DNA from: Chrysemys picta bellii
Taxonomy: Eukaryota; Chordata; Testudines; Emydidae
Length of the DNA: 64,000 nt
Assembly: GCF_011386835.1 (NCBI RefSeq)
Contig: NC_088791.1
Location: 27,564,998 to 27,628,997, forward strand
Reading direction: 5' to 3'
Below, one piece after another: positions 1 to 64,000 of the stretch. The first letter of the stretch is position 1. Every line of letters begins with the position of its first letter. Both the position numbers and the translations under genes were made by a program. The notes under the pieces are model-generated. The model was given only the letters and a program-made list of their open reading frames with translations. It was not told where the DNA came from and made no database searches.

Positions 1-666
1 ATTGACCAGTTCTATCCATAATTTAATAATCTGAACTACACAGAATCACTATGGGAAGTCTGTGTCTGATAGTATTGCCATTAAATCTGATCAATGTCAT
101 CAAAGAAGGGGAAAAGCAAGAACTATTCTTAAAACACACACTCCTGTACTATTATCAGGGACCATGGGTCTTTAACTCTGGACCACAGGGCTCTTAGGAG
201 CCAGAAAGTGCCAACCAACCAACGGTCACCAGCAATAGAAGCCGAACTGCTTGCTGGGTAGTTTCCATTAGAAGGAGAAATTGATGATAAGATTCAGATA
301 TTCTTGAATGCAATCCTGTTTGTTTACAAATAATGTACACAATATCCTGTTTCCCTGAACACAGTAAGAACAAACAGGAGGCAGTTCACTTCTTCAGATT
401 CCAACCCTGTTTTTCAGCCAACACTGCCCAAAAGAATCTCTCTCTCTCTCTCAGCTTTCTCCCAAGGTCACACTCACTGTGCTTCTCTGGCTGTCTCCTA
501 CCATTCTCACACTAACAAAGGTGAGAATCAATTTAATGCCCCACCCTGTGTATTTGCAATCAGTTGTAGAGAAACTCCTCTTATTCTTCCTGAGTTAGTT
601 CTTGCTCAGGCCTTCCCATGTGGCCCAGTATGTTGGCCAGTGGGTTTTATTATTTCAGCTATCTAA
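1..666. other. No gene recognised; short (CT)n tract
   Basis: Anonymous A/T-rich DNA. The only structured element seen is a short CT dinucleotide run at about 437-452. The short ORFs here have no domain features and are chance frames. Confidence 0.6.
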
Positions 667-1320
667 GGCCTTGGCTACACTTGCAGCTGTACAGCGCTGT
701 GAGGTAAACCTGTCTTTGTACAGCTGAGTAGGGAAAAGCGCTGCAGTCTGTCCACACTGACAGCTGACAGCGCAGTGGTGTGGCCACACTTGTAACATTT
801 GCACCTGTGTTGGGAGCGGTGCATTATGGGCAGCTATCCCAACATTCATGTGGCTGCAACATGCTTTTCAAAACAGGGGGGGTGGGGTGGATTGTGACAG
901 GGAGTGTGGGGGGGAGAGAGTGCTTTTTGAAGCATGTCAGCTCTCTATTTTGCAAATTCCGAACTCCCGGCCCCCTGCTCATTCATTTACTCACTCAAAG
1001 CAAGCTGCAAATTGTTTGCTTTTCTCTGTGGTACGAGCTTTAAAACCGGCACTTCTGCATTCCTGCAGCCGGTCACAACAATGGAGAGGACTGGCCACTT
1101 GACAAGGTGATTAGTACAGCGCTGCAAGCGTTTACACTCACACCTGTGAGTCGTAGCCACTCCGCTGCAGCTGTTATTCCTCTCGGAGATGTGGAGTACC
1201 TGCAGCGGTGTACCCAGGGACATACAGTGCTGCAAGAGCCCTGCCAGTGTGGACGGGGAGTGAGTTACAGCGCTGAGGGAGGCTTTACAGCACTGTAACT
1301 TGCAAGTGTAGCCAAGGCCT
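667..1320. mobile_element. Harbinger-like non-autonomous DNA transposon (MITE) with long terminal inverted repeats
   Basis: The left end GGCCTTGGCTACACTTGCA is matched exactly, inverted, by the right end TGCAAGTGTAGCCAAGGCC at 1301-1319. The inverted similarity continues inward in diverged form around the repeated motif CAGCGCTGT. The outer bases are TAAGGCC on the left and GGCCTTA on the right, so a TA or degenerate TWA target duplication is possible but not clear. The interior has no long ORF, so the element must have been moved by a transposase encoded elsewhere. The motif GGCTACACT resembles the termini of the large Harbinger at 54,682-63,331, which suggests the superfamily. I infer PIF/Harbinger; another superfamily is possible. 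Confidence 0.75.
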
Positions 1321-1570
1321 TACTCCATAATGGACCTTAATCACTGCTTCCATTTAGCCTGAATGAACAGGGGCTAACATGCCCATCAGCACAACAATAT
1401 AGAGGGGAAAAAAAGTGGAAACTTATCTTTAAAACTCACTGCATCTTACTAGATACTAAGATACAGTCTTGCTGTAATCAAGAATGAAGCGAGCAGAGAA
1501 CAGGTGACAAAGATTGCTGTTTTCAAACCTGATGCCTAATGTTAGGCACTTAAGTCTATATTTAGGCACC

Positions 1571-1858
1571 TAAGGCTATATCTACACTACAGACCTCACA
1601 GTGGCTCAGCTGTACCGCTGCAGCTGTGCCACTATAAGGTCTCCCGTGTAGCCGCTGTATGCCGACGGGAGAGAGCTCTCCCGCCGGCATAATTAAATCA
1701 CCTCCAATGAACGGTGGAAAAGCATCTCCGGCCAACATAGTGCTGTCCACACCGGCACTTTTGTCGGTGAAACTTATGTCGGACAGGGGGGTGGTTTTTT
1801 TCACACCTCTGACTGCCAAAGTTTTGCCAACAAAAGTGCTAGTGTAGACAAAGCCTTA
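1571..1858. mobile_element. Short MITE with TAAGGC termini
   Basis: The left end TAAGGCTATATCTACACTAC and the reverse complement of the right end (TAAGGCTTTGTCTACACTAG) agree at 17 of 20 positions. The 288-bp body contains short self-complementary blocks such as GCCGACGGGAGAGAGCTCTC but no coding capacity. The CTACACTA terminus is the same style as other Harbinger-type MITEs in this window (44,171-44,299 and 57,045-60,545). Confidence 0.75.
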
Positions 1859-4800
1859 GTTAAAAGGGGCTGATACTCAGAGTGGCTCTCATTGAACCAA
1901 TATGGACTGAAGGTCATAACAAATTTGAAAATCCTAGATTTTGTGGCACTGGAGGTCACAGGAAGTCAGACAACAAATACTAAGCAGGAGCTATTGGGTA
2001 AGCAGAGCTCAAACAGCTTAAAAAGCAGTTGGAACAAAATAACCCTCAGAATTCTCTGGGTTTCAGAACGGAGATTTTCTTGAATTTGTAGAACTTGTCG
2101 AAAATAAAGAACTTTCCTAGAAAAACAGTTAAGGGACACTTAGGAATCACAAGAACAGTAGTTTCTTTGGATGTCCAGGATAGATAGGGAAAGACTGCAG
2201 CAAAGCAGAACGAAGGAATAAAAATAGATGAATAAAAAACCTGATTTTTGCCTGACTTTTGTCCTACAACTCACTAGAGGAGAAAGCTGCTTAGTAACAT
2301 AAAAGCCTTTATTGGTGAAGGCATTTCTGTCACCCTCCAGTTCTCAGCAAAACTCCGTATCATCCATGCCAGCAAAACCTCTTTGGAGACGTGATTCCCT
2401 TCTCAAAGCTCCCCGAAAAGATCACAGAGTACTATTTTTGGAACATCAAGGACCCAAACCTGCACTCCTTTCATACCTGAAGCTCCCACTGAGTTACGTT
2501 TCCTTGAGCCCCTGGCTAATTTTTGTGGCTTTTCAATCCCATTTTCTTATTTTTATTTTTTTCTTCCCTTTTTTTGTGTGTGAAAGACCCAGACTGCACA
2601 GGAGGAAGTGATTGACTGCAGGGAGAACATTTAAAAATAATTATACACAAAATGCTGTCAAGTGCACAGGGTGAACAAAGTGACAAAACAGAGAAACATT
2701 ATTTTCTAATCTCTTTCAGTTGGCATAATTTTAGGTGCTATTTGTAACACTAGTAGATAAAGCAACTCCAGAGAGAAGTGTAATTTTTAATCTGGTGTCC
2801 CTTAAATAGTTCAATGAATTAAAACAAGGGGATACCTCCAAATACCAAAGTGCAACAGACCAGGCACATTAGGGAATGAGATGAGAAGGCCCCTTAATGT
2901 GTGGAGGTCAATCTTCCTTGTTTCCTTTCATGTTTGTTATTAGCTTCATATTCTTTTGATGTGTGGCAGATTTTTTTGCGGGGGGGAGAGTTTGCATTAG
3001 TAAATGTCATTCTATGTGTTATTTGGTCTTTGTAATTGTGTGATATGCAATTAGTATGGACAGAAACACAGAATAGTGTGATATAACAATCAACATGGGA
3101 ATGCCAGGAGAGAATCTACTCCTCAAGCATAACAGATTTTAACCTAAAATTGTTATATTTTAAACTATTTTCAAAATGGTAGCGATGTTTAGATTATTAT
3201 GAACTATGGCGTGTGTAACGGTCTGGAAGCGGTCTCCTGTGAACACTCCCTAGTAGCTGGTGTTTTGGATCCTGCCGGGGCCTGAAACAGTGAGTCAGCA
3301 AGACTCCTTTACCAGGTGAGGTTTATGGATATAAAGAGGATGGGAATAGCCTTCTACCCTAAGAGAGTCTGTGGATCTGATGGACGAACTAGGGTCTTGG
3401 TTGAACAGCTTTGAGGCATGAACCCTAGAAGCAACCAAACCTAGTGAGAAGGCATGGGATGGACTTCATGTTATCTTCCAGTTCATTTCTCTGTTAACAA
3501 GGGCTACATCCCATGGGAAGAGGGTGAGTTTTGATTTTGCACAGTGCGTGGACTGTCTTTTAGAGCAGATTGGGAAATAGGTGTATTTTGGTGTTGCTCA
3601 TGAATAATAATCAGAATGACATGGATTATTCATGTCTCTGGTGAAGTGTTACTAGACAGAGCACTATACCCAATCACAAGATGAATTGCCAACAGAAAAC
3701 AGTGCTATCAGAAATATGACCAAAAAATTCTTTTTGGATCCTCTAGCCATTTTTCTGTTCCTCCTTTGTATAAGAAAGAGTGGCATGCCATTCAGTGGTT
3801 AATTACTACCATTATCTGCCTCATCTGCCTTGAAATCAGCCTGTCAGATTTTAAAAGTTTTATTATGTAGCAGGAACTGAGCTTTCTGCAAATAGAAATG
3901 GCAAGATTTATCTTTTCATGTGAGCATTTGGAAAATTCTTGAATGCTTCTGAAAACATTCATAAAGCCTGTTAGGCTGGAAGTTAAACTACTGTCCCTAA
4001 CAGAGCAAGTAACATAATCATAGCAGATCTAATGAGCAGTAGGCTTCCATTCAGAGTTCTGGTCCCCTATTCCATGAAGTCTGAATACAGAATCTGTTAA
4101 AATCCTTTTTTTCCCCCTATTACTATGCAAGAAAATGCTGCAAACAAAGAAGCCAGGTCACTTATCAATCTATCCATATAAACTCCTGTAATTCTTCACC
4201 GGAAAAGGCACATAGAATCTTACTCCTTGGGTTTTTTAAAACTTTTATAAACATTTTGATATTTCTTGCATACTCTACACAGTCTCTGACCCTCCGCATT
4301 CCCTGCTAGCAGAGTCGGGCTTCAACACCCATGGATGACTGTGTAAAAGATAACTGCCAGATCCTGCTTGGTAGTCTACAAATAAAAGGAGGAAGTGCTG
4401 TGTTTACCTTAGGTGTTGGCTAAACAAGAGGCCATTCATGATGTTCTATCAAAAAGGTGCTAGAACAGCCCTACAAGCCAGCCCCAAACCAAACAAGTTT
4501 GGCTAAGAAGTTTCCGACCTCTTGATTCTCCCATTCAGTAGGACAGTCTTGCTCCTGCCGTGCATAGCTGTGGGCAGCTTTACATCTATTGTGTGCCCCA
4601 GAATCCTGTACAAGTGCTGCCACAGCCCCTCCTTCGCAGCACTGCTGCAACCAAGGCAAAGGATGCTTGCTGGACACATTTGGAAAAGAAAAGGCACTTT
4701 CTGCAGATGAGTGAGTGGAAGCAGATACCACATGTAGCCCTCCAAAAGTCTTCTCTCCTCCTCATCGCCGGGGAAAGCAGTGACATTGTCTTAGGCCAGC

Positions 4801-5406
4801 CAATTATTCAGGAATATTTTTCATTATAAGAATTTAGGGGAAGATTTTCAAAGACATGAAGAGAAGTGAGGCACCCAATGTCCTCTTGGGTTTGGATGCC
4901 TAGCTGCCTTTCATGCCTTTCCCCTTAATCATATGTAACCTTTGGGTGGGCTAGAGTTCACTTCATTACCCTTCTCCAGTGCCTACAAACCCCCCAACTC
5001 CCATAGAAGAGTAGCTGGAGACCCAGTACAATGTCATCCAAGTACATCAGACCGAGTCTCTAAGGATTTTCAGCAAGGATTGCACAGGGTCAACCTCCCC
5101 ACATTCAAGTCCCAAAAGGAACTAAAGAAATGAATTTAATTAAATAACTTTATAAAATCTTATGATAGAGAAACAAATAATCTAATTTTTACAACATGAC
5201 ATGGCTATGTTATAATCCACAGACATTACCTTCATAGTTATACAGAAACATAAATTAAAAAAAAACAAATTAAAATCTGATCAGTTCAGTCCCCACAGAA
5301 ATACAGTGAGAAGAAACTGAAACTTCCCAAAAGCTTAGGTTTTGTTCACCTAAGTCTCAGCTCAGCTTTTCCCAACTCACACAGGGCACATGGCCTTCTG
5401 CAAAGC
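1859..5406. other. Unassigned non-coding DNA
   Basis: No gene, RNA or intact element was recognised. About 4836-4935 carries GATTTTCAAAGACA followed by inverted GGCACCCAA/GGATGCCTA blocks, and looks like a decayed copy of a palindromic amniote repeat related to 12,208-12,316. Short ORFs near 4470-4830 occur on both strands in overlapping frames and show no domain pattern. Confidence 0.5.
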
Positions 5407-5535
5407 AGGGCTTGACAAAGCCCTGGCTGGGATGATTTAGCTGGGAATTGGTCCTGCTTTGAGCAGGAGGTTGGACTAGATGACCTCTTGAGGTCCCTTC
5501 CAACTCTGATATTCTATGATTCTATGATTCTATGA
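5407..5535 (+). mobile_element. CR1 LINE 3' end (lineage A), severely 5'-truncated
   Basis: The sequence from GGCTTGACAAAGCCC to the ATTCTATGATTCTATGA tail is nearly identical to the last 130 bp of the long CR1 at 57,270-60,478. It holds the last codons of ORF2 and the short 3' UTR ending in the 8-bp repeats typical of CR1. Extreme 5' truncation is normal for CR1 insertion. Confidence 0.95.
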
Positions 5536-5790
5536 AAGCAGCTGCCCTCACTGCTTGCCCTCATGGAGTCTGACCCCAGCAACAGGGAACCTATTGGAGC
5601 AGTCTCAAAACTACCACACCCAATTCCAGAAGCTTCTGGATGTGGAGTGCTTAATCTGCCTAGCAACAACGGCCCACATGGTAGGCTCACCCCTACCTCC
5701 CCCCAGTGGGTCTCTTAAAGAGATATCTCCCTATTAGGCTCATGGATTACACATACACATGTGTGGATGCTGCCTGTATACTGATGTACA

Positions 5791-6845
5791 TTAGTTTCTG
5801 ATTTCTGTGGTGCAGCAGCTAAGCGTGGATTTTTCAGGTAATTTTGCTGTTGTCTTGATGTATGTCAAAGAGTTATTATCGGTTTTTACAGTGAACTTGG
5901 CCCTATCGAGGTAGTCATGGAACCTCTCTGTGATGGCCCATTTCAATGCCAGGAACTCCACTTGATGAGCAGGGTAGTTTCTCTCAGGTGGTGTGAGACC
6001 TCGACTTGCAAATGCTAACGGTCGGAGTTTGCCCTCACACTCTCGATAAAGGACAGCGCCTAAACCAATGTAGCTTGCGTCGACATGAAGTTCATATGGC
6101 TGGGTGGGATCAGCGTACACCAAAACAGGTGCTTGAGTGAGCTGTTGAATGATTTTACGGAAAGCTTCTTCACACTCAGCAGTCCACCGCTTTCCAAAAG
6201 GTGCACCCACATTAAAGTATTGATGCCGAGGTGGGTTCCCCTTCTTATTATTTGTGGGGGGATATCCCTTGGTGAGCTCTGTGAGTGCATGTACAATGTG
6301 CAAAAAATTCTTTATGAACCTGCAGTAACAGCCACAGAATCCCAGAAACAGCTGTAATTCCTTGAGAGTCGCAGGCCTCGGCCAGATGGTTACCGCCTTC
6401 ACCTTCTCTGGGTCTATAGCTATACCATCTGCAGACACTGTGTCCCATGTACCGCACGGATGTCTGGCAGAAGATGCACTTGTCTAAGGATAACTTGAGG
6501 CCAGCCTGTTCCAAACGATTCAGGACTTTGCATAGCTGAGTCTCGTGTTCTTCTAAAGTGCGCCCGAATACTACAATGTCATCCAACTACACCAGACACT
6601 CTAACAGGTGCATGTCCCCTACCACTCGCTCCATGAGTCGCTGAAACGTGGCTGGAGCTCCAGATACTCTCTGGGGCATGCGATTAAATTGGTAAAACCC
6701 TAAGGGGCAGAAGAATGCTGTCTTCTCCCGGTCCTCTACATGGGCATTTGATAGTATCCACTGCGGAGGTCAAGGACAGAGAACCAGCAGCTACCATTCA
6801 GGCTATCCAAGGTGTCATCCACCCGGGAACGACCCTGCTGTTCAC
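5791..6845 (-). pseudogene. Ty3/gypsy retrotransposon pol fragment (reverse transcriptase to RNase H), decayed
   Basis: Read on the minus strand, the segment runs from the reverse transcriptase palm to RNase H. At about 6586-6550 the palm motif LDDIVVFGR is visible with both catalytic aspartates, but the residue before it is now a TAG stop. The palm and thumb then lead to a tether (PEKVKAV, FLGFCGCYCRFI) at 6410-6300. The RNase H start follows, with the DASYIGLGAVL motif near 6070 and NYPAHQVEFLALKWA near 5960. Two frames must be combined (6586-6248 and 6438-5791), so there is at least one frameshift plus stops. Upstream palm remnants extend weakly to about 6845. No gag, protease, integrase or LTR is adjacent, so this is an isolated dead fragment. 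I am sure of the family but not of the outer boundaries. Confidence 0.88.
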
Positions 6846-6884
6846 CCAGTGTTTTATGTATCCAAACTGTATTGCATGTCTATT

Positions 6885-6985
6885 TTAGATTGTAAGCCCC
6901 TGGGAACAGTGACCATAGCTTCCTTTCTCTCCTGTAGTACACCAAATATACTGCCAGCATTCAATAAATAATCATAAATAATGGG
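6885..6985 (+). repeat. Ancient amniote interspersed repeat (GATTGTAAGCCCCTGGG type)
   Basis: The stretch TTAGATTGTAAGCCCCTGGG followed by an AATAAATAATCATAAATAA tail is a family I recognise as recurrent in reptile and bird DNA. Reverse-oriented relatives are at 13,718-13,812 and 30,295-30,405. Its origin (old LINE 3' end or SINE) cannot be decided here. Confidence 0.5.
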
Positions 6986-7213
6986 TCAGTGGAGCACTTT
7001 GGGTCTATGGTGAGACGAGGAGGAAATTTTACCCGTCACTTATTACTCAAGCGACTCCTAGCAGCTGATCTGATTTTGGAATAGCATTGGTCTTGACCTC
7101 ATCAAGAAAGTCATTTGCTTCCCCTCTCTAATTTAGTAAGACACTTGTAATCACAAGTGTTTAGAGAGAACAGCAAAGTAATAACCCCTAGAAGGCTCAC
7201 ATTTTTCAGACTA

Positions 7214-7523
7214 CCAATCAAAAGAATGGCTAAGAGGTTGTATAAATATGTCTGCAGAGAATTAATCAGGTAAGTGCTGAGACTGTTGCAAAGGCAATGT
7301 ATTCAGCCTTTGAAGGATGAAGACTCTTGCATTATTCTCTGTAAGTGCTGTTTATCTGACTGTCCTTGCCATAAAAGCATGTTATGGTCTATCTGAAACT
7401 TCAGTCTGTGTATTTATACTTTGGCAAGGAGCAGCCTGCAATGCTCTCTACTATTCATCTTCACACCAAAGAAATATTGATGAGCTCCCTCAGAAAACAT
7501 GCATAAACATTGGAATGGTGTAA
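7214..7523 (+). other. Speculative promoter and signal-peptide ORF
   Basis: A CCAAT box (7214-7218) lies 22 bp before a TATAAATA box (7241-7248). This would place a start site near 7270, 46 bp before an ATG at 7317. The 68-codon ORF begins with a hydrophobic, secretion-like stretch (MKTLALFS, then a long aliphatic run to about residue 24), but its C-terminal part has no recognisable domain. The donor-like sequence GTAAGTGCTG occurs twice, at 7270 and 7341. If the second is used, only eight residues are coded in this exon. No continuation exon is identifiable. It could equally be chance. I do not assign a function. Confidence 0.15.
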
Positions 7524-8317
7524 ATCCCTCAGGCAGAGACTGCATACCAACTCTATCACCAACAATCGGCATGTACCCTAATTGAATGGGTCAGGTAGGA
7601 ACAATAATATCACCAGGAGGTGAAGCCTTTCCAAATCTTCAAATAGACTGAGACTCTAACAGCATTGCATTTAGGTAGTTTGGACAATATAGCCTTCACA
7701 GAGACTGCTTTCATTAATTTTGGTTCACCTGACAGCTCCAAAAAGGATTTGTAGGTAACTCCAATGCAAAAAACGTCAAAAAGTCAAAAGCATGTGACAT
7801 GTTACAAGGTCAAACCAGACTGAACAAAATGAATGACTTATTTATGCAGCTTCCTCTTTGCACAGCACTAACTAGGAATCTGTGACATTTATTAAATTTC
7901 CTCTTTCCTCTGTATAACACCTGTGTATAAAATTTGCAGAAGAACTAATAAAGATGTTAATATGTTGCAACCCTAATGCTGAATTTCAAATGTTGCTGGA
8001 AATCCAATAATTGTCATGCTAAATATTGTCATGCCTTTGAATAGCAAATACAATAACTTGAGATAAAAACCCTTTTTTAAATGCTCCATTTAATCCTACA
8101 AACCTGAAATTTTTCATGGAAGTGCCACAGTATATTATTAAGGCCTGTACATTTGGTGTTCCTTGTTATAATCCTCCCATATCAAATAACTTCTCTGTGA
8201 TGCCATCTATCTGTAATTGTCCACATATATTTTCTATCAAAGCTATTAGATGTAGTAGAGGCAGGGTGATGAGTGGGTCGAGCAGGGGACGGGGAGTAAA
8301 AAAAAACTGGTTTTATT

Positions 8318-8475
8318 CCTGATTCTGCCACTGACTCACTCTTTGGCTGTGGGAAAATGATTTAGCTCTCTCAGCATCAGTATTTCTATTTGTGAAAGGA
8401 GGATAATTTTAACAGTAAATTGGACCACATGCTTGCCGAGGTACTGTGGGGAAGAATACTTCACAGACAAGGAAA
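8318..8475 (+). repeat. MIR-like core-SINE relic
   Basis: The series CTGATTCTGCCACTGACT, then TGGCTGTGGGAAAATGATTTAGC, then CTCAGCATCAGTATTTCTATTTGTGAAAGGAGGATAATT (described here by its pieces) follows the order of the conserved core of tRNA-derived MIR SINEs. It is diverged and certainly inactive. Confidence 0.55.
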
Positions 8476-11420
8476 TAGATGGGATGATGAAATAGATCTT
8501 TACCTTTTTTATCGTCTATGACTACATAATGACACTTACCCATCTTTATAAAATGCATTCGGATCCTTGGGGCACAAATTATTAATTATTTTAATCAGAA
8601 ATATGTGCGTTTCTTGTCTACTACTTGTCTTTCACTATTGGCACATTCTTTTCATGGGAACAAGAGGAAGCTTTGCTCAGAGGAGTGTAACTGATCGTTT
8701 CCATTTGTAAAAGGCAAATTATTAGACCCACTGTATACAAATTCATTAAAGTATTGTTCCCTCAGAGATCACTCTAAATTGTGTATTAGTTTTCTGAAAA
8801 AGGAGAATAGTCCAGTCATCACCACCAGTGCTCTCCTTATGCACAGATATAGATAATCTTCCTGTGCCATTTGTTTTCTATGGCCTAGTTCCAGCAATAG
8901 CCATTGTAAGTGTCCTCTTTATAAAACACATCGAAACATAGCATGTGAGCTGAGCATGATTCCTGGTGGAGACCACACTCCACTTGGTGCAGGTCTGGGG
9001 GAAGTGGCAAAGGTGGCTTTCCTCAATCCTAGTCTCAGTTCCTGGAACAGGTTTGAACAGCCTCAGGGCTGCTCTGACTTGTGCCTTGTTGCCTAATGGC
9101 CCCAAGAGGCCATTCCAGCAGCTCAGAATAGTTAGAGGGCAGTGTTGCCCCAGTCACACCCCATTTCTTCCATCATACCCCCCTGTGTTGGGAGCTGTGA
9201 TGGGGATAGCATAGGGGCATTATGCTGGCTGTGACACCAAGAGAATTCTCGTCTCCAGGGCTATATCCATTGGCTTTACAGACCTTTGTGCCAGCACAGC
9301 ACAGCTGGCACAAAGGGGTCAGAGTGTAATGATGAATCAGTCCCATTGACTCTGTTCTCCAGCCCCATGCATGTGTAACTGAGCACAGAGCCCCTTCAGT
9401 CAGGCTGTGTGCTCATTTCCAGAATTTCAGCCTAAATACTTTCTCAGGCATAACTCCTGCCACTGAAGATGTTGCTGGAGTAGAGACTTCAAGGTTCAGC
9501 CTAAATAATCCAGTTATCCGGGAAATTTTAGCTAGTGATCCATCTGTAGAGCTCCACTTGTACAATAACTTTTTATTCAAACTTAGGGACAAATACTGAC
9601 CTACTTTCCACATACACACATATCAGGAGAACAACACACAAGCCTGTATGGTTGGAGGGGGATCTTGCAGAAGATGGCTGTCCTACATCTGGATGCCCTG
9701 AAAGGAAGCAGAATGTCCCCTCCACAGGGCCTTCACAACAGCAGCAGTGGAGAGACATACCAGTCCATGGCTTAAGGTCATGTGACACATCAGCTATGCC
9801 ATGGTTTCTGTGCACAGTACCCTGGGATTTTTTCCTAATTTAAATGCAATAGATTTCATAAAGGGAGGGGAGGAGGCTTTCTACAGTGGCAGCCTATTCA
9901 TAGTATTACTGCAGTCGTTCCTTTTTTGCCCTGAACATGAATTTATGTTTATGTGGTATTGAAAATAATGGTGGGGGAGGAAGGGAGGGGCATACCAGTG
10001 CATGATGGATGATGATATGTGTTGAAAACATCTCTATTATCTTTGGGGACTGTCCCTCTGAAATCTACCAGACTAACTTTATTTATTTATTTATTTTAAA
10101 TGAGGTTTGTGTGTGCAGGCATTTGAAGGAAATCATAAATACTGACAAGAAATCTCAGGACCTTGATTTGATTCCTCATATTACTCAAACAAATGTGACT
10201 CTCACCCAGTACATGCGGCATCTTTGTGTTCCCACTGTTCAGCCTTCAGATGAAACAACCCCTTTATTTTGACTTTCCTTGTTGATTAATAGATCAAAAC
10301 TGATTTTCAAAGATTCCACCCTACAAATCACTGTGATAGTTGGAGATTAAAGTTGATGACCAATGTTATCTTTTATAATGAATGGAAATCAAAATAGTGA
10401 AATGTATTTAGAGTATTGATCAGAAGATAGCACTGTGCCAAACACAGTAGCAATGACTGCTGGCAATAAACTGACTTCTCTCTTCTCTCTGTTTTGCACA
10501 GTCCTGCTAAGCCAATCCTCACTAGAATGAGCACAAAACAAAATGAGTAACTGCTTTTGTACATCAACATTAAATGGAAAGAAGCTTGAGGAGCCTTCAA
10601 TGGAGAAGAATGTTGACAAGTGCAAAAATGCCTGATTGGTAAGAGCTGCCTTCTAAACATAGATCAGCCAGGCATGGAAGTGATTTTCTGAAGAGAGATG
10701 CAATCATGGATTACACACCAGCTCATTAGAAACTGTCACTGAATACAGCATTCAGAAGACATGCATGAAAAGTCACATTTAGGGAATAAATTAAAAGGGA
10801 TGTAGTTGTTGCTAGGTAAAACTTATGTAATATATGCATTGAAAAGGTTTGTAAACTCATTTTTTTATTCAACTGAAAAGCAAAAAGCTTTAAAACCTTT
10901 CACAGTAGAGAGAGACAGTTAACTCAAGACTATTTCTGTTCCAGTAGCCAGGAAACTGATAGGACATCACTCTTAAATAAGCATTTATAAATAGACTCTG
11001 AATGTTTCCATCTCCTAGAGGAAAAAGTATAACTTTTACTGCAGCATTTCTGCACTTTGTTTATTTCACTGTATAATACATTGGTTAAAATGTAAAGCTT
11101 CTCAATTTTTACTGCATATGTCCTCTGTTTAATTTATGTCTGTAACAAACTTATAACTGAAGAATTATTTCTGACATATATTATAGTTCTGTGAAGGCAT
11201 ATATACAATAAGTTTCATCTTTCTGAATGTCATAATACTGTTGATTCTCATGCAACATAGACTTGCTCCTATTTAAGGTGGCAAAATAAAACCACTTATT
11301 TACAAAAAGAAAAGGGAGGGGTGAAATTACTTGACACCTGAAATGTAACACACAGCTGCAGTTAAGCACTTTTGTATTTTTTCCTGTTCTATGTCATATA
11401 ATCACTTAAATGAAATCCAG

Positions 11421-11492
11421 TGGCCTGTGTTCTACAGGAGGTCAGAGAAGATGATCTAATGGTCCCATCTGGCCTTACAATCTATGAATCTG
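11421..11492 (+). mobile_element. Old CR1-like 3' tail (lineage C)
   Basis: GGCCTGTGTTCTACAGGAGG, GATGATCTAATGGTCCC and CTATGAATCTGA form the 3'-terminal block seen also at 19,800-19,880 and 33,630-33,690. This tail type matches the turtle CR1-related LINE end that is shared with some tRNA-derived SINEs. Only the tail is present. Confidence 0.7.
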
Positions 11493-12207
11493 ACTAGTAA
11501 ACAGGTACATTTTACAGAAAACTATGTAAAAGCTCTGGGCCAGATTCACTGCTATGCTCTGGCTGCTTTGTGTGGTGTGATGCAGCTGGAGCACAGCAGT
11601 GACTGTGGCCCTTCACGTTTTATTTTGCTTATGTGGTGTGAGAGGCATATTACCACCGAGTTATTCTGACTTCTGTGCAACATTTTGTTGCTATTCATAA
11701 GGTTCCTTGCCAAGCAAACTCATTCTGGAAAGCAATTGAATAGTAAGAGCAGTCTGAGGCCTGGAATGTGAGCAGATAATTATTCTAGAGAGGGGTATTT
11801 TAGAAGTGAGCAGCCTTTGTATTATTTCCTGAAGCAATTCTAAGTTCAGAAGATTTGGAAGGCCACTATGATACTTGCTGGCATTCAGAAAAAGAAGCTA
11901 GAATAACAATTGATTATTATTACAGGCCCCAATAACAAATAGCTCTTGAAGAGGTACAGAGATAAAACAGGATTTTAACTTCCGGTTGTAAATGAGTCAC
12001 TGCAAAACAAAACTCTTCTGCATCTAAGTGCATGAATCTCAGTTATGCTTCTTTGGCTGAAGACAATGTCTGTGACCAAATTGTCAATAAATAATGACTA
12101 GTTATTAAATAGCAATGTTAGCTGTCTGTCAAGGTACTTATATGGCCCTGATCACCATAGTAACTGCACACCTAACATATATGCTTGCCAAATACGTTTA
12201 CAGATAA

Positions 12208-12316
12208 ATTTGGGTGGGATTTTCAAACACTCTGTCCCTTAGCCCAAGTCTGCATCCATTGTAGCCAATGGGAGTTTCGTTTGACTTCAGTGGATGCTGA
12301 GCACTTTTGAAAGTCA
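12208..12316. repeat. Palindromic repeat (GATTTTCAAA type)
   Basis: The left arm GGTGGGATTTTCAAACACTC is complementary to the right arm GCACTTTTGAAAGTCACACCC with mismatches, around a centre containing CAATGGGAGTTTCGTTTGAC. It fits an old MITE-like palindromic family. No coding content. Confidence 0.6.
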
Positions 12317-12423
12317 CACCCAAAAGTTGTCATCCAACATAAATCTATTCCTAGTCTCTGTCACCAAAATAAAGAGGAAGGATATAACATAAGTGACTTA
12401 CATGGGTGGGTTTGGAAGCTCAT

Positions 12424-12545
12424 TAAGGCCCCAATTCAGCAAGGTATTTAAGCATGTGAGCAATCCCCCTGAAATCAATGGGACAACTCACATGCTCAAA
12501 GTTAGGCACATTTAGGCCTACCTTGCTAAATGGGGTCTTAATAAA
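12424..12545. repeat. Palindromic repeat (CCCCAATTCAGCA type)
   Basis: GGCCCCAATTCAGCAAGGTA at the left and TACCTTGCTAAATGGGGTC at the right are inverted copies, with CATGTGAGCAATCC/CAACTCACATGC inside. It is a fold-back family widespread in sauropsids, decayed here. Confidence 0.7.
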
Positions 12546-14069
12546 GCTTGTTGTCATTTACCAGTGTTGATATATCATAGGCACACTTTATCTCAGAAGT
12601 CTGTAAAGAGGTTTACCTGAATGTGCTACAGTATCGTTGTAATCATTTGCTCCAGGGGTTACATTGTATTCTCAGATTATTGCAGTCATGATATTTTTTC
12701 CTGCAATAGAAACTGCATTAATTGGGTTTCTCTGTGCCATGCAATTTTGTTACTGCCTACTGAGTTTTGCATCATAGTGACTGTATAACGAAAAAGCCCA
12801 CTTTAGACATACAAATGTTGCAAAAATGTGTCATCACAAGACCTTGTGGCTCTACTATTTCAATTAAAATGTACCATATGTAGATAAATAAAGCAAAAAG
12901 TTACAAGGATGTACATCACTAAATGTTAATTAAGTATAAGTAGTATGTTTTTATCTTTTTAAAGGTGAACGCTTTCCCATTCCATTCCACTGTAATGTCA
13001 AAAATGTGTGTAATTTTTTTTTAAAGTCAACAAACTGTAAAGAAAATTGTTGGAATACCTGACTTTCTGTAAAAAACTAAACTGAAATAAAATTACTACA
13101 ATAATTTTTGTTACTTTAATATATGCTTAGTATTAAAGTACCTAATAAATGTCAATGATTAATTTTTGTAGCATACTAAAACAGAGTATGCTCATGCGTT
13201 TCTCCAGTTCCCATGTGGTAATGACTACTGGTACTGCAATCAGTGTCCCCCTTTCTAGACCCTACCCAGGCTCCACCCCGGCAGTGTGACGCATAGGGAC
13301 AGACCCCTGTGCTCATGTGGAGCCCCAGTAAAGAAAGTAGTCTCTGGATGGGCACAGGACTGTCCACACCCATCATATTTGCAGGATTGGGCCTTATTTG
13401 TTAAATGGTCTTCATTCTCTAATGGTAAACTTGGTTTCATCAGATGCAAAATAATCAGGAGTTGAATACAGTAAAACCATTTACATATAGCAAAGTTTTC
13501 AAAGCCACCCAGGGGATCTGGATGCCAAGTGCCCATTAATTTTAATAGATTGATTACTCCTAGGCAGGTTTGTAAAGCTCAACTTAAATATTTTTGTGGA
13601 AAGCTCAGAGATCTTTTTTCAATTCCAGTTTATACTTCTGACACAAATGGCTATTCTGTTAACAAAAAACAGATAATAGCTTGATTTCAGAAAGCATCTT
13701 ATATCATCTCCTTTACATTGGCCTTAAATATTGTTAAATTATTGAGGCCCCCCATTGTGAATAGGCGCTGTACAAATATATCAAAAGTCATGGTCAAAGA
13801 GCTTACCATCTGATTGTTAATGTTGTGCAAAATCCTTATCATGAAATGTGAAATATCTTTTCTGGATGAGATTAAACCTAGCTCCCTTCTTTCCATCTCT
13901 AATTGGCTGCCCAGGTCAAATTTATTCCTGCAACCCCATTAACTTCAGTGTATTTTTGCCTGGCCACATCAGGTCAGGATTTGGACCTTCAGGTCTATTT
14001 GGAAATACAAGAAGATAACTTCTGTCTTCGGCAAGATCTCCCCATGGTAAAACTGGTTCTAAAGTCTAA
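12546..14069. other. Unassigned DNA with one ancient repeat
   Basis: Nothing coding was recognised. The span 13,718-13,812 (GAGGCCCCCCATTGTG, GGCGCTGTACAAATATA, AAGAGCTTACCATCT) is an inverted copy of the family at 6885-6985. Confidence 0.5.
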
Positions 14070-14171
14070 GGGTGCAAATCTTCACTTACAACTGTCTTCA
14101 CTAGACCCGCTAAATCGACCCCTGCTGCATTGATTGCAGCAGAGTCGATCTCCCCGTAGTGAAGACAAGCC
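14070..14171. mobile_element. Small MITE with CTTCACT termini
   Basis: The left side GGGTGCAAATCTTCACTTAC faces the inverted right side GTAGTGAAGACAAGCC. The centre is the palindrome CTGCTGCATTGATTGCAGCAG, flanked by ATCGACC/GTCGATC. The flanks TAA and TAG are consistent with a decayed 3-bp TWA duplication, as used by Harbinger transposases. Confidence 0.6.
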
Positions 14172-15798
14172 TAGTAGCTTACGGCTGTACTTTCAAACTC
14201 TGAGCACCTGCCAAATTTTGGTGGGACTATAACTTCAGAACCCCTCTTGAAGTTTCATGGAAGTGGGTGGGGAAATTCTACCTTGGGCCTAGAAGCAGTC
14301 TACCTATTTTCACTCTGATAAACCTTTGTTTGCAGATTTTAGAGAGGGGTGAAAAATAGAGTTTATCATGGAAACTGGGTTGCAACCTTAACTGTGGAGT
14401 ATCTGCTACTGTTCCGTAATATATAGCTTCTGAGGATAGTCCCAACAATATTATTATAATATCTTTAAGAATGGTCAAAGTTTGTGCCTAAACAATAGGA
14501 CAACGGCTTTCATATGTTATGAAAGTGTCATTAGTTTCAGCTGGGAAACAGACTGTCAGTGATTTGAAATGAAATAAACTGTCCAATTAAAAAGTAAAGC
14601 AGGATTCAATTTGTACAGTTTATATATGTATATGTCTGTGGTGAATAGTTTCTGAGCTAGTCCTCAGAGTGGAACATGCATCAATTTTCCCCTCCACCAA
14701 AGTGTATGGGGTTTTAAACATCTTTCTCCTTTCCAGGTATTTTTGTACAGAAGGGAATGGCCTGGCCCAGGGTTGTTATATTAGCTGACAAAACCTGCAC
14801 AGGCTAATGGTTAAAATGCACATGCAGCCATTCCACCTGGTGCAGGGCAACTCTGTATTCTCACAAGCTAGGCCTCATTGTCTAGTCCTCATTGTCTCAC
14901 TCCAAGTCTAGTTAGTACTTGGAGTGAGACCTCAATGGAAAACCAAGTGCCGCAGAAAGTGGCATTTGTGGTTTGGTAGGTGATACTTGTCCCTTAAAAT
15001 CAGTACTGAACAAATGCCTCAGCACTGACTACTGACTTCCAATGGAAATTAGGTCCCTTCCTGCCATTTATGCCTTGAAAAATCTCCCCCTATATGGCTT
15101 GATCCTGCACCCACTAAAGTCAATGGCAAAGGCCCCATTGACTCCAATGGAGCAGAAGCAGCCCCCTAGTTTGTATATCATTTTGTTACATTTGTAAAAC
15201 ATTTTGGGATGAAAGATGTTAAACACATTTATGGACTCATTCTGCTCTTATACAAACTGGTTTTACACCAGCATAACTGAACTGATAAGTATTCCTGGTT
15301 TACACAGGTAAAAATTAGCCCAGAACCAGGCCCGTAATATTTATTAGTAATCAAACCATGAAACAAAAATTGTCAAAACCCTATCTTCTGGGTTATATTC
15401 CTATTCCATCTGCATGAAAAATATTTCCACCATGAACATTTTCAGTTTCAACAACTGACGATGAGCTAGAAGTATATAAATGCCATTAACAGATGTAATC
15501 AGTTTTCTATTATAAGGCTTCCCAAATTCAGACTTTCGGACAGATATACAGGAACTTTTCTGTTGTTCCAACCCACGTTCAGAAGTGAAGTCTGACAAAG
15601 GAGGAACTCAAAACTAGATTTCTGGAGGCCTGAATTGTATTCTCAGCTCCAAACCAGAGATTTCCTTAGTGACTGCAGGTAAACCACTAGATCAAAATTT
15701 TCAAATTTCGAAGCCTAAAGTAAGGCCCTGAATCTATTTAATATGGATCCAATTACTCTATAATAAGCCAATCCAATTAATACTAGGTTAAGTGCCTG
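14172..15798. other. Unassigned DNA with fragments of palindromic repeats
   Basis: No gene was recognised. About 15,095-15,168 (CCACTAAAGTCAATGG facing CCATTGACTCCAATGG) is a small palindromic repeat. About 15,240-15,335 (GGTTTTACACCAGCATAA) looks like another old amniote repeat. Confidence 0.45.
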
Positions 15799-16479
15799 TG
15801 GTGAGATGTACAAACCCCACACTGGAGAAGAAGGGGTTAAGGAGCTGCTCTGGACCTAAGCAGCCCTGCCCCATCACACCTGCACAAGCTGGAGGCAGAG
15901 CTTAAAAAAGGGAAGCAAAGTAGCTCAGAGGTAGGCAGACAGGGATCAAGTCACACCACATCACTGCTGCCTGGTGATACTGACCTGAATCAGAGGGGCT
16001 GTAAAGGAGGGGCTGGTGACTTTTGAAGGTCAGAAACTTTATTTTTATATTCAGTTCTTTACCTGTGAGAAAAGGGGACACTGGTAAGAAGTGATCCAGA
16101 GAGGCAGACGCATAGCACCCCAAGGTACAGGACTTAGCTGCCTACTACCGGGCCCTAGATTGGAACCTGGTGGAAAGGGTGGGCCTGGGCTTCCCTAACA
16201 GTCCCTAAGAGGGGACAATGACAGAAGTCTATCCGCCAGCAGTTGGGGAACACCCTGAAGATACAAGGGTCCAACCCCTGACCCAAGGGGGGGGGCTTGA
16301 AGCCCTTGCTGATTTATGATGAATTCCACATTATTGGACTCTATGTGTACCCTGAAAGGAGTGGATCTGCATGTGTGACTTGGACAGAGAGCTGAGCTGC
16401 TAAAAGGACAGACCACCACGGGGTGGAGGTATAGTGAGAAAGGGGAATGCCTGGGTGAAAGACAACCTGCTACACCCCA
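15799..16479. mobile_element. Solo LTR with 5-bp target duplication GCCTG
   Basis: The 681-bp segment starts TGGTGAGATG and ends CTACACCCCA, giving the canonical TG...CA termini, and is bounded by GCCTG at 15,794-15,798 and 16,480-16,484. A 5-bp duplication is usual for Ty3/gypsy and several endogenous retrovirus integrases. No tRNA-primer site with internal coding region follows on either side, so this is a solo LTR left after recombination. Orientation is uncertain because I saw no decisive polyadenylation signal. Confidence 0.8.
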
Positions 16480-16499
16480 GCCTGACCAGTAGGCAGCAT

Positions 16500-16665
16500 C
16501 CGTGCTTAGTATTCCCCTTCACAGGGCCTGAGTGACATCATCCAGATTGGAGAAGTTTGGTCTTGATTGCCCTCTGCCTCAGCTCCCTCATTTGTTAAGA
16601 AATGGGAAAATACATATGTACATCACAGGCTGCGCTAGGACGCTAAATAAATGACTGCAATGATG
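16500..16665 (+). repeat. MIR-like core-SINE relic
   Basis: GCCCTCTGCCTCAGCTCCCTC, then ATTTGTTAAGAAATGGGAAAAT and CGCTAAATAAATGA, follows the 3' half of the MIR consensus order (CCTCAGTTTCC, CATCTGTAAAATGGG). It is heavily diverged. Confidence 0.5.
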
Positions 16666-18811
16666 GTGCAATGTACATTAAGATTCTCAAATGGAAGGTA
16701 CTACAGAAAGCAAAGGATTATTATAATGTGGCAGAGTTAAATAGGGTTAGATGGCTGGGTTGCTCTGAAAACTGAGGGCCGATTTTAGAAGAGTTATCAG
16801 GTTTTGTTCTAGGGTAAATGCCATCAGAAAAAGTCATTTTATTCAGTTTAACTGAATAGTCGCCCATGTTTCAGAGTGCACATGGAGGATAAGGAATCAA
16901 AAATACATAACATTGTTAATGGTTTTAAAGGGCTTGTTCTGGTTTTTAATTTTATCAGCTAGACATAGTGTGAAAATTCCCTCATTTTTAAGTATTTAAA
17001 GATATTTTGAATTAAATATAGTTACAATGGAATCTAGGGCACTAGAAAATTTTTCAGAGGCAAGATAATTTAGGCATATGGAAAGCATTCATGGAATGTG
17101 ATAGATTTACTGTTTTGTGTATGTTTATGCTGCCATCTAGTGGCAGATGTTTTAATAGATTTTGTTAATTCAAAATGGTTTCCAATCCCTATTTTTCTAT
17201 CTCTATTTATAAAAAGATCAGATCAGTAAAAATAATACTTATGTAAGATTACATGCCTCCCATAATATGGATAAACCCCTTGACTAAACTGGCAGTGTAT
17301 TAATTTATACTGCAAGTTTACTATGAAAACCGTTTGAGATGGGAAGAAATTAAATTTAATTTTTATTTGCATTCCTACAGTGAATAGAGGCCAAGCCTTA
17401 AACTGGTGTGGATGAAAGCCTTGTCCACTCAACCACTGGCCAGCACAGTTTAGGTTCATTCACTCAAGAAGGGCTCTTCAAAGACAGTTTTTTGCATTTC
17501 TCTGGCAGCAGTGATATTGAGTCAGCTTTTCCCCCATCTGACTCTACATTCTTTCCTGAACCTTATGTTCTTTGTTGAACACCAGCCAGCTTCCAATTTG
17601 AATTCACAAACTTAGGGTAAAGGCACATCTCCAGGTTCACATTGCTGTCTGGTAACTGTAACTGACACTCCAGAGAGTTGCCTGTTATTTCTTCTACACC
17701 TTTCTCTCTTCTTCACCCATGCAGCTTCTGCCCTCTCTGCAGCCAGATGTTCAGTCCAGTGTACTGAATCTGCAGGTTCACTGCTGAGGCCCTTTCCATT
17801 ACCTGAATGATCTGAGGAGCCACAGGTCAGTAACTGGGTTCAAGGGAAAATGAAAGTCTATATCCATCACTTCAACCAATAAAGAGTAACAGGTGGAAGG
17901 ACACTGGACCATCTTAAAAAGCCGGTATCAGGGACCCTCTGCCCTCTTAAAGCTCAGCCAGGAAGCAAGAAAGATCTTTTATCCAATGCACCCAACATAC
18001 CGAAAGGCCTAACACCTCTGCAAAGCAGAAAAAAATGGCTGTGATTGGCTGGAGAGAACCAGTACATAGTGAACATAAAGCCAAGGCAGGGACAGAGCTC
18101 TAGACCAGTGGGGGAAGCCAGCAACAAGTAGGCTAGGGAGGAAGAGCTGGGAAACAGCCCAGGCCATGTTGCATTGTGAACTTACAAAAAGACCTTCCAG
18201 GTCTTCAGAAGATTCATGGCTGGGAGCAGCAGCTCAGTGGTCAGAAGAGGAGTAAGGACTGGGAAGAACCAAACGAGAGCTGCCATTTAAAGAACTGCAG
18301 AGGAACTGCATGAGACAATGATGCTAAAATGTAGAGTCCTGCTCACCTCCAATCCCTTTAGAAGGAGCCCATCTGCTACATTCAGGCTGATGGAATTCAA
18401 AAGAAACTGGAGAGCAGGCCAGATATTGAGGCTCTGAGTAAACAGTGGGCATGAGAGGCAGCAGGGATAGGGGGAAGAAGGGCCTCAGGCACTGTGAAGA
18501 ATACTGAAGAGGGCTGAAAGGAGCAACTAGCTAAAACCAAACTACTATACCAGGAAGTGCCCATAGCTGGTCAGCACATCTCAAAACCCTCCTTGAGGGA
18601 GCAGCAGTGGTTAATGGGTTGCTGCATTAAGAGGGCCCAGACACTAAGATAGTATGGATAAGGTTGATGAAGGAGGGTCAGAAGGTAGGCCAAAGGATGT
18701 AGGCTTTCAAGCATCTTTGAAAGGGTCAAAATGTGGCAATTAGATAGCCTTGAGAGGAGCAGGACATTGGATTTAGACACTACTTCGAAGGAGAATAGCT
18801 CTGAAATGAGC
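16666..18811. other. Unassigned non-coding DNA
   Basis: No gene or element was recognised. ORFs are short and featureless. Confidence 0.45.
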
Positions 18812-19890
18812 TAAAGGTAAATGTATACATCTAGGAACAAAGGATGTAGGCCATGCTTACTGGGTGAGGGACTCTGTCCTGGGGAGCAGTGACTCTGAAA
18901 AAGATTTGGGGGTTGTGGCGGATAATAAGCTGAACAAGAGCTCCCTGTATGATGTTGTGGCCAAAAGGGCTAATGTGATCCTTGGATGCATAAACGGGAA
19001 TATCAAGTAATAGTAGAAAGGTTATTTTACCTTTGCCACTGGTACTTCTGGAATGCTGTGTCCAGTTCTGGTATCCACAATTCAAGGATGTTAAAAAATA
19101 GGAGAGGGTTCAGCAGAGGAGAGCCACAAGAATGATTTAAAGGATTGGAAAACATGCCTTACAGTGATATATTCAAGGAGCTCAATCTATTTAGCTTAAC
19201 AAGAGAAGGTTGAGGATTTGACTATACCGGGGTAGACAACCTATGGCACGTGTGCCGTAGGCGGCACGCGAGCTGATTTTCAGTGGCACTCTCACTGCCC
19301 GGGTCCTGGCCACCGGTCCAGGGGGCTCTGCATTTTAATTTAATTTTAAATGAAACTTCTTAAACATTTTAAAAATCTTATTTACTTTACATACAACAAT
19401 AGTTTAGTTCTATATTATAGACTTATAGAAAGAGCCCTTCTAAAAACATCAAAATGTATTACCGACACGCGAAACCTTAAATTAGAGTGAATAAATTAAG
19501 ACTCGGAACACCACTTCTGAAAGGTTGCCGACCCCTGGCTATACAATAGAAGTACCTACATGGGGAACAAATATTTGATAATAGGTTCTTCAACCTAGCA
19601 GAGAAAGATATAACATGATCCGATGTCTGGAAGTTGAAGCTAAACAAATTCAGACTGGAAATAAGGTGTAATTTTAACAATGAGGATAATTAATTGAAAC
19701 AATTTACCAAGAGCTGTGGTGGATTCTTCATCCACTGGCAATTTTAAAATTAAGATTGGATATTTTGCTAAAAGATGTTCTCCAGTAATTACTTTGGGGG
19801 AGTTCTATGGCCTGTGTTATATAGGATTTCAGACTAGAGGATCACAATGGTCTCTTCTGGACTTGGAACCTATGAGCTTAGGGAGCAGCA
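18812..19890 (+). mobile_element. Old CR1 LINE 3' region (lineage C), split by a hAT MITE
   Basis: 18,812-19,226 reads as the end of CR1 ORF2: GACTCTGAAAAAGATTTGGG, GGCCAAAAGGGCTAATG, CTGTGTCCAGTTCTGG. The sequence resumes after an insertion at 19,538 with the region encoding GAGCTGTGGTGGATTC and ends with the lineage C tail GGCCTGTGTTATATAGGATT ... CCTATGAG near 19,885. Stops and indels are frequent, so the copy is much older than the lineage A elements. Confidence 0.85.
19227..19537. mobile_element. hAT-type MITE inside CR1
   Basis: The terminal repeats are CCGGGGTAGACAACC on the left and GGTTGCCGACCCCTGG on the right. The flanks share a near-identical GACTATAC/GGCTATAC, about the 8 bp expected of hAT insertion. 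The body is A/T-rich, lacks an ORF, and has GGCACG/CGACACGCG next to its ends. The interrupted CR1 reads on at both sides, which confirms the boundaries. Confidence 0.8.
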
Positions 19891-19961
19891 TACATTCGCA
19901 ATGCAGGGCCTGAGGAATTGTGATTAGGGATGGTTAATCACATTAGGGGCTGACAGAGGCC

Positions 19962-21243
19962 TGAGCCCTAACTGTCATCCTACAGGAAGAACACACCAAG
20001 CAACGGTCCTGGGGACCACTGACATAACTAATGACAAAGAAGGTTATGTAGCAAGTCTCCAATGGAACCATCTGATTCTGTCAGGAATGACAGGTGCAGT
20101 CAACCCTATCCTGTATGGTCAAAGACAAAAAGCTTCATGACTCTCTTCAAGGAGGGATGAACTGGAAGGGATGCTCCCAGGTACAAGGCCATAGGAATTC
20201 ACAGGGTAGTGGCAATTTATTACCACTATAAATCAAACTCAATCAGTTGCTTACAAATGTTGGTCCGTGAGCTCCTTCCCGCTGCTCTGCAGATTGAGAA
20301 CCAAGCAGTGATAGGGTGAGGTATTGGGTCAGAAGGCTATCACAGTTCATGGCAGCTGCACCTATATTCCGTCTCCATGGTTCCATCAAGGGCATCTCCT
20401 CTTAGGCTTCTGGTTTCTCTGCCATCAGCTCTCTTGAGTGCAGACACACATCTTGCTGCTTCCTGACTGGGATATTTCCAGGCTGCAGAGTTCCCTGCCT
20501 ACGCTGTGAATTTCCCAACAAGTCAGACTGCCTCAGCAGGCCTGCTTTGCTTTCCTTTCTCAAAGGCTATAAACAGTGTACTTGTTCACAGTCAAGTTAC
20601 CACACAGCTCTTTCTAAGCTAGCACATGTATCCTTAGGGTGAAAGCATTGTAGAGAAAACATATTAAAAACAATAATAGAATGTGCATGCATGCTAATAC
20701 GCTTACCAGAGATCACCCAGGCTCCAGCAAGGGCTTGGGCAGGTGAATAGTCCTTCAAACCTCACCTTGAGATTTTCTGTGGTCACAAATTCACTAGAGC
20801 TGTTAGCTCAGAACAAGCACATCCATATATCTGTGATTTTTCTCTTTTATACAGTTTGTGTCTTTGATCGCTACAGACATGAATAGGTAATCAGGCAGAC
20901 AATGGCTTTCTCCTCAAGCCATAGCTTCAAAAGATTGGGGCTGGAAATGGGGAATTTGCATTCTTCCCCTTCCCCCCCGCCCCGATGTTTCCTAGCCCCC
21001 CGATGTTTCCAAGGAAACCCATTTAACTTTGAAAGTTCACATTGTTTCAAATAGTCCTTTTGAAGTTCATAACACTTCCCAGAGACTTAACACAGTTCCC
21101 TAGAGACATTACATACAATCCCACCATAATACATAAACATTTCCATTTTTAATACAATGAACTCCTAAAATATTTAAACTTAATGCAATGAGGTTTGACT
21201 TAATTCAATCAAGTTTATCCAGGGAATTGCCATATCTGTCACA
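19962..21243 (-). mobile_element. Probable solo LTR
   Basis: On the minus strand the element would begin TGTGACAGATATGG at 21,243 and end GGGCTCA at 19,962. The flanks GAGGCC (19,956-19,961) and GAGGCA (21,244-21,249) match at five of six bases. The long non-coding body with TTTATT blocks is consistent with an LTR. The TGTGACAG start is the same as in the LTR at 49,083-50,465. I am only moderately sure of the left boundary. Confidence 0.4.
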
Positions 21244-21423
21244 GAGGCATGTCCATAACAGGCGCTCGCTTAAAGTGCTCCACAGAATGAAAAAGGGTGA
21301 GACTCACCACTCATAAATCTTAACACATATAGCGCTTGGGTAATATTCTGTACAGGGATTGCGTACTATCTAGGTATGACTGCAACAAAGCAATAAGAAC
21401 CATAGAATTACTTCTGAATTAGC

Positions 21424-21680
21424 AGGTGCCTCTGTAATGTATGTGGAGAATGTTGTAAAATATGCTGTTCCCTTTTACACTGAGCCTGAACACTTTCACA
21501 CAGATGCTCATAGAGGTCCAGAGTTGTTAATGTGCAGGACAATTGACCAGTTCTAGGAGTTCACAGAAGCTGTTGTAATGTATGTGGTCACACATTCTAA
21601 GACATACTGTTCCTTTCACATCAGTCGTGTGAATTTTTCATAGAAGCGTGCTCAGAGGTCCAGTGTTAATATATTTACTG
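21424..21680 (+). repeat. Diverged direct duplication, offset about 141 bp
   Basis: TAATGTATGTGG occurs at 21,435 and 21,576, CTGTTCCCTTTTACAC and CTGTTCCTTTCACATC follow, and GAGGTCCAG occurs at 21,513 and 21,655. The constant offset (141-142 bp) shows an old local tandem duplication rather than two random matches. Confidence 0.75.
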
Positions 21681-22088
21681 GTGATCATTTGAGTTATCTT
21701 CCTTCACTTCATATCAGGGTGTGTTTACTCTGTGCTGGCAAAATCTTCCTGTGGTTCCTCTGTAAACTTTATTACAGAGGCAGGCCGGGGGGATGGAGAA
21801 ATATAGACTGTGGTAGACATAGATTTATTTTATTTGAGAATTCAGCACTGCTTTTTTCTCATTACTGGCCTGTGGCTGTACATTCATCAGTGCTGAAGCT
21901 GATGACGAACCAAGCAGAGTCAGGCCAGGGTAGAATTTGGATTGGAGACCTCTCAGAATAGTCCAAATGGTACATTAAGTGGTGCTGGCAATTCAAGATG
22001 TGGACTTTTTCCATGGAATCATATTGTTTTAAAATGCATGATTTTTTTAAAAATCCTAGTTTTGCTGAGTTAAATTGGCTGAATCAGA

Positions 22089-22260
22089 ACATAAGAACAG
22101 CCATACTGGTTCAGACCAAAGGTCCATCTAGCCCAGTATTCTGTCTTCTGACAGTGCCCAGTGCCAGGTGCCCAGAGGGAATGAACAGAACAGGTAATCA
22201 TCAAGTGATCCATCCTGTCACCCATTCCCCGCTGCTGGCAAACAGAGGCTAGGGACACCT
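22089..22260 (-). mobile_element. CR1 LINE 3' end (lineage B)
   Basis: This is the reverse complement of the 3' end of the CR1 at 26,183-27,553. The shared blocks are CATAAGAACAGCCATACTGG, GACCAAAGGTCCATCTAGCC and GAATGAACAGAACAGGTAAT. Only the 3' UTR is present. Confidence 0.9.
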
Positions 22261-22348
22261 GTGATTGGACACGGAACGTCAGTTTGAACTGTAATATGTT
22301 ATGTAAAATTGTTGAAAGGACAAATGAAGTCAAAGAAGTTGTGTTAAT

Positions 22349-23365
22349 TTATAATCATAGAAGATTAGTGTTGGAAGAGGCCTCAGGAAGTCATCTAGTC
22401 CAACCCCCTCCTCAGAGCAGGACCAACCCCATCTAAATCATCCCATTGTCAAGACAGGCCTTAAAAATCCCTAAGGATGGAGCGTACACCACCTCCCTAG
22501 ATTACCCATTCCAGTGCTTCACCACCCTCCTAGTGAAATAGTTTTTCCTTATATCCAACCTAGACCTCCCCCACTGCAACTTGAGACCATTGCTCCTTGT
22601 TCTGTCATCTGCCACCACTGAGAACAGCCGAGCTCCATCCTCTTTGGAACCCCCCTTCAGGTAGTTGAAGGCTGCTATCAAATCCCCCCTCATTCTTCTC
22701 TTCTGCAGACTAAACAATCGCAGTTCCCTCAGCCTCTCCTTATAAGTCATGTGCCCCAGCCCCCTGATCATTTTCGTTGCCCTCCGCTGGAATCTCTCCA
22801 ATTTGTCCACCTCCTTTCTGTAGTGGGGGGGGGGGGCGCGCAAAACTGGATGTAATACTCCAGATGTGGCCTAATAGAGGGGAATAATCACTTCCCTCAA
22901 TCTGCTGGCAATGCTCCTACTAATGCAGCCCAATATGCCATTAGCCTTCTTGGTAACAAGGGCGCACTGTTGACTCATATCCAGCTTCTCGTCCACTGTA
23001 ATTCCCCAGGTCCTTTTCTGCAGAACTGCCGCTTAGCTAGCCAGTCCCCAGCCTGTAGCAGTGCATGGGATTCTTCCATCCTAAGTACAGGACTCTGCAC
23101 TTGTCCCTGTTGAACCTCATCAGGTTTCTTTTCACCCAATCCTCCAATTTGTCTAGGTCAATCTTGGCCCTATCCCTACCCTCCAGCATATCTACTTCTC
23201 CCCCAAGCTTAGTGTCATCTGCGAACTTGCTAAGGGTGCTATCCATCCTATCATCCAGATCGTTAATGAAGATGGTGAACAAAACTGGCCCCAGGACCGA
23301 CCCTTGGGGCACTCCGCTTGATACCAGCTGCCAACTAGACATCAAGCCATTGATCACTACCTGTT
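22349..23365 (-). mobile_element. CR1 LINE, 5'-truncated (lineage A)
   Basis: The 3' end is at 22,349 (reverse of an ATTCTATG-type tail) and the copy extends to the reverse transcriptase core at 23,365. On the minus strand the palm block [20 protein letters not shown] and the catalytic block [10 protein letters not shown] lie at about 23,315-23,210. They are followed by the thumb and the C-terminal [18 protein letters not shown] block near 22,700. There are several frameshifts, so two separate ORFs (23,357-23,037 and 22,843-22,502) carry the recognisable protein. A nine-G run with neighbouring indels at 22,825-22,835 breaks the middle. Confidence 0.95.
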
Positions 23366-23804
23366 GAGTTTAGTATGAATTTAGTATGTTTGCACTCAAA
23401 TGTGATGGTTAGATGACCTGCAAGCACTTGTATGAACTCACAGTTTAGCATGATGGACTAGGATACCTGAAATCATTTTGATGAGATACTTTGAGGCAGT
23501 GATGATTGATCATTCCTTCTAGATAATTTTGGGGCATTCCTCATCCAGTGCCCTTTGAGGAATTCTTTCAGGCCTCAGATGGACTCACTCAGAAGCCAGA
23601 CAGAGATTAGTGTGAATGTCAGGTTACTAGAGGTAGGCAAAAAAATTTCAGGCAAAACTTGTTTTCACTGAATAATACAGACTTGGGTTAACTGAAACAT
23701 TTTGTGAATTTGTGTCAATTTTGACGAACTGTTTTGGCCAAAAAATAACTTTTGGAAATGTCAAGATAGTCAATTTCAGCACTGTCAAAATTAAACTTTT
23801 TTTT

Positions 23805-24010
23805 TTAGGCAGCGTCCCAAGGGGATTTATATGCTATTCTCAGTACTAGGATCAGGGTAGTATTCCCCCCTAGCAGCCCAATAGTTGGGGCACACATCTG
23901 AGATGTAGGAGACTCAGGTTCAAATTCCCACTCTAGAGTAGGGACTTGAACCCAGGTTTCCATATCCCAGGTGAGTGCCCTAATCATCAGGCTTTGGGAT
24001 ATTCTGAGGA
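23805..24010. repeat. tRNA-like repeat with facing B-boxes
   Basis: CTCAGGTTCAAATTCCCACT (a pol III B-box-like GGTTCAAATTC) is followed 20 bp later by its near inverse GGGACTTGAACCCAGG. Then comes GGTGAGTGCCCTAATCATCAGGCTTTGG, the inverse of a tRNA A-box-like half. The arrangement is two tRNA-like halves head to head. No cloverleaf tRNA gene is present. Confidence 0.6.
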
Positions 24011-24084
24011 GGGGCTCTCTCAGTCTTTCCTGTTGAAGCTCTTCTGGTTTGTATAAATTAAATATTCATTGAGACAGCATCAGA

Positions 24085-24345
24085 GAGAATGACTCTATAG
24101 CCCAGTGACTAGGGCCCTCACCTTGGAGGGGAGAAACCAAAGATCCACTCCACCTGCTCCCAAGAATATTTAATTAGCTATAGAAAGTAGAACAGCTTCA
24201 ACAGCAAAGCTTGAGAGCTATACTCTATATATAGCCCTGTGGCAAGGGCATTCAAGAGGGATATAGGAGATCTGGGTTCAAATTCCTGCTGCACAGTGGG
24301 GATTTGAACCTGGGTCTCCCCCCTTCATCTCTCTCTCAAGAATGG
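24085..24345. repeat. Second copy of the tRNA-like head-to-head repeat
   Basis: AGCCCAGTGACTAGGGCCCTCACC (in pieces: an A-box-like half) precedes GGGTTCAAATTCCTGCTGCA and GGGGATTTGAACCTGGGTC, the same facing B-box pair as at 23,805-24,010, with a CTCTCTCTC-containing tail. Confidence 0.6.
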
Positions 24346-26182
24346 TGCCTATGTCCTTTGTGAATCTAGCCTTTTGTTTCCAAATTTCCTTCACCTTTTT
24401 TTTTTAAAGGTTAAAGATGCCCAAAATCAAAATGCTTCATTGGGGGCCAAAGCATTACATGTGACCCAAAAATCCATTATTTGCCCAGCTCTTGTCACCA
24501 CTACCAGATCTGCTGTAGCTTAAACAACCTCTTGAAGGTACGATTTAAGATTCCTGCTACCTCTTTCCTAGTATATTACTTCATTCAGTCTAATTTTCCT
24601 ACTTTTCTGTCCCCTTTTCTCCTGTCTACTTGACTCCAAGCTGGACCAGCTTAGGAGCTGACAACTCCTTTTTGCCATCATCAGTGTTGCCAATTCTCAA
24701 GGTTTGAGTTTGAGTCTCATGATAACTGGTGTTTTTCTTGGAGCCCCAGCTCCTGGAATCATGCAAATATGTGAGGTTCTCAGATTTCTTTCTTTCTTTC
24801 TTTCTTTCTTTAACAAAACTTCTAGCCCTTAGTCCTGGAGAAAAGAATGAAAATGTGACACCAGCGCACCCAAAAGGCTCAAAACCAAGAAGGCAGATAA
24901 AGAGAATGCAAAATGGATTGTTTAAATCTCATGGGTTTTTCAACCCCTCGCATGCTACTTTGGGGTCTGACTCAAGATCTTTAAAGGTTTGGGGGCAACA
25001 AACACAGTAATTAGTGTGAAAGGCTACAAAAGCCATTAGTGGCTTTGCCTTGGTATGAGACCTTGTCAGCCAGGTATCATCCCAGACCATAAAGGAACAT
25101 AGGGTGCAGAAGTTAAAGCAATTTGTGTGTGTCCCTGACTCATATTGTACAATGGAGGATTGACAGGGGAAAAAGGAGAGCCTCAGACAGAAGATTCACT
25201 ATTTTTTCCTTATCTTTTTTCTCTTGCGCATTTTTATTATGTTTGTTCTATAAGGTTGAAATTACAAACATGACTGTTACAAAATCCAACTTTTAACTAA
25301 CTGTCCTTCCTTTATCCCCCTGAGACAGACACGTGGTATAATAAGCGTCTTTTTAAACAAAGGAGATTATTGATTGTAACAGGAAACAAAGGGAACCTTT
25401 CAAAAATGAATGATTGCTTAAGTTGTGTAAAGTTTCTGTTTTGTTTCTTTTTGTCACTTGTGGAGTGGTTGTGACAGTGGAGTCCAGAGTCCCTTACAAA
25501 AACTCACAAAGCAAAATTTATTATTTTAATGTTGTGACAGTAGAATGAGCAGTCCAGGAACACCTCCAAGCCCCAAAAGCTAATCAGCACTGAGCCAATG
25601 CCCAGCATGATGCTAGAAGACACTGAACTGTGGCAGCAGTGTAATGTTTCTATATCCACTCGGGACTTCATGGTCATTAAGTATGCTTCACCCCACTACT
25701 GTGGAGACTGTCAATTGGGACAGAGAACAGAAGCAGGCCTCCACCACTTGAATGAAAGGAGAAGATATAGTAGCTACAGCGGTAAGATTTATTTTCTTTA
25801 TGTATTAAAGCTATTAGAGTTCAACATAATCCCATAAATGGGAGCAGGTATGTCATTCCATCCAGTAGCTAGCAGGAATAAATATACAGTAATTGCACTG
25901 GTTTGGGTTTATATTAGGGTCGCCACGTTGGCTGGTGCTTGTCCCTGGCAGAGAGGGACCCAGGTGCCACTGGGCAGGGGCAGCACATTCCCAGCTGCGA
26001 TGTGCATGGACAGTAGTTAAGACAGCTGTGCATACTGCCACACTACACACAGCAAAAAAAAAAAAAAAAAAACGCCATACCACTTTTTCTGACCAGCAAC
26101 TTGCAAGGCACTAGAAAAAAACACCCAGACTGGTCAAATGAGCCAGATGGTATAGGTCCAACTGTGTGGCCACACAGGGCCC
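24346..26182. other. Unassigned DNA with simple repeats
   Basis: No gene is supported. A (TTTC)n microsatellite lies at 24,785-24,811, an A19 run at about 26,055-26,073, and the perfect palindrome TGTGTGGCCACACA at about 26,163-26,176. The block around 24,690-25,012 looks like part of an interspersed repeat but its ends are unclear. Confidence 0.5.
24785..24811 (+). repeat. (TTTC)n microsatellite
   Basis: There are about seven uninterrupted TTTC units, directly visible. Confidence 0.95.
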
Positions 26183-27553
26183 ACATGGTTTTTGTAAAGG
26201 GAAATCATGTCTCACCAATCTACTAGAATTATTTGAGGGCGTCAACAAGCATGTGGACAAGGGGGATCCAGTAGATATAGTGTACTTAGATTTTCAGAAA
26301 GCCTTTGACAAGGTCTCTCACCAAAGGCTCTTAAGCAAAGTAAGCTGTCATGGAATAAGAGGGAAGGCCCTCTCATGGATTAGTAACTAGCTAAAAGATA
26401 AGAAACAAAGGGTAGGAGTAAATGGTCAGGTTTCACAATGGAGAGCAGTAAATAGTGGTGTCCCCCAGAGGTCTGTACTGGGCCAACTCCTATTGAACAT
26501 ATTCATAAATGATCTGGATAAAGGGGTAAATAGTGAGGTGGCAAAATTTGCAGATGATACAAAACTACTCAATAGTTAAGTCCCAAGCAGACTGCGAAGA
26601 GCTACAAAAGGATCTCACAAAACTGGGTGACTGGGCAACAAAATGGCAGAAGAAATTCAATGTTGATAAATACAAAGTAATGCACATTGGAAAACATAAT
26701 CCCAACTATACATATAAAATGATGCGGTCTAAATTAGCTGTTACCACTTAAGAAAGAGATCTTGGAGTCATTGTGGATAGTTCTCTGAAAACATCCACTC
26801 AATGTGCAGCGGCAGTCAAAAAGGCGATTAGAATGTTGGGAATCATTAAGAAAGGGATAAATAATAAGACAGAAAATATCATATTGCCTCTATATAAATC
26901 CATGGTACACCCACATCTTGAATACTGAGTGCAGATGCGGTCGCCCCATCTCAAAAAAGATATATTGGAATTGGAAAAGGTTCAGAAAAGGGCAACAAAA
27001 ATGATTAGGGGTATGGAACAGCTGTCATATAAGGAGCGATTAATAAGACTGGGACTTTTCAGCTTGGAAAAGAGACGACTAAGGGGGGATATGATACAGG
27101 TCTATAAAATCATGACTGATGTGGAGAAAGTAAATAAGGAAGTGTTGTTTACTCTTCATAACAGAAGAACTAGGGGTCACCAAATGAAATGAATAGGCAG
27201 CAGATTTAAAACAAACAAAAGGAAGTATTTTTTCACACAATGCACAGTCAACCTATGGAACTCCTTGCTAGAGGATGTTGTGAAGGCCAAGATTATAACA
27301 GGGTTCAAAAAAGAACTAGATAAGTTCATGGAGGATAGGTCCATCAATGGCTATTAGCTGGGATAGGCAGGGATGATGTCCCTATCCCCTCCCAGAAACT
27401 GGGAATGGGCGACAGGGGATGAATCACTTGCTGATTACCTGTTCTGTTCATTCCCTCTGGGGCATTTGGCATTGGCCATTGTTGAAAGACAGGATACTGG
27501 GCTATATGGACCTTTGGTCTGACCCAATATGGCCGTTCTTATGTTCTTATGCC
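26183..27553 (+). mobile_element. CR1 LINE, 5'-truncated (lineage B)
   Basis: The copy begins in the reverse transcriptase ([20 protein letters not shown]) and continues with VYLDFQKAFDKVSH. The catalytic block KFADDTKLL is coded at about 26,544-26,570. The C-terminal domain runs through [19 protein letters not shown] near 27,000. It ends with a 3' UTR whose last bases are GACCTTTGGTCTGACC ... TTCTTATGTTCTTATG. At least three frameshifts or stops separate the ORF pieces (26,166-26,390; 26,533-26,751; 26,929-27,192). The 3' end differs from lineage A. Confidence 0.95.
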
Positions 27554-27939
27554 ACAGCATTTGTGCAGGGACCAGTGTACTCTACTTTCCTCCCCAAAAA
27601 GAGGGCAAAGAGAAGGTGGGATCAAGGCCCTGTCCCTCCTTTTGCATTAGCCTCTGGAGCAGGGCCTTTGCATCAGAGGTGCAATCTTCTCCATCCTAAT
27701 GGATGCAGCAGATAGACTGCACCTTTCAGTCTGCATATTCTTAGCACTGCTTCTTGTGCACGATCTCTCTAGTGCTCTTCCCAGGGCAGGGCAGTCCTGT
27801 ACTCTAGGCTGTGCCTTAAAAGCAAAACTTCAGCATGTCATGTATGCAAGCAACTAATATAGAAAGACTTGAGGAGATTAATGGATGACTAGATCAAGGT
27901 CTGAGAAAAGATGGTCAATACTAGGGAGGTCTTTACTCT

Positions 27940-28205
27940 AGCAGACAAAGACTTAACAAGTTCCAGTAGTTGGAAGTTGAAGCAAGACAAATAAGGCAAA
28001 AAATTTTCAATAGTGAGGCTAATCCACCATTGGACAGTTTGACCAAGGATTCGCTATCACTTGGAGTTTTAAATCAAAACTGGATATCTTTGTAAAAGAG
28101 ACTTTCTTTCTCAGCCACAAGTTTTGGGGCTTGATGCAGAAATCAATTAGTACAATTCCCTGGAGTAGGAGGACAGACTAGATGATCCAGCTTGAAATCT
28201 AGGGA
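27940..28205 (+). mobile_element. Old CR1 3' region (lineage C)
   Basis: CAGTAGTTGGAAGTTGAAGC, AATAGTGAGGCTAATCCACC and GACAGACTAGATGATCC match the same order as 19,590-19,880. It is diverged and lacks coding capacity. Confidence 0.65.
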
Positions 28206-28861
28206 TGGTTTGCAAAGCATTTTGTGTTCCAGCTTGATGAAAGTTTCTATATAAACATAAGATCATTATTACTTAACTGCAAATTGTTTCCAGACTAAAC
28301 GGTTTTATATGGAAATAAACACTGGTTTTGTGAATTCTTTATATGAGAAAAATGGTTGTGGGTTTAATGCGCATGTTTGTCAAACAAAGTTATCTATTGT
28401 ATTTGTACTAGTGAGATTACTTGTGTATCTTGCAACAAGCATTCTTTAGTTGGGAAGGATAAAGTGAACTACAGCATAATACTGTTTATCCTTGAGGGAA
28501 CCGATTCTGCCTTTCTTATGTATCCTGAACTTTGATTTAATGGATCCTCTAACTTCAAGATATGGAAATTTGCAGATGCACAAGGAATACAAGATTGGAT
28601 CCAAGTCAGAAACTATTTTCCCCAAGTTTTCCTATTTAATGCAAGAGGAAAAGATTAAAACAATAGAAAGCGTCCTTAAAGCCAACCTGCACCCTTTTTC
28701 TTGAAACTTCTCCTGTGCTATATAAACTGAATTGTACTGGAAAATAAAGTTCACAATTAAATGTGGCATTTTGTTAGTTCTTTTGCAGTGCTAGATGCCA
28801 TGTTCACACCCCCGTTTGGTTTTTAGGATGAATTACCAAGAGTGATGCATGGGGATATAAT
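28206..28861. other. Unassigned non-coding DNA
   Basis: Nothing was recognised. The short ORF at 28,492-28,704 has no domain character. Confidence 0.45.
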
Positions 28862-30034
28862 TGTGGATGAGGGAAAGCAGTGGACATGCTATTCCTTGAC
28901 TTTAGCAAAGCTTTTGATATGGTCTCCCACAGTATTCTTGCCATCAAGTTAAAGAAGAATGGGCTGGATGAATGGACTATAAGATGGATAGAAAGCTGGC
29001 TAGATCATTGGGCTCAACGGGTAGTGATCAATGACTCCATGTCTAGTTGGCAGCCGGTATAAAGCGGAGTGCCCCAAGGGTTGGTCCTGGGGCCGGTTTT
29101 GTTCAATATCTTTATTAATGATCTGGAGGATGGCATGGACTGCACCCTCAGCAAGTTTGAAGATGACACTAAACTGGGAGGAGTGGTAGATACGCTGGAG
29201 GGTAGGGATAGGATACAGCGGGACTAGACAAATTACAGGATTGGGCCAAAAGAAATCTGATGAGGATCAATAAGGACAAGTGCAGAGTCCTGCACTTAGG
29301 AAGGAAGAATCCCATGCACTGCTACAGACTAGGGACCTAGTGGTTAGGCAGCAGTTCTGCAGAAAATGACGGGGTTACAGTGGACGAGAAGCTGGATATG
29401 AGTCAACAATGTGCCCTTGTTGCCAAGAAGGCTAATGGCATTTTGGGCTGTATAAGTAGGGGCATTGCCAGCAGATCGAGGGATGTGATCATTCCCCTCC
29501 AGTCGACATTGGTGAGGCCTCATCTGGAGTACTGTGTCCAGTTTTGGGCCCCACACTACAAGAAGGATGTGGAAAAATTGGAAAGAGTCCAGCGGAGGGC
29601 AACAAAAATGATTAGGGGCTGGAACACATGACTTATGAGGAGAGGCTGAGGGAACTGGGGTTATTTAGTCTGCAGAAGAGAAGAATGAGGGGGGAATTTG
29701 ATAGCTGCTTTCAACTATCTGAAAGGGGGTCCCAAAGAGGATGGATCTAGACTGTTCTCAGTGGTGGCAGATGACAGAACAAAGAGTAATGGTCTCAACT
29801 TGCAGTGGGGGAGGTTTAGGTTGGATATTAGGAAATACTTTTTCACTAGGAGGGTGATGAAGCACTGGAATGGGTTACCTAGGGAGGTGGTAGAATCTCC
29901 TTCCTTAGAGATTGTTAAGGTCAGGCTTGACAAAGCCCTGGCTGGGATGATTTAGTTGGGGATTGGTCCTGCTTTGAGCAGGGGGTTGGACTAGATGACC
30001 TATTGAGGTCCCTTCCAACCCGATATTCTATGAT
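28862..30034 (+). mobile_element. CR1 LINE, 5'-truncated (lineage A)
   Basis: The copy starts at the position equivalent to 59,287 of the long CR1 and runs to its ATTCTATGATT tail. Reverse transcriptase motifs include [16 protein letters not shown] at 28,880. The block after SSWQPV is broken by a TAA, and the codon before the catalytic aspartates is changed ([10 protein letters not shown] at about 29,155). The C-terminal thumb-like domain is at 29,380-29,955. Nonsense mutations and small deletions are scattered, so it is inactive. It is close in sequence to 57,270-60,478. Confidence 0.95.
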
Positions 30035-30294
30035 TAAGGGGAAATTTAAACTGAATTTCACAATGTCTTCCTGACAGTGAGAGATATTCAACTGAGCAAT
30101 AATCTCTTTTGGGAAGTGATTTAGAAGTCCCAAAATATGGGGATTTTAAATCTAGGAAAGACATCAACCACTAAAAAAGGCACTGAGAACAACCCTGCAT
30201 TGACAGACGTAGACTGAATGATCTCTGAAGCTTTTTCTGTTGCTGAGCCTGAATCTGATCTCGCTCATGCCAGGGTTACACAGTGGATGTCACT

Positions 30295-30405
30295 GGAGTT
30301 TATTATTTATTAGCATGTCTAAGGGCCCCAACCAGCTTCACCAGCCATTGTGAAGTCCATAGTGACGGTCCCTGCCTCAAAGAGTTTACAAGCTAAAAGG
30401 AATTT
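30295..30405. repeat. Ancient amniote interspersed repeat
   Basis: GGCCCCAACCAGCTTCACC, GACGGTCCCTGCCTCAAAGAG and TTTACAAGCTAA are in the same family and orientation as 13,718-13,812 and inverted relative to 6885-6985. Confidence 0.5.
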
Positions 30406-31329
30406 GCCTGATTTATGCAGCCAACAGAGTCAGATCCTCTAACTTCTTTCTTTCTGTGACTTCCCCCATGCCGGGCCACAGAAGCTCCAGAAAGACAGAC
30501 TCGGTGCTTCTAGAGCCTCCTGTACCACCTCAGAGGTATAGGAAGTGCCTTAGCACAGGCTGGGTAGGCTTTCTGTACTTCGTTTGAAGTCGGACACAGC
30601 AGGCTTTTCACCTACTCCAGTAAGTTAGCTCCGAGTAGTTCCCCTTGTTTGGTCAGTTTTGCCTGTTGATTTTCAGCTGTCACCAGCCTCTTTTCTACAC
30701 ATTAGGGCTGGGACTGTCAAACTGCCAAAGGCACCCAACACCCGTTTCAATTCTATTTAATTTAAACTCCTTTGAAACAGAGGTGCCAATTAGGGAGGGC
30801 AGGGGGGCACTTAACCACCCTACCCCACCCCCGAGTTTCATACCTGAGCCGGGCTCCAGCTCGCTCCTCATGGACGAGCATACGCATGCAGGAGCACTGG
30901 CCCTTTAAAACAGGCATGCAGAGCTCTCTGTGTGCAAGAGTCACACAACCCTTCCCCTGAGCTGTCAATCAGCCAGGCGGCTTCTTTGTTGGCCACAGCC
31001 CTTAGCTAGGGCTCCCCTGCATCACTCACCTGCACACCTACACTGCTCTGCTTGGGGCGCTCCGTGCTGTGCCTCTCCTGGCCAAAGCCTGGGGCTTGCA
31101 CTACCACTGGCTGCTACTTCATTGAGCTTTCCAGGGGCTGTGGGGCGGGGACGGGGGTGGATTGCTCGTCCCTGGATCCTGCATCTCCTTCATCCTCCAG
31201 GCTGCCAATTGCAAGCCCCTCGTCTTCCCTCCCTTTCCCCCACCCCCAAAGGATTTGAGCTAATGTTCTCACCTTTGGTGAGTTCATCATATTTTTTAGA
31301 AGGTTTCTAACTTGTCACAATTGAAGTAA
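30406..31329. other. Unassigned DNA, rising GC
   Basis: No gene is supported. Overlapping ORFs between 30,760 and 31,310 lie on both strands and arise from high GC and few stop codons. Confidence 0.4.
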
Positions 31330-31951
31330 CAGGGGCGTGCACAGGAATTTAAATTTCACTGCTTTTGGAGGGGCACATGCCATACATGGGGGGGCATGCG
31401 GGGTCAAGTCCCCCACCCCAGATTTCTGCTTGGCCTGCGGGGGTGGGGGAGCGAGAGGGACCCTGTCCTTCTCCCACTGCGCCTGCCCCCCAGCATGCTT
31501 AGCCCCTGTCTGGCAGCTGGGCCCAGGCAGGCAGCAGAGAGGGCAGGACCAGCCACTTCTCATGCCAGCTGCTCTGGGTCGCTGCTCTGTGCAGCACAGC
31601 AGTTGCCTGTGAAAGCTGAGCTGGGGGCCAAGTGAGCCAGGGTCCCCTCTCCCCCCGGCACATTTCAGGCTCACTCATCCCCTGTACCCAGCAGCTGGGC
31701 CCGGTTGGCGAGCAGGCCACTGCCACCAACTCCCCAGCGGCCATCTTCAGCTGGCAAGAGAAGTGACTTCCTCCCACTCCCCGCCCGGGCCCGCCTGCCA
31801 GGGACACGGGCCAAACGTGCCAGGGGGAGACGCAGTGGGAGAAGGACAGAGCCCCCTCTCCGCCTGCAGGTAATATGGAGTGGGGAGAGCGCGGTGGCCC
31901 CAGGGCTGGGCACCGGGTGGGGGGGATCGCTGGGCAGAGGAGACACGTGGG

Positions 31952-32389
31952 CAGGGCCGGCTCCAGGCACCAGCCCACCAAGCTTGTGTTTGGGGCAGCA
32001 CCTGGTGGGGGGGTGGCGCGGTGTGGCGCTCCGGCTGCCGGGGAAAGCGGGGCCACGGCCAGGCTCGCCGCCCTCCCCCCGGTGCTCTGTCCGCCGGGAA
32101 GAGCGGAGCCCTGGCCGGGCACACCACCCTCCCCCTGGCGCTCTGGCCGCCGGGGAGAGCGGAGCCCCGACCAGGGCTCGCCACTCTCCCCCCGGCGCTC
32201 TGGTCACCGGGGAGAGCGGAGCCCCGGCCGGGCACTCCACCCTCCTCCCAGGGCTCCGGCGCCCTCCCCCCGGCCGCCGGGGAGAGCGGAGCCCCGCCTG
32301 GGGCTCCGGCCGCCCTCCCCTGCCGTGTTGGGGGGGGGCAGCCGGAGGCTTTTTTGCCTGGGGCGGCAAAAAAGCCAGAGCCGGCCCTG
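31952..32389. mobile_element. hAT MITE, CAGGGCCGGCTC family, perfect 8-bp TSD
   Basis: The termini CAGGGCCGGCTCCAGGCACC and GCCAGAGCCGGCCCTG are inverted, with the further inner pair GGGGCAGC/GGGGCGGC. The direct repeat CACGTGGG flanks both sides (31,944-31,951 and 32,390-32,397), the exact 8 bp expected for hAT. There is no ORF of its own. The interior is a tandem array (32,033-32,325). Confidence 0.95.
32033..32325 (+). repeat. Tandem minisatellite of about 57 bp inside the hAT MITE
   Basis: The anchor GGAGAGCGGAGCCCC recurs at about 32,045 (diverged), 32,101, 32,157, 32,214 and 32,284, giving spacings of 56, 56, 57 and 70 bp. Unit content is more than 75% G+C. Confidence 0.9.
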
Positions 32390-32454
32390 CACGTGGGGCA
32401 GTCGTATGTCCTCACCTTTAGGTTGTGCCCCACCAGTATCGGGAAGCAAAAGTC

Positions 32455-32618
32455 CAGGGCTGCCCAGGGGACTCAGGGGGTCTGGGGCAAAGCAATTTCA
32501 GGGGCCCCTTCCATAAAAAAAAGTTGCAATACTATAGAATACTATATCCTCGTGGGGCCCCTGCGGGGCCCGGGGCCTGGGGCAAATTGCCCTACTTGCC
32601 CCCCCCCGGGTGGCCCTG
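32455..32618. mobile_element. Short hAT MITE with perfect 8-bp TSD CAAAAGTC
   Basis: The 164-bp element begins CAGGGCTGCCC and ends GGGTGGCCCTG and is flanked by CAAAAGTC at 32,447-32,454 and 32,619-32,626. Inner inverted blocks are TCTGGGGCAAAGCAATT and AAATTGCCC. It is non-coding. Confidence 0.95.
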
Positions 32619-32704
32619 CAAAAGTCATCTATGCCAGGTTCTCTGCCCCCACCATGGCCCCAGGGGCACATTCTGTTGGAGTATATTGCTGTCTGCCATG
32701 CAAT

Positions 32705-32744
32705 CATCGTGTCAGTAAAAACCAGTGCTTTTACTGACACGATG
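32705..32744. repeat. Perfect 16-bp hairpin
   Basis: CATCGTGTCAGTAAAA (32,705-32,720) and TTTTACTGACACGATG (32,729-32,744) are exact reverse complements around the 8-nt loop ACCAGTGC. No U-run follows. Function unknown. Confidence 0.95.
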
Positions 32745-35700
32745 TAGCATTATTCCTAAAATGCCTAGGACAGTGCCCTAAAGAAATTAAAGGAAAAAGA
32801 TCCGAGATGGTAAACGATGCTGAGCATCAAGACAGTGGTGTAGTTCTGAATTATCCAGAGGGGTTTCTTTTCAGATCTCCTCAGCTTCTAGTTTTAGCTC
32901 CAATGTTACAACAAAAAGAGCAAGAGCTACCTCCAGAATTCCCCTTCATTTACCTAAACACACGTATTGGATGATAACTTGTGATGTATGTGTTTAAGGA
33001 GCTAGCCCGCAGTTTAAATTTGTATCTATGTACCCCCTTGTAAAATGCCTTGCTTCTCCCCACACACACACACGCCCAGGAAAGGGTTCTGTTGTAGATG
33101 ATCTCCATACAGATGGACTTTTTTCCATAGTTAATTCATTGCAGTTGGTCTTACTCAAGGGTCTAATGTTACTGGGAGGCAATGTTGGTTCCAATCTTTA
33201 CAGAAATTTTACAAAGAAACATCATCAAGTAAATTCTAGTAATTACATGCACTTTAATACTTACAGTAAGTTGTGCTAAGTGAATTCTTCAATATAATGT
33301 GCCATTTAGGGGGTTTACAAGAGAGGCCCTATCTGTAGCATAGTTTCCAACCGAAATTGCAACTAACGAACACAAGGGGGCAAATTCTGCTCTCCTTAGC
33401 ACTGCTCTAAATCGGGAGTAATTGCAAGGGCTTCAACCATTATTCTGAATTAGGAGTTGTGTAAATAAGAACAGAATATGGTCCAGCTTATTTCATTTTT
33501 AGTTTTGACTTTATTGATAAAGATTTTGAACAATATATTTTAACCTCCTTAATATAAACCTGAGGTTCACTGAAATTCTACTTAAATTTAGAATTTCAAT
33601 CAATCATTTGTGCTTTGGAAAAGTAATGTGCAGGGGGGTCAGATTCGATGAGCTAACGGTCTCTTCTGGCCTTAAAGTCAACAAATCTATGAAAAACTGT
33701 GTGTGGTAGGTTGAGCAGTCACTGATATTTTCTTCATGTGTAGCCTGCTTGATCCCCAGAACAAACAATGAGTGATTGGGGTGATACAGGGGGAGCAGCT
33801 CAAACATCCAAAGGGGCTGACCAGAGCCAGGACATTAGCCCTGCAGGGCAGGCCTGGGTGTGGCAGTGACATCACAAGGGCCTTTTGCAGGACCTCAGCT
33901 TATTGGTCAAAGTAGCTCGGGATGCGGTGACCTCACAGTGAGCCTCTGATAATGGCCAGGTAGAAAAGGGCTGCAGGACAGAGGCAATCTCAGAGACCCC
34001 CATGGCTTTCTTGCAGCAAGGCGCCTTCTCGAGGTCTCTCCTGGAGAACAGAGAGAATTCAGGTTCACATACATGAGCATGAGGAGCTGTCTCTTTGAAG
34101 TTTTCTCCTTTCCCAGTACTGATATTGCTAGAAAACAGACATCCCTGTTGAGAAGGTAAGAGCACCCCCCCCACCCCACACACACACACACACCGTCCGC
34201 CCGCCCGCCCACCAAAATCTGAAATGGTGCCCCTGCTTTGAAATTCCCAGGTAGGAGCATATGTGCAGACAGATTAACAGCTGCAGAAACTGCACAAGCA
34301 GAGCAATACTGCAGCCTGCTGGCCTGCTGCTCTTCAGTAGCTGCAGAAGGACTGAGCACCATTAGCTAATGTACAACAGGAAAATAAAACAGACTGAGGG
34401 AGAAGGGAGTCTCTTGCTCACTAACCTATGAAAAGTTTGTGGCATACATAACCAATGCCTGGATGTAGCTAGGAAGAAGTGAGAGGGAGGGGTGGGAAAC
34501 TGCCTAACATGTCTGGCACTTTCCTTATTTTCTGCTTATGCATTTTGGTCCTTTACAAAACTACCAAATCAGAGCAGGATTCGCTTCACATGATAACAAG
34601 AATCATCTCATTCCAAACTACTTGCAATTCTATATTTATCATAAAATCAAACACAACAACCCCGCCTTCCTGATAAAAGGGTGAGAAATCATTAGTGTAA
34701 ATCTAATCCTCAGACAGTGGAGAGAGAGGGGAATTGGGGCAGCACAACTGGAAATTGTTTAATGGAAAGCAACATATTCCAAAGACCTACAAATGGCTTA
34801 TGACCTACCTGATCAGCTCTTCCCCTGTTAGAACAACATGTTACATTTCTGTTCATTGAACTTGCTTTTAAATGTGAGTTAGCTAAACCACATTAGAAGC
34901 ATAGAAGAGTCCAGGTCAGATTTAGGGTTAATGTATAACTTTACTGAAACCAAGGGAGTTACCCCCAATCACGTCACCTCTGATCTTGAGCCCTACACTT
35001 CCTTATCTTTACAGAAGAGTTAGCAAATAAACCACATGCTAAAAAGTAGTAAACAGCACTGGGAATAGTTCAGTAAGTATTCTACCATGAGTCTGGTGAT
35101 GGATTGTAGCAAGGGAGTAGGAGGAGATCAATGAAAGTCTTTAGGCTCCTAGGAACATAAATATCTGTGTGGATCAGGGAGTAGTTCCTTAACATAACAC
35201 TGCAAATTTTCAGACTTAACCTTCTAGTATCCAGCTCAGGATCCATCATATTCAGAAGGCTCAGGAGATATTCATTTATTTACAACTTCTCCAGTCATTC
35301 GAACTCCCAAAAGAGAGAATTTCCCATGCTAAGATTTGGCAGGTTGCTGGATTGTTACTTCTGCTGTCTTCTCCACAGGATGGGCTGGGCCCTTAAGGGG
35401 ACCTAGGGCTCAAGCTCAAACCGAGCCTCCACCTATACCTGGTTTTCCTTCTGGATCATGAAAGTTGTCATTTCCAGTTGTCAGTTCTAGATTTGGCGAC
35501 TCAGGAAGTCCCTGTGAACGAACAGTCTGTGGTATGGAACAAAGATCTATGGAAGAGGCCTGTGGCAGGGGCCTAGGGAACGCAGTGTGTCAGCTGAGCT
35601 CTTCAGAGACCAGGAGTCTGACATGAGACTGCCAATGAGTTCTTGAACAGAGGGAAGCAACAACAGAACCTGGGAGGGCCTTGATGGAGGACTGCTAGGG

Positions 35701-35984
35701 ACAAGGCCTTAAAGAGAGACAAGCATTGTAAGAAGCATTCCCATGACTAGGGCTTCACAGAGGTTGCTGGGGCCCTGAAACTGAGCCCTCTGCCCTTCCA
35801 AACAATTGCCGGGGAGATAAGAAGCCCGGGGGGGGGAGGATGGAGAGTAAACCTGCACTGCACTCACCCCACAGTAGCGGCTCCCGTCCCAGGGGGCTGG
35901 GGTCAGCTCTTCGCTCCAGGTGTTGTGACCGGGCACGCTGGTTCACAGAGCCACTCAGGTAAATGAAGGGTTGTCCAGGCCAAA
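32745..35984. other. Unassigned non-coding DNA with short repeats
   Basis: (CA)n tracts lie at 33,061-33,073 and about 34,175-34,193, the latter followed by CCGCCCGCCCGCCC. A lineage C CR1 tail fragment is at 33,630-33,690 (GGGGTCAGATTCGATGAG, TCTTCTGGCCTTAAAG). No gene is supported; the ORFs at 33,872-34,362 overlap in two frames and have no domains. Confidence 0.5.
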
Positions 35985-36095
35985 TCTGTGTGGCACATGT
36001 GTAGCCCTGTGCACCAGGTTGCAATGCCATGCACTCAAATTCCATGGTTTTAGGAGCCCCTCAAATGAGGGCTTTGTGGCAAACTACCCCTTTTG
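35985..36095. repeat. Repeat shared with 39,965-40,120
   Basis: TGCACCAGGTTGCAATGCCA, then CACTCAAATTCCATGG and CCCCTCAAATGAGGGCTTTG, recur at the second site as TGCACCAAGTTGCAATGCCA, CGCTCAAATTTAGCC and CCCTCTCAAACAGGGGTCC. Two copies of one interspersed family. Confidence 0.75.
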
Positions 36096-36229
36096 CCCTC
36101 ACTTCTTCCCCATCTCTGCCTGTGAAGCAAGACTGATAGTTTGAGAGGGACAGCTATAGGGTGGCAGGTATCTGGTTTTCAACACCCAAAAAGCACCACT
36201 GACTGTAAAAAGTCCAGTTGGATTGGAGC

Positions 36230-36680
36230 AGGCAGGCTCCCTACCCGGCTCCCGCAAGCAGCGACATGTCCCTCCGGCTCTTAGACAGAGGCACGGGCAG
36301 AGGGGCTCTGTGCACTGCCCCCACCCCAAGTGCTGGCTCTGCAGTTCCCTTTAGCCAGGAACCGCGGCCAATGGGAGCTGCAGGGGCAGCCCCTATGCCT
36401 CCGGACCCTGCGCCCCCGGCCGGGCACTTTCCCTCCTGGGCTCCAGCTGCTCTGCTCCTCCCCTGACTCTTCGGCTCTGTTTAAGAGCCAAGCTGCCCGA
36501 GCCAGCGCTACCGACTTCAGGAAGCCCCCTTGCCTCCGGACCTTGCGCCGCCGGAGCAGAGCAGCTGGAGCCCGGGAAGGGAAGTGCCCAGCCAGTGGCT
36601 CAGGGTCCGGAGGCAAGGGGGCTTTGTGCCAGAAGAGGAGGACTTCTGCTTCGTGTGAAGGGCCAACGCACAAGTCACCC
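36230..36680. repeat. GC-rich inverted repeat unit
   Basis: The arm at about 36,395-36,465 (CCTCCGGACCCTGCG, GGCACTTTCCCTCC, CTCCAGCTGCTCTGCTCC) is repeated inverted at about 36,551-36,616 (GGAGCAGAGCAGCTGGAGCC, GGAAGGGAAGTGCCC, AGGGTCCGGAGG). It is probably part of a fold-back DNA transposon of the kind seen at 31,330 and 37,000. Termini were not found. Confidence 0.65.
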
Positions 36681-36999
36681 TACTAGCCTACAGCAGCCAT
36701 AGCAAGAGAACTGAGGCAGCCATTACATTCTCAACAAGCTACAGTGGAAATGCTCAGGGTGATGAATGGCTTGATGGAACCTTGCTGCTTGCATGCTTTA
36801 GCAGAGTCAACTTTATCTTGCCACAGTTTACTGTGGGGAATAAGATCACTCAGCCTTAGACTAGGCTTTCAGTGTGTCTGGGTCTTGCAGGAGACAAATG
36901 CGAGATCTTCTCTGTTTGAGTTTCGGCCTCCTTTTGTGCAGTGGAGTTTTGGAGAGGCTTGTGCAGCTTAGGATATGACATGCAAATTAGAGCCATGTT
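36681..36999. other. Unassigned DNA
   Basis: Nothing was recognised before the hAT element; the last eight bases are its target duplication. Confidence 0.5.
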
Positions 37000-38118
37000 T
37001 AGGGTGACCAGATCACCCAAGACAAATATCGGGACGCGGGGGGGAGGGGGAGTGACGCGGGGGGGCCAAAAAAAAAAAAAAAAACCTTCCTCCGCAAGCG
37101 CTGGAGGGAGGCCCGGGAGACTCAGGGGAAGCGCGGGGCTGGGGTGAGTAACAGTCCGGCCTGGTCCCTTGCAGGCAGGACTCAGTTGGGTGGTAGGGCG
37201 AGGAGGGGGGCGGCCCACGGGGCCAGGCGGCGGCTGTTCTCACCCCCGGCCAGCGGGACTCGGGAGCAGCCGCTGCTGCAGCTCCCACTGCCGCAGGGGC
37301 AGGAAGCGGCCATGGCGCTCCGCGGCTGCAGCTCTGGCGCCCCCGAACCCCCCAAGCCGGGGCCTGCTGCGGGGACCCAGCAGCGCGTACGCTGGGCCCA
37401 GCCCCTGGCCAGTCGCGTCTGGGCTGCTGCCCAGCTGGTGCTATCCCGCGGCGGCCCCGGAGTGGGGGCAGCAGGCCCCAGCCCCCCCGTCCCGCAGGGG
37501 AACGAACGGGGCTGGGCGGCAGATGCCTCCACCGCGGGGCCGCCGCGGGATAGCACCAGCTGGGCAGCAGCCCAGACGCAACTGGCCAGGGGCTGGGCCC
37601 AGCGTACGCGCTGCTGGGTCCCCGCAGCAGGCCCCGGCTCGGGGGGTTCGGAGGCGCCGCAGCCGCGGAGCGCCATGGCCGCTTCCTCCCCCGCGGCAGT
37701 GGGAGCTGCAGCAGCGGCTGCTCCCGAGTCCCGCTGCCCGGGGGGACAACAACAGCCGCCGCCTGGCCCCGCGGGTCGCCCCCCTCCTTTCCCAACCACC
37801 CAACTGAGTCCTGCCTGCTCGGGGCCAGGCCGGACTGTTACTCACCCCGGCCCCGCGCTTCCTCTGTGTCTCCCGGGCCTCCCTCCAGCGCTTGTGGAGG
37901 GAGGGGGAATGGTGAGCCCGGGGAAGAGGCGGGGATTCGGGGAGGGAGCCAATCGGGGGAGGAGGGGGCAGAGTCGGGGCGGGGGGTGTGCGAGCACTTC
38001 CAGGCTCCAGGGCATTTCCTTGTTTGTCCAGTGTCCCGACCGCATGTCGGTCGGGACGCGGGACAAACAAGGAAATATCGGGACAGTCCCGATAAAATCG
38101 GGATGTCTGGTCACCCTA
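37000..38118. mobile_element. Giant-hairpin hAT-type element with perfect 8-bp TSD GCCATGTT
   Basis: The termini TAGGGTGACCAGA and TCTGGTCACCCTA are perfect inverted repeats, and GCCATGTT flanks the element at 36,992-36,999 and 38,119-38,126. Most of the 1,119-bp body is one inverted repeat: about 37,086-37,450 and 37,540-37,905 are reverse complements at high identity around a spacer of about 90 bp. A second hairpin lies near the right end (TTTCCTTGTTTGTCC at 38,016 and GGACAAACAAGGAAA at 38,061). Long ORFs on both strands encode near-mirror low-complexity peptides, as expected from a palindrome, and are not genes. Confidence 0.95.
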
Positions 38119-38126
38119 GCCATGTT

Positions 38127-40424
38127 CCACCTGGCTGATAAAATCTAGTGGAGATCATTCCCAGGTTTCATATAACTCTAACCCCACACTTCCTGCCCCC
38201 TGCTAGGCTCTTGGGTGAAAGAGGGTGTGACTGGGGTAGCCCCATGTCCCCCCAATACTATCAGCTGCAAGAATGGTCTCTTGAGGTAGCTAGCACTCTG
38301 GACCAGACCGTGCCCCAGGATTAGGGAGTAGATATAAAGCTGGCTTACCTAGCCTCTGACCCTAATTGCCTCTGGCCCTGCACTGAACACAGCTCAGCTG
38401 GACAGGCAGATCTAGCTCTAGGGGTCAGAAGGAGTTGTTGATTCTGCCCTTTGGGAAGCAATGGTTATGCCTTGAACAGCTATAGGGGGGGTTGATGTTG
38501 TAAATATCAACCTGCATAAAAAAGACAAACTCTGAAACAGCCCCAACTTTCGGCAGGATAGAAATTTCCCTTCTCAACTGTCCCAGAAGAAGAGACCTGA
38601 CCTTCCCCACTGTTGTGGACAATAGCCCTTCTTTACTGTCCCCATAGGACGTACTTGATTCCACACCCTTTTCCCAATCTCAGCTGGGCTGCAGAAAAAT
38701 TGTCACCTCAGCCCCCTCCAAACCAGGAGGAAATTTGGGAGAGTTCCTGACCACAGGCTTCACACCTCACTGTGGTATAGAAAAGCCTGGCCTTTTAGCC
38801 TATGCTCTCACCAATGTCTGGCTTGTCCCTAGGTAAATGATGAGAATATAGGGGTGCTGGAAAAGAGTGGGAGGGTCTCATTGTTGCCACACTTGTGATC
38901 TTTGTTCACCAAAAATCCCAGTATCTATCTATCTGTCTGGCCTCATCTTTTGAATTTGGCTGCAACCCTTGCTCCAAGTACAGGAAATAACAGTTCCTTC
39001 CCTTGCAGAGCCCCACCTTCTTAAACTGGAAACTTTTGCTTCTCCAAGTGCTTTTTTGGGTCCAGGCCAATATAAACACTGAGTGGCATTCAAAGACTCT
39101 CCTTCTGAGCTCAATATTACTAACCTTCAGCTGTAATGTTTAGAACGCACTCAGGAGTCAGATCACCTGAACAGAAGGCACAGCACTTTTTCTTAACACC
39201 ACAAGTTCACAGAATCTACTTGAAGCTTCAGGAAGCACTTGATTCAAAGCCCATTGAAATCAATGAGGGTGTTTCCATTGACCTCAGTGGACTTTGGACT
39301 GAGTCCTTAGTTTATAATTGACATAAGCACAGTCACTCCCATGTTGACATTATACCATCTAGTCTGTATAATCACTCCCATGCTAGTAATGTGATACCTA
39401 TTCTTACATCCCCGTGTTAGATATTTTAACTCCTCCAAGGCAGCACATCCAACTTTGAAATAACATGGATTTTGAAAAACTTTTAAAACTATTAGTCAAT
39501 TGCTTTTTCTCTCAATCCTGTGCTTACCTGGCTTATTTTTCTCAAGACGCTGCCACTAACATGAAGGACTCTGGGGCTAGGCTGATTTGGTGGTGGCTCC
39601 AGCCAAGTGCTGCTTCTGATTGGCAGCTCTGATGATGCTGGTGTTTGTAACAGTTCTGAAGTTGATTTTAGCACTGACGGTGTCTGTAGCAGTCTTGTTG
39701 GTAACGGCACAGGTCCTTTCAGTCCCTTAGCTGCAGAGTCACACAGAGGTTTCTTGGGGGACCCGGGCAAAATCTGAAACTGACGCATCTCTGCCCTCAA
39801 GGGAGCCTCCCTCATCCCACTCCTTACTTTACTCCGCCTCCCTGCTGGCCTCACCTCGGGGATGAGTCCACATTGCTTCCTGGCTGGTCCCCAGTGCTGA
39901 GTTGCTGCCAGTTTTGGCAGCTGGCAGATGAGGGCCTGGCACACAGCCCGCTGCAGGCAGGGGTCTCTCAAGCTATAGTGGCACCATGACCCCATGCACC
40001 AAGTTGCAATGCCACTCGCTCAAATTTAGCCTGCCTTCCCCTCTATCATATTGTCCCATGAGTTTGGGGACCCTCTCAAACAGGGGTCCTGGAACAAATT
40101 GCTCCCTCCCCACTCCTTGGGCAGTCCCAACCACAGGATTGGGGTTATTCTTGAGGTATCCAGTTTTCACCTTTTTCTCCTGCATCTACTGGCATCTGGG
40201 ATGTGTCGGGTTTTTCAAGTAAATCTCCAATTATCTGAGATTGTCAACTTCCACCACATAGGATCAGGACTGTTCTTTGAGGGTAACAAGTTTCAAGCTG
40301 CTGTTGCTCATTCTCAGCTTGACTATTTGCCCCGCTGTCAATCTGAATAGGGTTTTGTGTAATAAAATGTTTGTAGTTAATTTACCTTCCTTCCAGGCTG
40401 TATTTATAACTCAGGTGTTCACTT
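38127..40424. other. Unassigned DNA with one known repeat copy
   Basis: About 39,965-40,120 is the second copy of the repeat at 35,985-36,095. About 39,225-39,310 (GATTCAAAGCCCATTGAAATC facing a GGACTTTGGACTGAG block) is a palindromic repeat fragment. The 167-codon minus ORF at 39,492-39,995 has no domain I recognise and shows no codon-position bias by eye. Confidence 0.45.
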
Positions 40425-40791
40425 AGCGCTTGTCTACAAAGGGGTTTTAAACTTGATCAAATCAAGTTAATTCAGTTTGAAAACACTTGATGCAATCCAT
40501 CACTGTGCCCTAATTTCACATTTAGCATGAACTCTGGAGCCCTCTTGCAAAGTGGACTAGGTTTGCTTCTAATTAAATTAGATTTGTATATTGTTTGTGT
40601 GGATGCAATTGCTGTACACCACTTTTTTGCATAATTCCAATGGCTATTCCACACAGTGCTTTGCAGGTCGGCCATTGCTAACCTGTGCATTTACCTGTGT
40701 GTCCTCCCATGCCCTTGTGTCAAATTCCCAGGATGACACCTTCCTCCTTTAAAAGGTAGCACAGAGCCAGCTTTTGCTCCTAGATCCCAGT

Positions 40792-41914
40792 TGTGACATT
40801 GCACTCCACATGTTTATGGAAATATGCTTATGAGTAGAATATAATGTAACTGGAATATGCTTTATGCAAAAGGTCTCTTGTAAGGTATCATTACAAAGCT
40901 TATAATCTACTGAGTGTGTTCATCCTATTTGTATGAATGTATCATTCGTGTATCTGAAGCTAGAAATATTAAGTATTACTCTGAAGTCCTATTGTAATTA
41001 TGCAAAGTGTGGGCCATTAATGGTTGTTTAGGATCTTGATGGCTCCCGTTGACCAGAACAATTGGTTGTAAATGGCTCTGTTTACTTGTAAGCCTTCCTG
41101 TGTTCGTGTGAAACTTGGGGTCTCACAAGACGTGACCATGTCACCTGGTACTGGAATCCATCTTAAACCTGGTGCTTTTCCATTTAGAAGGAGGGGTGGG
41201 GACCCAGAGAGACAAAAGATTCCCACCTTGTGCCAAAGCCATAAAAGGGGGTGTAACAGAACAAAGGGGGCTGCAGTCATGAGAAATCCCCTAGTTACCA
41301 CCTGAGCTAGAACTAACAAGAACAGTATCAGGGAAAGGATTGGACCCAGACTAGGAAGGAGTCTAGTCTGTGAAAGAAGCTTATTGGAACATCTCTGAGG
41401 GTGAGATTTACCTTTATTCAGTTTCTTAATGTATTGGGCTTAGACTTGCGTGTTTTATTTTATTTTGCTTGGTAACTTACTTTGTTCTGTCTGTTATTAC
41501 TTGAAACCACTTGAATCCTACTTTTTATACTTAATAAAATCATTTTTGTTTATTAATTAACCCAGAGTAAGTGATTAATACTTCGAGGAGCAAACAGCTG
41601 TGCATAGCTCTCTATCAGTGTTATAAAGGGCAGACAATTTATGAGTTTACCCTGTATAAGCTTTATTTGGGGTTTGGATCCCACTGGGAGCTGGGTGTCT
41701 GAGTGCTGGAGAGAGGTGACCTGCTGAGCAGTTTTTGGTTAAAGTCTGCAGCTTTGGGGGCATGGACCAGACCTGGGTCTGTGTTGCAGCCGGCTAGCAT
41801 GTCTAGCTCAACAAGGCAGGGTTCTGGAGTCCCAAGCTGGCAGGGAGGCTCAGTGGTAATCTCAGCACATCTGGTGACAGTCCCAAGGGGGTATCTGTGA
41901 CCGAACCCGTCACA
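40792..41914 (+). mobile_element. Solo LTR of 1.12 kb, TSD CCAG(T/C)
   Basis: It starts TGTGACATTGCACTCC and ends CCCGTCACA. The flanks are CCAGT (40,787-40,791) and CCAGC (41,915-41,919), matching at four of five bases. A polyadenylation signal AATAAA with T-rich flank at about 41,531 and a GCCATAAAAGGGGG box near 41,240 support the plus orientation. There is no internal proviral sequence on either side, so it is a solo LTR. It interrupts the Harbinger relic. Confidence 0.85.
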
Positions 41915-41924
41915 CCAGCATATC

Positions 41925-42540
41925 ATTATTCTGGCAACATAACCATGGTAGCTCCCCAGAAGCCCCACAGCATGTCTCTCCCAGCTGCTTAGAGCTGTAC
42001 TGAGACCTTGGATCTCATTGCCATCAGGGGAGTGAAAAGTGTCCTTGCGTGAAGCTGCAGGGGCCAGCCACTGGAATAAAGACCTTTTTGTGGACACAGC
42101 AAAGCAGATGTCTGGGAGGAGTCATGACCAGGATGCTGAGCAGTACTAGACAAAGAGAAAGCAGCTCACAAGAAGGGGGACTCAACGAGGGACACAAGGA
42201 GACAATCTGGCAGCAGACATATGACCTGTCCATTTTTTGATGAAGGGGTCAGGATTTTGCACAATAATAGTACAACCCATCAAAGACACCATTCAAAGCC
42301 TGCTGCCTGTGCTCTCCCTGCCCCTGAGGATGAGCAGGAGGATGCTGGAGAGAAGCTGTCCTTGAGAGCCAGGATCTTTTTGAGACTTGGGACCCTGACA
42401 CTGGCCAGCTGGTAAGCCAGCCGCAGTCCGGTCCTGCTGCAACAGATCATAAGTCCTGCCCTGCATCGGCTGAGCCTGGATCCCAGACAGAAACCCAGAC
42501 TGGGATCAAAGAGACCGATCCATGGCGGGAACTTCGGCAT
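41925..42540 (+). pseudogene. Harbinger Myb/SANT-like protein relic
   Basis: Decayed coding sequence. The segment around 42,105-42,160 reads like the third helix region of the Myb/SANT (trihelix) DNA-binding domain (SHDQDAEQY before a stop, compare RDRDQQRCCMKVK in the copy at 48,485). Near 42,370 it reads QDLFETWDPDTGQL, comparable to QDLFETPPQSSQS at 48,880. A donor-like GTAAGTATC follows at 42,541. Stops and frame changes are common. This protein is the usual second gene of vertebrate Harbinger elements. The identification rests on these short resemblances. Confidence 0.4.
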
Positions 42541-43384
42541 GTAAGTATCTTTTCAATTTATTATTATTGTGCTATACTGTGGTTCTGGCTTCGGTTCTGG
42601 GTGCCCCATGGCTGGAGCCATTGTAGACAGATGTGAGCTAGGAGCCCTTCTGAGTATCCTTGCCCCTACCTTCCTCCTTCCCATGCTGTCCACTTGCTCC
42701 CCACCCATGTGTTTCCAAAATGGCGGCTGCCCACCAAAGAAATCAGCCTGTCTTTACCCCGTCCTCCCGCAGCAGATTTGAATAACTAAAGCATTCATGT
42801 ATGCAAAATTTAACAGTTTATTGAGACAGCGCTTACAGGGAAAGAAATCTGGTTATTGTTCATAGTTTCCATGAAGAATAAATGGACATTGCAAGCCCAG
42901 AAAAGGCACAAACAATACTGCTCCCCCCGAGGTACAAATGCCCTGAAACATGCATTACACCTGATAATCACTGCAGGACCCGATCTATTTTTCTCTGCAT
43001 TTTCTATATGTCTGCATGGGAAATATAGCAGAACTAAAGAGTGAGAAATTACTCAACTTTGCATTATTAGGGAACAGCTGCATGCCCGTGTCCCCCAGTA
43101 TAGCTTGCAAGCCCTTTCCACTCCTGCAGCACTTTAAGGGGGACCAGCCTGATGAATAACTTCACAGCATAGCTTGCGGGTCTGCCCTTTAGAATAAGCT
43201 CATTCTCTGGTTACCTGCCTCAGTGTAACATCAAGAGTCAAAAGAGTCAGCTTAACTTCAGTATCTGGAAAGATAACGGAGCAAATAATTACGTAGAAGC
43301 AGTGTTAGGTTTATGTGGACTACACCTATAACGCACTGTGAGTGCAATCTGTTCTTCAGTCAATTTGCAAACATCTAGAAGATA

Positions 43385-43570
43385 ATAAGGTGATAAGTAA
43401 CAGTCAGCATGGATTTCTCAAGAACAAATTGTGTCAAACCAACCTGATAGCTCTCTTTGACAGGGTAACAAGCCTTGTGGATGCGTAGACATGGTATATC
43501 TTGACTTTAGTAATGCTTTTGATACTGTCTCGCATGACCGTCTCATAAACAAACGAGGGAAATACAACCT
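43385..43570 (+). mobile_element. CR1 reverse transcriptase scrap
   Basis: AACAGTCAGCATGGATTTCTC through TATCTTGACTTTAGTAATGC and GATACTGTCTCGCATGACC covers the CR1 reverse transcriptase block equivalent to 59,208-59,360 of the long copy. It is short, diverged and without a 3' end. Confidence 0.85.
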
Positions 43571-44170
43571 AGCATCATCGGCTTGGTGGTGTGACAGGTA
43601 AGGTCCAATGCCAAATTCATCCGACTTTGCCTGCTGTAATACAACCCAAGCAACCTCTACATATTGTCGGAGAAAAACTTGGCACCATGGAGCATTGTTG
43701 CTGTCCGGCTGGCAGACTGTAATTTGAATATGGCATGAGCCCACCCAGAAAGGAAGTATGCGGTGGAGACAGCAGAAACATGGGATTAAAAAAAAATGTG
43801 TTTGAACCCACCTGGCTGCCCACAATTCAGTGAAAACAATCTCAGGCTACACACAGCTCGAAAGCAAAGCAAAGGATCATGGGATACCCCCTGAGAATGC
43901 TATGCCCTCCATTCACAGCAAACTGCTTCATGTGTTCATGAAAATGGAACAGGCATTCCGTGTGCAAACTATAAGTGTGACGTGTACTACTGGGAGTTAG
44001 CTGAGGCATATCGAAGAGCTTCTGATTAAATCCCTGGTGTAGACACACCCATAGATTTGATTAAATCCCCTGATTTGATTTGATTAAACACACCCATTTC
44101 ACTGAGCTCCTGTAGAAAGTAAATTTCTTGTTCCTCTGCTCATTAGCATTTTATCTTGGTGTATTTCTAA

Positions 44171-44299
44171 GGGCTTGTCTACACTGGCACTTTACGGCGC
44201 TGCAACTTTCTGGCCCAGGGGTGTGAACTCTCCCAGCGCTCTGCCGTGACTACACAAACCACATTTAAGCGCTTTAACGTTGCCAGTGTAGCCTAGCCC
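44171..44299. mobile_element. Harbinger-type MITE with TAA duplication
   Basis: The 129-bp element has termini GGGCTTGTCTACACTGGCA and TGCCAGTGTAGCCTAGCCC, nearly perfect inverted repeats, with TAA on both sides (44,168-44,170 and 44,300-44,302). Its end is almost the same as that of the autonomous copy at 54,682-63,331, so it may have used that family's transposase. Confidence 0.92.
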
Positions 44300-44302
44300 T
44301 AA

Positions 44303-45072
44303 GGTCTAAAATAGTGGAGGCAGGACCAAATGTGTTAGAGCCTAGCCAGGAGTAAGTGTCAGTGTTATGATTGGAGTGATGTATTTTGACCAGTCCACTT
44401 TGCACCCACTTTGTCTCGCCCCGATAATATCTCTGAACTTCCAAAGCAGTGGGCAATGTTGGAGTACTGGCCAAAACATGGAACACTCCCTCTTCTATGG
44501 ACACAGTGTTTCAGTCCCTCTTTGCCGGGGTGTTAACCTCATATCTTAGCCAATTTTCAACTTGGGCAATAACATTCTAATTACCTCAAATCAACTCTGG
44601 TCATTGCAATTGAATAAGAGTCTGGACTATTACCTATCCTAACATTACTGTGTGCTGCTAAACAGTTCCCATATTTCTCTCAGAGGTGGTTGCATTTTAA
44701 TGGTGGTTCAATGATATTTTAAGATAAAAGACTAGAATCGCTCTGCCTGGCATAAGTCGGTGCAAATTGATCCCCGCTGCTCTGATGAGGACCTAGGTAC
44801 TGGAAGGGGAATTCCTTCCTGAGGGAAGGTAGATGGAACAGTTGGTGTTTTTTCTGCGAAGGATCACTTCAGTTTCTGCCATTGTGCTCCACAGAAACCT
44901 CCAACAGCAGAAGCTGCTACTGGGGTTGATACACTACATCAGCTTGTAATTTGGCCACCCAGCTCCCACTCCATCTCAGCGAGTCCTATCCATTCTTGCG
45001 GCTCTGCCACAGTACTGCAGGCCCCTTGATTGACCCACTGCAGCCTTCTCTTGGCAGACTTTCCCCCATGAG
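44303..45072. other. Unassigned DNA
   Basis: Nothing was recognised. The small ORFs on both strands are uninformative. Confidence 0.45.
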
Positions 45073-45796
45073 CAGGGCCGGCTCTAGGATTTTTGCCGCC
45101 CCAAGCAAAAACAATTTTGGCCGCCCCCCACCCCCCGTTTTTTTCTTACCCCCCCCCGGCCCCGCCTCAACTCCGCCCCTTCCCCAAATCCCCAGCCCTG
45201 CCCCCTCCCCCCAGGCTCTCAAGCCTAGGAGGGAGGGAGGGAGAGGGAGAAGCAGCGCGTGCGCCACAGTCACTTGGGGTCTCCCCCTCCCTCCCAGGCT
45301 GTAAAACCCGGGAGGGAGGGGGAGATCCCCAGCGGCCCACGGCGCGCGAAACAGCTGATTCGCGTGCCGCTGCTCGCCCTCCCTCCCAGGCTCTCAAACC
45401 CGGGAGGGAGGGGGAGATCCCCAGCGGCCCACGGCGCGCGAAACAGCTGATTCGCGTGCCGCTGCTCGCCCTCCCTCCCAGGCTCTCAAACCCGGGAGGG
45501 AGGGGGAGATCCCGAGCGGCCACGGCGCGCGAAACAGGGAGGGGGAGATCCCGAGTGGCCGCGGCGCGCGAAACAGCTGTTTCGCGCGCCGTGGCCGCTC
45601 GGGATCTCCCCCTCCCTCCCGGGTTTGAGAGCCTGGGAGGGAGGGCGAGCAGGGTGCACGAGCGGCAGCAGCGGAGGTGAGTTAGGGCGGCCGGGGCACA
45701 TTTTTAGGGGCGGCATGGCCCGCGCCAGAATGCCGCCCCTAAAAATGTGCCACCCCAAGCACTAGCTTGTTTTGCTGGTGCCTAGAGACGGTCCTG
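45073..45796. mobile_element. hAT MITE, CAGGGCCGGCTC family, TSD CCCATGA(G/C)
   Basis: The termini CAGGGCCGGCTCTAGGA and CCTAGAGACGGTCCTG are inverted with two changes. The flanks CCCATGAG (45,065-45,072) and CCCATGAC (45,797-45,804) match at seven of eight bases. The subterminal TTTTGCCGCCCCAAGCA and TGCCACCCCAAGCA recur. The interior holds the 92-bp array at 45,306-45,582 followed by an inverted copy of one unit (about 45,580-45,645), so the element can form a strong hairpin centred on GAAACAGCTGTTTC. The predicted ORFs run both ways through repeats and are not genes. Confidence 0.93.
45306..45582 (+). repeat. Tandem array of 92 bp, three units
   Basis: ACCCGGGAGGGAGGGGGAGA begins units at 45,306, 45,398 and 45,490, an exact spacing of 92 bp. 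Units one and two are virtually identical over GCGCGCGAAACAGCTGATTC. The third is shortened and partly duplicated. Confidence 0.95.
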
Positions 45797-46074
45797 CCCA
45801 TGACGGCCTACCTGTGCCTCACTTTATGCTGGAAGAATCTGGTATGAATCTGGCCTAAAGGCTTATAAAGCTTGATTAAGCACTTTAGTGCCTTGCATTT
45901 AATCCAAGGCTATGTAAAGATCATCATTGCTGTTATTCTTGCAGAGTACAAAGAAGCCATAACCACAATATGAGATCCTTTGTGGCATGTTATTTTATAG
46001 GAACTAAATTATGACATAATTAGTCAGTATGGCATCATAACAGGTTTTGATAATTATTGTCACCCACTGTGTTG

Positions 46075-46755
46075 CCGTAAGTACTGATAGAATGGACTTA
46101 AGTATAAATATCAAATGGACTGTTACAGAAGTACTTATAAGTACAAGCGTACATATTTTCAGTACTATTTCCATGTATACGATGTAAAAATACAACTATA
46201 AGCGCAAGTGCTTTTAGCTCCCGTATTCCCTGCAAGTGTCTGGTCAATATATGGATAACTGCCGAAATAATAAGCTCACTGTGGAAGAGAAAGAAAGAGA
46301 TGCAGCTACTGTGTTTGTTTGCTCAATCCAGGGCACTGAGAGGTATGTGTCTGCCTGCTCTGCCCTGGCGCAACTCACCCCTTCGCTGGGCCGGGCAGTC
46401 TCCCTGCTGCTGAGCTGGGCCAGGGAGCGACTCATGAGTCTCCCCACTACAGGCTGCGTGACCAATCAGGAATGAAGGGGGCAGGACTGCCACCCTCACT
46501 GGCTGGTGCAACTGTAGGGCCAACAGAAAAGAGCCCTGGCAGCCAGAACTCAGGGCCTGGAGCTCCCAAGCCAGGACAGTGGTTCCGGGGGACAACCAGA
46601 ATCCAGGACAGTTGGGAGAGATGTGATGTGTTTTTGAAACAATTTTGGAAAAGCACTTACAGATTTAAAAAATTACTTGTGCCCTAAGTACCTTTAAAAT
46701 GTAAATGCAAATACAGGTGTGTAGAGTACTTCAGAATACTTAAGTACAAATGGGA
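46075..46755. mobile_element. Possible DNA transposon with AAGTACTT-rich ends
   Basis: The left side carries GTAAGTACTGATAG, GACTTAAGTATAA and GAAGTACTTATAAGTACAAG. The right side carries CCTAAGTACC, GAGTACTTCAGAATACTTAAG and TACAAATGGG, which pair with the left blocks when inverted. This resembles hAT-like fold-back elements with TACTTAAGTA termini. The exact ends and any target duplication are not resolved. The central 46,320-46,620 is GC-richer and non-coding. Confidence 0.45.
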
Positions 46756-47333
46756 ACCTTGCTTTCACCAAAACTCTAGATTTCCTTATCAAACCTGCCA
46801 TAGAGATTATCTGCAAGTTCAGTCAGTATCTTGGTACAAGGCTTTGATAATCTCAGCCTTGAATCTTTTGGCATTGCTTTTAGCCACACTGCTGAGTCAC
46901 CAGAAATACACATTTAAATAGGAATTTACAGGATTGGCCTAGAGCAAACATATACAAATGCCAAATGAATTCTCAGCAGAAATGATATTTTTATCAACTC
47001 CACACCTTTGAGATGAGCAGTGATTTGATTTAAAACAGAGTATTAGCTGGAGACAGAACTAGTATTTTACCTTTGGCAGCAGCACAGACTGATGAATTAG
47101 AATTCATCACAATGCTAAAGTGTCACTTATGTTGCTATAGTAACTACAGGTGCAGAACAATCACAGAACCAAGCAAATCTCAGTGTGGAATGGGTTAAAC
47201 AGAGTTACATTTAAAGCTGTTTCTGCCTGAAGGCTTGTAAAGCATTAAACTACAAATCGTGTGGTACAGAAGTTCTGAGGCTATGGAAGAGCTAGATTTG
47301 GAAAAGTGGCAATTGTTGAAACTTACTATCTGA
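46756..47333. other. Unassigned DNA
   Basis: Nothing was recognised before the Harbinger-like end at 47,334. Confidence 0.45.
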
Positions 47334-47538
47334 GGCCTGGTCTACCCTACAAAGTTAGGTTGACATATGTCGCCTTGCACCGACCTATTTGTGCATATGT
47401 CTGTACTCTCATTTGTCTCTGGCTAATGTAAGTGCCCAATTACAGCAATGCAATAAAACCATCTCCCCCAATGGCTTGGAGCCATGGTAGACCTACTGAG
47501 ATCAATGCAGCGCAAGTGGAGACACTGCATGATCTACG

Positions 47539-48288
47539 TAGGGTTACCATACATCCGGATTTTCCCGGACATGTCTGGCTTTTTGGTCCTCAAATCCCTG
47601 TCCGGGAGGAAATTCCAAAAAGTCGGACATTTCCGGGAAAATAGGTGAGGGGTCGTGGGGCTTGGGTCCAGGATGGAGCCCTGGGACCGGAGCCGGAGCC
47701 GCTGGGGCCAGCGGTGCTTGGCTGCCGGCCGGCGCCGCTCAGCCAGGGCCGGGGCTGGGCCGGAGCTGCTCGGACGGAACCGGGACCCGAGCTGAGCTGG
47801 GCCGGAGTTGCTGGGACCAGGGCTGGGGGTGCTCGGCCGCCGGCTGGCACCACTCAGCCGGGGCCGGGGCCGGGGCCAGAGCCGCTGGGGCTCGAAACGC
47901 TTGGCCGGGGCTGGCGTGCTTGGCCAGAACCGGGGCTGGTGCCCCAGGGCCTGAGCCAAGTCCAGCCAGAGACGCCGGGGCCAGAGCCTCTTGGCCGGGG
48001 CTGGCCGCTGGAGGGAGCCACTCGGTCGGGGAGGCTGGACTGGGCTGCGCCTCCTCTCGCCCCCCCCGCCACCACCCCAGCTTACCTGCTGCCTGCCTGC
48101 CTGCCTGTTTCAGGCTTCCCGCGAACGTTTGAGTCGCAGGAAGCAGGGGAGGGGGAGGAGCAGGGGGGCAGAGCATTCAGGGGAGGGGGCGGAGTTGGGG
48201 CAGGGACTTTGGGAAGGGGCGGAGTTGGGGCGGGGTCAGGGCCCCGTGGAGTGTCCTCTTTTTGTTGTGTTAAAATATAGTAACCCTA
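47539..48288. mobile_element. hAT-type MITE, TAGGGTTACC ends, TSD GATCTA(C/T)G
   Basis: The termini TAGGGTTACCATA and ATATAGTAACCCTA are inverted. The flanks GATCTACG (47,531-47,538) and GATCTATG (48,289-48,296) match at seven of eight bases. The interior is very GC-rich with irregular repeats of GCCGGGGCTGG and GGGGCCGGAGC type. A subterminal hairpin (ATTTTCCCGGACATGTC and GGACATTTCCGGGAAAAT) lies at the left. The ORFs on both strands are Pro/Gly/Ala-rich frames without domains. Confidence 0.92.
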
Positions 48289-48479
48289 GATCTATGTTGA
48301 CCCTAACATGCCCCATTCCCTGTGACAGGGACTGCTCTGGTGACAGTTGTGAGTGCCGCTGCCCAGAGGTGATGGAGCCTGGAAGCCACTCCCACCCAGC
48401 ATATTTTTTAAATGACTTTTCTTGATTGCCCACCTTGGTGATCACACCTAGCAACTCTCCCTTGTGTGTGACTGCCCAA

Positions 48480-48965
48480 CCAATCACACCGGCTCCACCC
48501 AGTAGATGCCTGGAGCAGGCTCAGAAGATCCAATACCTCCTGTCTATGGAGAGAAGAGGCAGCCATAGAAACATGGACATCGACGAGCAGATTGCGCAGG
48601 GGATCCAGGCAAAGGGGCGTGACAGAGATCAGCAGCGGTGCTGCATGAAAGTGAAGAGACTGCGGCAGACATACTATAAGGCCAGGGAGGCCAACAATAG
48701 ATCTTGTGCTGCCGCACAGTCTGCCGCTTTTACAATGAACTGCATGCCATACTTAGCAAAGACACCACCAGCACCCTGCAGACCATTGTGGATACCTCAG
48801 CAGACTCTAGGACAGAGACTCCTGCTGGGAATGGCTTGCGGGCGTGGGAGGGGAGACATGGCACAGGCTCATGAGCCAGGACCTGTTTGAGACTCCCCCA
48901 CAGTCTAGCCAGTCCCACCAGGCAAGCACTGATGTGCCTGATGAGGAGGAAGGAAACACAGTGCA
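48480..48965 (+). pseudogene. Harbinger Myb/SANT-like DNA-binding protein, pseudogene
   Basis: The frame beginning near 48,500 reads through the second and third helices of the trihelix domain: DEQIAQGIQAKGRDRDQQ, then CCMKVKRLRQTYYKAREANN, the signature seen in the better copy at 62,946-61,347 (CRAKIKELRQAYHKAREAN). The expected CRFYKELNAILGG block is degraded to FTMNCMPYLAK. A frameshift near 48,850 moves the sequence to the frame that reads SQDLFETPPQSSQS, then an acidic DEEEG tail. The first helix is weak and the adjacent hAT insertion ends at 48,288. In this family the protein accompanies the transposase and is thought to bind element ends or help nuclear entry. This copy is dead. Confidence 0.8.
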
Positions 48966-49082
48966 TGCATTTTTCCTTATAGTGTTTAAATTTAAATATG
49001 GCACCCGGCCCATCCCCAAGTTAACAAAACAAAGGTATTGACTTTTCATTGTTTTACTCATACAAGAAGAGGTAGAGGTATA

Positions 49083-50465
49083 TGTGACAGAATATACCCT
49101 GTGTTAACACCCAACACATTATTGTAATAGTTTTTGTACAAGGCATGTCTTGTGGGGTATCATTTAAAAACTCATAATTTTCTGATCAGTAATATCATGG
49201 CAAAATGCACCTAGCAGCATCATATGTGAAGTTATAAACAAACTGAAATCATGACTAAAAGTATATTTTACAGTCTGGGAAGTGGCTAAACCAGTTCCTT
49301 GGAGACAAAGGGAAAGCTGTCATCTCAGTCAGGTGTAAAAAAGGAGGGAATGCTTCTCAAAAGGAGGACAGGGCTATAGAAAGCAGGGGAAGACAACCCC
49401 TCTCGCTCTTCCTGCCCAACGCATTCACTGCACCCGAAGAGCAAAAGGAAGCTGCCGTTGGACTATTGGGGAGGGGTCCTGACCTAAAGAGTTTGCTCAG
49501 TAAGACTGCTGAAAGCATGGGGTGAGAAAACTTTGCTTTGAATCTAACATAATTTGTTAGGCACCAGTAAGCATTTTATCTTTATTTTTCTTGTAATCAT
49601 TTCTGACCTTTCTGCCTCATTACTGGTACTCACTTAAAATCTCTCTTTGTAGTTAATAAACTTGTTTTATTGTTTTATCTAATACAATGTGTTCAAGCTG
49701 AAGTGTCTGGATAACTCCATTTGGGTTAACAAGGTATGTGCATATTATTCCCTTAAAGGAATAACGGACTCAGTATATTTGTACTGTCCAAGAGAGGGCT
49801 GGGTAGTACAGGACACATATTTCTGGGGGGAAATCTGGGACTGGGAGTGTATATGATAATCTTTAAGGCTGATAAGAGCCAAGGTGTGGTTGGTTGGCTG
49901 CAGCACACACAGACATAGTTGGGAGTGACTACATGCTGGAGGCTGTGAGCAGTCCAGGTTGGAGGCTACAGCAGCAAGGCCAGAGGCAAATTAGGGCTTT
50001 GTGGGGCCCTGGGCCAGAGCAAGTGGGGGCCCCTCCCCACACTTTCCACCTGAAGTCCCCCATGCCCCCCCCCCCGGCGCTCCTGCCTGGGAAATGGGGT
50101 TGGGAGGGGGGCTTCCCCCACTTTCCCAGTGCTCCTGCTGGAGAGTGGAAGGAGGAGAGAAAGCCCCCACGCCCTGACCCTGCTCCCCAGCAAGAGGGCT
50201 GGGCAGGCAGAACAAGTCAGGGTGCAAGGGTGCCCATTTTTCTGCAGGCCCAATTGGCTGGTTCATGCAGTGGCTGGTCAGAGAGCCTGCATGTAACTAC
50301 AGCCGGGTGTGTCCCTGCCCGTGTGAATGCTGGTGGAAGTGTAGGACCAGGAGTGGGTCTGCAGCTTGTCACAGCAGCACAGTGTGAGAAGGAGCCCAGG
50401 CTGGTGAGTCAGAGGGCTCAGTTGTATCCCACTTCCAGGTGGCATCCTGGGGGCAAACCATCACA
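49083..50465 (+). mobile_element. LTR with internal insertion
   Basis: It starts TGTGACAGAATATACC and ends AAACCATCACA, the same TGTGACA...TCACA form as the LTR at 40,792. The shared 3' portion (GTGGGTCTGCAGCTTGTCAC, GAGCCCAGGCTGGTGAGTC) and an AATAAA at about 49,655 support plus orientation. About 49,985-50,255 (GGGGCCCTGGGCCAGAGC to CTGCAGGCCC) is GC-rich foreign sequence, probably a MITE fragment. I saw no clean target duplication. No proviral genes are attached. A 298-codon ORF from 49,894 crosses the junction and is spurious. Confidence 0.65.
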
Positions 50466-51129
50466 TAGGGACCAAAATTTTATAGCTTCATGCAAGAGAA
50501 AAGCCTCCCCCATTATCACCCCCCAGCTGCCCATGGAGAGCTGCACTCACCATGGCTGGGAAATGCACCAGGACATAACAGGTCTTCTCAGGTGGGAGAA
50601 CCAAATGCTGCAGACCCGGTTGATTACAGGTCCAAAAATCTTGGACTCTCCACCCTTTGTAGTCCTTGGAGAACTTCATGGTTGCTGCTCCCTAACCTCC
50701 CCCCGCCCCAGGGCATCATGGGCCACATCCTTACCCTTACCATTCCATGCCAAGGGACAGCAAGGAAAACCACAGCTTCACATAGACTGAACGGTGAGAA
50801 CCATGGCTGGTGTATGTGTAGCCACAACAGACTACCTTTGTGCACTCAAATGTACAGAAATGTTTACTCCTTTTCCAATTTTAAAGTTCCACTGTTAATT
50901 TATGTTAAAAATGTGTATGATATTGAATTGACTGTGATTTTTTGCACATTGTTTTTCTGTCCTGTATTTCTGACTCAGTAAAGTTCTATTTTTGGAGAAT
51001 CAAATTACCTTTATTAGTTCACAACAAATGTTGCAAAACGCATAGTTGTTGTCAAAGCAAACTGTACTTGTAAATGTACAGTGAGCACTACATAAATGTA
51101 CTGAAAGCACTACACAATTTTTATCAGTG

Positions 51130-52020
51130 CTCAAAACCCCAGAGAACACTACGGTGGCTGACCCTTAAGGTACTCTATCAAAGCCTCCCTCAACCAATAG
51201 CTTCATGTTGTATCTTCCAAGGGCCCTTGTGTCTACTCTGGCTGTTCAAAGTCAGCAGACAGCAGCTCCGTTTCTGCCCTCCACACTGGCAGCAGCTTTC
51301 CTGCTTTTGCCTCACAGATTGTCAGGGACCATGAGTCTTAAACACTTGCCCACAGGGCACTTCAGAGCTAGTAAGTCCTAACCTGCCACCCAGTGACCTG
51401 CCAACCAGTGTCAGAATAGAAGCTGAACTCGGACCAAGGACTCCAGTCCTAGAATCCAATTGGCAGTCCTGATTGGTTCACGGCTTCTATATAAACCCAT
51501 CACAGGAACAGGAAGTTGTCCATGCAACTGGATTTTCCTTGTTTTGGACTGCTTCCCCTGTGCGATCTGCTCCTACTGCCTGCTGCTGATCTCGTAACCT
51601 GACCCAGCTTGTCTCCTGACACCTGATTCTTAGTGTGCCTTCTGGCCTGGCTCAGACTCTGACCTCCCGGTATTAGACCTGGCCTGACTCCTGCTCTGAC
51701 CACTAGGATCAGACCACCCACATTGTCCCCGTTGTGACAAAGATGTTATGCAGGACACAACAGGCAGCTATAACCACTGGTATATTTTTCTCACTGAGAT
51801 CCAGTCTAGTGCGTAAACACTGGTACCCTCCCTCCAATCTAACAAAAGCACATTCAACTGTCAGGCTGACCCGCTGACCTGGTAGTTGAATATTTTCTTG
51901 GTGCTGTCCAGGTGGCCGGCGTACAGCCTCCTGATCCAGGGGAACAAAGGGTAGGCAGGTTCCCCCAGAATCACTATTGACATTTCAGTATCACCAGTGG
52001 TAATCCACTAGTTGGGAGAA
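51130..52020 (-). pseudogene. PIF/Harbinger transposase C-terminal remnant, split by a solo LTR
   Basis: Minus strand. At about 51,975-51,900 the frame reads SIVILGEPAYPLFPW and then YAGHLDSTKK, equivalent to residues 247-275 of the transposase at 56,057. After a frameshift, VECAFVRLEGGYQC (with the catalytic glutamate) and LSEKNIPVVIAACCVLHNI follow down to about 51,750. The coding line is then cut by the LTR at 51,320-51,739 and resumes below 51,315 with ADFEQPE, matching AQFEQPD at the tail of the other copy. The N-terminal two thirds should lie at 52,020-52,850, but I cannot recognise the first catalytic aspartate there. Many stops. Identification of the family is secure. Confidence 0.85.
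51320..51739. mobile_element. Solo LTR inside the Harbinger transposase relic, TSD (C/A)AGAT
   Basis: The 420-bp element begins TGTCAGGGACC and ends CGTTGTGACA. The flanks CAGAT (51,315-51,319) and AAGAT (51,740-51,744) match at four of five bases. A TATATAAACCC box near 51,490 is consistent with a promoter in plus orientation. The transposase reading resumes on both sides, fixing the insertion limits. Confidence 0.85.
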
Positions 52021-53875
52021 AGTGTCCAACTCCAGAATGACTTCCTAGAGTGCGATCCCTACTCACTCCTCCATCGTCAGTGCAGCTCTCCCCTAGGTGC
52101 CCCTGCACTGGAGGGCTAGGGCAAGCTTGGCACACAGATCCAGGAATGTGGCCTTTCACCTCTGAAAGTCCTGCAGCCACTGCTTGTTTCTTGGACACAG
52201 AAGCTTTGCTCCGCCATCCACAGCTGTTCTGTGAATGCCACCGAGCTTTAAATTGTTTTTCTCTATGTCCCTTAGAAATCGTCATGTCCACCCACCCACC
52301 CCTTGTTGCGGCACTTCCAACCTTTTGGAGTCCCCAGTGGCTGGTGTGCTTCTCCCCCTGCAGCCACCAGCACACAGGAAGGGAGTGGTCAGAATACGTT
52401 CTCTGGCTAGCCCCAGTTGCAGATAGTCCCTGAAGGATGGTTGTCAGCTGGTGCAAGTTATAGTAACCCCAGGCTAGAGCAGGGAGCCAAAACTGGATGT
52501 TGGTTCTCTGCTTCTCTCTTGCCCCATCTTCTGGGCTGCTCTGGGTAACTCTGTCGGGCAGGCGAGACATCATGTGCTTGGTGCTCTCCTGGACACGGGT
52601 AGAGCTGACTGAGCCCCTGCCCTGCTTTCTGTGGCTTCCTCAGTTCAGTGGGGAAGCAGGCAATGGAGTAGCCACAGCCATTCTCCCCCTTTTCCTGTAA
52701 TGCACCAGGTAGCCTGTGGGGGAGCCACTGAACAGCTGCAGCTGGGAAGCAACAGCAGGGGCTTGGAGTGATCCCTACTCAGACCTGGAGCTGGCTGGGT
52801 GGCAATGCATCCTGCCATCTCCCTGAAACAACAGGGCTGGTTCAAACACATTAGTTTAAATTTTTCAGGGGAAGGTTTCAGAAACACTTTCAATTAACAA
52901 ACAAATACAAAGTTTCTTAACAAGGTTGGCCTGAAGAACCACAGGATGGACATCACGGAAATAGACCCTGCATACAAAGCATAGCAACACTACGTGTCAG
53001 TTTTATCTGCACAAGGGAGCATTCAGAACATTGCTTGTACAAAACCAAAAAAGTGCATGAAGACTATGAAATGGAGAGGGTTTCATTTGTATTAATAATG
53101 GGACGCTTTGTAAATAGTTACGCAAATGCTCTATGTCATGGGACCCTCTGATCTGACAGAACCAGGCTGACCTTCAAGGCATGCTACAAGTCTCGTCTGT
53201 TTGATCAGACTTTTTGCTGAAAGGGATAATTAGGCAGGGTCTGCAGTTTCCTTTTTGTGGGAGGGCATTTACCTTTCAATTGGGCAGTTTGTAAAGCTGT
53301 TATTTATAGTATGCGGGGGCTTATTGCACATGTCCTTGGAGAACTGCTGATCAGCAGAGTTTATGAACAAAATAAATGAAGGGTAATCCAAATGCCATTG
53401 TCAATTAGCAGAGAATATAATCTTGTTCACTAATAAAATGGTAACTCATTCTGGGCAAGATGCTGGAGTAAGGAGGGTCTGGAAGGTCTATGCTTGGCTG
53501 GAGCCTCTAGGAGGAATTCTGGCATGACTCCATACTCCCTGCTCTGCAACCAGCCAGTAGCTGTTGTTGGGTCATGCTTTTAGCCATTGCCATCCCTGTC
53601 CCATTTCAGATAGCTATCATCCTAGAGAGTGCTAGTGGGGAGTAGGTACTATGCTCCCTAATGTGATTCTTACCAGCCCGTTGGCAGGGAAGCAGAAGGG
53701 AGAGGGAGATCTTTGCACCCTAACGTCTTACTCCCGCATGTAAGAGTTGGCCAGAAACTGGCCCTGTACAATAAACTAATGTTGCCACTTTGCTGACTGG
53801 TAGCAGATTTTGGGAAGCAGGCAGTGTCACGTAATTTCTTCATGTAGCTCAGTTACAAAACGTGGACGTAGCCGT
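52021..53875. other. Unassigned DNA, probably including decayed Harbinger sequence
   Basis: A minus ORF of 199 codons (52,573-51,974) overlaps the transposase remnant at its end (FLPTSGLPLVI compares with FFPDRKFTVGD) but is otherwise unrecognisable. From 52,900 on nothing was identified. Confidence 0.4.
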
Positions 53876-54537
53876 TAGGGTTGCCAGGTGTCTGTTTTTT
53901 TAACAAGAAAGTCCAGTCAAAAAGGCGACCTGGCAATGTCCGGTCAGATGTACTGAGCAGACACTAAAAGTCCAGTAACTGCAGGCGGGGGAGGGGGAGA
54001 GAGTGGCAGCCTGTTGCCTGGCCCTGAAGCCACGGCTCCCATGGCAGTACATATTGCACCGGCTCAGGTGACCCCTTTGAGGAGCATGGTTTGCAGCAGA
54101 GGACTAAGTGCAGGGGCCCATAGCGAGTGGCTAAGGGGTTCCCAGTGGGCATGGAACATTCCCCTGGAGGAAAGGGATGCGCTTCCCCTGGTAGCGCTCT
54201 CAGGCAGCTTTGGGGCATGGAGGGCTTGAGCAGGTGGGGAAGGGGGCTGCTGGGCAGGCAGCACAGAGGGAGGCCGGAGGCTGCCATGCAGGAGGCAGGA
54301 CCCTACCTCTACAGCGGGGCTGCCTGGCTGTTCCCATGCAGCTGCAGCATTCTTCTGATTTGCACTCCCAGGTGACCTACTGATGCTGGGGTTTGCAAGT
54401 CCCTTGGGGCGGCTCACACTGGAGTTGAGAGGGAAGAGCAGCAAGTGATGTGGGAGAGAGGAAGGGACAGAGCCTGGGGAAAGAGGTGGGGCAGGGGGGA
54501 GTCCGGTTTTCAGAAATTAGAAAATTGGCAACTCTAA
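53876..54537. mobile_element. MITE with TAGGGTTGCCAG ends
   Basis: The termini TAGGGTTGCCAGG and TTGGCAACTCTA form an imperfect inverted repeat, next to CCGGTCAGATG and GTCCGGTTTTC blocks. The flanking eight bases (GTAGCCGT; ATCCTGTT) do not match, so no target duplication is visible. It is GC-rich inside, with ORFs in both directions that lack domains. It belongs to the same terminal type as 37,000-38,118 and 47,539-48,288. Confidence 0.7.
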
Positions 54538-55077
54538 TCCTGTTTTCTCAAACAGAGTTGGAGACAATTGGCACACAGGCAACAACTCCCTTTTGCAGAA
54601 ACCACAGGTAAAACACTGCTGCCCTGTCCCAAGAAGCTGCTGGCTTGAGCTGCTTCTCACTAGGATTTAACACAAAACTAAAGGCTTGTCTACACTGCCA
54701 AATTTTTTCGATGAAACGAATGTCGCCAAGGAAAAATCGACAAAAGCAAAGTCGCCAAAACATGTCTACATTTGCTCCCTCTGTCGACAGATCATGTCCA
54801 CATTTGGGGCACTTTGTCGACAGTGAGAGCAATGGACTGTGGGTATGTATCCCATAGTGCCTGGCGACAACATCCATTGCTAGATGTTGTGGGAATGCGG
54901 AAACGGAGCGCGGCACATCCTGGGATGTGCCAAATGTATCGTCATGTACCACTATGTGTCCCACCCCTCCAAAGGTCTATGGCTTCCTTTTGCGCTGTTT
55001 TTCCAACTGTCATTCTTTTGCAGTGCACGCCAGCATCTGCAGTGAGAGAGGATGGATCCCGCACTTTTCTCCTATGC

Positions 55078-55977
55078 TGTCAAGGCTGCTTCCCCACTTT
55101 GAACTTTAGGGTACAAATGTGGGGGCCTGCATGAAAACTTCTAAGCTTAACTACCAGCTTAGATCTGATCTGCTGCCACCATTCCCAAGTGGATTCCCTT
55201 CCCTGGGAAGCCTTGAGAAACTCTTCACCAATTCCCTGGTGAATACAGATCCAAACCCCTTGGATCTCAAAACAAGGAGAAATTAACCATTCCCCTCCTT
55301 CCTCCCACCAACTCCTGGTGAATGCAGTTCCAACCCCCCTGGGATCTTAAAACAAGGAGAAATTAACCATCCCCCCTCCTTCCTTTCACCAACTCCTGGT
55401 GAATACAGATCCAACCCCCTTGGATCTAAAAACAAGGAAAAATCAATCAGGTTCTTAAAAAGAAGGTTTTTAATTCAAGAAAAAGGTAAAAATCATCTCT
55501 GTAAAATCAGTATGGAAAATAACTTTACAGGGTAATCAAACTTAAAGAGCTCAGAGGACCTCCCTCTAGCCTCAGGTTCAAAGTATAGCAAACAAAGATA
55601 AACACTCTAGTAAAAGGTACTTTTACAAGTTGAGAAAACAAAGATAAAAACTAACACGCCTTGCCTGGCTATTTACTTACAAGTTTGAAATAGGAGAGAC
55701 TTGTTTAGAAAGATGTGGAGAACCTGGATTGATGTCTGGTCCCTCTCAGTCCCAAGAGCGAACGAACTCCCAAACAAAGAGCACAAACAAAAACCTTCCC
55801 CCCACCAAGATTTGAAAGTATCTTGTCCCCTTATTGGTCCTTTGGGTCAGATGCCAGCCAGGTTACCTGAGCTTCTTAACCCTTTACAGGGAAAAGGATT
55901 TTGGAGTCTCTGGCCAGGAGGGATTTTATAGTACTGTACACAAGACAGCTGTTACCCTTCCCTTTATAGTTATGACA
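55078..55977. mobile_element. Solo LTR of 900 bp, perfect TSD TATGC
   Basis: It begins TGTCAAGGCTGC and ends AGTTATGACA and is flanked by TATGC on both sides (55,073-55,077; 55,978-55,982). It contains near-tandem copies of a roughly 60-bp phrase: CAATTCCCTGGTGAATACAG at 55,230, CAACTCCTGGTGAATGCAG at 55,308 and CAACTCCTGGTGAATACAG at 55,389, each followed by CTTGGATCT or CTGGGATCT and AAACAAGGA. No internal region is attached. It lies upstream of the transposase reading frame and may have removed part of its 5' region. Confidence 0.95.
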
Positions 55978-56056
55978 TATGCGCTGTTAGCTGTCGTGAG
56001 GACACCATGCATAGCAGCACAATTACTCTCTGAGTTACTCGCAAAGTTAGCAGAGG

Positions 56057-57041
56057 ATGAATTGCAGGCACCCAAGTGTGATATGGACAGCAGCAATTTA
56101 TCAGTGCTTTGTGCATTCAGAGCAGCTGCATACGGTAGACCATCGCTTTTGGGCTAGGGAAACAAGCACTGATTGGTGGAATCACATTGTCATGCAGGTG
56201 TGGGATGACAACCAGTGGGTACAGAACTTTAGGATGCGTAAAGCAACCTTCACTGAGCTATGTGCTGAGCTGGCCCTCGACCTGCGGCGCAAGGACACCA
56301 GATTGAGAGCTACCCTTCCAGCAGAGAAGCATGTTGCTATTGCTGTGTTGAAGCTAGTGAATCCAGACCGCTACCAGTCATTTGCAAATCAATTTGGAGT
56401 AGGAAAATCCACTGTTGGGGCTGTATTACTCCACGTGTGCAGGGCAATCAATCGCATCCTGCTGCATAGGACCGTGACTCTGGGAAATGTGCATGAAATA
56501 GTGGATGGCTTTGCAAAGATGGGTTTCCCTAACTGTGGCTGGGCGATTGATAGCACACACATTCCAATTTTAGCACCAGAGCACCTTGCCTCCGAATACA
56601 TCAATAGGAAGGGATACTTCTCCATGGTGTTGCAGGCACTTGTGGATCACCGTGGGCGTTTCATAGACATCAGTGCAGGCTGGTCTGGAAAGGTGCATGA
56701 CGCATGCATCTTCAGGAACAGCGGCCTGTACAGAAAGCTGCAGGCGGGGACTTTCTTTCCAGACCGCAAGTTCACAGTGGGGGATGTGGAAATGCGCATA
56801 GTAATCCTGGGAGACCCGGCTTACCCCTTACAGCCCTGGCTCATGAAACCTTACACAGGGCACCTGGACAGCAGCAAAGAGCATTTTAACAACAGGCTGA
56901 GCAGGTGCCGCATGGTAGTCGAATGTGTCTTTGGCTGTTTGAAAGCTTGCTGGAGGTGTTTAAATGCAGGCTAGACCTTACCGAGGATAATATTCCTGTG
57001 GCCATAGCCGCGTGCTGCACTTTGCATAATCTGTGTGAATC
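56057..57041 (+). pseudogene. PIF/Harbinger DDE transposase, main body
   Basis: The 305-codon open frame (56,057-56,974) covers most of a DDE_Tnp_4-type nuclease that cuts and reinserts the element at TWA sites. Residues 31-62 form the conserved N-terminal block (FWARETSTDWW). A helix-turn-helix-like segment spans 111-131 (NQFGVGKSTVGAVL). The catalytic candidates are D165 in IDSTHIP, D215 in GKVHDACIF and E289 in VVECVFGCLK, with GDPAYPL at 252-258. After codon 305 a TAG is met, and the homologous C-terminal segment (LDLTEDNIPVAIAACCTLHN) continues in another frame up to 57,041, so there is one frameshift near 56,950-56,970. The start is uncertain: the ATG used may be internal because the family's N-terminus normally extends further. 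The C-terminal tail resumes at 60,549. All three acidic residues are kept. Confidence 0.93.
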
Positions 57042-57270
57042 TAAGGCCTGATCCACACTAACCCCCCATTTTGAACTAAGGTACGCAAATTCAGCTACGT
57101 TAATAACGTAGCTGAATTCGAAGTACCTTAGTTCGAACTTACCGCGGGTCCAGACGCGGCAGGCAGGCTCCCCCGTCGATGCCGCGTACTCCTCTTGCCG
57201 AGCTGGAGTACCGGCGTCGACGGCGAGCACTTCCAGGATCGATCCGGGATCGATTTATCGCGTCTAGACA

Positions 57271-57489
57271 GGTGCTAATGCGGAGAGTGGACTAGATGGC
57301 CCATCTGAGGGAAGGGAGCAGAAGGAGACTCCACCGATTGGAAGGAGAGAAGGCTTTGGATTCTTCGACCATGGGATGGTGTTCCAAGAAGAAGGAGTGC
57401 TAGGCAGAGACGGGCTCCACCTAACGAAGAGAGAGAAGAGCATCTTCGCCAGCAGGCTGGCTAACCTAGTGAGGAGGGCTTTAAACTAG
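57271..57489 (+). pseudogene. CR1 ORF1 C-terminal fragment
   Basis: An uninterrupted 72-codon frame without its own ATG runs from the CR1 junction to a TAG at 57,487-57,489. It contains FGFFDHGMVFQEEGV and LGRDGLHLTKREKSIF, the block that in CR1 ORF1 belongs to the C-terminal esterase-like (SGNH-type) domain, where DGLHL carries the last catalytic-type residues. ORF1 protein binds RNA and assists reverse transcription. The N-terminal part (with its zinc-finger or PHD-type domain) was lost by 5' truncation. ORF2 starts 45 bp downstream. Confidence 0.85.
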
Positions 57490-57533
57490 GTTCACCGGGG
57501 GAAGGAGACCAAAGCCCTGAGGTAAGTGGGGAA

Positions 57534-60383
57534 ATGGGATCCTGGGAGGAAGCACAAGCAGGAGAGCGCAAGAGGGGAGGACTCCTGTCTCATGCTGAGA
57601 AAGAGGGACGATCATTGAGTTATCTTAAGTGCCTATACACAAATGCAAGAAGCCTGGGAAACAAGCAGGGAGAACTGGAAGTCCTGGCACAGTCAGGGAA
57701 CTATGATGTGATTGGAATAACAGAGACTTTGTGGGATAACTCACATGACTGGAGTACTGTCATGGATGGATATAAACTGTTCAGGAAGGACAGGCAGGGC
57801 AGAAAAGGTGGGGGAGTTGCGTTGTATGTAAGAGAGGAGTATGACTGCTCAGAGCTCCGGTATGATACTGCAGAAAAACCTGAGAGTCTCTGGATAAAGT
57901 TGAGAAGTGGGAGCAACAAGGGTGATGTCGTGGTTGGAGTCTGCTATAGACCACCAGACCAGGGGGATGAGGTGGACGAGGCTTTCTTCTGGCAACTAGC
58001 AGAAGTTGCTAGATCGCAGGCCCTGGTTCTCATGGGAGACTTTAATCACCCTGATATCTGCTGGGAGAGCAATACAGAGGTGCACAGGCAATCCAGGAAA
58101 TTTTTGGAAAGCGTAGGGGACAATTTCCTGGTGCAAGTGCTGGAGGAACCAACTAGGGGCAAAGCTTTTCTTGACCTGCTGCTCACAAACAGGGAAGAAC
58201 TAGTAGGGGAAGCAAAAGTGGATGGGAACCTGGGAGGCAGTGACCATGAGATGGTCGAGTTCAGGATCCTGACACAAGGAAGAAAGGAGAGCAGCAGAAT
58301 ATGGACCCTGGACTTCAGAAAAGCAGACTTTGACTCCCTCAGGGAACAGATGGGCAGGATCCCCTGGGAGAATAACATGAAGGGCAAAGGGGTCCAGGAG
58401 AGCTGGCTGTATTTTAAAGAATCCTTATTGAGGTTGCAGGAACAAACCATCCCGATGTGTAGAAAGAATAGTAAATATGGCAGGCGACCAGCTTGGCTAA
58501 ACAGTGAAATCCTTGCTGATCTTAAACGCAAAAAAGAGGCTTATAAGAAGTGGAAGATTGGACAAATGACCAGGGAGGAGTATAAAAATATTGCTCAGGC
58601 GTGCAGGAGTGAAATCAGGAAGGCCAAATCACACTTGGAGTTGCAGTTAGCAAGAGATGTTAAGAGTAACAAGAAGGGTTTCTTCAGGTATGTTAGCAAC
58701 AAGAAGAAAATCAAGGAAAGTGTGGGCCCCTTACTGAATGAGGGAGGCAACCTAGTGACCAAGGATATGGAAAAAGCTAATGTACTCAATGATTTTTTTG
58801 CCTCTGTCTTCACGCACAAGGTCAGCTCCCAGATTGCTGCACTGGGCAGTACAGCATGGGGAGAAGGTGACCAGCCCTCTGTGGAGAAAGAAGTGGTTCG
58901 GGACTATTTAGAAAAACTGGACGTGCACAAGTCCATGGGGCCGGATGCGCTGCATCCGAGGGTGCTAAAGGAGTTGGCGGGTGAGATTGCAGAGCCATTA
59001 GCCATTATTTTTGAAAACTCATGGTGATCGGGGGAGGTCCCAGATGACTGGAAAAAGGCTAATGTAGTGCCCATCTTTAAAAAAGGGAAGAAGGAGGATC
59101 CGGGGAACTACAGGCCAGTCAGCCTCACCTCAGTCCCTGGAAAAATTATGGAGCAGGTCCTCAAGGAATCAATTATGAAACATTTAGAGGAAAGGAAAGT
59201 GATCAGGAACAGTCAGCATGGATTCACGAAGGGGAAGTCGTGCCTGACTAACCTAATTGCCTTCTATGATGAGATAACTGGCTCTGTGGATGAGGGGAAA
59301 GCAGTGGATGTGTTATTTCTTGACTTTAGCAAAGCTTTTGATACTGTCTCCCACAGTATTCTTGCCACCAAGTTAAAGAAGTATGGGCTGGATGAATGGA
59401 CTGTAAGGTGGATAGAAAGCTGGCTAGATCGTCGGGCTCAACGGGTAGTGATCAATGGCTCCATGTCTAGTTGGCAGCCGGTTTCAAGTGGAGTGCCCCA
59501 AGGGTCGGTCCTGGGGCCGGTTTTGTTTAATATCTTTATTAATGATCTGGAGGATGGTGTGGACTGCACTCTCAGCAAGTTTGCAGATGACACTAAACTA
59601 GGAGGCGTGGTAGATACACTAGAGGGTAGGGATTGGATACAGCGGGACCTAGACAAATTAGAGGATTGGGCAGAAAAAAACCTGATGAGGTTCAACAAGG
59701 ACAAGTGCAGAGTCCTGCACTTAGGACGGAAGAATCCCATGCACTGCTACAGACTAGGGACCGAATGGCTAGGTAGCAGTTCTGCTGAAAAGGACCTAGG
59801 GGTCACAGTGGACGAGAAGCTGGATATGAGTCAACAGTGTGCTCTTGTTGCCAAGAAGGCTAACGGCATTTTGGGCTGTATAAGTAGGGGCATTGCCAGC
59901 AGATCGAGGAACGTGATCGTTCCCCTTTATTCGACATTGGTGAGGCCTCATCTGGAATACTGTGTCCAGTTTTGGGCCCCACACTACAAGAAGGATGTGG
60001 AAAAATTGGAAAGAGTCCAGCGGAGGGCAACAAAAATGATTAGGGGTCTGGAGCACATGACTTATGAGGAGAGGCTGAGAGAACTGGGATTGTTTAGTCT
60101 CCAGAAGAGAAGAATGAGGGGGGATTTGATAGCAGCCTTCAACTACCTGAAGGGGGGTTCCAAAGAGGATGGAGCTCGGCTGTTCTCAGTGGTGGCAGAT
60201 GACAGAACAAGGAGCAATGGTCTCAAGTTGCGGTGGGGGAGGTCCAGGTTGGATATCAGGAAAAACTATTTCACTAGGAGGGTGGTGAAACACTGGAATG
60301 CGTTACCTAGGGAGGTGGTGGAGTCTCCTTCCTTGGAGGTTTTTAAGGCCCGGCTTGACAAAGCCCTGGCTGGGATGATTTAG
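57534..60383 (+). pseudogene. CR1 ORF2: APE endonuclease and reverse transcriptase, one nonsense codon
   Basis: A 949-position frame with a single in-frame TGA at 59,025-59,027 (codon 498). Residues 33-245 form an APE-type endonuclease that nicks the target. Active-site motifs are visible: N37 in YTNARS, E64 in TETLW, D169 and N171 in GDFNHPDI, and D237/H238 in SDHEMV. The reverse transcriptase follows: NYRPVSL near 525, the LDFSKAFD palm motif near 596, [11 protein letters not shown] near 652, and the catalytic pair D685-D686 in FADDTKLGG. The C-terminal thumb and the CR1-specific [10 protein letters not shown] ... [18 protein letters not shown] region continue to 60,383. The TGA sits where CpG decay of CGA (Arg) would produce it. 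The start at 57,534 is the first ATG after ORF1. Without the stop the protein would be family length. Confidence 0.95.
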
Positions 60384-60548
60384 CTGGGAATTGGTCCTGC
60401 TTTGAGCAGGGGGTTGGACTAGATGACCTCTTGAGGTCCCTTCCAACTCTGATATTCTATGATTCTATGATTCTATGACGCGATAAATCGATCCCAGAAG
60501 ATCGATTGCTTACCGCCGGACCCAGAGGTAAGTGTAGACCTACCCTAA

Positions 60549-61157
60549 GAGTGAAATGTTTGCTCAGGTGTAGAGCACTGAGGCAGAGCACTTGGGTGCA
60601 CAGTTTGAACAGCCAGATGCTAGGGCCAGGGCCGGCTCCAAGTTTTTTGCCGCCCCAAGCACAAAAATTTTCTCGCGTCCCCCCCCCCCCGGCCCACCCC
60701 AACTCCACCCCTTCCCCGCCCCATTCCAACCCCTTCCCCAAATCCCCGGCCCCGCCTCCTCCTCCGAGCATGCCACATTTCCCCTCCTACCCCTCCCTGG
60801 GAGGGAGGGGGGAGAAGCGGAGCAGCAGCGTGCTCAGGGGAGGAGGCAGAGGTGTGCTGGTGAGGGGAGTGGTTCCTCTGCCCCCCCCACAGGGTTACTT
60901 CCTGCGGCCCTCCCCGCGCCCCCCACCACCGCAGCTCACCTCCATTCAGGGCCAACTCCTGGCTTTTTGCGCCCCAAGCAAAAAAAAAAAAAAAAAAGGA
61001 GCTGGAGTGCCGTCCCTTGGAAAGTGCCGCCCCAGGCACATGCTTGGAGCACTGGTGCCTAGAGCCGGCCCTGGCTAGGGCTGTCACAGGAGCCCAGAGG
61101 GCTGCTATTAACATCAGAGAGGCTTTGAGGAACCACTTTGACAGTGAGGGGAAGTAA
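60549..61157 (+). pseudogene. PIF/Harbinger transposase C-terminal tail, split by a hAT MITE
   Basis: This continues the transposase at 56,057-57,041 across the MITE/CR1 insertion. Reading resumes with SEMFAQV, meets an in-frame TAG at 60,571-60,573, then STEAEHLGAQFEQPDAR up to 60,626. The hAT element 60,627-61,073 and its duplicated 8 bp interrupt. The frame then continues VTGAQRAAINIREALRNHF to a TAA at 61,155-61,157. The same FEQP motif ends the relic at 51,300, confirming the family. An AATAAA lies downstream at 61,294. Confidence 0.85.
60627..61073. mobile_element. hAT MITE, CAGGGCCGGCTC family, perfect 8-bp TSD GCTAGGGC
   Basis: The termini CAGGGCCGGCTCCAAG and CCTAGAGCCGGCCCTG are inverted. 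GCTAGGGC flanks both ends (60,619-60,626; 61,074-61,081). The subterminal TTTTGCCGCCCCAAGCA and TGCCGCCCCAGGCACA recur as in the copy at 45,073. The interior is GC-rich with a run of 18 A near 60,980. The ORFs on both strands are frames through low-complexity DNA. Confidence 0.96.
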
Positions 61158-61293
61158 CACGTCTTCTTTGGCGTTGCTTCCCTGTTGCATCCATGTACAA
61201 TTTTGGGGCCCAAGATCTGTGCAACACAATGCTCTAGGTCAGGAACCTGTTCCTGAGAGTGAATTGATTGCTATACACTTTTGTAGAACACAG

Positions 61294-61328
61294 AATAAAA
61301 ACGCTGTAATATTATTTATTTATTTATT
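61294..61328. promoter_or_regulatory. Shared convergent polyadenylation zone
   Basis: AATAAA at 61,294-61,299 (plus) lies 137 bp after the transposase stop. TTTATT repeats at 61,315-61,328 provide AATAAA on the minus strand just 19 bp beyond the Myb/SANT stop at 61,347. The two Harbinger genes thus end facing each other. Confidence 0.6.
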
Positions 61329-61346
61329 GTTAAAAAGGGTAAAATC

Positions 61347-62946
61347 TCACAACTGTGTGTAGCTCCAGCTATCATTATGCAAGCTGTGAGAGGGGGTGGA
61401 GTGGTCGGGAAACTCAGGAGTGTTGTGAAGTGAAAAGGAATGTATGGGCATAGAGGGGGGTGAGGTTGGCAAAGAATTGTGCATCTGCTGCAGTGGCGCT
61501 CGAACTCGGATCTGCTCAGTCTGCAGCTGTATCAGAGACTTGAGTATCTCTGTCTGATCCTCCATAACTTTCAGCATCCGCTCTGTCGCTTGCCTAGCAA
61601 AAGCAGCATTCTCTTTTCTGTCCTGCCTTTCGGCTTCCCAGCACTCTTTCTGTTCCCCGGTATGTCTCTCATTGTGCTGTATAACCTCGCGGAACATGTC
61701 TTCTTTGCTGCGCCTAGGGTTTTTTCTTATCTGCTGCAGCCGGTCCGCGGGGGTGTGTGGTGTGTCCTTCAAGGTCTGTGCTGAACAGAAGAGGGATTGT
61801 TACATTCCAGCGAACAACTGAAACATTTTAGTAAAAAGGGCATTTTGCTAGTAGAAATCACTTTCTCTCTGAGACCCAAGGCAGGCACACAGCTCCGCGA
61901 GCACCCCAATCATGGTGAGTTTCGGAAGTGGGGGGAAGCCAGTTGTGCATACCGACAAAAAGGCCACAGCTTGCAGGGTACCTTTGCAGGGATCGCATTC
62001 TAAAATTATCCCACTTTTTCACAGGCGGGCAACCTGCTGGCTGACATCTCGCTGCTGAGGGTGGCCAGAGAAACCATGGGTCAGCTGCTGAATGCTTGCG
62101 ACTTTCACCCCGGTCTATATGGAGCTCAGCTATGTGCTGCTTTGGTCCCAGCTCCAGTGATTGCTAATGGCCTGGGACAGTTTCCTACAATAGGGGAACT
62201 ACAAGGCTGCCATCCCTTGGAATCTGCAGCAGAGGATTAACAAGTACCTGTTGGAAACTTTCCAGAGCCTCTCTCTCGAGGATTCCCTGCAGGTCTCGAT
62301 GTCCATCGACACCCTGCTTGGCCATGCAGATTAGCTACACAGGGCAATGTCCAGCTCACAGTAAACACTACCTGCCTTCCACTTTTTGATTCCCTACACA
62401 AGCCACAGCAACTTACCCAGAGTCTCATCTGCTTCCTGCTCCCCACTGAGCACTTCTGAAGTGGAGAAAAGTCCTGGCTGCCTGCCCCACCAGGCAACCC
62501 TGCTGGGAGCACCACATCCTCTTCTAGCTCAACCTCTTCATCCACAATGTCAGCCTCCGGGTTACCCCCCTTTCAGCTGCATGCGAAGTATCCACAGGGC
62601 AATCAGCGATGGAGGAGGGGTCACCACCGAGGATAGCATTCAGCTCTTTATAGAAGCGGCAGGTCTTAGGTGCACCACCGGAGCTATGGTTCGCCTCCCG
62701 CGCCTTATGGTACGCCTGCCTCAGCTCCTTTATCTTTGCTCTGCACTGTTGCATGTCCTGATCATAGCCCTTTTTGCACAAGCCCTGAGAAATTTGCCCA
62801 TATGTGTCCTGATTCCTATGGGTCACTTGCAGCTGCGACTGAACAGACTCCTCTCCCCATATACTGATCAGATCCAACAACTCAACGGTGGTCCAAGCAG
62901 GAGCACATTTGGTGCGATAGCCAGCCATGCGCACCTGGGAAGCCAC
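61347..62946 (-). pseudogene. Harbinger Myb/SANT-like DNA-binding protein, two exons
   Basis: Exon 1 starts at the ATG at 62,946. Residues about 12-110 form a Myb/SANT (trihelix) domain: APAWTTVELLDLISIWGEE, then CRAKIKELRQAYHKAREAN and CRFYKELNAILGG. A one-base frameshift at the G run near 62,565 and another near 62,465 are needed to read on through the acidic VDEEVELEED stretch to SGEQEADETL. A consensus donor (CTGG|GTAAGT, GT at 62,416-62,415) and acceptor (TTCTGTTCAG|CACAG, exon 2 from 61,780) join in frame. Exon 2 encodes TPADRLQQIRKNPRRSKEDMF, a coiled-coil-prone segment (RQATERMLKVMEDQTEILKS) and a Ser/Pro/His-rich tail to 61,347. The protein is the transposase's DNA-binding or nuclear-import partner in this superfamily. 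The splice prediction is mine; the two indels make this copy probably non-functional. Confidence 0.88.
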
Positions 62947-63334
62947 CTGGGAAGCTCCTCTGAAAAGCCAGCAAACAGGAAATGAGATTTAAAATTCCCC
63001 GGGCTTGCAAGGGGGAGGGGCAGGTTGGCTGCAGGGCAGCGGAGTTCAAACCGCTGACCAGAGCGGCAGCATGGGAATTGTGGGATACTTTCTGGAGGCC
63101 AATAAAATAAAATAATAAAAAATAAAACTGTGGTGTCTACACTGGCTGTTTGTCAACAATAAAGGGAGGGGAAAAGACAAAAATCTCTCGCAGGAGTGGA
63201 AGCTTTTTGTCGCCAAATCTAGGCAGGGTTTTTTTTTTTCGAAAAAAGTGACCTTGCAGTGTGTACACTATCGCTGTTTTGTTGCCAAAAGCCAGTTTTT
63301 GGTGACTAAACTTGCAAATGTAGACAAGCCCTAA

Positions 63335-63804
63335 ATTTGCTTAACAATTTTCTCTTCCTACCTCAGTCCCTGAGCCTGACACCTAGGAAAGTCTTGTAGC
63401 TCAAAGACCACATGGACTTTCAGGGTGGGTCTGGGTATCAACTCTCCTTTTGAGCAGCTGCTTTGCAATACAAAAGAGCCTCGCAGCTTTGACTTCCAGA
63501 CAGAGTGCTTTAACTTACAAAATTTTCTTAACTAGGGTTTGGGTGTTTATCCATCAACAAACCCACTTCTTTTAAGCCCCAGGCTAGTGTCTTGTCCATC
63601 TTCCTCTCTAGCTGAGCTAGTGTAACTATGGTCTGCAGAATTGTTTACATACGCAGGAAACTTTGGTCTGCTACCTCAAGACTAAAATTTTAGCTACCAT
63701 GCAAAAAGATGTGCTACAGGCTGAATGTCATGCTTTTCAAGATCTCCTTGTCCGTTCTGTCATGGCTATTTATGTTACTTTATGCAGTGTAATTGTACTC
63801 ATGT
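63335..63804. other. Unassigned DNA
   Basis: Nothing was recognised beyond the Harbinger flank. Confidence 0.45.
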
Positions 63805-63990
63805 TGGTGCTAGGATATTAGAGAGACAGGGTAGGTGAGGCAATATCTTTTATGGGACCAACTTCTACTGGTGAGAAAGAGAGAGAAGCTTTTGAGCCAC
63901 ACAGAGCTCTTCTTCAGGTCTGGGAATAGAACTCCCAGCATCACAGCAAAATGTAAGGTGGAACAGATTGTCTAGTATTAGTAGTTACCA
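63805..63990 (+). repeat. Old interspersed repeat (GGACCAACTTCT type)
   Basis: GAGAGACAGGGTAGGTGAGG, ATATCTTTTATGGGACCAAC, GCTTTTGAGCCACACAGAGC and TCTTCTTCAGGTCTGGGAA form a block I recognise as a recurrent sauropsid LINE/SINE-like repeat. Class uncertain. Confidence 0.5.
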
Positions 63991-64000
63991 CATATTGTAA

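Follow-up and report, generated by a model that had tools for sequence, protein, structure and literature searches.

The locus considered here raises the question of whether several mobile elements lying one inside another arrived separately and, if so, in what order. An earlier note on the window (the whole 64,000-nucleotide stretch of DNA analysed) had claimed a Harbinger element interrupted by a solo LTR, a Harbinger-type MITE and a hAT MITE, with a CR1 inside the former MITE and a datable order of insertions. We consider it highly probable (roughly 0.9) that an old Harbinger copy decayed and served as a landing pad for unrelated mobile elements, which arrived separately. All five elements and their claimed target duplications (TSDs) were located, almost to the base, at the following positions:

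54682..63331, forward strand: PIF/Harbinger element including its inserts; TSD TAA at 54679-54681 and 63332-63334; ends match the family end of sister copies
55078..55977, forward strand: solo LTR, TGTCAAGG...TTATGACA; TSD TATGC at 55073-55077 and 55978-55982
56051..56971, forward strand: transposase remains, DDE_Tnp_4 (PF13359, E 1.5e-32); frame stop at 56972-56974
57045..57270, forward strand: Harbinger-type MITE, left part up to the hairpin loop; TSD TAA at 57042-57044
57271..60478, forward strand: CR1, 5'-truncated in ORF1; PF03372 and PF00078; three ATTCTATG units at the 3' end
60479..60545, forward strand: Harbinger-type MITE, right part; TSD TAA at 60546-60548
60627..61073, forward strand: hAT-type MITE; TSD GCTAGGGC at 60619-60626 and 61074-61081
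62524..62988, reverse strand: Myb/SANT-like gene, DNA-binding-domain stretch (PF13837, E 1.1e-17)

The outer element (54682-63331) is a single dead copy of a turtle PIF/Harbinger family. It is bordered by a 3-bp TAA (TWA) duplication and by terminal inverted repeats, AGGCTTGTCTACACT and GGGCTTGTCTACATT, which are related to the family end GGGCTTGTCTACACTGGCAAGT seen in sister copies. Two separate genes, one for a DDE transposase and the other Myb-like, are present as remains only; their domains PF13359 and PF13837 scored above the curated cut-offs. Including its inserts the element measures 8.65 kb. Removal of the inserts together with one copy of each duplication left 3,786 bp, in agreement with the earlier estimate of about 3.79 kb. 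This shortened sequence had been said to retain both ends and both genes; the ends are there and both genes can be recognised, but the genes are remnants, with a stop in the transposase frame at 56972-56974, upstream of the MITE. Ten sister copies could be measured end to end; they spanned 2,868-4,718 bp, and the lengths of five lay between 3,670 and 3,768 bp. The 2.37-Gb assembly contains at least 39 other transposase matches with 89-92% identity, and the best 120 of 544 protein relatives of the transposase were all turtle-named, side-necked turtles among them. A search of the whole window against Rfam at the gathering thresholds gave 0 matches.

Three elements interrupt the Harbinger sequence directly. 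The 900-bp solo LTR is identified by its TG...CA termini and by TATGC on both sides, with Harbinger sequence immediately outside. Among 12 other copies of this LTR, nine were flanked by exact 5-bp repeats, two by repeats with one mismatch and one by none. LTR-like inserts were also seen in two other Harbinger copies (L026 and L027), at one common internal position and with different inserted sequences. The Harbinger-type MITE occupies 3.5 kb together with its CR1 insert (57045-60545) and is a non-coding element of about 0.3 kb without it, flanked by TAA on both sides and terminated by the inverted repeats GGCCTGATCCACAC and GGGTAGGTCTACAC. Identical 3-bp flanks, counted by eye, were present in 11 of 19 other copies. 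The MITE and the host Harbinger have different ends, and the left half of the MITE (57043-57264) gave no match when compared with the host element. The third direct insert is 447 bp long and of hAT type, as indicated by a perfect terminal inverted repeat (12/12 bp, CAGGGCCGGCTC) and by the 8-bp duplication GCTAGGGC occurring twice. Its left 84 bp found one listed match (91%) in a junction query with 40 candidates scored, and the best relative among the sequences compared was 76% identical over 143 bp. The divergence of these relatives only hints that the hAT-type MITE may be an older insert.

The fifth element interrupts the hairpin loop of the Harbinger-type MITE. Endonuclease and reverse transcriptase domains, an octamer 3' tail, 5' truncation and the lack of a target duplication identify it as a CR1, the 5' edge of which is uncertain by three bases (ACA) common to the MITE target. 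At least 39 other CR1 matches on many chromosomes showed a rounded identity of 100% over about 3.1 kb. Over the last 1 kb the copy differed by 2-4 bases from each of six copies taken from the top matches; two substitutions occurred only in the window, and among the six, two were identical to each other. Very young CR1 elements have been reported from the painted turtle before (PMC4316615). ORF2 contains one in-frame TGA (59025-59027), in place of which eight of nine readable copies have CGA and one has TGA. In ORF1, 423 bp are absent in frame near 57344-57346 relative to two CR1 copies read across this point. The edges of the gap share one to two bases, and its length is a multiple of three. 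Splicing was rejected as the origin of the gap because its edges are not GT...AG. None of the 39 listed matches aligned through the gap point. The first 75 bases of the element aligned separately in 32 of them, mostly 421 bp upstream (412 bp in one case), and such a separate piece was unlisted in the remaining seven. A 5'-truncated CR1 copy of this kind cannot copy itself onward unaided.

The position in a hairpin loop, without target duplication, suggested the idea that extruded MITE hairpins offer nick sites that attract LINE insertion. We regard this as very unlikely. At the sensitivity of one gapped exact pattern search, no hot spot for CR1 was seen in the MITE loop: the CR1-tail/MITE-arm pattern was recovered at this locus and at one differently arranged place. 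At that second place, a CR1-like octamer adjoins an intact MITE hairpin. The five-base loop between the hairpin arms was kept in 18 of 19 MITE copies, and the remaining copy had a small deletion there.

The high copy number of every part of the nest makes the region prone to misassembly, and one or more inserts might have spread together with the Harbinger, or the CR1 together with the MITE, so that the nest would not represent separate insertions. Both explanations were confronted with other copies of the elements. Twenty of the 39 other Harbinger transposase matches were used as paralogs, and alignments were scored as ungapped within 12 bp of the join. This comparison with copies from the same genome, which had been proposed before, revealed empty sites for all three direct inserts. 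The LTR site was ungapped in 16 of the 20 paralogs, spanned with a gap of 5-6 bases in two and without a match in two; the MITE site was ungapped in 18 and spanned with gaps of 21 and 1 bases in the other two; the hAT site was ungapped in 18, spanned with a 9-base gap in one and without a match in one. None of the three inserts was present at these sites in the 20 paralogs, the site sequence itself being unmatched in two (LTR) and one (hAT) of them. Since the paralogs display an uninterrupted target with a single copy of each duplication, the five-element nest is more than chance. Likewise, none of 19 MITE copies read (out of 39 matches) carried a CR1. Searches with queries across the left junctions of the MITE (172 bp), the LTR (170 bp) and the hAT-type MITE (160 bp) yielded 795, 1428 and 528 first-pass candidates, respectively, 40 of which were scored in each case. 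An end-to-end match was obtained only at this locus for all three queries, while the remaining listed matches ended at the junction or at most 17 bases from it. The evidence that the insert junctions are unique to this locus is strong but not exhaustive, because 40 candidates were scored per search and only left junctions were queried. On the basis of the junction searches and empty sites, amplification as a composite was rejected and appears scarcely credible, in line with the restriction of the CR1-tail/MITE-arm pattern to this locus and the one place of different arrangement. The earlier note named recurrence of an insert at one internal position across many loci as the observation that would speak against separate insertions; neither the junction searches nor the 20 paralogs and 19 MITE copies showed it. 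A misjoin of separate repeats has a negligible probability: each of the three direct inserts is flanked by a matching duplication of its own, and on either side of each the Harbinger sequence stays in register with the paralogs.

Nesting proves that the MITE entered Harbinger DNA and that the CR1 entered the MITE. It leaves the LTR, the MITE and the hAT-type MITE unordered among themselves, so that the claim of a datable order holds for Harbinger, MITE and CR1 but not for the mutual order of the three direct inserts. Sequence divergence was used as a further measure of relative age. K2P distances between the window Harbinger and the 20 paralogs were 0.091-0.137, and the tree of the 21 copies was star-like, with terminal branches of 0.046-0.071 except for L016 and L019. 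These two have common flanks and therefore represent one segmental duplication, leaving 19 independent copies. The terminal branch of the window Harbinger was 0.047 (bootstrap 95% 0.039-0.054; 19 paralogs), that of the LTR 0.011 (0.005-0.018; 12 copies) and that of the MITE 0.011 (0.000-0.023, a range that reaches 0; 19 copies, 291 bp), each of which goes back to the divergence from the closest copy sampled, so that the insertion may be younger. The divergence order is Harbinger, then LTR and MITE (inseparable), then CR1. This agrees with the nest and with the earlier view that the CR1 is younger than the MITE and the MITE younger than the Harbinger.

The nest orders insertions into the Harbinger and is silent on when the Harbinger itself arrived at the locus, because a cut-and-paste element can carry inserts elsewhere. 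The Harbinger might have received its inserts elsewhere and, thus loaded, might later have been moved here by the transposase of another copy, in which case the outer TAA would be younger than some of the inserts. Such a relocation is compatible with the nest taken alone, and cut-and-paste transposition with precise excision is described as the rule in PIF/Harbinger elements (PMC2836001). Against it stand the Harbinger terminal branches of 0.046-0.071 (bar the segmental duplicates), as compared with about 0.011 for LTR and MITE; long Harbinger and short insert branches give no sign that the family was mobile when the inserts arrived. As the Harbinger branches are longer than those of the inserts, a later move of the loaded element seems unlikely, and we consider it improbable that relocation produced the nest. 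PIF/Harbinger excision is reported to be usually precise and to remove one TSD copy (PMC2836001); therefore, an empty orthologous site would not cleanly date the Harbinger or the MITE layer. LTR and CR1 insertions are not excised precisely, and a missing Harbinger or MITE layer is best interpreted alongside them. With respect to substitution rates, a value of 2.30 x 10^-10 is quoted for C. picta in PMC13221643, which itself uses 1.0 x 10^-8 per generation; PMC4054807 gives only a rate relative to human, and the PMC5451010 passages contain no number.

According to the preferred reading, an old Harbinger serving as landing pad for separate arrivals, one copy of an old, star-like turtle PIF/Harbinger burst would have decayed. 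A retrovirus-like element may have integrated into it and lost its interior, presumably by LTR-LTR recombination, leaving the solo LTR. The transposase gene would have received a MITE (3-bp duplication), and a hAT-type MITE would have been pasted in slightly further along the Harbinger. In the last step, target-primed reverse transcription would have placed a 5'-truncated CR1 copy in the hairpin loop of the first MITE. In this scheme we infer the enzymes involved, the LTR-LTR recombination and the presence of the Harbinger at the locus when the inserts came.

The nest is real and well resolved and, nested elements being common in animal genomes, nothing new in kind. In a lineage that evolves slowly, it offers a clean marker with three levels. 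Among related turtles, the successive layers are expected to trace back to progressively more recent splits, and individuals of the species may still differ in whether they carry the CR1. A literature search of titles and abstract openings retrieved no description of this nest, which may still be in print. As in published analyses of nested transposable elements and transposon interruptions (PMC2517846, PMC2672092), older elements are broken up by younger ones, and a series of events is deduced from the nest; compared with the approach outlined there, the present case concerns one locus at the level of bases, with paralogous empty sites and without genome-wide statistics. The outer element shares with the PIF/Harbinger elements described in PMC2836001 the terminal inverted repeats, the 3-bp duplication and two separate genes, one for a DDE transposase and one (ORF1) that is Myb-like. 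It differs from the elements presented there in that it is a dead turtle copy and that inserts have brought its length from 3.8 to 8.65 kb. The innermost element resembles the amniote CR1 LINEs (PMC4316615; octamer tail, PMC2612034) in endonuclease, reverse transcriptase, 8-bp 3' repeat units and 5' truncation, and departs from the two copies read in lacking, in frame, the 423 bp of ORF1.

Two Harbinger paralogs from elsewhere in the genome, L016 and L019, carry an identical internal deletion and have flanks in common at 95–98% identity, which makes the pair a segmental duplication. Among the matches listed for assembly G000, 11 matches to the transposase remains of the window Harbinger stop at query base 682–684, with identities of 90–91%. 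This common end and level of identity suggest that a truncated form of the element was amplified locally.

C12:20.1 and 22.2 Mb: Harbinger copies L016 and L019 with common flanks
C11:79.0–80.6 Mb: six matches ending at 682–684
C11:64.09 Mb: one such match
Small contigs C9208, C3652, C3174 and C4271: further such matches

Comparison of the paralog sequences revealed an LTR-like insert in both L026 and L027 at exactly the same base, directly after GGCAT (approx. base 4000 in element orientation; Harbinger position near window 62171). The inserts share a TGTCAA start and differ in the remainder, and in L027 a second GGCAT is found where the element sequence picks up again. The one-base agreement may reflect a hot spot or coincidence.

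Inside the window Harbinger, the hAT-type MITE has, 320 bp inward, a further stretch resembling its left end, as if two related elements had been fused or nested with one right end in common. At one G000 locus, a CR1-like octamer directly adjoins an intact MITE hairpin centre; this may mark a further CR1 end within a MITE or be due to chance. A 127-bp fragment with 99.2% identity to the nested CR1 marks a second young CR1 in the window.

Window 60947–60992: second left-end-like stretch of the hAT-type MITE, CAGGGCCAACTCC...CGCCCCAAGC
C10:84645497–84645540, minus strand: octamer and hairpin centre
Window 5409–5535: CR1 3′ fragment
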